Origin: Candidatus Chloroploca asiatica
Lineage (GTDB): Bacteria; Chloroflexota; Chloroflexia; Chloroflexales; Chloroflexaceae
Assembly (NCBI RefSeq): GCF_002532075.1
Contig: NZ_LYXE01000104.1
Location: forward strand, 1-44,899
Direction of reading: 5' to 3'
Length of the DNA: 44,899 nt
Shown: in pieces, positions 1 through 44,899 of the stretch
Numbering within the stretch: the stretch's first letter is position 1
How the letters are laid out: every line of letters starts with the position of its first letter
Position numbers and translations under genes: made by a program
The notes under the pieces: model-generated
What the model was told of the DNA's origin: nothing
Databases searched by the model: none
The model's input: the letters and a program-made list of their open reading frames with translations, nothing else

Positions 1-109
1 CCCGCCAGGGCACCCGCCAGGGCACCCGCCAGGGCACCCGCCAGGGCACCCGCCAGGGCACCCGCCAGGGCACCCGCAAAGGGCACCCGCCAGGGCACCC
101 GCAAGGGGT
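1..109. repeat. 12-bp tandem repeat (GGGCACCCGCCA units)
   Basis: About eight head-to-tail copies of a 12-bp unit (CCCGCCAGGGCA in this phase), with one 13-bp variant near 73-85. The array lies inside the MITE-like element and probably varies in copy number. It runs off the left window edge, so its true length is unknown. Confidence 0.9.
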
Positions 110-198
110 GCCCCTACACCGGATCCGCCCCCTGGCCTTGTAGGGGCACCCCTTGCGGGTGCCCCGTTGTATCCGATTTCGTATGATGCAATCGCCCT
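1..198 (+). repeat. MITE-like element, copy A (left end cut by window)
   Basis: The right end carries the terminal sequence GATGCAATCGCCCT at 185-198, the reverse complement of the left terminus AGGGCGATTGCATC seen in the copy at 44718. Inside are two self-complementary blocks around 109 and 140 (GGCACCCGCAAGGGGTGCC type), separated by a short unique core. The left part is expanded into 12-bp tandem units. Further copies lie at 14450-14646, 21277-21417 (inverted) and 44718-44899. No coding capacity is seen, so it is a non-autonomous repeat. Confidence 0.8.
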
Positions 199-218
199 GA
201 GGTAGACTATGGACATTC

Positions 219-247
219 TTGACAAAATAGATCTTTTGTGCTAAAAT
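219..247 (+). promoter_or_regulatory. Sigma70-type promoter for the VOC gene
   Basis: Consensus -35 TTGACA (219-224), a 17-nt spacer and -10 TAAAAT (242-247) with an extended TGC directly before the -10. It lies about 60 bp upstream of the ATG at 306. Confidence 0.8.
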
Positions 248-305
248 AAAGAAACATCCCCCCCTCACATTGCCATCTTTAGCAAGCAGAGAGAGGAGCA
301 AGGCT

Positions 306-677
306 ATGCCCCGTGTGGTTCATTTTGAGATCTGTGCCGATGATCCGGAACGTGCGAGCAAGTTTTATACGGATGTGTTTGGTTGGCAGATCAACAAATG
401 GGACGGGCCCGTGGATTATTGGCTGACCGCGACTGGGTCGCGTGAGCAACCCGGCATTGATGGCGGCATCATGCGGCGCGAGTCGCCAACGATGCCTGGG
501 GTGATCAACACCATTGATGTTGCGTCGGTTGATGCCATGGTGGAACAGATCGTAGCTCATGGCGGTAGCGTGGCGATGCCAAAGACATCCGTACCAGGGA
601 TGGGCTACATCGCGTATTGTCTTGACACCGAGGGCAATATGTTCAGCATAATGGAAGAAGATCTGTCTGCGGTGTAG
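306..677 (+). CDS. VOC (glyoxalase/bleomycin resistance-like) protein
   Basis: A 123-residue single-domain protein of the vicinal oxygen chelate fold. The start MPRVVHFEICADDPERASKF followed by YTDVFGWQI is the typical first beta-alpha unit (a beta strand ending in an acidic/His patch, then the FY..FGW helix-strand). The C-terminus GYIAYCLDTEGNMFSIMEED matches the family's D.EGN.F..ME ending. ATG 306 is chosen over an in-frame ATG at 270 because AGAGAGGAG lies just before it and the family starts here. The exact reaction (lyase, dioxygenase or binding protein) cannot be read from the sequence. It appears monocistronic, with its own consensus promoter and a strong hairpin directly after the stop. 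Confidence 0.85.
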   Translation: MPRVVHFEICADDPERASKFYTDVFGWQINKWDGPVDYWLTATGSREQPGIDGGIMRRESPTMPGVINTIDVASVDAMVEQIVAHGGSVAMPKTSVPGMGYIAYCLDTEGNMFSIMEEDLSAV

Positions 678-685
678 ATTTAATC

Positions 686-722
686 TAAGACCTCACAGGT
701 CTTCAAGACCTGTGAGGTCTTA
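686..722. repeat. Perfect palindrome (18-bp arms), CCTCACAGGT family
   Basis: Perfect inverted repeat with 18-bp arms and a 1-nt centre, 8 bp after the VOC stop codon. Related palindromes occur at 42110-42193 and 43721-43753, with a half copy near 43549. In RNA it could act as a terminator or 3'-end stabiliser, although no U-tract follows. Presence in several gene gaps points to a dispersed palindromic repeat. Confidence 0.8.
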
Positions 723-732
723 GGCATGAGCA

Positions 733-761
733 TGTGACCCCTGCAAGCGCCGTGGTAAAAT
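733..761 (+). promoter_or_regulatory. Probable promoter for the Uma2-family gene
   Basis: Extended -10 TGGTAAAAT (-10 hexamer 756-761), with a weak -35 TGTGAC at 733-738 and a 17-nt spacer. It lies 45 bp before the ATG at 806. Confidence 0.5.
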
Positions 762-805
762 AAAGATAGACGGCAAGGTTTATATGCGCTGACGAGGAGC
801 AACAG

Positions 806-1525
806 ATGGCTGTTTTCGTGAAGGATGAACGTGGACAACCAGGGGTGACGACCACCGATGTTCCGCCACTCAACTCGGGCGACCGGCTCTCACAGGCAGC
901 TTTCGAGCAGATCTATCGTGCCCACCCCGAACTCAAGAAGGCCGAGTTAGTTGAAGGAGTTGTCTACGTGGCTTCACCGGTGCATTTTAAACATCATGGA
1001 CGTCCACACTATCTCTTCATCGCATGGCTGGGAGCATACGAATCCGCTACCCCCGGCGTCATTGGGGCCGACAATGCGACGGTGCGACTAGACTTCGAGA
1101 ACGAAGTGCAGCCGGATGTCTTGCTGCGCCTACTCCCCGAGCGAGGTGGCCGCTCACGGGTGAGCCCGGATGACTACCTGGAAGGTGCGCCCGAGTTGAT
1201 CATTGAGGTCGCCGCAAGCAGTGCGGCCTACGATCTGCACGACAAGCGGCGCGCCTATGCGCGCAACGGGGTCGCCGAATACCTGGTGCTCAGCGCCTAC
1301 GAGCAAGAAGTCCATTGGTTTGCCCTGCGTGAGAGTGTCTACACGTCGGTAGCGCCCGATAGCGAGGGCCTGCTTCGCAGCGCTGTCTTTCCTGGGCTCT
1401 GGCTTGATCCGGCTGCGCTCTGGCGGGGCGACCTGGCCGCCATGCTCGCTGCCCTGCAGCGCGGCCTGGCGAGCCCCGAGCACGCCGCGTTTGTCGCACG
1501 CTTGCGTGACGGGGCGACGGAGTAA
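806..1525 (+). CDS. Uma2 family (DUF820) PD-(D/E)XK protein
   Basis: A 239-residue protein of the Uma2/DUF820 family, a restriction-endonuclease-like fold. Visible markers are AELVEGVVYVASPV (family N-terminal strand), VQPDVLLRL (core Asp), PELIIEVAASSAAYDLHDKR (the E-x-x motif with the following DL..K) and GVAEYLVL near the end of the fold. The ATG is preceded by GAGGAG. The family is strongly expanded in Chloroflexota and cyanobacteria, usually as stand-alone genes of unknown biological role, as here. Nuclease activity is inferred from the fold only. The C-terminal 40 residues are less conserved. Confidence 0.85.
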   Translation: MAVFVKDERGQPGVTTTDVPPLNSGDRLSQAAFEQIYRAHPELKKAELVEGVVYVASPVHFKHHGRPHYLFIAWLGAYESATPGVIGADNATVRLDFENEVQPDVLLRLLPERGGRSRVSPDDYLEGAPELIIEVAASSAAYDLHDKRRAYARNGVAEYLVLSAYEQEVHWFALRESVYTSVAPDSEGLLRSAVFPGLWLDPAALWRGDLAAMLAALQRGLASPEHAAFVARLRDGATE

Positions 1526-1576
1526 GGAGATCGCTCTGCGCTGATGAGATAGAGAGCGATGACCAGATCCTTGCGT

Positions 1577-2248
1577 TCACGCGATCCAGAGGAGATACAA
1601 GCCGACGCCAAGGATCACGCCCCCGCTCAGTTGCTCGATCCGGATGCTCCAGGAACCCAGGTCGCGAAGCTGGCGCAGTGCTCCAGCGAACGTTCCGGCG
1701 GCAACGACAGGCACGCCGCGCCCAAGGGCATAGATGAAGAGTAGCAAGGCACCATAGGTCAGTCCATCTGGACGAACCATGACCGTGGTCAGAATGGCTG
1801 CGAGCACCGGGGTGGCGCACTGCGAGGCGACGAGCCCGAAGGCCAGGCCTAGGGCGAGGGCACCGGGGAGGCCACGCCAGGTGATCCGGGAAGGCAAGGT
1901 GCCGAACCAGTTCGGCATAGGCAGGTTGATCACCCCGAGCAACTGCAAGCCGATCAAGAAACAGATCCCGGCGAGCAGGTAGTACCAGCCGCGCCAGCCG
2001 CCCATCAGCCCACCCACCAGCGCCGCAACCACGCCGAGAAGCATGAAGGTGACGGCCATGCCAACCGCGAAGCTCAACGCAAGGACAAAGGCGCGCCTGC
2101 GCGACACGGAGGCCCCACCACCCACGTATGCCATCACCAGCGGTATCGAAGCCAGGTTGCACGGCCCGATACTCGTGACAATGCCGCCCAGAAAGATCAG
2201 CACGTAAGTAAAAAGCGAACCATCAAGGGCTAGATGTTCCAGACTCAT
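1577..2248 (-). CDS. CcdA/DsbD-like thiol-disulfide transporter
   Basis: A 223-residue membrane protein of the CcdA (DsbD transmembrane) family, which passes electrons from cytoplasmic thioredoxin across the membrane. About six hydrophobic segments are visible, and the two expected cysteines are present in IGPCNLASIPLV and ASQCATPVL. The start at 2248 lies 1 bp from the stop of the upstream thioredoxin gene, indicating translational coupling. It is the last gene of the minus-strand ArsR cluster. The likely partner is the membrane-anchored thioredoxin encoded immediately upstream. Confidence 0.85.
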   Translation of the reverse strand: MSLEHLALDGSLFTYVLIFLGGIVTSIGPCNLASIPLVMAYVGGGASVSRRRAFVLALSFAVGMAVTFMLLGVVAALVGGLMGGWRGWYYLLAGICFLIGLQLLGVINLPMPNWFGTLPSRITWRGLPGALALGLAFGLVASQCATPVLAAILTTVMVRPDGLTYGALLLFIYALGRGVPVVAAGTFAGALRQLRDLGSWSIRIEQLSGGVILGVGLYLLWIA

Positions 2249-2249
2249 C

Positions 2250-2720
2250 TCAGTTTGCCGCCGCGAGGCTCGCCAGGCGTTGCTCAAGCACCTCCGGGCG
2301 CATCGTCCCGATTTCTACCTGTCGCTCACCGTGACGGTCAATGAAGACCATGGTCGGGATGACCCGAATACCCTGGGTGCGCAGCAGATCCTGGTTCTGC
2401 TGGTCGTAGACATTCACGCTGACCAGCGCGACCTGGGGTTGAAAGGCCGGCCAGACTTCGCCAATCGTTCGGGTCATTGTCACGCACGACTCGCAGCTAT
2501 TCGAGTGGAAGAAGAGCAGCATTGGTTGCTCTTCCGCCTGTGCCTGGGCGAATTGCGCTTCTGCCGGGGCGACGGGGTCGGTGGCGACGACGCTAGCCGG
2601 TGGCTCCAGGCGCCCTTTGATTATGAAAAGCACTGCAACGACAAGGAAGAGGCCCACAAACCAGCGCATGCGCGTGCGATGGGGGGCGGTGGATGGCGAT
2701 GAGTGTGGGGTACGAGGCAT
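2250..2720 (-). CDS. Membrane-anchored extracytoplasmic thioredoxin
   Basis: A 156-residue protein with an N-terminal transmembrane anchor (MRWFVGLFLVVAVLFIIKG) and a thioredoxin fold. LLFFHSNSCESCVTM carries the CxxC active site (CESC) and VIPTMVFIDRHG carries the cis-proline loop. ATG 2720 is chosen because AGAGGA lies 8 nt upstream; the open frame extends further but lacks a better start. The fold should face outside the membrane, where the adjacent CcdA protein could keep it reduced. It lies 99 bp downstream of the permease gene. Confidence 0.85.
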   Translation of the reverse strand: MPRTPHSSPSTAPHRTRMRWFVGLFLVVAVLFIIKGRLEPPASVVATDPVAPAEAQFAQAQAEEQPMLLFFHSNSCESCVTMTRTIGEVWPAFQPQVALVSVNVYDQQNQDLLRTQGIRVIPTMVFIDRHGERQVEIGTMRPEVLEQRLASLAAAN

Positions 2721-2819
2721 ACTAGTTTCCTCTCTTGGGTATCGGTCTCGGTCAGGGCGAGGGGCTGCGCCGTACTTTCCGTGCGCTGCCCCTGCACGCC
2801 CTTGAACCCGTGTTTGCAC

Positions 2820-3878
2820 TCAGATCACCAGGTTAAAGAGATAGCCGACCAGGATAATCCCGGTCGCCACGATCGCCACGAAGGTCGCGATCAGGCGTGG
2901 CTTGAGCACGCGCCGCAGGATGATCAGCTCGGGCAAGCTCAAGGCGACCACTGACATCATAAAGGCGAGCATGGTGCCCATCGCCGCCCCCTTGGCCATC
3001 AGCGCATCAACCACTGGGATGACCCCGGCCACGTTCGAATAGAGCGGCACGCCCAGGATGACCCCTGCGGGTACTGACCACCAGGCCTCTTTCCCCATGA
3101 TCCCGGCCAAGGCATCTTCGGGCACGAACCCGTGAATACCTGCCCCTATCGCGATCCCAATCACGACATAGGGCCAGACCTTGCCGACAATCTCGCGCAC
3201 TTGCTCCCAGGCTTCGTCGAAGCGACGTGTCCAAGTGTACTTCTCCTCGGCGACTGCCCCGTCACCGCCACGAATCTCCCAGACGAAATCCTCGACATGG
3301 CGCTCCATGTTCATCCGGCCGATGATAAGGCCGGCAATGATCGCGATTGTCATCCCAGCGACGAGGTAGAGCCCGGCAAGTTGCCAGCCAAAGAGACCAA
3401 GGAGGAGCGCTAGGGCGACGCCATCAACCATTGGTGCGGCGATCAGGAACGAAAAGGTAACGCCCAACGGCACGCCAGCTTTGACAAAGCCGATGAAGAG
3501 CGGCACCGCCGAACACGAACAGAACGGCGTCAGCACGCCAAGCCCGGCCCCAATTACGTTGCCGACGCCCTCACGCTTGCCGCCCAGGGTCTGGCGCACG
3601 CGCTCTGGGCTAAAGAAGGTGCGCAGGGTGCTGATCGCGAAGATCATACCGGTCAGCAGTAGCAGAATCTTCGGCACATCGTACAGGAAAAAAGCGACCG
3701 CATCGCCTAGCCGCGAGCCAGGCGCAAGCCCCAAGAGCGCGAAGGTCAGCCAGTCAGCCAGCGGCTTGACGCTGTTATAGGCGATCAGCCAGAGCACCGT
3801 GACGCCACTGACGATCAGCCAGGCGCGGGTGTCAGCGCTGCGCTGCGCTTTGGCGGGTGAAGGCAATGATTGAGCCAT
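2820..3878 (-). CDS. ArsP/DUF318-type permease
   Basis: A 352-residue polytopic protein of the COG0701 (UPF0718/ArsP) permease family with about eight hydrophobic segments. The motif GVLTPFCSCSAVPLFIGFVKAGVPLGVTFSFL is the family signature, with a conserved Cys pair (CSC) and a Pro-rich re-entrant region; a second half-motif PLYSNVAGVIPVV follows later. Some characterised members export trivalent organoarsenicals, while others have unknown substrates. GGAGTT lies 7 nt before ATG 3878. Its position behind an ArsR regulator and a CxxC protein supports metalloid or thiol-reactive metal efflux, but the substrate is inferred. Confidence 0.85.
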   Translation of the reverse strand: MAQSLPSPAKAQRSADTRAWLIVSGVTVLWLIAYNSVKPLADWLTFALLGLAPGSRLGDAVAFFLYDVPKILLLLTGMIFAISTLRTFFSPERVRQTLGGKREGVGNVIGAGLGVLTPFCSCSAVPLFIGFVKAGVPLGVTFSFLIAAPMVDGVALALLLGLFGWQLAGLYLVAGMTIAIIAGLIIGRMNMERHVEDFVWEIRGGDGAVAEEKYTWTRRFDEAWEQVREIVGKVWPYVVIGIAIGAGIHGFVPEDALAGIMGKEAWWSVPAGVILGVPLYSNVAGVIPVVDALMAKGAAMGTMLAFMMSVVALSLPELIILRRVLKPRLIATFVAIVATGIILVGYLFNLVI

Positions 3879-3945
3879 TGCGGATAACTCCTAATATGCG
3901 GATTTTTGAATATATTTGACACAAAACAGGGTTTTGACCAGAGTA

Positions 3946-3976
3946 CCCCGGCGGGGATACGGGGGCATGGCCCCCG
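3946..3976 (-). other. Intercistronic double hairpin
   Basis: The 108-bp gap between the small thioredoxin and permease genes holds two GC-rich inverted repeats: 3960-3976 (7-bp arms, 3-nt loop) and 3946-3956 (4-bp arms). There is no U-tract. It may tune the downstream message or stabilise the upstream one. Confidence 0.5.
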
Positions 3977-3986
3977 CAAATACTCG

Positions 3987-4223
3987 TCACTTTGCCAACC
4001 AACCGGCGATCTCGTCCTCATTAGGGATGCGGCCCGAGGCGACGAGCACGTCATTAACCACCAGGCCAGGGGTTTTCAGAATGTTCCAGCGCATCATCTC
4101 GCCGTAGTCGGTCACCTTCTCGACTTCACCTTCCAAACCATGGTCAGCGAGCACTTTTTGGACACGCTGCTCGAGCCGTTTGCAGTTGGCGCAGCCAGAG
4201 CCGAGCACTTTGACGTTCAACAT
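3987..4223 (-). CDS. Small redox-active disulfide (thioredoxin-like) protein
   Basis: A 78-residue thioredoxin-fold protein of the 'redox-active disulfide protein 2'/MTH895 type. The start MLNVKVLGSGCANCKRLEQRV carries the CxxC site (CANC) after the first strand, and KTPGLVVNDVLVASGRIP carries the cis-Pro and the final hairpin. The length is normal for the family. ATG 4223 has GGAGA upstream and overlaps the ArsR stop region by 7 nt, so the two are translationally coupled. It is cytoplasmic, and its place beside ArsR and an ArsP-like permease suggests a role in thiol chemistry or metal handling. Confidence 0.85.
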   Translation of the reverse strand: MLNVKVLGSGCANCKRLEQRVQKVLADHGLEGEVEKVTDYGEMMRWNILKTPGLVVNDVLVASGRIPNEDEIAGWLAK

Positions 4224-4612
4224 GGGATCTCCTCTGTAGACAATAAGTGTAGTGGATAGGTGGGTCGCTCAAGCGCCGGGCTACAACGTGGGCAGGGGCA
4301 GTCAACGGCTAGGCTTGTTTCGGGTGCTTCGTCACCCCCAACGATGGCTCGTGCCGTGTCGAGCATGGTCAGCACCTCAGGCTGCGTGATGCGGTAGTAG
4401 CTATTCAAGCCGTCGCGCCGGTCACTGATCAGCCCCGCTTTGCGCAGCACGGCAAGTTGCTGCGAGACGTAGGCCTGTCGCTGGCCCAACTGGGTCTCGA
4501 GGTGACAGACACACTGTTCGTCGTTGCGTAGCAGATCGAGGATCTGCAGCCTGACGGGATGCATCAATGCTTTGAAGATGTGCGCGTGGCGCTCGGCGGT
4601 TGTGCTGTTCAT
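4217..4612 (-). CDS. ArsR/SmtB family metal(loid)-responsive repressor
   Basis: A 131-residue winged-helix regulator. HPVRLQILDLLRNDEQCVCHLETQLGQRQAYVSQQLAVLRKAGLI is the ArsR HTH, and the CVC of EQCVCHL matches the ELCVCDL arsenite-binding helix of classical ArsR. A second Cys cluster (DCPCPRC) lies in the C-terminal tail and could add metal ligands. ATG 4612 is preferred over the in-frame ATG 4639 because the latter falls inside the palindromic operator and the family begins near here. It is the first gene of the cluster and probably represses all five genes through the operator just upstream. Confidence 0.85.
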   Translation of the reverse strand: MNSTTAERHAHIFKALMHPVRLQILDLLRNDEQCVCHLETQLGQRQAYVSQQLAVLRKAGLISDRRDGLNSYYRITQPEVLTMLDTARAIVGGDEAPETSLAVDCPCPRCSPALERPTYPLHLLSTEEIPC

Positions 4613-4618
4613 ATGGGT

Positions 4619-4644
4619 AGTATATGCCTTTTTTTGCATATACT
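4619..4644. promoter_or_regulatory. Probable ArsR operator
   Basis: A perfect inverted repeat AGTATATGC (4619-4627) / GCATATACT (4636-4644) with an 8-nt spacer, immediately upstream of the arsR start. Its length, AT-rich character and position fit ArsR/SmtB operators overlapping the promoter. Confidence 0.7.
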
Positions 4645-4832
4645 CAGTATTGTTACCTTCACCTTTGGTCGTGGTGCGGCAACCGAATCGCTAACCCAGG
4701 AGCAAAGCCGTATTCGGCGTAGCCTTTGGCAACATACATTGGCGTCTCGATCCAGGTGAAGCCCAAGGCCGATCAAGGCACCATAGATCAGCCTGTCACG
4801 CATATTGTCAAACTAGTACGTCTTCCGATATT

Positions 4833-4869
4833 CCTGGGAGCGAAGGCGTCCCGCCCTCGAACGCACCCC
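4833..4869 (+). repeat. Half copy of the GGGCGTCCCGCCCTCG palindromic repeat
   Basis: Matches the left arm and loop of the repeat at 19708-19769 (shared GGCGTCCCGCCCTCGAACG, then CACCCC). The right arm is missing, so this is a decayed or partial copy. Confidence 0.7.
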
Positions 4870-5050
4870 AGATTTGCAAAACACGAGAAAACATTCGTTT
4901 ATCAGCAGTGTGTCAGCTGTATTTTCTGGTGTTTTGTTGGTCGTGCGCATGGCCGCAAGGGTATGTTACCGATGCCTCACACTGGGTCACGTTGAGCGTG
5001 TCGATGCATCAGTGTAATCTTCTTGTATGCTTTTGGAAACATCACCGGTG

Positions 5051-5056
5051 TATAAT
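5051..5056 (+). promoter_or_regulatory. Candidate -10 box (TATAAT) for the kinase gene
   Basis: A perfect TATAAT hexamer 48 bp upstream of ATG 5105. No good -35 is seen at 17 nt; TTGTAT lies too far away. An activator-dependent promoter is possible. Confidence 0.45.
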
Positions 5057-5104
5057 GCTTACAAACGTGTCCTGGGATGGTGTTGAGTACGAAAAGTCTA
5101 CCCT

Positions 5105-7828
5105 ATGAACCTCGCATCCTTACGCATGCGCATTTTGCTGGCGACTTTCCTGCTGTTTGGGCTGTTGCTGGGTGCATTGCTGTGGCTGGTCGGTTCAATT
5201 ATTGGACAGGGTTTTGCTGAAGTCGAAGAACGTACGGTCGCGATCCGCGTTGAGCAGGTTGTTAATGCACTTACGAACAATCTTGCTAATCTGACCCGTG
5301 TTACCCGTGACTATGCCGCCTGGGACGACTCGTTTGCGTTTGTTCGTGAACCTGATCAAGCTTTTATCGAAAATAATTTTGCAGATTCTACATTTCTAAA
5401 TAACAATATCACATATGTTGCTTTTGTTAATATTGATGGTGAGATTGTTTATGAAAAAGTTTTTGATTTAGAGTTGGGCGAACAGGTTGAGCCACCTGCT
5501 GTGCTACGTCGGTTTGATGGCCGCAATGCACAGTTTTTGCAGCCTGACGAGCCTGCCGATGGGCTAGCTGGCCTACTCGTGCTTGAGGATCGTCTCTGGT
5601 TGCTCGCGGCTGAACCGATCCTCACCAGTCTCGGTGAGGGGCCGCCCGCTGGGACGTTGCTGATGGCGCGGGATCTCAATCGCCTTGAGCTTGCGCGCCT
5701 GGCTGAGTTGACGCGCCTGCCCTTTACGCTGACCCGCTTTGATGATCCTGCGATCCACCATGAGTTTGCCCCGTTAACGGCTGAACTTGCAGCCGGCGAG
5801 CCAATCGCGATCTATCCACGCGATGATCAAACAATTATTGGGGCCACCAAGCTTGATGATCTCTATGGTGGGTCTGGTGTGTTGCTGACGGTCGAGTTGC
5901 CGCGCGAAGTGTATCAACTTGGGCAGCAGACTTCGCGCCAGTATATGCTGACGTTGGTTGGGATCGGGTTGCTCTTTGGGTTGCTGATTTTTATCTCGCT
6001 CGAGCACACGGTCTTGCGGCGCCTGATTACGTTGCGGGATCAGGTGGGGGCGATTGAGTCCAATCAGCCCGAGGCGCGGGTTGCGGTGAAGGGACGTGAT
6101 GAAATCGCCCAGCTTGCTACCTCTATCAATGCCATGCTTGAACGTTTGATGCAGGCCCAACAGCGCATCATCGAGAGTTCCCAGCGCTATCGCCAATTGA
6201 CCGAGTTGTCGCCTGATGCTATTATTGTCCACGATGGTCAGACGGTGCGCTATGCCAATTCAGCCGCCAGTCAACTCTTGGGCCACCTTCCCCCCCAACC
6301 ACTCGTTGGGCAGCCGGTTGATGCGACACTTGGCGCGCTTGTGCCTCAGCCTGATGGTACACCTGTTTTGCGTGATCGCATGCTGGTGCGCCCTGATGGT
6401 TCGGTGATCGAGACCGAGGTGGTCGTCTTGCCGTTTCGTGAAGGTGAGACGGTTGCGACCCAGGCGATTGTCCGCAATATTACTCAGCGTAAACAGATCG
6501 AAAAGGCTCTCCGCGAGGCCAAAGATGCCTCTGATGCCGCGAATCGCGCCAAGAGCCAGTTTCTCGCGACGATGAGCCACGAGTTGCGTACACCGCTCAC
6601 TGCGATTATTGGCTATGCCGAACTCTTGACCCTCTCGCTTGAAGATGCGGCTACTGCAGAAGTGATGCGTGATCTGGGCCGGATTAAGAGTGCCGGCCAA
6701 CAGTTGCTCGCTCTTATCAATGATGTGCTGGATCTCTCGAAGATCGAGGCGGGCCGGATGCACGTCGAGCTGAAACCGTTGAATCTGCCTGAAATGCTCG
6801 AGGGGATCCTTGCGATGCTACGCCCTCTTGCTGAACCGAACCAGAATGCTATCGGCATGGTGCTGCATCCACGGGCGGGTGTGATGATGACCGATGAAAT
6901 GCGCCTGCGTCAGGTTTTGCTCAATCTCCTCAGCAATGCGTGCAAGTTTACCCATCAAGGCACGGTTACCCTTGAAGTTACGGTGTTGCCCGGTGACGCT
7001 GGCTCATCCTCTGAGCAGATCGCTTTCGCGGTGCACGATACCGGCATTGGCATGAGTCCCACTCAGATACCCATGCTTTTCAAAGATTTTATGCAAGCCG
7101 ACGCGTCAACGACACGCAAATATGGTGGCACGGGGCTTGGTTTGGCGTTGAGTCAGCGCCTCGCGTATCTGCTTGGCGGCGAGATTACGGTGACGAGTCA
7201 GCCCGGTGTCGGCTCGACCTTTACCCTGATCTTGCCGCGGGTGCTTGCCCCCGAGGTGGCTGAAACGTTGCGAACACGCGTCTTGCCCGCAGTTCCGGCA
7301 GTGGCGCTCACTTCGTCGTTCCCTGACCCCGTGGCGGGCACCGAAACACAGATGCTGCTCTGCGTCAGCGAGGATGCAACGCTGGCCGAGCATATCCCAC
7401 GCCTCCTTGCCCATGTGGGTCTTCACGTGGAAATGGCAGGCTCGTCGGCTGAGGGCGAAGAACTTGCTGCCGTTCTGTTGCCTGATCTCATCCTGCTTGA
7501 TATGCGCCTCGCTATCTTTGAGCGGGCGGCGCTCCTTCACCACCTCCAACAGGATCCGTCCACCAGTTCTCTTCCAGTTGCGATGCTCTTTCCTGATTCG
7601 GCTCATGCCGATACCCAGTTTGATGCGCCTGCTCAGGTGCGCGAGGCACACGCACTAGCACAGGGCTCGGCTGAGCCGGGCGTGGTGCTTCCTTCCTTGG
7701 TGACCCGCGACACAACCGATCTTGTCAAGTTTTTGCGTCAGATCCTTGCCCCGACTGGTTGGATCGTTGAACTGCCTATGTTTGGTCAAGCTCAGACAGA
7801 CGAGCCAGTCGAAACTCATGGAGTGTAG
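5105..7828 (+). CDS. CHASE4-HAMP-PAS hybrid-like sensor histidine kinase
   Basis: A 907-residue membrane sensor. TM1 is near residues 11-31, an extracellular CHASE4-like domain follows (DYAAWDDSFAFV and FADSTFLNNNITYVAFVN are typical), TM2 is near 278-298, then HAMP and PAS (about 365-470). HisKA has phospho-acceptor His492 in FLATMSHELRTPLTAIIGYA. HATPase_c shows LLNLLSNACKFT (N box), DTGIGMS and GGTGLGLALS (G boxes). The last 150 residues resemble a receiver: they keep an acidic pair and PDLILLDMRL, but the usual beta-5 Lys is not evident, so it may be a pseudo-receiver. The stop lies 2 bp before the start of the response-regulator gene, so the two probably form one system. The ligand is unknown. 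Confidence 0.9.
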   Translation: MNLASLRMRILLATFLLFGLLLGALLWLVGSIIGQGFAEVEERTVAIRVEQVVNALTNNLANLTRVTRDYAAWDDSFAFVREPDQAFIENNFADSTFLNNNITYVAFVNIDGEIVYEKVFDLELGEQVEPPAVLRRFDGRNAQFLQPDEPADGLAGLLVLEDRLWLLAAEPILTSLGEGPPAGTLLMARDLNRLELARLAELTRLPFTLTRFDDPAIHHEFAPLTAELAAGEPIAIYPRDDQTIIGATKLDDLYGGSGVLLTVELPREVYQLGQQTSRQYMLTLVGIGLLFGLLIFISLEHTVLRRLITLRDQVGAIESNQPEARVAVKGRDEIAQLATSINAMLERLMQAQQRIIESSQRYRQLTELSPDAIIVHDGQTVRYANSAASQLLGHLPPQPLVGQPVDATLGALVPQPDGTPVLRDRMLVRPDGSVIETEVVVLPFREGETVATQAIVRNITQRKQIEKALREAKDASDAANRAKSQFLATMSHELRTPLTAIIGYAELLTLSLEDAATAEVMRDLGRIKSAGQQLLALINDVLDLSKIEAGRMHVELKPLNLPEMLEGILAMLRPLAEPNQNAIGMVLHPRAGVMMTDEMRLRQVLLNLLSNACKFTHQGTVTLEVTVLPGDAGSSSEQIAFAVHDTGIGMSPTQIPMLFKDFMQADASTTRKYGGTGLGLALSQRLAYLLGGEITVTSQPGVGSTFTLILPRVLAPEVAETLRTRVLPAVPAVALTSSFPDPVAGTETQMLLCVSEDATLAEHIPRLLAHVGLHVEMAGSSAEGEELAAVLLPDLILLDMRLAIFERAALLHHLQQDPSTSSLPVAMLFPDSAHADTQFDAPAQVREAHALAQGSAEPGVVLPSLVTRDTTDLVKFLRQILAPTGWIVELPMFGQAQTDEPVETHGV

Positions 7829-7830
7829 TG

Positions 7831-8199
7831 ATGGCCTGCATCCTTCTTGTTGAAGATAATGAACTCATTCGCGAAATGGTTGTGCTTTATCTCACACGTT
7901 CAGGCTTTGAGCTCACCACGGCAGTAGATGGCATTGATGCATTGCGCATGGTGCAGCAGGTACAGCCTGATCTAATCCTCCTCGATATGGGCCTACCCAA
8001 ATTGAATGGCTGGCAGACCATGCAGCGCCTGCGGCTTCGCTCCGAGACGGCCCACATTCCGGTGATCGCGCTGACAGCTTATTCGATGGCGGAAGATCGC
8101 CAGCGTGCGCTTGATGCGGGCTGTGCCGCCTTTATTCCCAAGCCGATTGAGTTTCCTCTGTTAGTGGAGACGATTCACGCTTTGCTTCAGCGGGCATAA
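7831..8199 (+). CDS. Single-domain response regulator (CheY-like)
   Basis: A 122-residue receiver-only protein. ILLVEDNELIREMV carries the acidic pocket, PDLILLDMGLP the phospho-acceptor Asp, and HIPVIALTAYS then GCAAFIPKPIEFP the Thr/Lys switch region. There is no output domain, so it probably relays phosphate or binds a partner. ATG 7831 follows GGAG by 7 nt; a GTG at 7828 directly before it overlaps the kinase stop. The tight spacing indicates co-expression with the kinase. An intrinsic terminator follows at 8243-8264. Confidence 0.9.
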   Translation: MACILLVEDNELIREMVVLYLTRSGFELTTAVDGIDALRMVQQVQPDLILLDMGLPKLNGWQTMQRLRLRSETAHIPVIALTAYSMAEDRQRALDAGCAAFIPKPIEFPLLVETIHALLQRA

Positions 8200-8242
8200 T
8201 TGGTTCGTATGCTTGGGCCAAGCCCCTCGGCGCGTGCGTAGA

Positions 8243-8264
8243 AGGCCAGTGCAGCTGGCTTTTT
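8243..8264 (+). terminator. Rho-independent terminator of the kinase/regulator operon
   Basis: A 7-bp stem (8243-8249 with 8255-8261, one G-U pair) with a TGCAG loop, followed by a run of T at 8260-8264. It lies between two convergent genes and overlaps the stop codon of the minus-strand acetyltransferase gene. Confidence 0.75.
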
Positions 8265-8796
8265 ACCCACGCGCTAAGGGGATTTCACGCACCATCGCGA
8301 CTTCGTCGCAGCGATCTTGCTTGAAGCAGGTGTTGCAGTCTTGCCAGATTTTGTGCGGTAGGCGTAACTTCGGCACTTCGCGAAAGCCAAGACGACTGAA
8401 AAAGCCCACTTGCAAGGTGAGTGCAAAGATCGTCGGGATGCCCAGTTCACGGGCTTCGTCAAAGAGTGGCTCGACCAGATAACGGCCTAGTCCGCGCCCT
8501 TGAAAGTCGGGATGCACGGTCAGGCTCACCACTTCTGCCAGGTCGGCCCAGGTAATATTGAGTGCCGCCGAGCCGACCACTTCGCCGTCGGCTTCGGCGA
8601 CGTTGAAGGAACGTACCCGATTGTAGAGTTGATCGAGCGTTTTAGGTAACATATCGCCGCGCAAGGCGTAGTAGTTGATCATCTCGTATAACCGCGGTAT
8701 ATCACTAACCCGCGCGCGCCGAATGATGACGGCTGCGTCGGGGCTGACGTTCAGGCGAGGCAAGGTGACCGGTGGCTGATACAACGGACTGGTCAT
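8263..8796 (-). CDS. N-acetylglutamate synthase, short GNAT form
   Basis: A 177-residue GNAT acetyltransferase. HPDFQGRGLGRYLVEPLFDEAR is the acetyl-CoA pyrophosphate loop and helix; VGSAALNITWADLAEVVSL supplies the central strands. The C-terminus LRLPHKIWQDCNTCFKQDRC, with its Cys cluster, is characteristic of short-form N-acetylglutamate synthases found in arginine clusters. It is the last gene of the arg operon, 15 bp behind argH. It likely makes N-acetylglutamate from glutamate and acetyl-CoA, priming the acetyl cycle run by ArgJ. The assignment rests on motif and context. Confidence 0.8.
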   Translation of the reverse strand: MTSPLYQPPVTLPRLNVSPDAAVIIRRARVSDIPRLYEMINYYALRGDMLPKTLDQLYNRVRSFNVAEADGEVVGSAALNITWADLAEVVSLTVHPDFQGRGLGRYLVEPLFDEARELGIPTIFALTLQVGFFSRLGFREVPKLRLPHKIWQDCNTCFKQDRCDEVAMVREIPLARG

Positions 8797-8811
8797 GGGT
8801 GGGCTTGCTCC

Positions 8812-10191
8812 TTACTCATCAAGCAGATCACGCCAGCGGGCACACTGTTCAAGGACGCGATCCGGTGCCGTGCCGCCCAGGCTATCTTTGCGCGCAACAC
8901 TCTGGGCCATATCAAAGAGACTGTAGACGGTATGGTCAAGTTCCGGCTGAACCGCCTGATATTCAACCAGGGGCAATTCGCGCATCGGCAGGTGCAACTC
9001 AAGCGCCCGCCGTACCAGACGCCCTACTTTGCCGTGCGCCTCGCGGAAGGGCACACCGCGACGCACTAGGTCATCCGCTAGGTCAGTGGCGAGCATCGCA
9101 TCATCGAGCGCTGCCCGCATCCGCTCGTGCCGGGCCTCCATCGTCGCTACGACCGCCGCCGCGACCTCAAGGCTCAGATCAAGTGTGTCCAGGCTGTCAA
9201 AGAAGGGCTCTTTGTCCTCTTGCATGTCTTTGTTGTAGGTCATCGGCAGCCCTTTGAGCACGGTGAGCAGGGTGACAAGATTGCCGACGAGCCGCCCGCT
9301 TTTGCCCCGTAGCAGTTCCATGCTATCCGGGTTCTTCTTTTGCGGCATCAGACTTGACCCGGTGCTGTAGGCGTCGGCCAGTTCGACAAAGCCGAACTCG
9401 GCGCTGCTGTAGAGCACCAGATCTTCGGCGAGACGGCTGAGGTGGACGCCGGTCAGCGCAAAGGTGAAGAGCAGTTCGGCTACGTAATCACGATCCGAGA
9501 CCGCATCAAGCGAGTTGCCAGCCACTGCGTCAAACTCATCAAGCGCCTCGGTCAGCCGTTCGCGTTCAATGCCCAGGCTGTTCCCCGCCAGTGCGCCCGC
9601 ACCGAGCGGGAGCGTGCGGGCGCGCGCTGTTGCTTCATGGACGCGCTGACGGTCGCGCTCGAACATCTCGACATACGCGAGGCACCAGTGCCCGAAGGTG
9701 ATCGGTTGCGCCCGTTGCAGGTGCGTATAGCCCGGCATCAGCGTCGAGGCATGGGCTTCGGCCTGGGTCAGCAGGGCGAGTTGTAGCCCGAGCAGGCGCT
9801 GATCGATCTGCCGCCCTGCGCTGATCGCAAAGAGGCGCATATCGGTGGCTACCTGATCATTGCGCGAACGCCCAGTGTGCAGCTTGAGCGCGACAACACC
9901 CACCAGTTCGTGGAGCCGACGCTCGACGGCGGTGTGAATATCTTCGTCGCCTTCGATCGCTTCAAAGCTGCCATCGGCAAATTCACGGCGTACCAGTTCC
10001 AAGCCTTGACAAAGCGCTTCGTACTCTTCGCGATTGATCAGGCCTGCTTCGAGCAGCGCTCCAGCCCATGCGATGCTCCCGTCAATGTCGACCTCGGCCA
10101 GGCGGCGGTCAAAGCGAAACGAATCATTGAAGCGACGCATTGTCGCTGCCGTCGGTTCGGCAAAGCGCCCCCCCCAGAGTTTGTGTTCCAT
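8812..10191 (-). CDS. argH: Argininosuccinate lyase
   Basis: A 459-residue member of the fumarase/aspartase superfamily that splits argininosuccinate into arginine and fumarate, the final step of arginine synthesis in the cytoplasm. The N-terminus MEHKLWGGRFAEPTAATMRRF and the signature GSSLMPQKKNPDSMELLRGK, with its flexible catalytic Ser loop, are clear; SRNDQVATDMRLF and HLQRAQPITFGHWCLAY are further family blocks. Length is normal. AAGGA lies upstream of ATG 10191. It is 10 bp downstream of the nucleotidyltransferase-like gene and 15 bp upstream of the acetylglutamate synthase gene in the same operon. Confidence 0.97.
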   Translation of the reverse strand: MEHKLWGGRFAEPTAATMRRFNDSFRFDRRLAEVDIDGSIAWAGALLEAGLINREEYEALCQGLELVRREFADGSFEAIEGDEDIHTAVERRLHELVGVVALKLHTGRSRNDQVATDMRLFAISAGRQIDQRLLGLQLALLTQAEAHASTLMPGYTHLQRAQPITFGHWCLAYVEMFERDRQRVHEATARARTLPLGAGALAGNSLGIERERLTEALDEFDAVAGNSLDAVSDRDYVAELLFTFALTGVHLSRLAEDLVLYSSAEFGFVELADAYSTGSSLMPQKKNPDSMELLRGKSGRLVGNLVTLLTVLKGLPMTYNKDMQEDKEPFFDSLDTLDLSLEVAAAVVATMEARHERMRAALDDAMLATDLADDLVRRGVPFREAHGKVGRLVRRALELHLPMRELPLVEYQAVQPELDHTVYSLFDMAQSVARKDSLGGTAPDRVLEQCARWRDLLDE

Positions 10192-10201
10192 GCGTATGTC
10201 C

Positions 10202-10930
10202 TTAGATCTGCTCGATCTTCTGATATCTTTGAATGCTCATATTTTGTGCGACCAACAAGCGCCAGTAGGCGGCCATGAGTTCGCCTGCGCTGGGCACAAG
10301 CTCACTGAACTGCTGCGCCGTCAGCAGGGCCTTGACAAGGTGTGCGTAACCCTCGGGTCGCACCGGAAACGCCATGCTCTGTTCGAGGGCCGGGTACCCT
10401 TCGCCCGTTACCCAGCGTCGGTTGATTAGACAAAGTGCTTGACATAACTCCTCGGTCATGCACCTGGCTCCCAGCGTTGCATCGAGTTCATCGTTGCGTG
10501 CCGCCGCCGCGCGGAGTCGCCCATACGCTTGAAAGACCAGGGCGGGCAAATGTGTTGCGACGCCGATCAAAAAGGCTTCGTGGTCAAGACGCATCCCCAG
10601 GGTGCGCCATTGGGCCACAAGGTCGGCGTCGCCCACGAGTGGTTGCAGTTGATCGAGCCGCCCCATCATCGTCGCCCACTGCAAACCGGGGCCACCCAGT
10701 TCGGCTTCAAGGTGACGACGCTCGGTTACGAGCATCGCCACCGTCACCTCTTGAAAAAGCAGATGGCGTTCACGGAACACCAGGCTATTCTCAACCACAA
10801 ACCAGAGTTTCAACCCTGACCAGGGATCGTCTTCGCCTGGGATCGCAAGGCTTCCACCGAGCACAATTTGATCACCGTAGGTTGTATGCATCCGGCGGAG
10901 TAGCTCGCGCGCCAGATCAAGGCGGGTCAT
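10202..10930 (-). CDS. Nucleotidyltransferase-like protein in the arg operon
   Basis: A 242-residue protein without a firm family assignment. The start RMHTTYGDQIVLGGSLAIPGEDDPWSGLKLWFVVENS resembles the GS...D.WSDL.L active-site region of minimal and aminoglycoside nucleotidyltransferases. The second catalytic position reads GLKL instead of DLDL, so at least one metal ligand appears lost. The helical C-terminal half could correspond to the KNTase-type domain. The gene overlaps the argJ stop by 4 nt and precedes argH by 10 bp, so it is embedded in the arginine operon. A degenerate, possibly regulatory or ligand-binding nucleotidyltransferase fold is an inference only. Confidence 0.6.
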   Translation of the reverse strand: MTRLDLARELLRRMHTTYGDQIVLGGSLAIPGEDDPWSGLKLWFVVENSLVFRERHLLFQEVTVAMLVTERRHLEAELGGPGLQWATMMGRLDQLQPLVGDADLVAQWRTLGMRLDHEAFLIGVATHLPALVFQAYGRLRAAAARNDELDATLGARCMTEELCQALCLINRRWVTGEGYPALEQSMAFPVRPEGYAHLVKALLTAQQFSELVPSAGELMAAYWRLLVAQNMSIQRYQKIEQI

Positions 10931-12147
10931 GTACGATACTCGGCGTTAATGGCAACATATTCCGGACTGAAATCGCATGTCCAGACCGTTGCCTCACCCT
11001 CACCGAGGCCAAGGTCGGCCTCAATGCTCACTTCGGGCACATTGAGCAGGTCGCTGGCGGCTTTTTCGTCAAAGGGCAGCGGCAGGCCCCGTTCGAGCAC
11101 CCGCATGCCACCAAAGTGCAACACAACGCGTTCGGGATCAAGGTGTGCCCCGCTATACCCCATCGCACAGAGTACCCGTCCCCAGTTGGGATCAGCCCCA
11201 TAGAGCGCCGTTTTGACTAGTGGTGATTTGGCGATCGTCATCGCCGCGAGGCGTGCATCGGCGACACTGACTGCACCGCGGACGGTGATCGTCACAAAGC
11301 GAGTTGCGCCCTCGCCATCGCGTACCACGGCCTGCGCCAGGTACTGGCAGAGCGCCGTCAACGCGGCCACGAAACTCGCCCCATCGGAGCTTGCGAGGTC
11401 GGTAATTGGTGCATTGCCGACCGCGCCATTCGCGAGCACCAGCAGCGTATCGTTGGTACTCGTATCGCCATCAATGCTAATGCTATTGAAACTGACCTCG
11501 ACCGCCTGGCGCAGCGCGGCATCAAGCGCCTCACGACTGATAGCGGCATCGGTTGTTACCACACTCAGCATGGTTGCCATATTCGGATGGATCATGCCGG
11601 CCCCCTTCGCCATCCCGCCCAGGGTAATTGTATACCCCGAAGGAAGCTCCACGCGTAGGGCGGCATGTTTCGGGCGCGTATCGGTCGTCATGATCGACCG
11701 TGCCGCCGCCGGCCCTTTGGCCGCATCAAGCTTCTGTGCAGCGGCTTGAATCCCGGTGACAACCTTGGCGATCGGCATTGGCACGCCGATGGTACCGGTT
11801 GACATCACAAACGCCGTATCAACCGGCAAACCCAGGGCTTCTTCGGTCGTACGCGCCATGGTCAATGTTGCTACCTCGCCCTCGCTGCCGGTGCAGGCAT
11901 TGGCATTGCCCGCATTGACGACGAGCGCACGCAACCCAGTGGGGTTGCGCGTCATCAGTTCCATGTCATAGCGTACCGGGGCTGCCTTGACCAGATTGGT
12001 GGTAAAGACAGCGGCGGCTGTACATGCGCGTTCGCTCACCAGCAAGGCAAGATCATCACGGTTGCGATATTTGATGCCACAGTCGTGGGTTGCGGCCCGC
12101 CAGCCCAATGGCGACGTGGGGTGACCATCTTCGATCCATGTATCCAT
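10927..12147 (-). CDS. argJ: Bifunctional ornithine acetyltransferase / N-acetylglutamate synthase
   Basis: A 406-residue ArgJ. It transfers acetyl from N-acetylornithine to glutamate, closing the acetyl cycle. The self-cleavage site is clear in GAGMIHPNMATMLSVVTTD: the Thr of ATML becomes the N-terminal nucleophile after autoproteolysis. Other markers are GNANACTGSEG, VMSTGTIGVPMPI and the C-terminal EYVAINAEYRT. Length is normal. It lies 17 bp after the phosphatase gene and overlaps the next start by 4 nt (ATGA). With a separate N-acetylglutamate synthase in the operon, its main role is probably recycling. Confidence 0.97.
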   Translation of the reverse strand: MDTWIEDGHPTSPLGWRAATHDCGIKYRNRDDLALLVSERACTAAAVFTTNLVKAAPVRYDMELMTRNPTGLRALVVNAGNANACTGSEGEVATLTMARTTEEALGLPVDTAFVMSTGTIGVPMPIAKVVTGIQAAAQKLDAAKGPAAARSIMTTDTRPKHAALRVELPSGYTITLGGMAKGAGMIHPNMATMLSVVTTDAAISREALDAALRQAVEVSFNSISIDGDTSTNDTLLVLANGAVGNAPITDLASSDGASFVAALTALCQYLAQAVVRDGEGATRFVTITVRGAVSVADARLAAMTIAKSPLVKTALYGADPNWGRVLCAMGYSGAHLDPERVVLHFGGMRVLERGLPLPFDEKAASDLLNVPEVSIEADLGLGEGEATVWTCDFSPEYVAINAEYRT

Positions 12148-12164
12148 GACCGTCCGTTATTCCT

Positions 12165-12878
12165 CTACTCGGTTGGTACCGGTGATGCCGGATGCCCACC
12201 AGGTGCTTGCAAATCCGTATCTTCCCAGCGCACCGACTCGGTTGCGCCGATATCGTGCAGATGGGCAATATCATTATAGCTATTCAAGCGCCAGAGCAGC
12301 CGCCCCCGCCGATGAACCTGTTCCCAGTGGGTCAGGCTCGTATTGCGGGTGTGAAAATCGGTTGGTGGCAAGACATTCGAGGGCATCTGGAAGAAATGCA
12401 TAAACGCCCCGTCAATCACGCCCCCATGACAGACAAGCACAATCGATTTGCCTGCGTGTTCACGGGTAATTCTGGTCAAGGCCTCGGCAACCCGTAGCAT
12501 AAAGCCGCCCCAACTCTCGCCGCCGGGGGCAATTGGGCGCAGCGGATACTGCTCAAAGTCAGGCGGGCCAAAGATCGCCCACGCTTCCTGGTTGGTCATA
12601 CCATCAACTTCGCCGAGGCGCAATTCCTGCACCTCATCATCCAGGATGATCGGCAACCCCAGTGCTGGCTGGATGATTTCGGCGGTCTGGCGTGCCCGTG
12701 GCAGCGTGCTGGCGATCAACACATCGGCCTTGAGTTCGCCGTGGGCCAGGCGATCACGCAGCCGCTCGGCCTGTTTGACCCCCCGTGGGGTCAATCCTTT
12801 GTCACCCTGCATTCCGGCCAGAATTGGTTGCACATTCGCCCACGCTTCGCCGTGGCGAATCAGATAGAGATTGGTCAT
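12165..12878 (-). CDS. Histidine phosphatase family protein
   Basis: A 237-residue phosphoglycerate-mutase-like protein. NLYLIRHGEAWANVQ carries the RHG motif with the phospho-accepting His; STLPRARQTAEII, ELRLGEVDGMTNQEAWA and IVLVCHGGVIDGAFMHFF supply the other catalytic Arg, Glu and His. ATG 12878 is chosen because the family begins two residues before the first strand; the open frame extends upstream without a better start. The substrate is unknown. It sits between argG and argJ, but an arginine-specific role is not evident. An intercistronic hairpin separates it from argG. Confidence 0.85.
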   Translation of the reverse strand: MTNLYLIRHGEAWANVQPILAGMQGDKGLTPRGVKQAERLRDRLAHGELKADVLIASTLPRARQTAEIIQPALGLPIILDDEVQELRLGEVDGMTNQEAWAIFGPPDFEQYPLRPIAPGGESWGGFMLRVAEALTRITREHAGKSIVLVCHGGVIDGAFMHFFQMPSNVLPPTDFHTRNTSLTHWEQVHRRGRLLWRLNSYNDIAHLHDIGATESVRWEDTDLQAPGGHPASPVPTE

Positions 12879-12895
12879 ACGCCACTTTCTTTTGC

Positions 12896-12934
12896 GTGTT
12901 GCGTGGTGACGGCGCAACCGCCACCACGCAACAC
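12896..12934 (-). other. Intercistronic hairpin after argG
   Basis: Perfect inverted repeat with 13-bp arms (12896-12908 / 12922-12934) and a 13-nt loop, 13 bp downstream of the argG stop. No U-tract follows on the minus strand. It may stabilise argG mRNA or partly end transcription before the phosphatase gene. Confidence 0.7.
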
Positions 12935-12947
12935 CCAAACATCCACC

Positions 12948-14150
<1,203 letters not shown>

Positions 14151-14184
14151 GGTACGCTCCATTTGTTGCTTCTGTCTCCAGGAC

Positions 14185-14221
14185 ATTAAAAGAGCCAGCC
14201 CTGCGCTCTAGCAAAGCTGGC
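14185..14221 (-). terminator. Attenuator terminator in the argG leader
   Basis: On the minus strand GCCAGC (14221-14216) pairs with GCTGGC (14199-14194), with an inner TGC/GCA helix, followed by TCTTTTAAT (14193-14185). It lies between the leader ORF stop (14249) and the argG start (14150), so it is a terminator inside the 5' leader. Its 5' arm can alternatively pair with 14256-14251. Confidence 0.7.
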
Positions 14222-14248
14222 CTGATCCCCAATGGTCAACAAGCACAA

Positions 14249-14362
14249 TTAGCCAGGGCAGAAAGCCGACTGGAAGTTGGTACGACGGTCTCGACGCAGG
14301 CGCATACCGCTCACTGGTGAGCTGTGGATGCGCAGAAACTGGTGCGAGAAGATCGATGCCAT
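14249..14362 (-). CDS. Candidate arginine leader peptide (attenuation)
   Basis: A 37-codon ORF in the argG leader with five Arg codons in seven (RLRRDRR, residues 21-27; 14302-14282) and one earlier Arg. It begins about 33 nt after the predicted transcription start; GAGG lies 12 nt before the ATG, longer than usual. Arg codons are followed by two exclusive pairings. A hairpin at 14273-14253 has CCAG/CTGG plus GGC/GCC helices. Alternatively CTGGCT (14256-14251) pairs with GGCCAG (14222-14217), which would disrupt the terminator at 14221-14194. A ribosome stalled at the Arg run would cover CCAG and favour the second pairing. This is the architecture of trp/his-type attenuation; translation and function are inferred. 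Confidence 0.65.
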   Translation of the reverse strand: MASIFSHQFLRIHSSPVSGMRLRRDRRTNFQSAFCPG

Positions 14363-14401
14363 GGTGTGCTTTTGCCTCGTAAACGATGTCGCCGTGCGCA
14401 G

Positions 14402-14430
14402 AGTATACCACACGCCCTGGGAGGCGTCAA
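14402..14430 (-). promoter_or_regulatory. Promoter of the arginine operon
   Basis: On the minus strand: -35 TTGACG (14430-14425), exactly 17 nt, then -10 TATACT (14407-14402) with an extended TGG. Transcription should begin near 14395, giving a leader of about 245 nt before argG. The site lies just outside MITE-like copy B. Confidence 0.8.
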
Positions 14431-14449
14431 CGTAAGGCCGAAGCATCGC

Positions 14450-14646
14450 AGGGCTGATGCATCTTCCGTGTATGCACCCGCCAGGGCACCCGCAAGGGGT
14501 GCCCGTACACCGGACCCGGCCCCCGCCGGGTTGCGCCGGGGCCGCGCACACCACCACGACGGCCCGGCCGGCCTGTAGGGGCACCCCTTGCGGGTGCCCT
14601 GATAGGGCGTCTTGTTATATCCGGTTTCGTATGATGCAATCGCCCT
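14450..14646 (+). repeat. MITE-like element, copy B
   Basis: The left end AGGGCTGATGCATCTTCC (14450-14467) and right end GATGCAATCGCCCT (14633-14646) form imperfect terminal inverted repeats. Two hairpin-forming GGCACCC..GGGTGCC blocks flank a GC-rich core. Only one or two 12-bp units are present, so this looks like the unexpanded form. It sits between the divergent arg promoter and the promoter of the gene at 14757. Confidence 0.85.
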
Positions 14647-14711
14647 GGAAGCACGCGCCAGTCCCGGCTGTGGTGGAGCTCAAGCGTGGGTGGCGTGTGC
14701 TTCGGCCCTAA

Positions 14712-14720
14712 TGGTATAAT
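14712..14720 (+). promoter_or_regulatory. Extended -10 promoter for the gene at 14757
   Basis: TGGTATAAT (-10 hexamer 14715-14720) fits the TGnTATAAT extended -10 consensus; no clear -35 is seen. It lies 37 bp before the GTG start at 14757. Confidence 0.65.
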
Positions 14721-14756
14721 ACGGCGCTGTATTCGTGTACGTGGTGGGAGTCGTGT

Positions 14757-16904
14757 GTGCCGAAGGTTGTCTCAGCTCTAAAGCTCCATCTGCTTGTGCT
14801 GGGTTGTTATCTTGTTCTGAGCCTCTTTGTGCTCTGGCCGATGCCGTTACATGCGCTGACCCATGTCATTGCAACTGGTCCTGGTCAGGTGGATGCCTAC
14901 CTGGGGATCTGGAATGTCTGGTGGACGGCGGAGGCGTTGACGACGGGGCAGAATCCGTATGTGACGCCGCTGCTCTTTCATCCCCAGGGCCTCGACATCT
15001 TTTGGCAGACGCTCAGTTTGCCCCAGGGTCTGCTGGCGTTGCCGGTGACGCTCACGGCTGGCCCGTTGCCGGCCTATAATCTGTTGATCCTGCTCAGTTT
15101 TGTGCTGGGGGGCTATTTTAGTTTTCTCTTGATCCGCACGGCGCTGCGCCTGATCTTTCCTGACCCTGCACACCTGCATCTGATTGCGTATGCGGCGCTC
15201 GTTGGAGGCGCGGTCTATACCTTTGCGCCGTTTCATATGCAAAAGGTGCTTGATGCGCAACTCGAGGTGGCTTCGATCCAGTGGGTGCCCCTCTGGGCGC
15301 TGGCGACGTTGAAGCTTTTGATCAGACCTACCTGGTTCTGGGCGCTGCTCAGTGGGTTGCTGTTGCTCTGGGTTGGCCTGGGTACCTGGTACTATGGCCT
15401 CTTTGCCCTGATTTCAGCCGGTGTCTTGGCTGGTCTCTGGGCGTTGCAACCGCGTGAGCCAGGGTCGCCTTCAACGGCTGAGCTGCGCTTGCCTATCAAG
15501 GGATGGTTCCTTGATCTGCGTCTGCTCGCCTGGGGTCTGGTGCCGATTCTGCTCTGGTTTCTGTTGATGACGCCCCGCTTGCTCCATTTGATCCGGGAGG
15601 GCGATGAGTTGCTCGGTGATACGCGCACCGAGCAACACGCGCTGGCCGATCTGATCTCGTTCTGGCTCGCTAATCCCAATCATCCGCTCTGGGGCGAGGC
15701 GGTGACGGTGTTTTACACCAGCCTCCATCCCGGCGAGATCCTCTGGAATGTCGCCTTCGGGTTGGTCGGGATAGCGCTGGCGTTGGTTGGGGTCGCAACG
15801 ACCTGGCGGACGCAGTGGCGCTGGTTGGTGCTCGGGGTGCTGGCGTCGGCGATGGCGCTCGGCCCCGAGATCATGCTCTTTGGGTGGCATACGGGGATTC
15901 CTGGCCCCTATGCTTTGATCCACGATTTGCCGGGGGTGCGTTCGAGCCATCGCCCCAATCATTTTGTTGTGATCGCGATCTTGACGACGGCACTCTTTGC
16001 GGCTGCGGGTACTTATCACCTTTTGCGGCGTGCGCGTCGGCGTGGGGCACAGTGGCTCACGGCTGGTCTGTTGGTTGCCGTGCTGCTCATTGATGGCTGG
16101 GCAGGGTCGCTGCCGCTCTTTCAACGCCCGATGCCCCAGGCCTATCTGACGATGCCGCCGCCTGATGGCACGGGCGGGTTGCTGCCCATTCCGGTGCATC
16201 TCAATGTCTCGAATAGCGAACATCTCTGGTCTCAGACCGCGCATCGCTGGCCGATTGTGGGCGGCTTTATCGGGCGCGAGCCGCCCTATCCGCTTGGGCG
16301 TTATGCGCCTGGCGTGCGCGAACTGCGTTTTGGTCAGGTGTACCGTGACGATATCCTGACCCCAGGTTGGCCCGAACTGGCCCGTGAAACGCTTGCCGCC
16401 TATACAATCCATTCGGTCGTCTTTCACCACGCTTCGATGGGCACAACCCTGACCTTTATGCGTGACCTGGTTGACGAAATGGGGCTAGAGCCAGGTGTGC
16501 AGGATGCGGAAGTGACCTTCTATCCGGTGCCCGAGCCGCCGGTGAAACGTCCCCTGGCCTACCTGGGCAGCGGTTGGGGTGATCTGGAAGAAGACCGGGG
16601 AACCCGCTGGCGCTGGATGGAACCCACTGCGCAACTCTTTCTACTCAACCCCGAGGCGACCGCGCGCCCCGTACGGCTTTCGCTTGACCTCGAAGCCTTT
16701 GCCCAGGTGCGCCCGCTGACGCTCCAGGTGGGTGACGCTCCTCCGTTTACCATCGACGTCGCCCGTGAACGGAGCGTGCGGCACCTGCGGCTTATCCTGC
16801 CGCCTGGTGAGACTGTGGTATACTTAAACGCCCCGGCGGACAGTTCGCCTGACCAATCCGGGCGACAATTGAGCATTGCGGTGATGGGCATTGCGATTGA
16901 ATGA
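14757..16904 (+). CDS. Polytopic membrane protein, GT-C/YfhO-like
   Basis: A 715-residue membrane protein with roughly ten hydrophobic segments in the first 460 residues, then a soluble C-terminal region that ends in a beta-rich tail. The extracytoplasmic loop GPGQVDAYLGIWNVWWTAEAL carries an acidic residue where GT-C enzymes hold their catalytic Asp, and LPGVRSSHRPNHFVVIAI resembles YfhO-like proteins. A lipid-linked-sugar glycosyltransferase is plausible but not proven. GTG 14757 is used as start, with GGGAG upstream; no earlier ATG fits. It is followed after 7 bp by a methyltransferase gene and then another GT-C protein, suggesting an envelope glycan unit. Confidence 0.6.
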   Translation: MPKVVSALKLHLLVLGCYLVLSLFVLWPMPLHALTHVIATGPGQVDAYLGIWNVWWTAEALTTGQNPYVTPLLFHPQGLDIFWQTLSLPQGLLALPVTLTAGPLPAYNLLILLSFVLGGYFSFLLIRTALRLIFPDPAHLHLIAYAALVGGAVYTFAPFHMQKVLDAQLEVASIQWVPLWALATLKLLIRPTWFWALLSGLLLLWVGLGTWYYGLFALISAGVLAGLWALQPREPGSPSTAELRLPIKGWFLDLRLLAWGLVPILLWFLLMTPRLLHLIREGDELLGDTRTEQHALADLISFWLANPNHPLWGEAVTVFYTSLHPGEILWNVAFGLVGIALALVGVATTWRTQWRWLVLGVLASAMALGPEIMLFGWHTGIPGPYALIHDLPGVRSSHRPNHFVVIAILTTALFAAAGTYHLLRRARRRGAQWLTAGLLVAVLLIDGWAGSLPLFQRPMPQAYLTMPPPDGTGGLLPIPVHLNVSNSEHLWSQTAHRWPIVGGFIGREPPYPLGRYAPGVRELRFGQVYRDDILTPGWPELARETLAAYTIHSVVFHHASMGTTLTFMRDLVDEMGLEPGVQDAEVTFYPVPEPPVKRPLAYLGSGWGDLEEDRGTRWRWMEPTAQLFLLNPEATARPVRLSLDLEAFAQVRPLTLQVGDAPPFTIDVARERSVRHLRLILPPGETVVYLNAPADSSPDQSGRQLSIAVMGIAIE

Positions 16905-16911
16905 GGAACGG

Positions 16912-17748
16912 ATGGCTCAAGCGGTGAAAAAACCAGGACGTGCGGTGCGCTTGCCTGCGTGGCGAACAGTTGCCTACGAGATTGCCCTGAACGGCTGGCG
17001 CATTCTGCGTGAGACCGTCAATGATTTTAGCCTCTGGCGCTTGATCGAGTATCCGTGGGCCACCCGGGCCCTCGAAGTGCAGCCTGGTGATCTTGTGCTT
17101 GACCTTGGCTCGGGCACGTCGTCGTATCCCCACATGCTCGCGAAAGAGGGCGTTGATGTGATCGTGCTCGAACTTGATGCCGATCGGGTGCGTTGGCAAC
17201 TGGCCAAGCGACGCGCCACGGCACGTCGAGGCGATGGGCGCTTCTTTCCTCTTGTGGCGAGTGCGACGGCGATGCCGATCCGCGACGAAAGTGTCCAGCG
17301 CATTGCGGCGGTCTCGTCGCTCGAGCATATTCCCGATGATGAGGCCGTTGGCCGTGAACTGGCGCGCGTGCTCGCCCCTGGTGGCCTGGCGGCGCTGACC
17401 TTGCCCTATACCAGCAAGGGTCGCACCGATTTCTTCAAGGGGATCAGGAAATTTCTTCCCGCTGGCCCGAATGCATTTGTGCAGGAGGGGAAAGCCGGCT
17501 CGTTTTTTCGCTTTTATACCGAGGCCGATCTGCATCGGGTCTATGTTGCGCCTGGCGCACTGAAGATCAGTCCGCTCGAGGGTTTCGGGCGCTCGATCCT
17601 CAATGGCCGCTATCACGAGACGCGCCTGACGCGCTATTGGCGGCGTTTTGTGCTCAAAGATCTGTTGCTGGCCTTGATTGTGCATCCCCTCGAAGAACGC
17701 TTTGATCGCAGCGATCCGCTCTATGTGATGTTTACATTACGTAAGTAA
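16912..17748 (+). CDS. Class I SAM-dependent methyltransferase
   Basis: A 278-residue methyltransferase. LVLDLGSGTSSYPHMLAKEG is motif I (SAM binding), VIVLELDADRV is the acidic loop after beta-2, and AAVSSLEHIPDDEAVGRELARVLAPGGLAALTLPY covers motifs II and III as in Methyltransf_11 proteins. ATG 16912 has GAGGA upstream and lies 7 bp after the previous stop; the open frame extends slightly into the previous gene. The substrate is unknown; placement between two membrane glycosyltransferase-like genes suggests a surface glycan or lipid. Confidence 0.8.
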   Translation: MAQAVKKPGRAVRLPAWRTVAYEIALNGWRILRETVNDFSLWRLIEYPWATRALEVQPGDLVLDLGSGTSSYPHMLAKEGVDVIVLELDADRVRWQLAKRRATARRGDGRFFPLVASATAMPIRDESVQRIAAVSSLEHIPDDEAVGRELARVLAPGGLAALTLPYTSKGRTDFFKGIRKFLPAGPNAFVQEGKAGSFFRFYTEADLHRVYVAPGALKISPLEGFGRSILNGRYHETRLTRYWRRFVLKDLLLALIVHPLEERFDRSDPLYVMFTLRK

Positions 17749-17768
17749 TCACGGGGCTATCTTCGCCC

Positions 17769-20282
17769 ATGCCTTCTGATCAGCTTTCGATTGTTACACA
17801 AGCCACGCAGCGCGACATAACCTCGGGTTTGTCTCGCCTTGGCCGTAGCTTGCCACTTGTACTGGTACTGCTCGCGGCACTTGCGGTCTTGTTGCTCGGG
17901 TTGCGTCCGCCGACCTTTGCGCCGGTTGCCAGCGGCCACCTTGACCTCGGGCCGACGTTTCTTGATGGCGTCTATGGCCCAGAAGTACACCCGGATGGCT
18001 ACACGTATCGTTGGACGACCGGGGCACCGCTGTTGCAGATGCGGGGCGCTTTTTATGCCGCCCCGGCCTACATGGCCGCGATCCGCCTGCGTGCCGAGCA
18101 TCCCGAAGCACCGCAGCCCTTTACCATGCTCGTCGGTGGTCGTCCGGTCGCCGAGGCCACCCCCGAGGTCCAGTTTCGCACGTATCGGATGTTGCTCGGG
18201 CCGGGTAGCGGCGAGGGGGCCGAACTCTGGTTAGCCTTGCAGACGCCGACGTTTGTGGCGTCTGGTGAAAATCCGCGTCCGCTCGGGGTTGTGCTCACCG
18301 ATCTGCGCCTGGTGCCAGTGGCCCAGCTTGATCTGCGTGGAGCGAGCGCGACCGCCCTGGGCCTGCTGCTGCTCTGGGGGGCGTTGCGGCTCGCGGGGGT
18401 ACCAGCGCCAACGACGCTGGCGCTGATCACGCTGGCCGCCAGCGCCAGCGTCGCCCTCGTCGCCTTGCCCCGACCGCCGGTGGTGCCATTGCTTGGCCTC
18501 GGCACCATTGGCTTGATCAGTGTTTTCGTTGCAGCGGTGCTTGCACAGTCCTCCACGCTTGCAGCGAGAGAGTTTTTGTCGGATCGTGCCCTGATGCCTG
18601 TTTCCCCTCACCCCCCTGCCCCCCTCGTCCACACGTTGCTCCTGAGCTTCTTCACGCTCATCGTCGTCTTGAGCGGGCGCATCTGGCCGCCGTGGCTCTC
18701 GGATGATGCCTTCATCTCGTTTCGTTATGCGCAGAATCTCGTGCAGGGGCATGGCCTGGTCTATAACCCTGGCGAACGGGTCGAAGGGTACACCAATTTT
18801 CTCTGGACAATGCTGGCAGCGCTTGGCTTGCGCCTCGGCGGGGATCTGGTGATCTGGAGCCACCTGGCTGGCGTGGTGCTTGGTGTGGTGCTGGTGCTGC
18901 TGACCTTTGCGCTGGCAAGCCGCTTGATCGGGGCGCCGTGGGGCCTCGTTGCCGCACTGATCGTCGCTACCAGCCAGAGCGTTCTGCTCTACACGGGACG
19001 CGGCTCGGGGTTAGAGACGGGCTTCTTTGCCGTACTGATGCTTGCCGTCGCATGCGCCTATCTCTGGCCGGAACAGGTGACCTTGCGCACCGCCATAGTG
19101 ACGGGCTTGATCGCTGGCCTGGCGGCTCTGACACGCCCCGAAGGCGCGATGGTCTTTGCGTTGACGGCAGCGCATCTGTTTGTCAAGGCGATCATAGATA
19201 GTCGGTTTGGTCTCTCTTCTTCGCGGCGACAGCGAGAGGAACCGGGGCAGGCGAGCGAAGGGGGACAACGCATCACCTATGTAGCGACAACCGTGCTGCC
19301 GCTGGTCGGCGCGTTTGCCCTGCTCTTTGGGCCCTATCTGCTCTGGCGTTTCAGCTACTATGGCGATCTGCTGCCGAACACCTTCTATGCCAAAACCGGC
19401 GGTGGGCGCGAACAGATCTGGCGTGGCCTGGCGTATGTCGGGGCGTTCACGCTCACGCTGGGCGGCCCGTTGTTGTTGATCATCCTGGTGCCGTGGGTGA
19501 CAGGGTTGCGGCACGCGCTGCAATCGTGGCGCAGTTATATGCTACTGGTGGTCGTCATCTACACCATCTATATCATCATAGTGGGCGGTGATCACTTCCG
19601 CGGCGAGCGCTTTTTTGTCCCGCTGGTGCCATGGTTTGCGATCCTGCTTGCCGATGGCCTTGCCCAGATCATGCGCCTACAGCCGGTGGGACGTGCTCAC
19701 CCTTCGCCTGGGAACGAGGGCGTCCCGCCCTCGAACGCACCCCGAGGGCGGGACGCCCTCGCGCCCAGCGTGCTGACGCCCTCGAACGCACCCCGAGCGC
19801 GGGACGCCCTCGCGCCCAGGATGGTATCCAGCGTCCTGATCATCAGCCTACTGATCGCGGGGAGCCTGGCCGTCACGCGGACGATGCGGAGTGACACCGA
19901 CATCATTATGCAAGGGCTTGACGAAAGCGTCTGGATCTGGCGCGAACTCGGGTGGTGGCTCGCAGATCAAGACGATCCAACGGCAACGATGGCGGCAGCA
20001 GGGGCCGGAGCGGTCGCCTTTTACAGCGAGCGTACCATCATTGACATGCACGGATTGACGGATCTTCATATCGGGCGCCTGGCGATCGAAGGCATGGGGA
20101 GTGGGGTCGCGGGCCACGAAAAACGCGACCCAGACTACCTGCTCAACGTGCGGCGCGTCACCTACATCCCCGCCCTCTGGGACTACTATTTCCAACCCGA
20201 CTTTGATTTGAACGAGCAGTACGAATTGCATGGCATCACAACGCGGGCGGGACGAGCCATGGGGATGTGGGTGCGGCGGTAG
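17769..20282 (+). CDS. GT-C glycosyltransferase (AftB/GT39-like) with in-frame repeat insert
   Basis: An 837-residue polytopic membrane protein. SDDAFISFRYAQNLVQGHGLVYNP then GERVEGYTNFLWTML is the DD..I..RYA.NL..G.G.VFNPGE.VEGYTNFLW signature of GT-C enzymes related to mycobacterial AftB; the Asp pair should be catalytic and use a polyprenyl-phosphate sugar. GDLLPNTFYAKTGGG and GGDHFRGERFFVPLVPW are further family blocks. The first 300 residues hold a separate membrane and beta-rich region. Residues about 647-684 (19708-19820) are encoded by 1.5 copies of a dispersed palindromic repeat, Ala/Pro/Arg-rich and unlike the family. ATG 17769 lies 20 bp after the methyltransferase gene. Confidence 0.75.
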   Translation: MPSDQLSIVTQATQRDITSGLSRLGRSLPLVLVLLAALAVLLLGLRPPTFAPVASGHLDLGPTFLDGVYGPEVHPDGYTYRWTTGAPLLQMRGAFYAAPAYMAAIRLRAEHPEAPQPFTMLVGGRPVAEATPEVQFRTYRMLLGPGSGEGAELWLALQTPTFVASGENPRPLGVVLTDLRLVPVAQLDLRGASATALGLLLLWGALRLAGVPAPTTLALITLAASASVALVALPRPPVVPLLGLGTIGLISVFVAAVLAQSSTLAAREFLSDRALMPVSPHPPAPLVHTLLLSFFTLIVVLSGRIWPPWLSDDAFISFRYAQNLVQGHGLVYNPGERVEGYTNFLWTMLAALGLRLGGDLVIWSHLAGVVLGVVLVLLTFALASRLIGAPWGLVAALIVATSQSVLLYTGRGSGLETGFFAVLMLAVACAYLWPEQVTLRTAIVTGLIAGLAALTRPEGAMVFALTAAHLFVKAIIDSRFGLSSSRRQREEPGQASEGGQRITYVATTVLPLVGAFALLFGPYLLWRFSYYGDLLPNTFYAKTGGGREQIWRGLAYVGAFTLTLGGPLLLIILVPWVTGLRHALQSWRSYMLLVVVIYTIYIIIVGGDHFRGERFFVPLVPWFAILLADGLAQIMRLQPVGRAHPSPGNEGVPPSNAPRGRDALAPSVLTPSNAPRARDALAPRMVSSVLIISLLIAGSLAVTRTMRSDTDIIMQGLDESVWIWRELGWWLADQDDPTATMAAAGAGAVAFYSERTIIDMHGLTDLHIGRLAIEGMGSGVAGHEKRDPDYLLNVRRVTYIPALWDYYFQPDFDLNEQYELHGITTRAGRAMGMWVRR
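19708..19820 (+). repeat. Palindromic repeat inserted in frame in a coding gene
   Basis: A near-perfect palindrome with 26-bp arms (19708-19733 / 19744-19769) and a 10-nt loop, followed by a second partial copy up to 19820. Related partial copies occur in non-coding DNA at 4833-4869 and about 24650-24682. Here it stays in frame and adds about 37 residues. Confidence 0.8.
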
Positions 20283-20319
20283 GGACGAGGCAGCGCAAAG
20301 AAGGTTGCCCGCTCGGGTT

Positions 20320-20392
20320 GACGCAAAGGCGCAAACGCGCAAAGGTGTGTGTGGAGGTGGGTCAACCCTTCGCGCCTTCGCGCCTTTGCGTC
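20320..20392. repeat. GACGCAAAGGCGC palindromic repeat
   Basis: Inverted repeat with 13-bp outer arms GACGCAAAGGCGC (20320-20332) / GCGCCTTTGCGTC (20380-20392) and partly complementary inner units. It lies in the 122-bp gap between convergent genes. Related units occur at 24733-24773 and 42072-42100. Confidence 0.7.
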
Positions 20393-20404
20393 AAAAAAAC
20401 CATC

Positions 20405-21244
20405 CTACCCTTGCTCCGCCACGTCGGGCGCAGGATGCGCGGAGGGCGTGGTTGCCATCAGACGTTCTAACTCGGCTTTCAACTCGGCAAAGGTTGTCGG
20501 GGTCAGCCCCGTGGCCTGCGTGATCACCTGCCACGCCGTGCCTGCCGCAAGCAACTGCTCGATTAACTCAACCTTGCCCTTGAGTTCGCCTCTGATCTCA
20601 CCTTTGATCTCACCTTTTTGCAAGCCTTCTTCAATGAGTTCTTCGGCATAGGTCATAAGCTCACCTCCTAACTGCGTATGTTGCTGCACCACCGTCTCCA
20701 GCAGTTCCATGACGACCGCACGTTCCTGGGTCGCAAACAGATAGAGAAAAAAGGTCTGGTGCGTCTCGCCGCGCCCCGAGGCGAGCAACTCGGCCAGTAA
20801 CGGCATCGCCGCCGCCAGCACCGCTTGCGCCTGCGCCCGCATCGCTGCCATCAGCAACAGTTGCGTGATCTGCCCCTTGAGCCCGCCCTTCACCGCGCTC
20901 GGCGGCATGCCCGACTGGTCAATCAGATAGTGGCGCACGTGCGGCGTCAACGTTGCGTCCCACCCTGGCACCTCTGGAAAGAGATCGGCCAGGTTGGTTG
21001 AATAGCTCCAGGCTCGCCGTCCCTGATAGAAGACCATCGGGATGATGGGCCGCAACTGCGTTTGCTGTGGCGCGGCTTTGAACGACTCGTCCCAGATCCG
21101 ACACATATAGTTCAACAAGCGCAGGCGCATCCAAGGATCCGGCGTCGATTGATGCTCAAACAAAAGATAGAGGTGTCGTGATGATGCTGGATAATCCGAT
21201 GCATGGTGGCTCCTCGCTGCGGGTTGATAAGAGGAGTATAGCAT
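20405..21244 (-). pseudogene. Truncated Rpn/YhgA-type recombination-promoting nuclease
   Basis: About 280 residues matching the Rpn (PD-(D/E)XK 'transposase') family from the core strand onward: [28 protein letters not shown], then [14 protein letters not shown]. The C-terminus carries the Glu/Lys/Gly-rich EGLQKGEIKGEIRGELKGK repeats typical of the family. The N-terminal 60-80 residues, including the HD.F segment and the catalytic Asp strand, are missing. A good ribosome site with ATG at 21204 lies in another frame and would encode a short stub, consistent with an internal deletion. The frame also runs upstream through MITE-like copy C without a stop. It is probably inactive. Confidence 0.7.
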
Positions 21245-21276
21245 GGTTGTGCGGTAGAAGGTAAGAGCTATGCTAT

Positions 21277-21417
21277 AGGGTGATTGCATCATACGAAAGC
21301 GGATACAACGGGGCACCCGCAAGGGGTGCCCGTACACCGGATTCGGCCCCTGGCCCTGTAGGGGCACCCCTGGCGGGTGCCCTGGTGGGGTGCATACACG
21401 GAAGATGCAATCGCCCT
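21277..21417 (-). repeat. MITE-like element, copy C (inverted)
   Basis: Terminal repeats AGGGTGATTGCATC (21277-21290) and GATGCAATCGCCCT (21404-21417) enclose the two hairpin blocks and the short core, in reverse orientation to copy B. A solo terminus AGGGCGATTGCG (21429-21440) lies directly beside it, a leftover of a second copy. It sits between an Rpn remnant and a LuxR-HTH remnant. Confidence 0.85.
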
Positions 21418-21482
21418 GGTGGAGATGCAGGGCGATTGCGTCTTCGGTTGGTGCGAGCCGCAACGGCGGGCACTGCGTTTTT

Positions 21483-21575
21483 AACTACGTACGAGGCCTA
21501 TACCAGAAGCATCAGATCCCCAACCGTACTACAGTTGCAATTCGGTACTATAGCCATATAGGACTTTTGTCTTAG
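21483..21575 (+). pseudogene. LuxR-type HTH remnant (3' end)
   Basis: The translated fragment NYVRGLYQKHQIPNRTTVAI matches the C-terminal half of the intact HTH gene 300 bp downstream (HYVRSICQKLRVPNRTAAAI). The 5' half is absent, and MITE-like sequence lies just upstream. It is a decayed paralogue of the gene at 21885-22103. Confidence 0.75.
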
Positions 21576-21884
21576 TTCAAAAAGTCGTATGGCAATTATT
21601 TGCATTTGATGTTAATCTAGACAAGGACTAAGGTTGTATTTTTGCTTGCACTTTACATAATTTTAATATGTCCATTTTTTTGAATCTTAAGATGGCTAAG
21701 ATTTAATCTATGAAGAGTTTCAAATATTGTATGAATAGTTATGCGAAGAATCACCGCCCACATATCGAGAACCCCCTATGAGATCCAATGTCGGAAACTT
21801 CGACACATGTAGGTTTAGTATCATTGATGACCTTTGCCAGCAGATCGCCTTGTTGTATGGGCTGATATACCCTGAAGGTTGCAA
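21576..21884. other. AT-rich intergenic region
   Basis: About 310 bp, clearly more AT-rich than the surrounding DNA. No ORF, repeat or strong promoter is seen apart from AT-rich -10-like stretches. It separates the HTH remnant from the intact HTH gene and presumably contains that gene's promoter. Confidence 0.5.
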
Positions 21885-22103
21885 ATGAGCTATGCCATGC
21901 CACGTGATGTAAAGCCTCTAACCGATCAAGAGTGCAAAGTGATCAAACTTATTGCTCAGGGCAAGACAAACCGCGAGATTGCGTATGACATGGGCTTGGC
22001 TTCTTCGACCGTAAAGCACTATGTGCGCAGCATATGTCAGAAGTTGCGGGTTCCCAACCGTACAGCTGCCGCGATTCGGTATTACAGAGACCTGGATGCA
22101 TAA
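21885..22103 (+). CDS. Stand-alone LuxR/GerE-type HTH protein
   Basis: A 72-residue protein consisting of only a LuxR-family DNA-binding domain. LTDQECKVIKLIAQGKTNREIAYDMGLASSTVKHYVRSICQKL is the four-helix HTH with the usual NREIA..M..S..TVK recognition segment. Size and layout resemble Bacillus GerE, which also lacks a sensor domain. ATG 21885 is preceded by GAAGG. It may be a small regulator or the surviving end of a larger gene; the homologous remnant upstream shows that the locus was duplicated and has decayed. Targets are unknown. Confidence 0.75.
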   Translation: MSYAMPRDVKPLTDQECKVIKLIAQGKTNREIAYDMGLASSTVKHYVRSICQKLRVPNRTAAAIRYYRDLDA

Positions 22104-22154
22104 TCACAGGATGGAACTGTGAAAAGCCCGCCGAAATCCAGGACACTTCTTGGT

Positions 22155-22688
22155 ATGCAGATACCCGACATCAACCTGGATGCCCTTCCCGATCTGGCAA
22201 CGCGTCAGATCGTGGTGCAGTTGTTTAACCTGATTGAGGCACTCGCGGCGGAAAACGCGGCCGTGCGACGCGAGAATCAGCAACTGTGTGATGGGAATGC
22301 ACGGCTCAAAGGTGGGTCGCGAAAATCCGACATTAAGCCGCCGGTGGGTGCCCGCCGGCGGGTGCGCAAACGTGATGTGAGCTTTGGCCCGCAGTCGCAG
22401 ACAGGTGCGTATGCCTGGGATACCTTCCAAACCCTGGCGGCCACCGCCGCCAAACTCGGCCTCGGGTTCTTGCCGTATCTCCGCGACCGGTTGGTCAGTC
22501 CTGCCACCACACCCTTATGGCGAAGCGGATTGCCGCGCGGGTTGGCCTTGCCGCCCAGCCAGTGGGTTGATCCAGCGGTTTTGGAGAGGATGCCACATAT
22601 CTACAAATTATCACATGATGCTCACTGGACAACCCACATCGTATTGCCACCTATGACAGTGAGCCGCTATTCCGCTACTGAAGAGTAA
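22155..22688 (+). pseudogene. Transposase remnant (IS66-like) with internal deletion
   Basis: The first 55 residues (IPDINLDALPDLATRQIVVQ, then a coiled-coil LIEALAAENAAVRRENQQL) look like the N-terminus of an IS66-type transposase. Directly after it, DVSFGPQSQTGAYAWDTFQT and LGLGFLPYLRDRL resemble the extreme C-terminal part of the same type. The whole catalytic DDE core is missing, so this is a fused-ends deletion product rather than an active enzyme. An in-frame GTG at 22119 could extend the start. No terminal inverted repeats were identified. Confidence 0.6.
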
Positions 22689-22797
22689 GAAAGGAGTGCT
22701 TTCTCAGCGCAGATCGTTGTACAGCGTAGCCCGCTCGTCGTTGCCCATGTGACCGAATTGTATATGGACAGCTTTGTGTTAAGGAGAGAATACTCAT

Positions 22798-24378
22798 ATG
22801 ATGAGTCTGCATAAGCGCACGTTCACAATTATCACGATGATGCTCCTCGTCATCTTGACGAGTCTCAACATCCCGTCAGTTATGGCTCAAAATAAGGGGC
22901 CAGGCAACATCGCTCCTGCTCAGGCATCTACGCGCACCATCAATGGGGCACCTCTGAGCGTGAGTGTCCTGAATGATTTAGCGATGTCAGTGGATTTTGA
23001 TGGCCGAGAGCAATTCTTCGAAGAGACGGCTGGCGGTACCTTTGTCGTGGTTGATGGCGTGGTGTATGGTAGCACGCCACCAGCAGGTGGAAATTTTACT
23101 CCACGTTCCTTTACTCCAGTATCCAATAGTCCGGTCTCTGGCAGCGGTACAACTGCCGATCCTTTCACGATCACGACAGTGGTCAGTGCTGGCTCCACCG
23201 GGGTGCAAATTACCCAGGTTACCACATACGTGAATGGGACACCGCTCTATCAGGTCGATGTGACAGCTCGTAATACGTCCACTGTTCAGCGGAACGTGCG
23301 CATTTTTCATGCTGCCGATCTCTTTCTCAACTTCCCTGGTAACCGACTTGATTACGGTTTTGGCTTTTTTGATCCAGCAACTGGAGCGATTGGGGCGCTT
23401 TCGCAAAATAGTCTCAATGTTCAAGTCTTCATCCCTATTACAGCACCGTCGGCGTTTCAAGAAGCCCGTTTCGCTACTATATGGGCCCAAATCGGTGGCC
23501 CGAACGGGGCCGCTGGGCCGGGTTTCAATAATACGTTTGATCCCACCTTCCACGATGTGGGTGCCGGGTTACAGTTCGATCGAACGCTTGCTGCTGGTAC
23601 CAGTGCAACTGTGAGCCTGTTGGGCGGATTTGGTCTTGCTTCAGACGTCGGAGTTTCAGTTCCTTCTGCTGATACATCAATCCCTGCGAATGTCTGGGTC
23701 GTCAATCGTTCTACCCCCAATCATGGTGCGCCAGTTGGATCGATCATTACGTCGCAGATCGTCACCAAAAATATTGGCGATGGGCGAGCCAGGGATGTGC
23801 GCATCACTGTACCTTTTGATCCTGGCAAGGTGCGCTTGCTTGATGCGAATTTTAGTTCTAATTCGGCCTGGGTTTCGAGTGTGGTGACAAATTCGTTGAC
23901 CATCAATACCGGGCCAGTCGGTGCCCGCGGTGGGGTGATTACCAGTACGTTGCGCTTCCAGGTACTTGAGACACTCCATAGCGGAGTGGCATTGGGTGAA
24001 CGCCTGTCCTTTACCTGGTTTGACGATGCGCGTGGCGGCAGTGGCAGTGGTAATTTGCCTATTCTTGCCACGGCTAGCAGCGTAGACAATCGGCCTACCT
24101 ATATCCTGAATGTCAGTCCGGCGAATACCGGAACCGCAGGGACACGCTTCACTTTTGCCAGCAACATTTTTGCGGCGAATGAACCCGTTGGAGTCTGGTA
24201 TAACCTGCCTGATGGCACTTCGACGCGGGAAGTTGGTACCTTCCGGGCTAATGCTGACGGAAGCATGAGTGTTACTTTCAATTCGCCTGGTAATCTAGAA
24301 CCAGGTGCATACTCGATGGTCTTCTATGGCCTTTGGACGGAGTTCTCGGCGGTTGCGCCGTTCACGATTACGCGCTAA
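22798..24378 (+). CDS. Secreted protein of unknown function
   Basis: A 526-residue protein with a signal peptide (basic MMSLHKR, a hydrophobic core to about residue 28, then a likely cut after VMA). The rest is Thr/Ser/Gly/Asn-rich with beta-strand character and no cysteines in the mature part. Residues about 300-430 (VTKNIGDGRARDVRITVPFD..) resemble DUF11/CARDB-like adhesion or stalk modules. The last 85 residues (YILNVSPANTGTAGTRFTFA..) look like a further Ig-like unit. AAGGAGAG lies before ATG 22798. No enzymatic motif is seen; it is likely a cell-surface or extracellular protein. A hairpin follows 25 bp after the stop. Confidence 0.7.
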   Translation: MMSLHKRTFTIITMMLLVILTSLNIPSVMAQNKGPGNIAPAQASTRTINGAPLSVSVLNDLAMSVDFDGREQFFEETAGGTFVVVDGVVYGSTPPAGGNFTPRSFTPVSNSPVSGSGTTADPFTITTVVSAGSTGVQITQVTTYVNGTPLYQVDVTARNTSTVQRNVRIFHAADLFLNFPGNRLDYGFGFFDPATGAIGALSQNSLNVQVFIPITAPSAFQEARFATIWAQIGGPNGAAGPGFNNTFDPTFHDVGAGLQFDRTLAAGTSATVSLLGGFGLASDVGVSVPSADTSIPANVWVVNRSTPNHGAPVGSIITSQIVTKNIGDGRARDVRITVPFDPGKVRLLDANFSSNSAWVSSVVTNSLTINTGPVGARGGVITSTLRFQVLETLHSGVALGERLSFTWFDDARGGSGSGNLPILATASSVDNRPTYILNVSPANTGTAGTRFTFASNIFAANEPVGVWYNLPDGTSTREVGTFRANADGSMSVTFNSPGNLEPGAYSMVFYGLWTEFSAVAPFTITR

Positions 24379-24403
24379 CTCCCGTCGGTACATTTACCGC
24401 AAC

Positions 24404-24441
24404 GCACATGCCCCTAAATCGGAAGATCTGGGGGCATGTGC
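24404..24441 (+). terminator. Hairpin after the secreted-protein gene
   Basis: Perfect 11-bp arms (GCACATGCCCC at 24404-24414 and its complement at 24431-24441) with a 16-nt loop, 25 bp after the stop at 24378. No T-run directly follows, so terminator function is likely but not certain. Confidence 0.55.
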
Positions 24442-24917
24442 ATGGTGATTCGCTGTGATTTTTCGACTTTGTCCAACTTGTCGATCAAAGCGGTTTACTG
24501 CCAAAACCTATCAACCCTTATTCTAATAGCTCAACGTTGTTCTGTAATTTGCAAGGCTGTAAAGCATTTCTTATTTTTTGCATGTCCTATTTCGCACCCG
24601 AAGTTCAAAAAGATGGCTGCTCTTTTCGTCTATGTGGTTATGCTCCAGGCGGGCGGGACTCCCGCGCTCCCAGGGCGCACCCATCCACCCTTTTCAGACA
24701 ACCTCTGATGAGCGCACCTACGCTAACAACGTTGCGCCTTCGCGCCTTTGCGCCTTTGCGTCAAAAAAACCACCTTATTAGCCCTCGCCCGCCGCTAACA
24801 GGTAGCTATCAGGTTCCTGGGTGGAACTTTTTACGCACACGAGCGTTATATTATGGTAGCATCGTACTATCATCCTGCCTTCTGCGTCAGGTCGCTATGC
24901 TGCGCCACTGGGACATC
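24442..24917. other. Repeat-bearing intergenic region upstream of a GT4 gene
   Basis: About 475 bp without a convincing gene. It holds a diverged reverse copy of the GGGCGTCCCGC-type repeat around 24650-24682, and tandem GCGCCTTTGCG units with a TCAAAAAAACC end at 24733-24773 that match the right side of the repeat at 20320-20400. An AT-rich TATATTAT stretch near 24847 could be part of a promoter for the glycosyltransferase gene. Confidence 0.55.
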
Positions 24918-26150
24918 ATGCGAGTTTTGTATTGTATCCCGCGCTATGAGAGCGCTGCGATGGGTAATCGCATTCATACTGAAATCATCGCCGAGTGGCG
25001 ACGCTTCGGGGTTGAGACCGAGGTTGTTGCGCTGGCGGCGGGCCTTGCGCGACGGACAACGACCGTCGAAGAGGGTATTACCGTACACCGCTTGCCCGTC
25101 AGTGCTGGCCTTCCGCTGAAACTGGCGAACCGTCTGGTTGCCGGTCTTCTCCCTTACCCGTATCTGGCTGGCGCAGGGTGGCACTATCGTCAGTTACTGG
25201 CCGAGCGCCACTACCATCTTGTGCATATCGAGACCGCCTTTCCCCTTGGCCTGGTTGCCGCGCTTGTGCCTCCCCGTCAGTCTCCACCATTAGCAGTTAC
25301 CTTGCCCGGGGCCGATATTATGGCCGAGCCTGAGTTCGATTACGGGTACGGGCGTTTTCGGGCTGTTCGTGCTGCGCTGCCCTGGATCTTCGAGCGCGCT
25401 GCTGTCATCAGGGCTGATTCGCCGCAACTCAAAAAGCTCGCGATCAAGCTCGGGGCCAACCCCGCAAAGGTGACGTCGATTCCGTATAACATCACTGCCG
25501 ACAGCTTTCCGCCGACTGATGATCTCGTCGGTTTGCGTAAGCAGAGTCGGGCGATGGTCGTCGAACGCCATCACCTCGATCCTGACCGGCCCATTATTGT
25601 CAGCATGAACCGGTTGCATCCCTTCAAGGGCATTGCGTACCTGGTTGATGCCATGCCGCTCGTGCAACGTCAGGGTCTTCGTCCCCAGTTGCTTATCGTG
25701 GGACCAAACCGTACGACCCCCCGGTTTGGTGATTATGGGGCCTATTTGCGTCAACGTGCGCTTGCGCATGGTGTAACCAGTGATGTCCATCTGGTTGGTG
25801 GTGTGCCGCACCACGAAGCAATGAGTTACATGGCGGCGGCTGAGCTAACTGTGGTACCATCAGTTGCTGAGTCATTTAGCCGGGTGGTTGTCGAAGCGGC
25901 GGCAGTTGGGACGCCGGCGGTGGTCACCCGTACAACTGGGGTCAGTGACTATGTGGCCGCGTATGGGACTGGGCGCGTCGTTGAGCCGCGTTCGGGTGCG
26001 GCGATTGCCGAGGCCATCACGGCCTTGCTGCAGGATGCTGCGGCCTGGCAGACGTGCAGTCGTCATGCTGTTGTGCTGGCAACGGCCTTTCGTTCATCCG
26101 AGATTGCCACCGATCTGCTTGCGCTCTATCGTCGGGCGATCTTCCGTTGA
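24918..26150 (+). CDS. Family 4 glycosyltransferase
   Basis: A 410-residue GT-B enzyme. The N-terminus MRVLYCIPRYESAAMGNRIH is the glycine-containing first loop in the acceptor domain. The C-terminal donor domain shows ADSPQLKKLAIKLG, PIIVSMNRLHPFKGIAYLVDAM and VPSVAESFSRVVVEAAAVGTPAVV, the last holding the retaining-enzyme EX7E motif. It should transfer a nucleotide-activated sugar in the cytoplasm; donor and acceptor are unknown. ATG 24918 is chosen because the family starts there; an in-frame ATG at 24897 is an alternative. Two secreted-protein genes follow at 62 and 48 bp and may be co-transcribed. Confidence 0.85.
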   Translation: MRVLYCIPRYESAAMGNRIHTEIIAEWRRFGVETEVVALAAGLARRTTTVEEGITVHRLPVSAGLPLKLANRLVAGLLPYPYLAGAGWHYRQLLAERHYHLVHIETAFPLGLVAALVPPRQSPPLAVTLPGADIMAEPEFDYGYGRFRAVRAALPWIFERAAVIRADSPQLKKLAIKLGANPAKVTSIPYNITADSFPPTDDLVGLRKQSRAMVVERHHLDPDRPIIVSMNRLHPFKGIAYLVDAMPLVQRQGLRPQLLIVGPNRTTPRFGDYGAYLRQRALAHGVTSDVHLVGGVPHHEAMSYMAAAELTVVPSVAESFSRVVVEAAAVGTPAVVTRTTGVSDYVAAYGTGRVVEPRSGAAIAEAITALLQDAAAWQTCSRHAVVLATAFRSSEIATDLLALYRRAIFR

Positions 26151-26211
26151 ACGAGCGGCGTGCTTTGCCTGCCTCGATTGGGTACGTTTTTTCATTAAGG
26201 AGTGTCTATTT

Positions 26212-26991
26212 ATGAAGCAATACCGAATGCCAACCATCATCACGGCGATCGTCGCCGTTCTGGTGGCAAGTGCTCTGGCGGTCGCGCTCTGGCAGGTGCC
26301 TCAGGGCATCGCGCAAGAGCAGCAACCCCTGTTGACCTATCCTCCCCAGGAGCCAACGCCGACCGTCGGGCCGAATCCGACCACAGTCCCGGCGCTGGCA
26401 AGTGTCACCTTGACCGAAGCGACCTTTGATACCCCCGAGGCGCTCGATGCCTGGGAGGTGGTTGATCTCGAATTTGTGCTTGCGGATAACCGGGCCAACT
26501 GGCAGGTCAGCGAGGGCCGGTTGATGCAGAATCGGGCCGGGCCTGCTTTCAGCCCGTCGATCCATCACACGGCAGCGTTGATCGGTGATGAGACGTGGCG
26601 CGACTATACCGTTCAGGTCAGTTTCTATGACCAACTCAATGGCACAGCAGGGTTGATTGCCCGTTATCAGGGCGATGATCCGCTGACGGCAACCTACTAT
26701 CGCTATCGTATCATCAAGAACAGTTTCCGCGATACCCCCCGGCAGGTGCTTGAGCGGGTTGAGCGAGGCGTGGCCGTTCCCCTGGCTGAAGTCACCGATA
26801 TCGGTTTTGATGAGCGCATGTGGCATGTTTTGAGCATGCAGGTCGATGGCAATACGATCCAGATCCGTATGAATGATGAAGTCATGCTCGAAGCAGTTGA
26901 TGCCAACCCCTTGCCTGCTGGCAAAGCCGGGATCGCTACCCGCGCTGTGGGCACGATCCTGTTTGATGACTTCACGGTTGTGACCCCCTGA
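26212..26991 (+). CDS. Secreted LamG/DUF1080-like beta-sandwich protein
   Basis: A 259-residue protein with an N-terminal signal peptide or anchor (MKQYRMPTIITAIVAVLVAS..), then a Pro/Thr-rich linker (EPTPTVGPNPTTVPALAS) and one concanavalin-like domain. Pattern markers are ATFDTPEALDAWEVVD, DYTVQVSFYDQLNGTAGLIARY, YYRYRIIK and the C-terminal GKAGIATRAVGTILFDDFTVV, typical of the DUF1080 and LamG sandwich that binds glycans. No catalytic residues are recognised. AAGGAG lies upstream of ATG 26212. It is likely surface-exposed, produced together with the neighbouring glycosyltransferase and beta-propeller protein. Confidence 0.7.
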   Translation: MKQYRMPTIITAIVAVLVASALAVALWQVPQGIAQEQQPLLTYPPQEPTPTVGPNPTTVPALASVTLTEATFDTPEALDAWEVVDLEFVLADNRANWQVSEGRLMQNRAGPAFSPSIHHTAALIGDETWRDYTVQVSFYDQLNGTAGLIARYQGDDPLTATYYRYRIIKNSFRDTPRQVLERVERGVAVPLAEVTDIGFDERMWHVLSMQVDGNTIQIRMNDEVMLEAVDANPLPAGKAGIATRAVGTILFDDFTVVTP

Positions 26992-27038
26992 TGCAGAGCG
27001 TACTGGCTGACGTTGTTCAAGCCTGGAGGATAAGCTTA

Positions 27039-29357
27039 ATGTTGCGTAAAACAATCATAACTGTGGCGAGTATGGCGCTGATGGCGGCGATCGTGGCCGT
27101 CACCGCCTTCCCCTCGATGCTTCAAGCGCAGACGCCCCCACCGTTGCGGGTGCTCAGCGAAGGCATCGTTCCCGGATCGGGTCAGGTCAAATACCCTGAT
27201 GTTGCGGCTGGCAATGGTCTGGTGCATATGAGTGGCAATGCCGACCGTCGTTTCGCGTATGCCTGGACAAAACCGGCCAACGTGGGCAATTTTGGTCCGC
27301 GCGATGAACTGGGCTTCGCGACCGACAACCCCGACTATTCGAGTACCTCGATTGCGACGGCACCTGATGGATCCGTCTATGTGGCCTGGATCAATCAGCC
27401 CGAGCGAGTGATCTATGCCCGCCGCCGCAGCCCCGAAGGGGTCTGGGGGCCAATCAGTGTGGTGACCCGCGGCGAGCCTTTTGCGGTACGGCCAACAACT
27501 GGCGTTACGGGCAATGGTCAGGTCTTTGTGGCCTGGCGTAACCCCGATCAGCCAATTAGCTACAGTACGTCGCTCAACGGTGGTGCAAGTTGGAGTAGCC
27601 CGCTCTATGTTTCAACCCTACCAGCGTTTGGTTCGGGAGCCCAGCTTGCGGGCGGGCCTGGTGACAACATGGCGGTCACGTTTACGGCCGGGGATGGTGG
27701 CAGGTTGCACATCTTTGTAGGCCTGTGGAATGGGACATCGTTTGTTGTTGAACGGGTCACCCAGCCGAACAATGATGGATGGGCTGACTCTTCGGTGGCC
27801 TTTGCCCCCAATGGCAAAGTGTATGTTGCCTGGCGTGGCATTGCGACTGGTGGGGGCGAGGCAGGGTACTTTTTTGCTGAACGCAAAGCTGCTGGAGACT
27901 GGCCCCGTTCGCGCCTCGCTGGTGGCGCAGTCGTTGGCCGTGCGGCGATTGCGAGTGACGAGCAGAGCAATATTCACCATAACTGGATCCTGGAGTCAGG
28001 TTCTCGTTCATTGTATTATGCCTTTTTGCCGGTGGGGCAGCCCCCCATTGGCCCGATCCAGTCAGGTTCCAACGGCGCTTTCTTTAATGCGACCAATGCC
28101 GCTAGCATTGCCAATTCGGCCTTTAGCCATATGGTGCTCGAAGACTTTGGTGGGGGTGGGCTCTCATCACGCTATGCCCTCTTTGAAGCGGCAGTGAATA
28201 TCTTTGGTGGCACACCCGTCCTTGAAGATGGTGAGCCATTGATCGGGCGTACGCTTGATCGGGCCGTGAAGTTGACCTTCACCAATGTGCAGGGTCAGCC
28301 AACCCACTTCCGCTATGCCTGGAATCGTGTGCCGACCGAGGCTGATCCGCTGATTCCGTATGAAACGACCGTGCGTATCCCGATTCCTGCCGACATCCTC
28401 GATAGCACCAGGTGTGAGCCGGTGACGCTCTATACCCAATTGTTCGACACGGTGAATGGTCTCGTGCAAGAACAAGTACGCAGTGATACGATCCAGATTG
28501 ATGGTCTGGTGGGTGTCGAGGTCAATTCGTTCAGCGTCTTCTCTGTTGAGGCCCAAGCCGCCCTGGCGAATGAGCCGGAACTGGCCGGGGTGAGCGGGTC
28601 GCCCATTACCGACCCCAACTATACCCGTTTGCCATTGGTCTATCTGCAGGTGACACCGCAGAATGACTGTTCGGGATTGACCAGTTTTGTCGTGGCGAGT
28701 TCGGCGGAAGCCAATGGCGTCGAGTACCAACTGGCACCAGAGGGCTTTGAGGGGATTGTGATGTTGCCGGATGTGCTCAATCTGCGCCCCGGGCCGGTGC
28801 CCTTCAATGTGCGGGTGAAGGATGGCGCAGGGAACCTGCGGGGCTTCGATTTCTCGATCATCTTTGATGAGACCCGCCCTCGCATCAATTTGCCCCGGCT
28901 CAACAGTGATCCCGAGCGTTACGTGATCACTTCGACCTTTGCGATCACCTCGCCAATGCTTCAGAACGTCGCGTTGTCCAACATTGATGAGTTGGTGACC
29001 GATGATGTCTATCGTGCCCCTGGTGAGCCAACCCGTCAGTTTTGGGCCCTCTGGATGGCGAATTCACGCACACGGGTCAATGATCCGCTGAGCACGGCGT
29101 TGCCGTGGGTCTTTGTGCCGGCACCGGCAAGCCGACCGGATGGGAGCCTGACGAATCGGGTGACTGAGGTGAGCAACTGGAGTCTGGCGAGTGGGCTGAC
29201 GAGTGCGCAGTTGCAACGAGGCCAGTACTACATCTACATCCGTTTCGTTGATGCTGCTGGCAATATCTCGGATGACGTGCTGGAAATCCCTGTGTTTATT
29301 GAAGGGACAGGGGCGTTGCCCAGACTCATGAACTATATCCCGCTTGCGAGTCGGTAA
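27039..29357 (+). CDS. Secreted sialidase-like beta-propeller protein
   Basis: A 772-residue protein with a signal peptide (MLRKTIITVASMALMAAIVAV.., likely cut after LQA). Residues about 50-370 repeat a propeller pattern: VYVAWINQPERVIYARR, VFVAWRNPDQPISYST, SLNGGASWSSPLYVS (Asp-box-like SxxGGxxWS) and VYVAWRGIATGGGE. The following 400 residues look like Ig-type modules. It ends in LMNYIPLASR; a comparable hydrophobic YLPL-type end is frequent in secreted Chloroflexota proteins and may serve sorting. GGAGG precedes ATG 27039. Sialidase catalytic residues were not recognised, so a binding or structural role is as likely as hydrolysis. A strong hairpin follows the stop. Confidence 0.7.
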   Translation: MLRKTIITVASMALMAAIVAVTAFPSMLQAQTPPPLRVLSEGIVPGSGQVKYPDVAAGNGLVHMSGNADRRFAYAWTKPANVGNFGPRDELGFATDNPDYSSTSIATAPDGSVYVAWINQPERVIYARRRSPEGVWGPISVVTRGEPFAVRPTTGVTGNGQVFVAWRNPDQPISYSTSLNGGASWSSPLYVSTLPAFGSGAQLAGGPGDNMAVTFTAGDGGRLHIFVGLWNGTSFVVERVTQPNNDGWADSSVAFAPNGKVYVAWRGIATGGGEAGYFFAERKAAGDWPRSRLAGGAVVGRAAIASDEQSNIHHNWILESGSRSLYYAFLPVGQPPIGPIQSGSNGAFFNATNAASIANSAFSHMVLEDFGGGGLSSRYALFEAAVNIFGGTPVLEDGEPLIGRTLDRAVKLTFTNVQGQPTHFRYAWNRVPTEADPLIPYETTVRIPIPADILDSTRCEPVTLYTQLFDTVNGLVQEQVRSDTIQIDGLVGVEVNSFSVFSVEAQAALANEPELAGVSGSPITDPNYTRLPLVYLQVTPQNDCSGLTSFVVASSAEANGVEYQLAPEGFEGIVMLPDVLNLRPGPVPFNVRVKDGAGNLRGFDFSIIFDETRPRINLPRLNSDPERYVITSTFAITSPMLQNVALSNIDELVTDDVYRAPGEPTRQFWALWMANSRTRVNDPLSTALPWVFVPAPASRPDGSLTNRVTEVSNWSLASGLTSAQLQRGQYYIYIRFVDAAGNISDDVLEIPVFIEGTGALPRLMNYIPLASR

Positions 29358-29374
29358 GCGAGCTAGCGCTTTCC

Positions 29375-29438
29375 ACAGGATCTGCAAGACTGGAGGGTTG
29401 GGGCACAGGCCCCAACCCTCCAGTCTTGCAGATCCTGT
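29375..29438 (+). terminator. Long perfect hairpin after the beta-propeller gene
   Basis: Inverted repeat with 30-bp perfect arms (29375-29404 / 29409-29438) and a 4-nt loop, 18 bp after the stop, followed by TTCT. It separates the secretory operon from the ParA promoter. Confidence 0.75.
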
Positions 29439-29457
29439 TTCTACCTGTTACCAGAAA

Positions 29458-29466
29458 TGGTACAAT
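29458..29466 (+). promoter_or_regulatory. Extended -10 promoter for the ParA-hydrolase pair
   Basis: TGGTACAAT (-10 hexamer 29461-29466), matching TGnTATAAT with one change, 42 bp before ATG 29508. No convincing -35 is seen. Confidence 0.55.
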
Positions 29467-29507
29467 CGGGGCAAGACGCGAGAAACATTGAACAAGAGGA
29501 AGCTCCC

Positions 29508-30269
29508 ATGGGTCATGTGCTCGCATTGGCGATGCAAAAGGGTGGGGTTGGCAAGACGACGACGACCTTGAGCCTCGGCTTTGTGCTGGCTGAACGTGGA
29601 CGACGGGTGTTGCTGATTGATCTTGACCCTCAGGCAAACCTGACGCAGGGGCTTGGGGTTGATCCGTCAGCCCTGGAGTATGGTGTCTATGAGGTCTTGC
29701 TGAACCCTGAGCGGGGTACAGCGTTCGCAACCGTCACGACATCGTCTGGGTTGGATCTGATCCCTTCGTCACTCGATCTGGCCGGGGCCGAGCTTGAATT
29801 GGCCGGTAAGGTCGGCCGTGAGTTGTTGCTGCGCAAGGCGCTGCGGGAAACCCGGACGCAGTATGATTATATTCTGCTTGATCCACCGCCAAGTCTGGGC
29901 CTCTTTTCCCTCAATGCGCTGGCTGCCGCTGATGCGGTGCTGGTGCCAATGCAGATGCATGCCTATGCGCTCAAGGCGATGCCGCAGTTGGAACAGACGA
30001 TTGAACTGGTGCGCGAGATTCAGCCGTCGCTTGTGATTGGTGGCATTGTCTGCACGCTGGCTGATCGCCGGACGAATTTGAGTCTTCAGATTGAACAGCA
30101 GGTGCGTGAACAGTATGGTGATCTGGTCTTTACGACGGTGATCCCGATCAATGTGAAGCTTGCCGAAGCACCAACGGTTGGTATGCCCATTGGCAGTTAT
30201 GCCCCCCACAGTGCTGGGGCACTTGCGTATGCCGCCCTGGCAGATGAGTTGGAGGCTCGCTATGGCTGA
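29508..30269 (+). CDS. Orphan ParA/Soj-family ATPase
   Basis: A 253-residue deviant Walker ATPase. AMQKGGVGKTTTTLSLGFVLAE is the P-loop with the signature Lys, VLLIDLDPQANLTQGLGVD is the A' box, and YDYILLDPPPSLGLFSLNAL is the Walker B. Length matches chromosomal ParA/Soj or orphan ParA proteins that position cargo on the nucleoid. ATG 29508 has AGAGGAAG upstream. No parB-like gene or parS cluster is seen in the window. Instead the gene overlaps an alpha/beta hydrolase gene by 8 nt, so the hydrolase is a candidate partner or cargo. Confidence 0.85.
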   Translation: MGHVLALAMQKGGVGKTTTTLSLGFVLAERGRRVLLIDLDPQANLTQGLGVDPSALEYGVYEVLLNPERGTAFATVTTSSGLDLIPSSLDLAGAELELAGKVGRELLLRKALRETRTQYDYILLDPPPSLGLFSLNALAAADAVLVPMQMHAYALKAMPQLEQTIELVREIQPSLVIGGIVCTLADRRTNLSLQIEQQVREQYGDLVFTTVIPINVKLAEAPTVGMPIGSYAPHSAGALAYAALADELEARYG

Positions 30270-31368
30270 TGATCCGCCCATTATTCGGCGTGGTAAGGGT
30301 CTGCGCCTTTCAACTGAGTCCCCTGAAGCTGCCTCTGACGCTGCTCGCCCTGAGGATGCGCCAGCGGTTCAACCTGTGGAAGAAGCGCCTGCGACCGAAG
30401 CTGCGCCACAGATTCGCCGCGGAACCGGGTTTCGTCTCTCGACCCAGGCTTCGCCGGAAGAGCAAGCTGCGCTGGAGCCAGAAGAGGTTGATGAGGTCAT
30501 GCGTGAACGTGATGCGCTGGCTCGTTCTGGGGCGGTGCGTTGGCGGATTCAAACGTCGCGGGGGCCGTTGAGTTATCTGCATGCCGGCAGTGGGCCCCCT
30601 TTGTTACTTATCCACGGGTGGGGGGCCTCGGCGCGTCTCTGGGCCGGCACGCTCGCTGATCTTGGTCAGCAGCGGAGTGGCTATGCCCTGGATCTGCCAG
30701 GCTTCGGACAATCGCCCGCCCGCCCGGCTCCGCCGACGCTCAAGACGCTGGCCGAGGATGTGATCGCCTTTGCGGATACGGTCGGGCTCACGACGTTTGA
30801 GTTGGCCGGCCATTCGCTTGGCGCGGCGGTGGCGGCCTGTGTCGCCGGTAGATACCCGGAACGGGTCAGTCGTCTTGCGCTGGTGGCGCTTGGGGTACGC
30901 ACGTTTGCCCCCGAGTTGACGACGCTCGATTGGTCACGTCCGCCGGTTGATCTCTCGCTTGGCCTGGCCCGGCCTTTCTTTGAATGGTGGGCGCCGGTGA
31001 ATCGGCTGTTGATGCAGAGCCCACCCCTGGCGCTGACGCTCAGTGCGTTGTTGTTGCATCATGAACCGGCTGATCCCGAGCTATGGCGAGAGTATCTGGC
31101 CGATCATGCGGCGGTTGATGCACGGGCGTATGTGACGGCACTGACGGCGGTGGCCGCCCCGCAGGTGCGTGAGGCGTTGCAGCATATCATCGTGCCGACG
31201 CTCTTTGTGGCGGGGCGTGAAGATCGGGTGGTGAGCCTGTCCGAAGTGATGTCGGCGCACCAACTGATTGCGCATAGCAGCCTGACCGTGCTGGATCAGT
31301 GTGGTCACCTACCGATGATCGAACGCCCCGAGCAACTTGCCCTGGTGCTGCGTGGGTTTTTTCGGTGA
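30262..31368 (+). CDS. Alpha/beta hydrolase with duplicated N-terminal RRGxGxRLST motif
   Basis: A 368-residue protein. The first 95 residues are an acidic, Ala/Glu/Pro-rich, probably disordered extension with two copies of a short basic motif: IIRRGKGLRLST near residue 6 and QIRRGTGFRLST near residue 50. A standard alpha/beta hydrolase follows: PPLLLIHGWGASARLW (oxyanion loop), ELAGHSLGAAVAA (nucleophile elbow, Ser), VAGREDRVVS (Asp) and DQCGHLPMIE (His). The catalytic triad appears complete. ATG 30262 has GGAGG upstream and overlaps the ParA gene, so translation is coupled. The substrate is unknown. The repeated motif may dock the enzyme to ParA or another partner; this is an inference. Confidence 0.8.
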   Translation: MADDPPIIRRGKGLRLSTESPEAASDAARPEDAPAVQPVEEAPATEAAPQIRRGTGFRLSTQASPEEQAALEPEEVDEVMRERDALARSGAVRWRIQTSRGPLSYLHAGSGPPLLLIHGWGASARLWAGTLADLGQQRSGYALDLPGFGQSPARPAPPTLKTLAEDVIAFADTVGLTTFELAGHSLGAAVAACVAGRYPERVSRLALVALGVRTFAPELTTLDWSRPPVDLSLGLARPFFEWWAPVNRLLMQSPPLALTLSALLLHHEPADPELWREYLADHAAVDARAYVTALTAVAAPQVREALQHIIVPTLFVAGREDRVVSLSEVMSAHQLIAHSSLTVLDQCGHLPMIERPEQLALVLRGFFR

Positions 31369-31422
31369 GGTAGGGCTGCTTTTTATCCGCAGATGACGCA
31401 GATTTGGTTTTTTGGTTGCTGC

Positions 31423-31776
31423 GAAGCGGCGGACATCCTCGGCTTCGAGTTTGAAATGGGCTTGTTCCCCAACGTGCTTGACGAAGCGCGGGGCAAGGGC
31501 ATCGATATCGCTTATGCCGAATCCGAATTGGGCAAAAAAAGCGGTGTGGGCAGCAAGATCGTGGTCGAGAAGGGCTACATCGTCAAACTGAGCAAGGACA
31601 AGAAGGGCATCATCCAGCGTGAACAGCTTACCCGACACTGGACTGATTGGATTGACTACTGGAGTGTGGATTTCGACTTTGAGAACAAGCGGGAGATCAT
31701 TCGGGTGAAAGACCTAGAGAGCGGCGAGATCCGCGAGGAGTGGACCGGAGATTTTATTTTTGAAAACGAGTGGCAG
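31423..31776 (+). pseudogene. Type III-like DNA methyltransferase (mod), 5'-truncated part before the IS
   Basis: About 118 residues of a mod-type adenine methyltransferase C-terminal region: ILGFEFEMGLFPNVLDEARG, then HWTDWIDYWSVDFDFENKRE and GEIREEWTGDFIFENEWQ. The N-terminal target-recognition and catalytic parts (DPPY and SAM motifs) are missing. The similarity begins abruptly just after the hydrolase gene, near a TATCCGCAGATGACGCAGAT tract. At 31776 the frame is cut by an IS; reading continues in the same frame at 33849, beyond the element. Family identity is from pattern recognition of the EN.WQSF..RKDR ending. Confidence 0.7.
31771..31776 (+). repeat. Target-site duplication, left copy (TGGCAG)
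   Basis: TGGCAG directly before the left inverted repeat of the IS; the same six bases follow the right end at 33849-33854. Removing the IS and one copy restores the mod reading frame. Confidence 0.85.
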
Positions 31777-33848
31777 GAGAGTGGTGCAGAATAGGGGCTG
31801 CCATCTGCCGAGCACGGGCCACATGCGGTCAACAACGGGGGGTGGGCGCGCTCGTTCGGGCAGGATCCGGGGCCAGGGGCCCGCAGGTGCCCAGAATTTG
31901 GCCTTCCATGCCCGTGCCAGACCGCATATGTGCCCATCGATGACGTGTGCTGGGCAGGCGCTCACGCCGCACGTGGGGCGTGAGCCGTGGTGCGGGGTGT
32001 GAGGACGACGCAGGGGCCGCGTGGGCTCGCTCAGGCGGCGGCCCTCCGCGCGTGCCGGTGGAGCCAACTGAGCAGGTTGCGAACCGCGCAGGCTTGGGAC
32101 AGCTCAAACTGCGCCGCAGCTAACCCGATGCAGCGCGCCCGGCGACAGCCCTGGTAGCGCGTGAGCCAGGCGATGGTCGGTTCGACGCGCCAGCGGTCGT
32201 GCAGCAAGGCTTTGCCTTCGTCACTCTGGTTGACGCGCTGCGCCTCGCGCATGTGATGGTGATAGTCCGAGATGAAGACGGTGCGATGGCTCGTTGGTTT
32301 GGCCTTGGGGTCGCGACACTGCGCGTACTCGTCACAGCCCGCGCAGTCGGGTGCCCGAAACCGGAAGGTGATGCCGTCGGCGCTGCCCGAGGGATACACC
32401 GTCGTGCTGACGATGCCCCCGGGACAGGTGCAGGTCATGCGGGCGAAATCGACCTGAAAGTCGGCGACGCTGAAGCGAGCGGGGTCGCTGCCGCCGCTCT
32501 GCGGAATGGGCGCGACGAGGCTCGTCTGGCCGTCGCTGCGGGTGTGCACCTCGGCGCGGGTCTTGCCCCAGCCGGCGGCGCCATCCATCACGATGATGTC
32601 CGGCAGCGGTGCCCCGGCCTCCTGCTGCTGCTGCAGCACGGCGGCCGGGGCGACACTATCGGGCGTGCAGCCGGTCACGATCACGCAGGCGCGGATGCGG
32701 GTGCGGGTGGTGCTGATGATCGCATTGCTGCCGAGCACGGCGGGACTCCCTTCGTGTTTGCGGAAGGTGGCTTCGCGGTCGACGGCGCTGGCAATCCGGC
32801 GCGACCCCCGTTCCTTGGCGGGGCGTTCGGTCACGACGCCGGCGTCATCGGTGGTCAATTCATCCGCCTGCACCTTGGCGAGATCGGCGAGGAAGGCCAG
32901 CACGAGCGGGGACACCACCGGGTCGAGCGCGTCCAGGTGCGCCGTCACCGTGGTGACCACGCGGGCGACCAGGGCCACGGTGGTCTGGAGGCGGGCGTGA
33001 CGAGCGGCGGCACTGCGGGCGGGTTTGGGCTGCGTGAAGGGCGTCAGGTCGAGCGCGTCGAGCGCGGCGATGAGGCTGGCCGGGCCGCGTTGCCGCAGCA
33101 GCCAGACGAGGCGGAGGGTCAGGTCGCGGAGCAAGACGGCGGCACTGACACTGGGCGCGACCGGACTCTGCATGGCAAAGGTATCGACGATCTGGGGCGT
33201 GGTGGCGGCATCTTCCGGGTCAACGTGGTCGAGAAAAGCGAGCACATCGCGGAAGAGCGCGTCGGGCACGTGCTGGCGCATCCAGCCGTGAAAGCGGGCG
33301 AGCGTGGTATGGTCGGGGAGCTGCGGGGCAAACAGGGAGAGCCCGACAAACCAGCGCACGACGAGATTGCTGGCGAGATGCCAGGCGAGCTCGCGGTCAG
33401 AACAGCCCCCCGCCCAGGCGCGGACGATCTCGGCGCGGACCAACTGCTCCAGCGTGAAGGTCGGCGGCGCCCCAGGCGTGCCCTCGGGATGACGATAGGC
33501 GGCACAGGCCGCGACCACGGCCGCGGGATCATAGGCCAGGCCCATGCGCACCAGGGGATGGTCGCGCACCGTCGTCGTGAAAATCCGACGGAGGATGGTC
33601 GTCTCGGCCCAGACCAGGATCGGGCCAAGGAACATGATGATCCAGCCCTGGAGCCAGCGCGGCACGGCGGGCAGATCGGGCGTGCCAGACCGGAGGATTG
33701 GTGGTAGAATAGGAAGCATAACCGTCTTTTTTGTGTGCTTGATGCGGTTTTCACTACAGTCATCATGCCACAAAAAAGCGGTTTTTCAAGCACTCACCGT
33801 GACGATCCTTCGCACCCCGAATAGTTGCCGGTATTCTGCACCAGTCTC
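31777..33848 (-). mobile_element. IS1182-like insertion sequence, 2,072 bp
   Basis: Terminal inverted repeats of about 17-22 bp: left GAGAGTGGTGCAGAATA (31777-31793) and right, read inward, GAGACTGGTGCAGAATA (33848-33832), one mismatch in 17. The flanks are a 6-bp direct repeat TGGCAG. The element holds one transposase gene on the minus strand and about 235 bp of non-coding DNA at its left side with a hairpin at 31961-31984. The ends look intact and the element may still be mobile. Confidence 0.85.
32031..33719 (-). CDS. IS1182 family transposase
   Basis: A 562-residue DDE transposase. The N-terminal part (RDHPLVRMGLAYDP.., ELAWHLASNLVVRWFVGLSL, LPDHTTLARFHGWMRQHV) is the InsH-like DUF772 domain. 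The catalytic core shows ASAVDREATFRKH (first Asp), DIIVMDGAAGWGKTRAEV (second Asp) and HDRWRVEPTIAWLTRYQG (Glu). A Cys-rich insert (TCTCPGG.., CAGCDEYAQCRDP) fits the zinc-finger-like segment common in IS1182 transposases. ATG 33719 is chosen for its position before the conserved start; ATG 33773 is an alternative. No frameshift is seen, so the enzyme may be functional. GC content is higher than in the flanking genes. Confidence 0.85.
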   Translation of the reverse strand: MLPILPPILRSGTPDLPAVPRWLQGWIIMFLGPILVWAETTILRRIFTTTVRDHPLVRMGLAYDPAAVVAACAAYRHPEGTPGAPPTFTLEQLVRAEIVRAWAGGCSDRELAWHLASNLVVRWFVGLSLFAPQLPDHTTLARFHGWMRQHVPDALFRDVLAFLDHVDPEDAATTPQIVDTFAMQSPVAPSVSAAVLLRDLTLRLVWLLRQRGPASLIAALDALDLTPFTQPKPARSAAARHARLQTTVALVARVVTTVTAHLDALDPVVSPLVLAFLADLAKVQADELTTDDAGVVTERPAKERGSRRIASAVDREATFRKHEGSPAVLGSNAIISTTRTRIRACVIVTGCTPDSVAPAAVLQQQQEAGAPLPDIIVMDGAAGWGKTRAEVHTRSDGQTSLVAPIPQSGGSDPARFSVADFQVDFARMTCTCPGGIVSTTVYPSGSADGITFRFRAPDCAGCDEYAQCRDPKAKPTSHRTVFISDYHHHMREAQRVNQSDEGKALLHDRWRVEPTIAWLTRYQGCRRARCIGLAAAQFELSQACAVRNLLSWLHRHARRAAA

Positions 33849-33995
33849 TGGCAGAGCTTTCACACCAGGAAAGACCGCTCGCTGGAGCTGAAAAGTGTGG
33901 CGCACGAGGTCACAACCGGCAGACGCAAGATTGCGGTCAAGGTGGTGGACATCTTTGGCAACGATACCATGACGATTGTGGAGGTGACGGTATGA
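33849..33995 (+). pseudogene. DNA methyltransferase (mod), 3' end after the IS
   Basis: After the IS, reading resumes in the mod frame: TGG CAG gives WQ, then SFHTRKDRSLELKSVAHEV and IAVKVVDIFGNDTMTIVEV, ending TGA at 33993-33995. This is the expected type III-like methyltransferase C-terminus. The right target duplication is 33849-33854. The stop overlaps the start of the MntA gene by ATGA, showing that mod and the toxin-antitoxin pair were one translationally coupled operon before the IS arrived. Confidence 0.75.
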
Positions 33996-34303
33996 GTGCG
34001 ATTCTGCAACGTGATGAAGTGCTGGCGAAGTTGGGGGCCTTCCTCCGCGAGCGTGGTGAAGCCTACGGACTAGAGGCGATCGGATGTTTCGGTTCGGTGG
34101 CGCGGTCGGAGGCGACTACCGATAGCGATGTGGATGTGGTTTTCCGAGCTCATCCCGCCGCAAAACTGACCCTGTTTGACCTTGCTCTTCTGCGAGAGGA
34201 ACTGGTGGTGCTGCTGGGACGGCCCGTGGATGTGATCGAGTTGCGCAATGGAATGTCGGCACGCTTGAAAGAACGCGTTGAGAAAGAGGCGGCTTATGCT
34301 TGA
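33992..34303 (+). CDS. MntA-like minimal nucleotidyltransferase antitoxin
   Basis: A 103-residue MNT-domain protein. IGCFGSVARSEATTDSDVDV contains the GSX10DXD motif exactly as in MntA antitoxins, which inactivate HepT by AMPylating a Tyr in its active site. VDVIELRNG carries the third acidic position. ATG 33992 overlaps the mod stop; the stop overlaps the start of the HepT-like gene by 8 nt. The gene looks intact. Whether it still has a target depends on the frameshift in its partner. Confidence 0.85.
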   Translation: MSAILQRDEVLAKLGAFLRERGEAYGLEAIGCFGSVARSEATTDSDVDVVFRAHPAAKLTLFDLALLREELVVLLGRPVDVIELRNGMSARLKERVEKEAAYA

Positions 34304-34677
34304 CAACCACTTGCTGCAGGAGCGCTTGGAGGCCATACTCGAAGCGCTTGAGCGCGTGCCGCGGCGGTTCGCCAAGGTGCGGAAGCCCAGAAGATTTCAT
34401 TGCCACTGAGGAGGGGCGGGAGCATCTGGACTCGATCAGCATGGTTCTGCTGTCTGTTGGAGAAGCCTTCCGGCAAATCAACGAGAAGACGCAGGGTGAG
34501 TTTCTGAAACAATATCCTGAGATTCCGTGGCGAGCCGTCATTGGAATGCGCAATATCCTTGCGCACGACTATTTCGATGTGAATGAGAAAGTGATCTTCA
34601 ATACCTGCGAGGCGCACATCATGCCCTTGATGGATACGGTGAGGCGGATGTTGGCCGATCTCGAGACGGATTCCTGA
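34296..34677 (+). pseudogene. HepT-like HEPN toxin with frameshift
   Basis: Starting at ATG 34296 (MLDNHLLQERLEAILEALERVPRRFAKVR) the frame hits a stop at about 34407. Adding one base shift near 34381-34385 restores the protein: SPEDFIATEEGREHLDSIS, VLLSVGEAFRQINEKTQ, IPWRAVIGMRNILAHDYFDV, to the stop at 34677. The RNase active site RNILAHDY fits the RX4HXY motif of HepT, whose Tyr is the AMPylation target. It is either a real inactivating +1 change or a sequencing error. It is coupled to MntA by an 8-nt overlap. Confidence 0.75.
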
Positions 34678-34679
34678 CT

Positions 34680-35436
34680 ATGGCACTACACCCTGAGTTT
34701 CCCGATTCCCCGCATGCAATCCTCGACCCAGAATCGCGCCCAACATCATCGTGCTGGACAGGATCTATCACGACTTCCAGGGCGTACGGATTTTCTTTGA
34801 GGATCCGGTGCTGCCAGACAACGGCTATGATGGGCGCACTGGTGCAACGACGGCGAGGCGCATCATATCCACGATGCGAAGCTAGCGTGGTTCAAGTCGA
34901 TTGAGGACATTCACAACCGGCTGTTGCAAAAGGGCGGTAGTCTGAGCCTGCAAGTAGATGTCACGGCGACGCCCAAGCACAACAACGGCGCGCTCTACGG
35001 CAAGGTGAAAGGTTTCGTTCAGGACGCCCTGTTCGGCAAGACGGTGGAACTGGAATCTGCCAATACCTTGCGCAACCTCTCAGAACTGGCCGCCACTAAA
35101 ACCGTGATCGAGAGCTTCAAGCAGGCGATCAACGCGCTGACGGTTTGTGATAAGGGTGACGTCGAAATCCGGGACACCATCAAGTTGCGCAAGACCCGAC
35201 CGTTTGTAGTGAAAGATCAGGGCTACATGATTTCCAAGAAATCGGTGTTCAATCGGGTGATTGGTGACAGCCGATTTGAGTTGGAGTTCGCTGCATTCCT
35301 CGAACAATCTCCAGACGTGATCGCCTACGCCAAAAACTACCTCGCAGTGCATTTCAAGTTGGATTACATCAATGCTGTAGACGAGATCGCCGGTTTGCTG
35401 GCGAAGGGTCATCTGTTGCGTTCTCTCCGCTTCTAA
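34680..35436 (+). pseudogene. Type III restriction endonuclease (res) remnant
   Basis: Fragments of a Res subunit in three frames. MALHPEFPDSPHAILDPESR (34680 onward) is the N-terminus; NIIVLDRIYHDFQGVRIFFE (34742 onward) follows in another frame. From 34924 LLQKGGSLSLQVDVTATPKH comes from the helicase core, then abruptly GKVKGFVQDALFGKTVELES, LRKTRPFVVKDQGYMISKKS and SPDVIAYAKNYLAVHFKLDY from the late region. Most of the DEAD-type helicase core is deleted and the C-terminal nuclease end is lost at 35436. It begins 3 bp after the HepT-like stop, so the original order was mod-mntA-hepT-res. Confidence 0.65.
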
Positions 35437-35453
35437 CCATGCGCCCAACAACC

Positions 35454-35502
35454 GCCAGAATTCCTTTCGGGGGGCGATTAGCCCCCCGAAAGGAATTCTG
35501 GC
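35454..35502. terminator. Long perfect hairpin closing the R-M remnant locus
   Basis: Inverted repeat with 22-bp perfect arms (35454-35475 / 35481-35502) and a GATTA loop, 18 bp after the res remnant. No U-tract follows. It marks the right edge of the defence remnant. Confidence 0.65.
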
Positions 35503-35708
35503 TCCCAAAATGTTCGCAAGTCCCGAAGTTGGTTCTGGTTAAGTCCCCGGCGGCTCATGCGGAGCGTTGGGCGGCCTCAACCCTAAAAGCCCATGCCGAG
35601 CAGCAGAACCGAGCGCTGGGCGGCGTAACCGACAATCATGCGCATATTTTCGAGGCTTGAATTCATAGAACAAGTGCTCCATTTGCAGAGTGCTCTGATT
35701 CTGCTGAG

Positions 35709-38417
35709 CTAACAATGGGTGTTGGCGACCCGCGCCAGCAATTGTTCGCTCAGCGTGATTTCATCGCCAATCTGCAATTGGCGGAAGGTTGCCAGGGATT
35801 GTTCGATGTGGGGCCGCGCTGTGCTGAGGTCGCCATGTTCGAGCAAGGCTTCGCCGAGTGAGCGTTGTGCATAGGCGACCATGTAGGGGTCATCGTTACG
35901 TTCGGCGCGTTGCATCGACGCACTGAAGCGTGCGACGGCTTCGGCGGTCTCGCCTTTGCTCAGGGCTACTTCGCCCAGCGTAAAGAGGGCATAGGGTTCG
36001 GCAAAACGATCGCCGAGCGTGAGCACCGCTTCGGCGTAGGTGGTTGCACTGGCGAGGTCGCCGAGCCCATACGACGCCTCGGCGAGATTAGCGGCGGTCA
36101 CGGCGGCATAATAGGGATCGTGAACCGACATGAAAAACTCGTAGGCAGGAACGCCGATGGTGATGGCGGCCTGAAATTCGCGGGTCTGCACATAGATGGC
36201 GGCGAGATTCGCGCACATCTTTTCCCGGCTGACGCGGTCACCAATGCGTTCAAAGAGCTCAATCGCCCGCATCCCGTGCGCTACAGCAGCTTCAAGCTTG
36301 GCGCGGCGCCCGTGAACGGCGGCGATTTGGCGGGCGACCTGGGCGAGCAGGGTCTCATCGCTTACGAGTTCGGCCAGATCCTGGGCGCGAAGATAGGCGG
36401 CCAGCGCCTCTTCGTAGCCCCCGGTCTCCTCAGAGACGAGCCCGCGCAAGATTTCGAGTTCAAACTCGGCCCGATGGATCTCTTGCCAGCAGGCGTTGAG
36501 ATCGCGGCGGCGGTGCATCACAATGCCACGGCGGTGATGCAACAGCACCTGTTGCCCGACGAGGCGGGTGATCACCGTCAACCCTTCGCCATAACTCTCG
36601 ATCGCCTGATCGGGATAGCCGAGGGCGAGTTGGAGCTCGCCGCGCAAGCGCCAGAGCCGCGCCCCGCTCTCGCTCTCTTCGGCCCAGTCACTTGCCTCAA
36701 GCTCTTGCAGGCCTTCGGTATGCTGCCCAGCCAGTTGGCGCAACTCGGCCCTGATGATCAGCAGCGCCTTGCGTTCGAGTTTGCCGAGGCGTTGCTGGTT
36801 GATCCCATAGAAGATCGGACGGGCAAGATCGGCTTCGCCGCGTCCAAGGGCAAGTTGGCGCTGTGGGAACCAGACCTGGACAGCCCGATTATCGTCGCCA
36901 CTCTGCGCGAAATGGTACGCTGCAGCGGTGTACCCGCCGCGCTCAAGGCGTACTTGCGCCGCCTCGGCGTGCAATCTAGCCCTGAGTTCGGGCGAGAGTT
37001 CGTCGCGAATCAGTGGCGCGAGGGCCGGCATCAACATCACGCCGCCCTCATCGTCAGTGGTGATCAGATGGAGGCGTTCGAGATGTTCGAGCACCGTCGC
37101 TTGAAAGACATCGGCAGGGGCGGGATAGGGGTAGACCGCCAACTGTTGCAAAACACGGCGCTCATCAGCCGTCAGACGTCGCCAGAGGCGTTGCAATGCG
37201 GGCAGGATCGAACGGGCAGAAGAAGCAGGGGCCGCGATCAGGGCTTCCTGGTCGCCATCGTTGTGCAAGGTCAGCATCAACTTGAGCAACTGCGGATTGC
37301 CTCGGGTATAGCTATGCAGTTGTTCAGCCTCACCTGTTGCCAGCGTATAACCAGCGGCGTGGCACAGGTCGCCGACATCTTCCACCGTAAGCCCATCGAT
37401 TTCGAGGTGCAGATCGCCGGGAATGAAGGGGCGCTGGCTGATCAAGACCAGGGTTGCACTGGTGCGCAAGCCTTCCATCAGATCGATCAGTTGCGTATAG
37501 GCTGGTGGCATCAGTGCGAGATTTGTCACCGCCAGATGTTCCAGGTCATCGAAGCAGAGGAGCGGCGCCTGCGCGTCGAGATGGGCCAGATCCTCGCGCA
37601 GCAGCCCAGCGGCCAGATCGAGATCACCTGGTTCGCCGCCCACGCTTGCCAGATAGTGCCACAAACCTGAAGACCCCTGTTCGTGCAAAAAAGAACCCAG
37701 GGCAAACAGGAGACTGCGTACACCGTCATTGAAAGCCGGGCGCAGGGTATACCAGAAGATCGGACGTTGGGCCAGTTGCTCACAGGCCCGCGCCACGAGA
37801 CTCGTCTTGCCCACACCACCCGGCCCGCTCAACACAATCGTTTGCCGGACTTGCATAGCCTTTTGCAGGGTAGCGAGCTTTTGGTCGTAGCCATAGAGCG
37901 TCTCGGGTGAACGGGGGCGTTCGCGGCGGAGGGATGGTTGCAACGTGTCAAGCAGCAACGTCGCCAGTTGTTTGACGGCAGCATCGAACTCACGATAGTG
38001 CTGCGACTTGGAACCGAGCAACAGATCGGGATCTTCCCAGATATCCGACATCCGGTTGGGCTTGATGAAATCGTGGAAACAGCGCAACTCGAGCACCACA
38101 TAGGCATAGCGTGGATCGGTAGGCTCGCGCCGCACCTCGGCGATCGCGGCCAGCATCGCGTCACGGGTTGTGGGCAGCGGTGCCTGCCAGAGGCGCCGGA
38201 TGGCCGTGGTGCGAATGACGGTACGCAGGGCTTCGCCGTACGAGCGTAGCGTTGCTGGTTCCGGCAGATCGCGGATCGCACGACTGAGCACATAGGCGCT
38301 TGCCAGAGGAGACTCCTGGCTGAGGCGTTGTGGATCGTTCAAATGCCGCAAGGCATATTTGACGTGGCGTTCAAAGGGGGTCAGGGTCGAACTCTCGATC
38401 GGCGCAACATCAACCAT
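35709..38417 (-). CDS. STAND-type ATPase with C-terminal TPR-like repeats
   Basis: A 902-residue protein. Residues 1-175 are a helical domain without recognised family (LTPFERHVKYALRHLNDPQR.., YAYVVLELRCFHDFI). An NTPase follows: GPGGVGKTSLVARAC (Walker A, about 198-206), APLLCFDDLEHLAV (Walker B), TLVLISQRPF (sensor) and a winged-helix-like region at LQQLAVYPYPAPADVF. The last 430 residues are TPR-like helical pairs (GELQLALGYPDQAIESYGEG, YAEAVLTLGDRFAEPYALFT). This layout is shared by MalT-like regulators and NLR-like defence proteins, but no DNA-binding domain follows the TPRs. ATG 38417 has GGAG 9 nt upstream; longer starts (38432, GTG 38450) exist. Confidence 0.75.
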   Translation of the reverse strand: MVDVAPIESSTLTPFERHVKYALRHLNDPQRLSQESPLASAYVLSRAIRDLPEPATLRSYGEALRTVIRTTAIRRLWQAPLPTTRDAMLAAIAEVRREPTDPRYAYVVLELRCFHDFIKPNRMSDIWEDPDLLLGSKSQHYREFDAAVKQLATLLLDTLQPSLRRERPRSPETLYGYDQKLATLQKAMQVRQTIVLSGPGGVGKTSLVARACEQLAQRPIFWYTLRPAFNDGVRSLLFALGSFLHEQGSSGLWHYLASVGGEPGDLDLAAGLLREDLAHLDAQAPLLCFDDLEHLAVTNLALMPPAYTQLIDLMEGLRTSATLVLISQRPFIPGDLHLEIDGLTVEDVGDLCHAAGYTLATGEAEQLHSYTRGNPQLLKLMLTLHNDGDQEALIAAPASSARSILPALQRLWRRLTADERRVLQQLAVYPYPAPADVFQATVLEHLERLHLITTDDEGGVMLMPALAPLIRDELSPELRARLHAEAAQVRLERGGYTAAAYHFAQSGDDNRAVQVWFPQRQLALGRGEADLARPIFYGINQQRLGKLERKALLIIRAELRQLAGQHTEGLQELEASDWAEESESGARLWRLRGELQLALGYPDQAIESYGEGLTVITRLVGQQVLLHHRRGIVMHRRRDLNACWQEIHRAEFELEILRGLVSEETGGYEEALAAYLRAQDLAELVSDETLLAQVARQIAAVHGRRAKLEAAVAHGMRAIELFERIGDRVSREKMCANLAAIYVQTREFQAAITIGVPAYEFFMSVHDPYYAAVTAANLAEASYGLGDLASATTYAEAVLTLGDRFAEPYALFTLGEVALSKGETAEAVARFSASMQRAERNDDPYMVAYAQRSLGEALLEHGDLSTARPHIEQSLATFRQLQIGDEITLSEQLLARVANTHC

Positions 38418-38554
38418 ACGTTTCTGCTCCATCACCTCCAGGATCGGCACCTACAACCTGGGACATACTTTGCCATTTCTGGGAACCTGGTTGCAAGAGG
38501 TTTCGCTATAGTAAACACATTCTAACCCGAAAGATTGCACGATTGAGGAGCAAA

Positions 38555-39220
38555 ATGATGAGCATCTTTAAATATTCGGTACACAAGCGTGATCAGTTCT
38601 TGGCCGACAGCCTGACGAAGCCAGCGCAGCCAGCGCCGAGTGCCAACGAGCGGATCAGTTCCCTGCCCTTGCGCCGCTGGATGAACACGTTGAAGATGCG
38701 CAGCACGCAGCAGATGGTGATCCGTCAGGCAACCCCTGCTGATCAGTTCCAGATCGCGGCCTTTTTGGGTACGCTGTCGGCCCAGACGTGCCGGTTGCGT
38801 TACCTGACCCCGACGACGTTTGACCATGCGAGTGCGCTGAACGAAGCGCGGCGGATGTTTGAGCGAGCCGAGCGTGGATTTGTCTTGCTGGCCTGCGATC
38901 CTGATGATGACGCTGCGGTGGTTGGACTCGTGGAGGTGGCCCGCGATTGCCACGCGGTTGAGGTGGCCGAGCTTGCGCTGGTGATCCGCGATGATCGGCA
39001 GGGCCAGGGCCTTGGCTCGAAACTTGTGCAACGCGCCAAAGCACATGTGCGGCAGATGTGTCTCGGCACCCTGCGCGCACATATGCTGGCTGAAAATATT
39101 GCGATGCGCCGCCTCTTCGAGCAGTTTGGCCGCAGCGAACTGGTGGCTTATGACGATGGCGTACTTGAGTTGGCGATTGAGTTGCCCCCAACCTTTGCCC
39201 AGTTGCAGCCGGCGGCGTAG
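38555..39220 (+). CDS. GNAT family N-acetyltransferase
   Basis: A 221-residue protein. The first 60 residues are a basic, Pro-containing extension; the GNAT domain starts at QMVIRQATPADQFQIAAFLG and includes VVGLVEVARD, VEVAELALVIRDDRQGQGLG (acetyl-CoA loop Q-x-x-G-x-G) and NIAMRRLFEQFGRSE. The pattern RYLTPTTFDHASALNEAR resembles GNAT proteins related to the acetyltransferase part of protein lysine acetylases. ATG 38555 follows GAGGAG by 4 nt. It is divergent from the STAND gene. The substrate is unknown. Confidence 0.8.
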   Translation: MMSIFKYSVHKRDQFLADSLTKPAQPAPSANERISSLPLRRWMNTLKMRSTQQMVIRQATPADQFQIAAFLGTLSAQTCRLRYLTPTTFDHASALNEARRMFERAERGFVLLACDPDDDAAVVGLVEVARDCHAVEVAELALVIRDDRQGQGLGSKLVQRAKAHVRQMCLGTLRAHMLAENIAMRRLFEQFGRSELVAYDDGVLELAIELPPTFAQLQPAA

Positions 39221-39239
39221 CGTAGTTTGGGTTGGGTCG

Positions 39240-40394
39240 CTACGGGGCTACCTTGCGCACCTGAGTTGGGATCGTCGGGTTGCCAAAGGCATAGACAGTG
39301 CCAAGCTGCTCGCCTTCGTAGAGGCGCACCAGTAGACCGCGTGCCATGATCTGATACTCGGCCTTGCGCATCTGTGGCTCGGGTTCAATGGCCCAGCCAA
39401 GTGCTTGTGCCACCTCGGGATGTTCACTCCAGACCTTGGCAAAACCGCGCACTGGCGCATAGAACCCTGGTGGCGGCGTGGTCGCTGGCCGCTCTGGGTC
39501 GCGTCCGGCTTCCCAGTAGTCAAAGAAGGGACCTAGAAAGCGCGGGTGCGGTTCTCCATCGAGATAGACCATGATCGTACGGGGCAAGACCCCGCCGGGG
39601 ATAACGATGGAAGGCGGCTGGAACCAGATCATCTCGCCGCGCTCGAAGTGCTGGATCGATCCCGGCATGCCTGAGGGCGCATAGAGTTGGGGGCAGCCGA
39701 GCACTTCTGGGGCGGGTAAGCGTTGATGCGCGAGCCGCATTGCGGCGCTCATGTTCTCGAGACACTGCGGGTAGGCCCACGGGCTGGATGGGATCAACTC
39801 TTTGAGCACCGCATTGCCGAGTAGCCCCAGCAGCACACTGGAGGCGCCGGGGGGTAGATCGGGATGCAGCTCCATGCGGCGGCGCTCAAAATATTGAACC
39901 TGATAGACGCGGCCTTCGATCTGCTCTTCGAATACCGGCGTGAGCGGATAGCCAAAGCGCTCGAGGCCACCGTTACGCTCCCAGTAGCGCAAAAAAGCAT
40001 CACAGGCATGGTAGCCAGTTTCGGCAAAAAAGCGACAGGTGCCGGTACGTGGCGGCTCGTTGCCCATCTGCCAGGGCCGCCACTGCAGTTCGAGCACACG
40101 GGCCCCGAGGCGTCCGGCGGTGAGGGTTCCATCGGCCTGGATTTCGAGGCGGTCGCGCTCGAACCACTGTACGGTAATCGTGCGATCCTCGACCCGCTCG
40201 ACCCGCTGTTCGGTGATAGGAAAGCCAAAGACTGCCAGGCCACCGTTGCGTTCCCAATAGGCCCGAATTGGCCCACTGATACAAAAACCCGTCTCGGCAA
40301 AACAGCGCTGCTCGGTCTGCGCCGAGGCAGGTGTGGCGAGGCTGGTGAGGGTAAGGGTAACGAGCATAAGCGTTGCCAGGAGGAAGCGTTGCAT
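39240..40394 (-). CDS. Secreted protein with tandem YWERNGGL repeats
   Basis: A 384-residue protein with a signal peptide (MQRFLLATLMLVTLTLTSLA.., likely cut after ASA). Two clear units of about 85 residues follow: CFAETGFCISGPIRAYWERN/GGLAVFGFPIT../VQWFERDRLEIQ and CRFFAETGYHACDAFLRYWE/RNGGLERFGYPLT../VQYFERRRMELHP. The units resemble LGFP-like repeats common in secreted Chloroflexota proteins. The third, longer part has no recognised family. AAGGAAA lies before ATG 40394. The function is unknown; cell-wall or surface binding is plausible. Confidence 0.75.
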   Translation of the reverse strand: MQRFLLATLMLVTLTLTSLATPASAQTEQRCFAETGFCISGPIRAYWERNGGLAVFGFPITEQRVERVEDRTITVQWFERDRLEIQADGTLTAGRLGARVLELQWRPWQMGNEPPRTGTCRFFAETGYHACDAFLRYWERNGGLERFGYPLTPVFEEQIEGRVYQVQYFERRRMELHPDLPPGASSVLLGLLGNAVLKELIPSSPWAYPQCLENMSAAMRLAHQRLPAPEVLGCPQLYAPSGMPGSIQHFERGEMIWFQPPSIVIPGGVLPRTIMVYLDGEPHPRFLGPFFDYWEAGRDPERPATTPPPGFYAPVRGFAKVWSEHPEVAQALGWAIEPEPQMRKAEYQIMARGLLVRLYEGEQLGTVYAFGNPTIPTQVRKVAP

Positions 40395-40414
40395 ATGAAG
40401 GTTTCCTTTCTATA

Positions 40415-40474
40415 GGCTTGAGGCGTGGGTGAACAACGCAGCAAAGCTGCGTTGTTCACCCCACGCCTCAAGCC
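40415..40474 (-). terminator. Long hairpin at the end of the ABC exporter genes
   Basis: Arms 40415-40442 and 40446-40474 (28 bp, one bulged C) with an AAA loop. The stop codon of the minus-strand permease gene (40468-40470) lies inside one arm. Probably the 3' end signal of the exporter operon, without a U-tract. Confidence 0.65.
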
Positions 40475-41253
40475 GAAGCGCCTCCATACTGGCGCAAGCC
40501 AATGCGCCAGACGAGGCGTGATAACCCAAGCAGACCGATGGCGAGCAGGGCGGCAAGGCCTAGGGTCGCCCCGGATAGCCGCCCAGTCAAGGCCTCGGCG
40601 GGGACGGTAACAGCGAAGGCGATGGGCACCAGGAACGTGAGTAGACCGCGCAGCCAGCCGGGATAAATGCCGACGGGCCAGCGTCCGGCGGCATAGATGC
40701 CTTCAAAGAGATTGAGCATCTCATCAACCCGAACGACCCAGAAGGCGACGCTGGTGAGCATGATCCAGAAACTGTAGATCATCAGGGCACCAAAGATGGT
40801 TGCGACGACAAAGCCCGCTGCTTGCAGTGGGCCAATGGCGTCACCGAGCAAGACAAGCGCCGTGCCCAGGAGGATCGCGCCAAGGATCACATCAACGAGG
40901 CGCCAGAGGCGGATCTCACGCACACTCACCATAATCTGCGCATCTTCGGGTTTGGTCAGCGCAAAATCGAGCGTGCCTTCACGGATGTCTTCCATGAGGC
41001 GCAGCATATTGGGCTGAATGACGGCACCGATCAAACCGCCCATCATAATATGGACGCCCATCACAACGAGCAACTCGGTTTGTGACCAGCCGGCGAGATC
41101 GGTGGTATGGCTAAAGACGAGGGCGAGGCTAATGAGGCCAACGGCGAGCGCGACGCCGGATTGCAAAAGCTGGATCCAGAAATTGACCCGATACTGCAGT
41201 TCATTCATCGCCCCAATGCGAAAGAAGTGGTACATCAACCGAAACATGCCCAT
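40468..41253 (-). CDS. ABC-2 type transporter permease (second subunit)
   Basis: A 261-residue membrane protein with about six hydrophobic segments, typical of DUF990/ABC-2 permeases. FRLMYHFFRIGAMNELQYRVNFWIQLLQ is the family's opening; EDIREGTLDFALTKPEDAQI is the conserved loop (REG.LD..L.KP) found in both permeases of this type. ATG 41253 has GGGAGG upstream, only 4 bp after the stop of the first permease gene. It should form a heterodimeric channel with that permease and the ATPase encoded at 42211-43206. The exported substrate is unknown. Confidence 0.85.
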   Translation of the reverse strand: MGMFRLMYHFFRIGAMNELQYRVNFWIQLLQSGVALAVGLISLALVFSHTTDLAGWSQTELLVVMGVHIMMGGLIGAVIQPNMLRLMEDIREGTLDFALTKPEDAQIMVSVREIRLWRLVDVILGAILLGTALVLLGDAIGPLQAAGFVVATIFGALMIYSFWIMLTSVAFWVVRVDEMLNLFEGIYAAGRWPVGIYPGWLRGLLTFLVPIAFAVTVPAEALTGRLSGATLGLAALLAIGLLGLSRLVWRIGLRQYGGASA

Positions 41254-41257
41254 CGCG

Positions 41258-42052
41258 TTACCCTCCCACTGCGCCATAGCGGCGTACCCCGGCGCGCCAG
41301 ACCAGCTGCACCAGCCCAAGGCCAATGAGGATCCAGAGCACCTGGATCGCCAGGCCGGTCAGAAGTTCGGTGGTGCTGAGCGTCCCGACGAGCGCCTCGA
41401 TGGGAAAGCCAAACGTCCATTGGAACGGCATGAACAGCGCGAGATCGCGGGCCCAGGGAGGCAAAAGACTCATCGGCACGAGGCGCCCCGAGAGCAGCAG
41501 TTCAACGGCGAAATAGAGCTCATAGAGCGCACTGACGCGAGTTGTCCAGAATGTGATCATGCCGAGCAGCCAGAGAAACATTGACCGAATGAGATAGGCC
41601 CCCCAGATGGCGATCGCGAAGACGCCTATCTCGAGCGGGGTCGGATTGAGTGTGGGTTGAAAGATAAGGGCCAGGATCGCCGCAATGGGCAACCAGAGCA
41701 CAATCACCACCAGCTTCCAGCCGCCAAAATAGGCGAGATCCTGATGGAGCGGATGGATCGGGCGGAGTAATGCTGCGGACAGTTCACCGCGCTTGATACG
41801 CCACTCCCAGCCATAGGGTGTGAAAACGATATTCATATTGCGCACTAATGTCCACACGATATAGTAGGCCGCAAAGGCTCCTGGTGTAAAACCGCCCACC
41901 TCGCCGCCCTGGGCTGTCGCGATGGTACTCCAGACCACCAGATAGATCACCGGCTCGGCGATCATCCCAATCATATAAAAATAGTTGGCGGTGCGGTATT
42001 GAAATTGCGTGATAATTGCCGTACGCGCCATCGTCCAGTAATAATCGAGCAT
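41258..42052 (-). CDS. ABC-2 type transporter permease (first subunit)
   Basis: A 264-residue membrane protein homologous to the following gene. MLDYYWTMARTAIITQFQYR is the start, then TPYGWEWRIKRGELSAALLRPIHPLHQDL carries the RGELS..LLRP loop of DUF990-type permeases, and LLSGRLVPMSLLPPWARDL precedes the last membrane segments. ATG 42052 follows AAGGAA; the open frame continues upstream into repeat DNA without a better start. It is separated from the ATPase gene by a 158-bp gap full of repeats, yet all three genes are on the same strand. Confidence 0.85.
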   Translation of the reverse strand: MLDYYWTMARTAIITQFQYRTANYFYMIGMIAEPVIYLVVWSTIATAQGGEVGGFTPGAFAAYYIVWTLVRNMNIVFTPYGWEWRIKRGELSAALLRPIHPLHQDLAYFGGWKLVVIVLWLPIAAILALIFQPTLNPTPLEIGVFAIAIWGAYLIRSMFLWLLGMITFWTTRVSALYELYFAVELLLSGRLVPMSLLPPWARDLALFMPFQWTFGFPIEALVGTLSTTELLTGLAIQVLWILIGLGLVQLVWRAGVRRYGAVGG

Positions 42053-42071
42053 CGGGTTCCTTTTCTGATGA

Positions 42072-42100
42072 TTCGACGCAAAGGCGCAAAGACGCAAAGG
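42072..42100 (-). repeat. GACGCAAAGGCGC repeat units
   Basis: Two adjacent units, GACGCAAAGGCGCAAA and GACGCAAAGGG, matching the arm of the repeat at 20320-20392 and the reverse strand of 24733-24773. It sits directly upstream of the permease start. Confidence 0.65.
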
Positions 42101-42109
42101 GTTTTGAGC

Positions 42110-42193
42110 GACCTCACAGGTCTTCAAGACCTTGTGTGAGAGGCCGCCCTGCCCCGCTGGGCAGGCGCGCCGGAACGAAAGATCTGTGAGGTC
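42110..42193. repeat. CCTCACAGGT palindrome interrupted by a second hairpin
   Basis: GACCTCACAGGTC (42110-42122) pairs, with one G-U-type mismatch, with GATCTGTGAGGTC (42181-42193). The first half also contains the original TTCAAGACC centre, but about 55 bp carrying another inverted repeat (GCCCTGCC..GGGCAGGC) interrupts the right arm. It looks like a family member invaded by other DNA. Confidence 0.65.
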
Positions 42194-42210
42194 TGAAAGG
42201 TGCTGACTAA

Positions 42211-43206
42211 TTACCCTGACATGGCAGGCTGATCTGCCTCGGTGGCAAAGACTTGGGCGATCACGTCGTCAATGGGCGGTTCTTCAATCGTAAGGTCGGT
42301 CAATGCATAATTGGCGAGCAGGCGAGCGGTGATACGGCTCGCCTCGGCTCTGGGGACCCGTAGCACGACTTTGCTCCCCTCGGCACTGACGACCTCGCCA
42401 TACTCGCCGAGATCGGCTGGTTCGGCCAGGGTAATACCAAGCTGTCGATAGGCGGCAAAACGGTCAACGAGTCCACTCAACGCCCCATCGTAGAGCACCT
42501 TGCCGTGGTGGATGACAATTACCCGTCGGCAGAGCGCCTCGACATCAGCCATATAGTGGCTTGTTAACATAACTGTTGCGCCGTGGCGTCGATTATAGTC
42601 AGCGACAAAGCTACGGATACGGCGTTGCATCGTAACATCGAGGCCGAGCGTTGGTTCATCGAGAAAGAGTACCTGGGGCCGATGGAGCAACGCCCCGATG
42701 ATCTCCATCTTCATACGTTCCCCGAGCGAGAGATTGCGCACCGGCTTGCGCACGAGGTCACCGACCTCCATCATCTCGATGAACTCATCGCGGGTTGTCT
42801 GGAACTGATCTGTCGGGATGCGATAGATGGCGCGTTGCAACTCAAACGAATCGAGGGCTGGCAGATCCCACTGAAGCTGATTGCGGTTGCCCATGACGAG
42901 CGTGATCTGCTTGAGATAAGCTGCCTCGCGGCGCGAGGGCACATGGCCGAGCACGCTCACCTCGCCGCCACTAGGAAAGAGCAAACCCGAAAGCATCTTG
43001 AGGGTGGTTGTTTTGCCGGCCCCATTCGGCCCAAGAAAGCCAACAATCTCGCCGGGTGCAAGGCTGAAACTGACATTTTCGACCGCGTGTACCTCGCGCA
43101 CCTTGCGCTGGACAAGGCTGCGCATGGCAGCGAGCAAGCCTGCTTGACGTTCGGGGACGTGGTACACTTTAGTGAGACCATTGACATGAATGGCAGATGT
43201 GTGCAT
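42211..43206 (-). CDS. ABC transporter ATP-binding protein (exporter)
   Basis: A 331-residue ATPase. IVGFLGPNGAGKTTTLKMLSG is Walker A, VRNLSLGERMKMEIIGALLHRP is the signature (LSLGE variant, usual for this subgroup), VLFLDEPTLGLDV is Walker B, and TVMLTSHYMADVEAL contains the switch His. The N-terminal insertion (ERQAGLLAAMRSLVQRKVRE) and the about 90-residue C-terminal domain after the ATPase core are typical of ATPases paired with two DUF990-type permeases. ATG 43206 is preceded by AAGG. The partners are the two permeases downstream. The substrate is not evident. Confidence 0.9.
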   Translation of the reverse strand: MHTSAIHVNGLTKVYHVPERQAGLLAAMRSLVQRKVREVHAVENVSFSLAPGEIVGFLGPNGAGKTTTLKMLSGLLFPSGGEVSVLGHVPSRREAAYLKQITLVMGNRNQLQWDLPALDSFELQRAIYRIPTDQFQTTRDEFIEMMEVGDLVRKPVRNLSLGERMKMEIIGALLHRPQVLFLDEPTLGLDVTMQRRIRSFVADYNRRHGATVMLTSHYMADVEALCRRVIVIHHGKVLYDGALSGLVDRFAAYRQLGITLAEPADLGEYGEVVSAEGSKVVLRVPRAEASRITARLLANYALTDLTIEEPPIDDVIAQVFATEADQPAMSG

Positions 43207-43938
43207 ACGGTGCCTTACTGCTACAGATAGCAAAGGTGGATGCTCATGCGTGCGAGTTTCTTGCGGGAAGAAGCGCATCCTCATTGAATGCGAAGAGAAG
43301 GATTTAGGAGCTAGAAAACAGGAAACAGGCCGAGCACATCAGGACGCGATACGCGCCTCTGAACGGTAAAGCAGCCTGAAATCCTTGCCTTATGGTAGCA
43401 TCATTTGGGGGGTGTGCCATAGGGCTGAAGACTGATTCTGGATGGGGGCTATGCCCCATACGCATGAACGTTAGGGCTGGTGCCCTAGACCCAATACTGT
43501 TCAAATAAGGACGAGAAGAGACCTTGTTCATACGAGAGACGTACTATCTGTGAGGTCTGGTCGAGCGGATTAACTTTTTAAATACCATAAGCGCTCGGCT
43601 TTGGGATGCGAAGCCAGCCTGCGCGGGTTCGAGCCAAAGACGCGCAACTGGCGTTGAAGTATGGCGCATGGTCACCCTGGATGATCACATGACCCGCGAG
43701 CAACAGGGTGAGCGCCCGTCAGACGTCACAGGTCTTCAAAACCTGTGACGTCTCAGGCGGGTTTTGTTGTTCAGGAGCGCAGCGTAGGGTCGCAAGCGTC
43801 GCGACGGACGAGATGCTGAGCGCAGCGAAGCATGTCCATGCAGCACCTTCAAGCATCATTGGTAGTACCCAGCGAAAGAAGATTCTTGGGGGGTGCAGGC
43901 TCCCAAACCCTGCCAACAGAGATAGAAAGGAGAGGTGT
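43207..43938. other. Intergenic region with palindromic repeats
   Basis: About 730 bp without a convincing gene. It contains a half copy of the CCTCACAGGT palindrome near 43549 and a related palindrome at 43721-43753. A GGGTTCGAGCC tract at 43625-43635 resembles a tRNA T-loop but no cloverleaf can be built around it. Promoters for the divergent ABC and beta-propeller genes should lie here, but no consensus site stands out. Confidence 0.5.
43721..43753. repeat. Palindrome related to the CCTCACAGGT family
   Basis: Arms AGACGTCACAGGT (43721-43733) and ACCTGTGACGTCT (43741-43753), perfect over 13 bp, with a CTTCAAA centre. It differs from the copy at 686-722 by paired changes (CCTC to CGTC on one arm, GAGG to GACG on the other), so the palindrome is preserved by compensation. 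Confidence 0.7.
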
Positions 43939-44562
43939 ATGGCACGAGCGGGTCTTGTATATGTCGGCACAACGAATGGCCTGGTAATCTACAGTGATCC
44001 GGGTGGCACGGGGCGGTGGCGGCGCGTGGCGCATGTGCTCGACGGGCAGGCTATTGATGCCATGCTGGCGGTCGATGCGCTGGTCGTGATGGTGGTAACG
44101 CACGATGGCAAAGCCTTGCGTACGCTGGATGGAGGGGAACACTGGGCTGAGGCACCGGCTGACGATGCCGAGACTTTGCTGGCGCTGGTACATTCGGATG
44201 AAACGGTGGTGGCGACGGCTCAGGGGCCGGCGCGCTGGCGTGATGCCCGTTTCGTGGCGACTGATACTCGTGCCCTTGCGCTGCTTTCAGGCAAGCAAGA
44301 GGTGTTGCTAGCGGCAACTGCGGGTGGAACCAGGCTCGTACGCAGCGAGGATGGTGGGGCCTCGTGGGAGTCGGCTGAAGTTGCGTGCCCGCTTGCGGGC
44401 GGGGTATGTACGATTGCGCCAGCGAGTTATCACATGGATGTAGCGTGGGCTGGCACTGACGGTGGTCAATTGCTCTGCTCGGATGATCGGGGGCGTCATT
44501 GGCACGAGGTGACGCAAGAGGATGCCGGGGTGTTGAGCCTTGCGGTGGTGCGTTTGATCTGA
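43939..44562 (+). CDS. Small beta-propeller-like (BNR/YCF48-type) protein
   Basis: A 207-residue protein without signal peptide. It has repeated short blades: RAGLVYVGTTNGLVIYSDPG, VVTHDGKALRTLDGGEHWAE (Asp-box-like LDGGxxW), TRLVRSEDGGASWESAE and AGTDGGQLLCSDDRGRHWHE (SDDRGxxW). Such blades occur in BNR and photosystem stability factor-like proteins. Only about four blades are present, so it may be a partial propeller or form one by oligomerisation. AAGGAGAGG lies just before ATG 43939. No enzymatic motif is seen; the role is unknown. Confidence 0.7.
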   Translation: MARAGLVYVGTTNGLVIYSDPGGTGRWRRVAHVLDGQAIDAMLAVDALVVMVVTHDGKALRTLDGGEHWAEAPADDAETLLALVHSDETVVATAQGPARWRDARFVATDTRALALLSGKQEVLLAATAGGTRLVRSEDGGASWESAEVACPLAGGVCTIAPASYHMDVAWAGTDGGQLLCSDDRGRHWHEVTQEDAGVLSLAVVRLI

Positions 44563-44717
44563 GGTGCGACGGCGCTTCGGCCTTACGCGACGCGGGGCAG
44601 GTGCCGCCATCGTGCGTGGAGGCATCTCCCATGGCTGCTGCGCCCATCGGCCCAGCGGGTGCGATGCCCGCCCCCGCGAACGGGCGGATCCCGGGTAGCG
44701 ACAGATCGATCCATGCT

Positions 44718-44899
44718 AGGGCGATTGCATCTTCTGTGTATGCACCCCGCCAAGGCACCCGCAAGGGCACCCGCAAGGGCACCCGCAAGGGCACCCGCAA
44801 GGGCACCCGCAAGGGCACCCGCAAGGGCACCCGCAAGGGCACCCGCAAGGGCACCCGCAAGGGCACCCGCAAGGGCACCCGCAAGGGCACCCGCAAGGG
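44718..44899 (+). repeat. MITE-like element, copy D with expanded 12-bp array (cut by window end)
   Basis: Left terminus AGGGCGATTGCATC (44718-44731), then CTTCTGTGTATGCACC as in copy B, then about twelve tandem GGGCACCCGCAA units up to the window end. The right half of the element lies outside. The units differ from those of copy A by one or two bases (GCAA versus GCCA). Confidence 0.85.

Follow-up and report, generated by a model that had tools for sequence, protein, structure and literature searches.

A candidate ribosome-mediated arginine attenuator ahead of argG in Candidatus Chloroploca asiatica, and related leaders in Chloroflexota

How might transcription of the arginine genes of Candidatus Chloroploca asiatica be adjusted to the supply of arginine? 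The window, i.e., the whole stretch of 44,899 nucleotides analysed here, carries a gene group headed by argG. An earlier note, made from the letters alone, had read the region ahead of it as an attenuator in which a ribosome on a short leader peptide senses arginyl-tRNA. The genes in question are:

12948-14150, minus strand: argG, argininosuccinate synthase (NCBIfam TIGR00032 and NF001770 over cut-off; reading frame open from 14186)
12165-12938, minus strand: gene of the histidine phosphatase superfamily (Pfam PF00300), which follows the leader where argG does not
10927-12147, minus strand: argJ (NCBIfam TIGR00120 over cut-off)
10202-10930, minus strand: operon gene of no known family, 242-residue product
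8812-10191, minus strand: argH (NCBIfam TIGR00838 over cut-off)
8263-8796, minus strand: GNAT N-acetyltransferase gene adjoining argH (NCBIfam NF005840 over cut-off)

From argG to the GNAT gene they probably form a single transcript. The gene for the 242-residue protein (10930-10202, between argJ and argH) has no match in NCBIfam or Pfam. A gap of similar length separates argJ from argH in the four relatives examined. The ATG at 14150 is preferred as the start of argG because GGAG at 14160-14157 has a fitting Shine-Dalgarno spacing. The distance from the terminator stem to the start is therefore about 42 nt, which amends the 34 nt given earlier.

Ahead of argG the following parts were located:

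14402-14430, minus strand: putative sigma-70-type promoter, TTGACG at 14430-14425, 17-nt spacer, TATACT at 14407-14402 (consensus scan)
14249-14362, minus strand: leader ORF of 37 codons plus TAA, ATG at 14362; homologues in 38 of the order's 82 genomes
14282-14302, minus strand: Arg codon run, the proposed stalling site, CGC CTG CGT CGA GAC CGT CGT
14265-14273, minus strand: segment 1 (CCAGUCGGC), 5' arm of the predicted protector hairpin 14273-14253 (RNAalifold on 22 leaders; pair counts mixed)
14252-14256, minus strand: segment 2 (CUGGC), overlapping the last codons, which would alternate between segment 1 and segment 3
14240-14244, minus strand: GCUUG, conserved in A1 and A2, directly 3' of the leader stop; 5' side of the inner antiterminator helix
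14220-14224, minus strand: CAGGC, which pairs with GCUUG as the 3' side of that helix and overlaps the 5' arm of the terminator
14208-14212, minus strand: segment 3 (GCUAG), predicted loop-side partner of segment 2, in the 5' arm and loop of the terminator (from folding the window RNA and from 62 leaders that span all classes)
14193-14222, minus strand: stem-loop of the intrinsic terminator (segments 3 and 4), 12 pairs, then CTTTT at 14192-14188

Most of what had been claimed for this locus is found again. The putative promoter, with its 17-nt spacer, was located at 14430-14402 by the consensus scan, and TG precedes its -10 box. Between 14000 and 14700 there is one promoter-type site, compared with 0.2 +/- 0.4 in shuffles; terminator-like sites number two, compared with 0.5 +/- 0.8. 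The leader ORF from the ATG at 14362 to the TAA at 14249 would encode MASIFSHQFLRIHSSPVSGMRLRRDRRTNFQSAFCPG, and the run Arg-Leu-Arg-Arg-Asp-Arg-Arg (14302-14282) holds the five Arg in seven codons that had been described. The intrinsic terminator between leader ORF and argG is likewise in place (stem 14222-14193, then CTTTT), and its arms covary among homologues. Segment 2 (14252-14256) overlaps the last codons, as expected of the switching segment that had been placed at the leader stop. As to the two exclusive pairings, hairpin 14273-14253 and 14256-14251 with 14222-14217, both are present as complementary stretches. The hairpin was said to begin just where a ribosome stalled on the Arg run would reach. 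In the window's genus three codons (Thr Asn Phe) lie between the run and segment 1, so that a ribosome on the last Arg codon touches only the edge of segment 1.

A 21-bp sequence, GGGCACCCGCAAGGGGTGCCC, also occurs here, frequently as inverted pairs. The genome has 279 exact copies of it and none of the reversed control. Its copies in the window lie at 14484-14504, 14579-14599, 93-113, 144-164, 21311-21331 and 21362-21382; one inverted pair is located upstream of the argG promoter.

We propose, with a probability of about 0.85, that the leader is a ribosome-mediated transcription attenuator which senses arginyl-tRNA and controls the operon argG, phosphatase gene, argJ, 242-residue protein gene, argH and GNAT gene. 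Judged from the -10 box, RNA polymerase would start about 33 nt before the leader ORF and a ribosome would follow. With plentiful Arg-tRNA the ribosome would pass the Arg run, reach the stop and cover segment 2 and GCUUG; segments 3 and 4 would then form the terminator and transcription would cease. With scarce Arg-tRNA it would halt on the run and cover, or at least crowd, segment 1. Before segment 4 has been synthesised, segment 2 and GCUUG could then pair with segment 3, and the operon would be transcribed. In RNA that carries no ribosome segment 1 could pair with segment 2, which would leave the terminator free. The parts, their conservation, the covariation of the pairings and the match between codon run and pathway across paralogous leaders are observations; the sequence of events on the RNA and its dependence on arginine are what we infer.

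How widespread is this leader? argG is present in 72 of the 82 genomes of the order, and its upstream region was read in 70 of the 72 (30 + 40 loci). A short ORF with an Arg run precedes argG in 24 genomes (22 found by pattern, plus G020 and G041). Most of these ORFs end alike, e.g., in ARRRPRRQPALCPG, RFRRRTQPDDPSG or PRRRRTKPDTTSG before the stop, and 3' of them lie a GYGCTTG-type motif and then a terminator. A covariance model from 22 of the 24 argG leaders, R1, was run on whole genomes. It recovered the leader in 14 genomes that had contributed no sequence to the model (E 2e-11 to 2e-22 per genome). Those 14 genomes possess only a distant argG homologue, sited elsewhere. The leader precedes a histidine-phosphatase gene in 13 of them, and in G035 the contig ends. 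argJ and argH come after the phosphatase gene in all five longer loci examined (argH is cut by the locus end in one).

Altogether, the Arg leader is found in 38 of the 82 genomes, 24 times before argG, 13 times before the histidine-phosphatase gene and once at a contig end. By family the counts are 33 of 41 in f1, to which the window belongs, 4 of 6 in f3, 1 of 9 in f2 and none of 26 in f4; the 44 genomes of the order in which no Arg leader was found thus include all 26 of f4 and eight of the nine of f2. At 78 additional argG loci, almost all of them beyond the order, in other Chloroflexota or other phyla, a second model, R2, gave no convincing leader. In six f1 genomes without an Arg leader (L016, L017, L022, L024, L129, L138) argG lies after one or two tRNA-Ala genes. 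At locus L211 (G010) an Arg leader occurs twice in nearly identical form, at 519-616 and, 1.8 kb away, at 2290-2387; the second copy precedes the histidine-phosphatase gene. Relatives that have the terminator also keep an Arg-rich ORF; the opposite would, by the earlier note, have refuted its reading. None of the order's 82 genomes matched the arginine repressor ArgR (PF01316), as against 9 of the 14 control genomes; in a sample of the phylum 69 of 301 genomes matched it, 65 of them over the cut-off.

R1 matched a further group of sites by only the part of the model that lies 3' of the Arg run. These are leaders with Lys runs, e.g., MPIAISKQVKRVKKPAHRSG and MQSPITKQVKRSKKPDVWSG, each up to its stop, and they precede lysine genes of the alpha-aminoadipate pathway: homocitrate synthase (TIGR02146), the large subunit of the homoaconitase family or lysX (TIGR02144). 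The genome of the window has its own Lys leader before homocitrate synthase (locus L194, G000:C175:22770-22867, minus strand), ending in KQLKRVKKPAFRSG before the stop. With an identified lysine gene, 56 Lys leaders were counted in 54 of the 82 genomes.

R2, built from 56 Arg, Lys and Gln-rich leaders, matches 70 of the 82 genomes at E <= 0.05 and 55 of 400 phylum-sample genomes at E <= 0.02, eight weak matches among those viewed being false. Two other orders gave R2 matches in 6 of 7 genomes and in all 15 genomes, respectively; 28 of these 36 matches were viewed, of which one was false, one doubtful and one weak. There, leaders with Arg runs precede argC, and leaders with Lys runs precede homocitrate synthase or lysX. 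The identity of argC was confirmed by NCBIfam TIGR01850 in 6 of 6 genes tested, and an argB-like gene comes next in 3 of 3 tested. Both models favour Arg and Lys leaders because they include run codons (R1 the Arg run, R2 the last three codons of the run); gene context was used in no scan. Reverse-strand matches of the nearly palindromic scaffold were ignored. Weak matches at L218, L223, L229, L231 and L233, and further ones at L290, L291, L292, L293, L295, L296, L298, L300, L329 and L355, were dropped as non-leaders on viewing; L343 is doubtful and was excluded from the counts, and a leader before gltX in G056 (L274) is too weak to assign to a class. Two tandem leaders precede lysX in L323 (G445) and in L325 (G444).

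Does the codon run follow the pathway? The 13 codons before segment 1 were tabulated for 138 leaders whose downstream gene is identified (53 arginine, 67 lysine and 18 LysE family), near-identical genus copies included. Arg codons outnumber Lys codons in 52 of the 53 leaders of arginine genes; Lys codons outnumber Arg codons in 64 of the 67 leaders of lysine genes (Fisher P 2e-30 for codon class against gene class, uncorrected for phylogeny). Four exceptions are kept in these counts: L217 and L271 are real ones (diverged or tied), and in L341 and the second leader of L323 the script chose the wrong frame. A first, smaller set had given the same picture, with Arg above Lys in 38 of 38 arginine leaders and Arg not above Lys in 51 of 52 lysine leaders. 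Arg and Lys leaders occur together within one genome in 38 genomes. Further, CGT makes up 71 of 107 Arg codons (66%) in the runs of the argG leaders, against 84 of 675 (12%) in argG itself at those 24 loci.

Two further groups use the same scaffold, and we regard them as leads of lesser certainty. Eighteen leaders before genes of LysE-family transporters are Gln-rich or, in genus g34, Lys-rich or mixed (means of Q 2.8, K 1.6 and R 1.2; n=18). Two more Gln-rich leaders were found separately. The whole group comprises L208, L210, L213, L221, L230, L262-L265, L270, L272, L273, L276, L285, L286, L288, L289, L294, L351 and L352. That an exporter should be induced by shortage of Gln is odd; perhaps the LysE-family gene imports, or Gln reports the nitrogen state. 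R3, a model of the scaffold only, was run on 400 genomes of the phylum and returned two Pro-containing leaders which head gene groups with prolyl-tRNA synthetase (proS, TIGR00408). They are L350 (G256), ending in RLPSPPEPEKPDRRSG before the stop, and L354 (G139), MFTRQTPSPRSELASRSG, with only two Pro. We claim no Pro class since there are only two cases.

We lean somewhat towards the view that one ancestral RNA switch was copied and recoded within Chloroflexota into attenuators for Arg, Lys, probably Gln and perhaps Pro, which took the place of ArgR where none was found. The scaffold would consist of segment 1 inside the end of the ORF, segment 2 at the stop, GCUUG and the terminator, with an exchangeable codon run. 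Its targets would be argG, the phosphatase-argJ-argH group and argC for Arg; homocitrate synthase, the homoaconitase family and lysX for Lys; the LysE-family transporter genes; and the proS groups.

An arrest peptide might produce similar leaders. According to this alternative the growing chain would bind arginine or a related compound inside the exit tunnel and thereby arrest the ribosome, in the manner of SpeFL and the fungal arginine attenuator peptide. Many leaders do end in a recurring pattern, x-P-[AD]-x-x-x-[SP]-G-stop or near it. Yet the RNA pairing CCGGAC:GUCUGG accounts for this pattern. The Lys leaders of f3 have their frame one base off relative to the scaffold; therefore, the nucleotides are kept while the residues change. 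L228 and L269 retain CCGGAC in the other frame and read KSRTIASG or KGRTIASG, and L266 and L277 retain CCGGGC with changed residues. Six argC leaders from the order of G425 (L334, L336, L337, L341, L342, L345) stop before segment 1, and still the scaffold persists. Frame-shifted Lys leaders and moved argC stops thus preserve the RNA and not the peptide, and the residue of the run varies with the pathway. All this speaks against an arrest peptide, which we consider improbable.

We next turn to the pairings. Pair counts were compared with shuffled and slid controls, and cells with double changes with the shuffle mean; the shuffles are uncorrected for phylogeny. From the 22 argG leaders RNAalifold predicts the hairpin of segments 1 and 2 and the terminator without prompting. 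For segments 2 and 3, 81.9% of cells are paired in A1 (22 rows), with 12 double changes against 6.8 (2 of 500 shuffles); in the Arg set A6 (39 rows, 37 distinct) 83.2%, with 12 against 3.5 (2 of 500). The Lys set A5 (53 leaders) reaches 88.1%, with 36 double changes against 20.2 (0 of 500), and one slid version has 34. The outer helix in the mixed set A7, 62 leaders hand-picked from 109 thinned ones (of 128), is paired in 90.2% of cells, with 26 double changes against 4.9 (0 of 500), and all six slid versions score lower.

The terminator is paired in 77.0% of cells in the Lys set, with 55 double changes against 20.0 (0 of 500). In the Arg set the figures are 87.7% and 8 against 1.6 (0 of 500), where two slid versions have 9 and some match or surpass it on single measures. 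The hairpin of segments 1 and 2 is paired in 75.3% of cells in the Arg set, with 15 double changes against 6.1 (0 of 500), and in 84.3% in the mixed set, with 5 against 1.6 (6 of 500) and three slid versions at 7 to 10; A1 (3 against 3.4) and the Lys set (1 against 0.6) show no excess. Covariation, which the earlier note had proposed to check, thus supports antiterminator and terminator, and the 5' hairpin more weakly.

The antiterminator itself needs a refinement. In the window RNA it consists of CUGGC:GCUAG plus GCUUG:CAGGC (14244-14240 with 14224-14220), exclusive with the terminator. Judged from the alignments, the loop-side GCUAG (14212-14208), together with GCUUG:CAGGC, appears as the antiterminator partner common to all classes, and not the previously named 14222-14217. 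The pairing of 14256-14251 with the latter site is nevertheless kept inside the Arg set (90.5% of cells); therefore, both partner sites may serve the Arg class.

The energy calculations omit L274, L287, the leaders that have no standard stop, two that are truncated by a contig end and four genus copies that are nearly identical. When segment 1 is masked and segment 4 is not yet made, the pairing of segments 2 and 3 reaches P >= 0.5 in 37 of the 38 Arg leaders, in all 50 Lys leaders and in 16 of the 17 LysE-linked ones. The mean P in this state is 0.88, 0.98 and 0.86, respectively, against 0.45, 0.56 and 0.49 with the segment 3 side shuffled. By energy, the masked antiterminator is better than 57 or more of 60 shuffles in 14 of the 38 Arg leaders, in 46 of the 50 Lys leaders and in 6 of the 17 LysE-linked ones, which makes the Lys class the strong case. 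For the window's leader 13 of 60 shuffles are at least as stable as the masked antiterminator fold. In its masked full-length fold the terminator still stands at 0.96. By these models it is a weak member of its class.

Full-length leaders modelled at equilibrium with a masked segment 1 mostly keep the terminator, whose probability drops under 0.5 in no more than 12 of the 36 Arg leaders, 10 of the 50 Lys leaders and one of the 17 LysE-linked ones. The terminator wins most equilibrium folds, and antitermination must therefore be kinetic. In truncated RNA free of ribosomes the hairpin of segments 1 and 2 dominates in fewer than half of the leaders of each class (11 of 38 for Arg, 21 of 50 for Lys and 8 of 17 for LysE-linked leaders); in full-length RNA free of ribosomes the terminator forms in 17 of 36, 45 of 50 and 17 of 17, respectively. 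As modelled, free leader RNA is less clean than the classical scheme. Every leader modelled has, close to a U tract, a terminator-like hairpin with 5 pairs or more. Terminator pairs were derived from the fold with the ribosome at the stop, and no leader was dropped for want of a terminator; that all 103 grouped leaders form it in this state is thus largely by construction.

Could the leader be constitutive, its terminator insulating argG or setting a fixed read-through with no response to an amino acid? The predominance of the terminator in full-length equilibrium folds would agree with this, as would the position of argG after tRNA-Ala genes in the six leaderless f1 genomes. Such a leader leaves the conserved antiterminator, the Arg and Lys runs and their match with the pathway unexplained, and we give the idea little credence. 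Even less probable is an RNA-only element, i.e., a riboswitch or a protein-binding RNA with an incidental ORF. The strong RNA covariation would suit it. However, Rfam gave no match at gathering cut-offs anywhere in the window or in 10 leader loci, the codon runs track the pathway, segment 2 overlaps the end of the ORF, and the Arg codons are skewed to CGT. Least probable of all is regulation by the ORF through translation of argG or through Rho in place of an intrinsic terminator: Salmonella speF orf34 works partly in this manner (PMC6386406), but every leader modelled has a terminator-like hairpin, the arms of which covary.

Ribosome-mediated attenuation in response to arginyl-tRNA, the reading of the earlier note, is bolstered by the Arg-rich ORFs in relatives, by covariation of the antiterminator and by the match between run and pathway. 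Is there a precedent? The Lys class has one because Tsubouchi and colleagues reportedly described, in 2005, attenuation of a lysine cluster in Thermus thermophilus by a leader peptide. The Thermus leader follows the same logic as the Lys class and serves lysine genes of the same alpha-aminoadipate pathway; a Thermus control genome matched ArgR (PF01316), unlike the 82 genomes of the order. We know of no arginine counterpart in Thermus and of no leader-peptide precedent for arginine biosynthesis.

Textbook attenuators respond to Trp, His, Leu, Ile-Val, Thr and Phe. Those of the trp, his and leu type combine a leader ORF that contains codons for the product, exclusive pairings 1:2, 2:3 and 3:4, an intrinsic terminator and a biosynthetic operon. 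The window's leader shares the ORF with product codons, an antiterminator exclusive with the terminator, the terminator itself and the biosynthetic operon downstream; the 5' hairpin is predicted. It differs in its Arg (and, in the related class, Lys) codons, in its occurrence in Chloroflexota, in the position of segment 2 over the leader stop, in the inner helix GCUUG:CARGC which would strengthen the antiterminator, and in the use of one homologous scaffold for several amino acids. T-boxes and L-boxes sense tRNA or ligand directly and need no ORF. The arginine T-box and the lysine L-box likewise control arginine or lysine genes at the RNA level; the leaders described here have no Rfam match.

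Ribosome-mediated transcription attenuators of the trp, his and leu type are treated in PMC1183508 and PMC4833913, the latter of which cites an attenuation survey of 2010. PMC1262725 lists arginine T-boxes, lysine L-boxes and attenuators that serve histidine, threonine and phenylalanine. In Salmonella speF orf34, pausing of the ribosome at two consecutive Arg codons alters the fold of the downstream RNA (PMC6386406), and pausing at Arg codons of a leader ORF is also what we propose. In contrast, orf34 controls ornithine decarboxylase via Rho, RNase G and translation, with no intrinsic terminator before arginine biosynthesis. Within the open-access literature searched, we found no attenuation of arginine or lysine genes in Chloroflexota and no case for arginine biosynthesis.

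If our reading is right, it would provide a route for sensing arginine and lysine in a bacterial branch in which ArgR was not found. It would further offer over a hundred natural variants of one switch in which evolution and recoding can be studied, and a simple template for synthetic amino-acid sensors.
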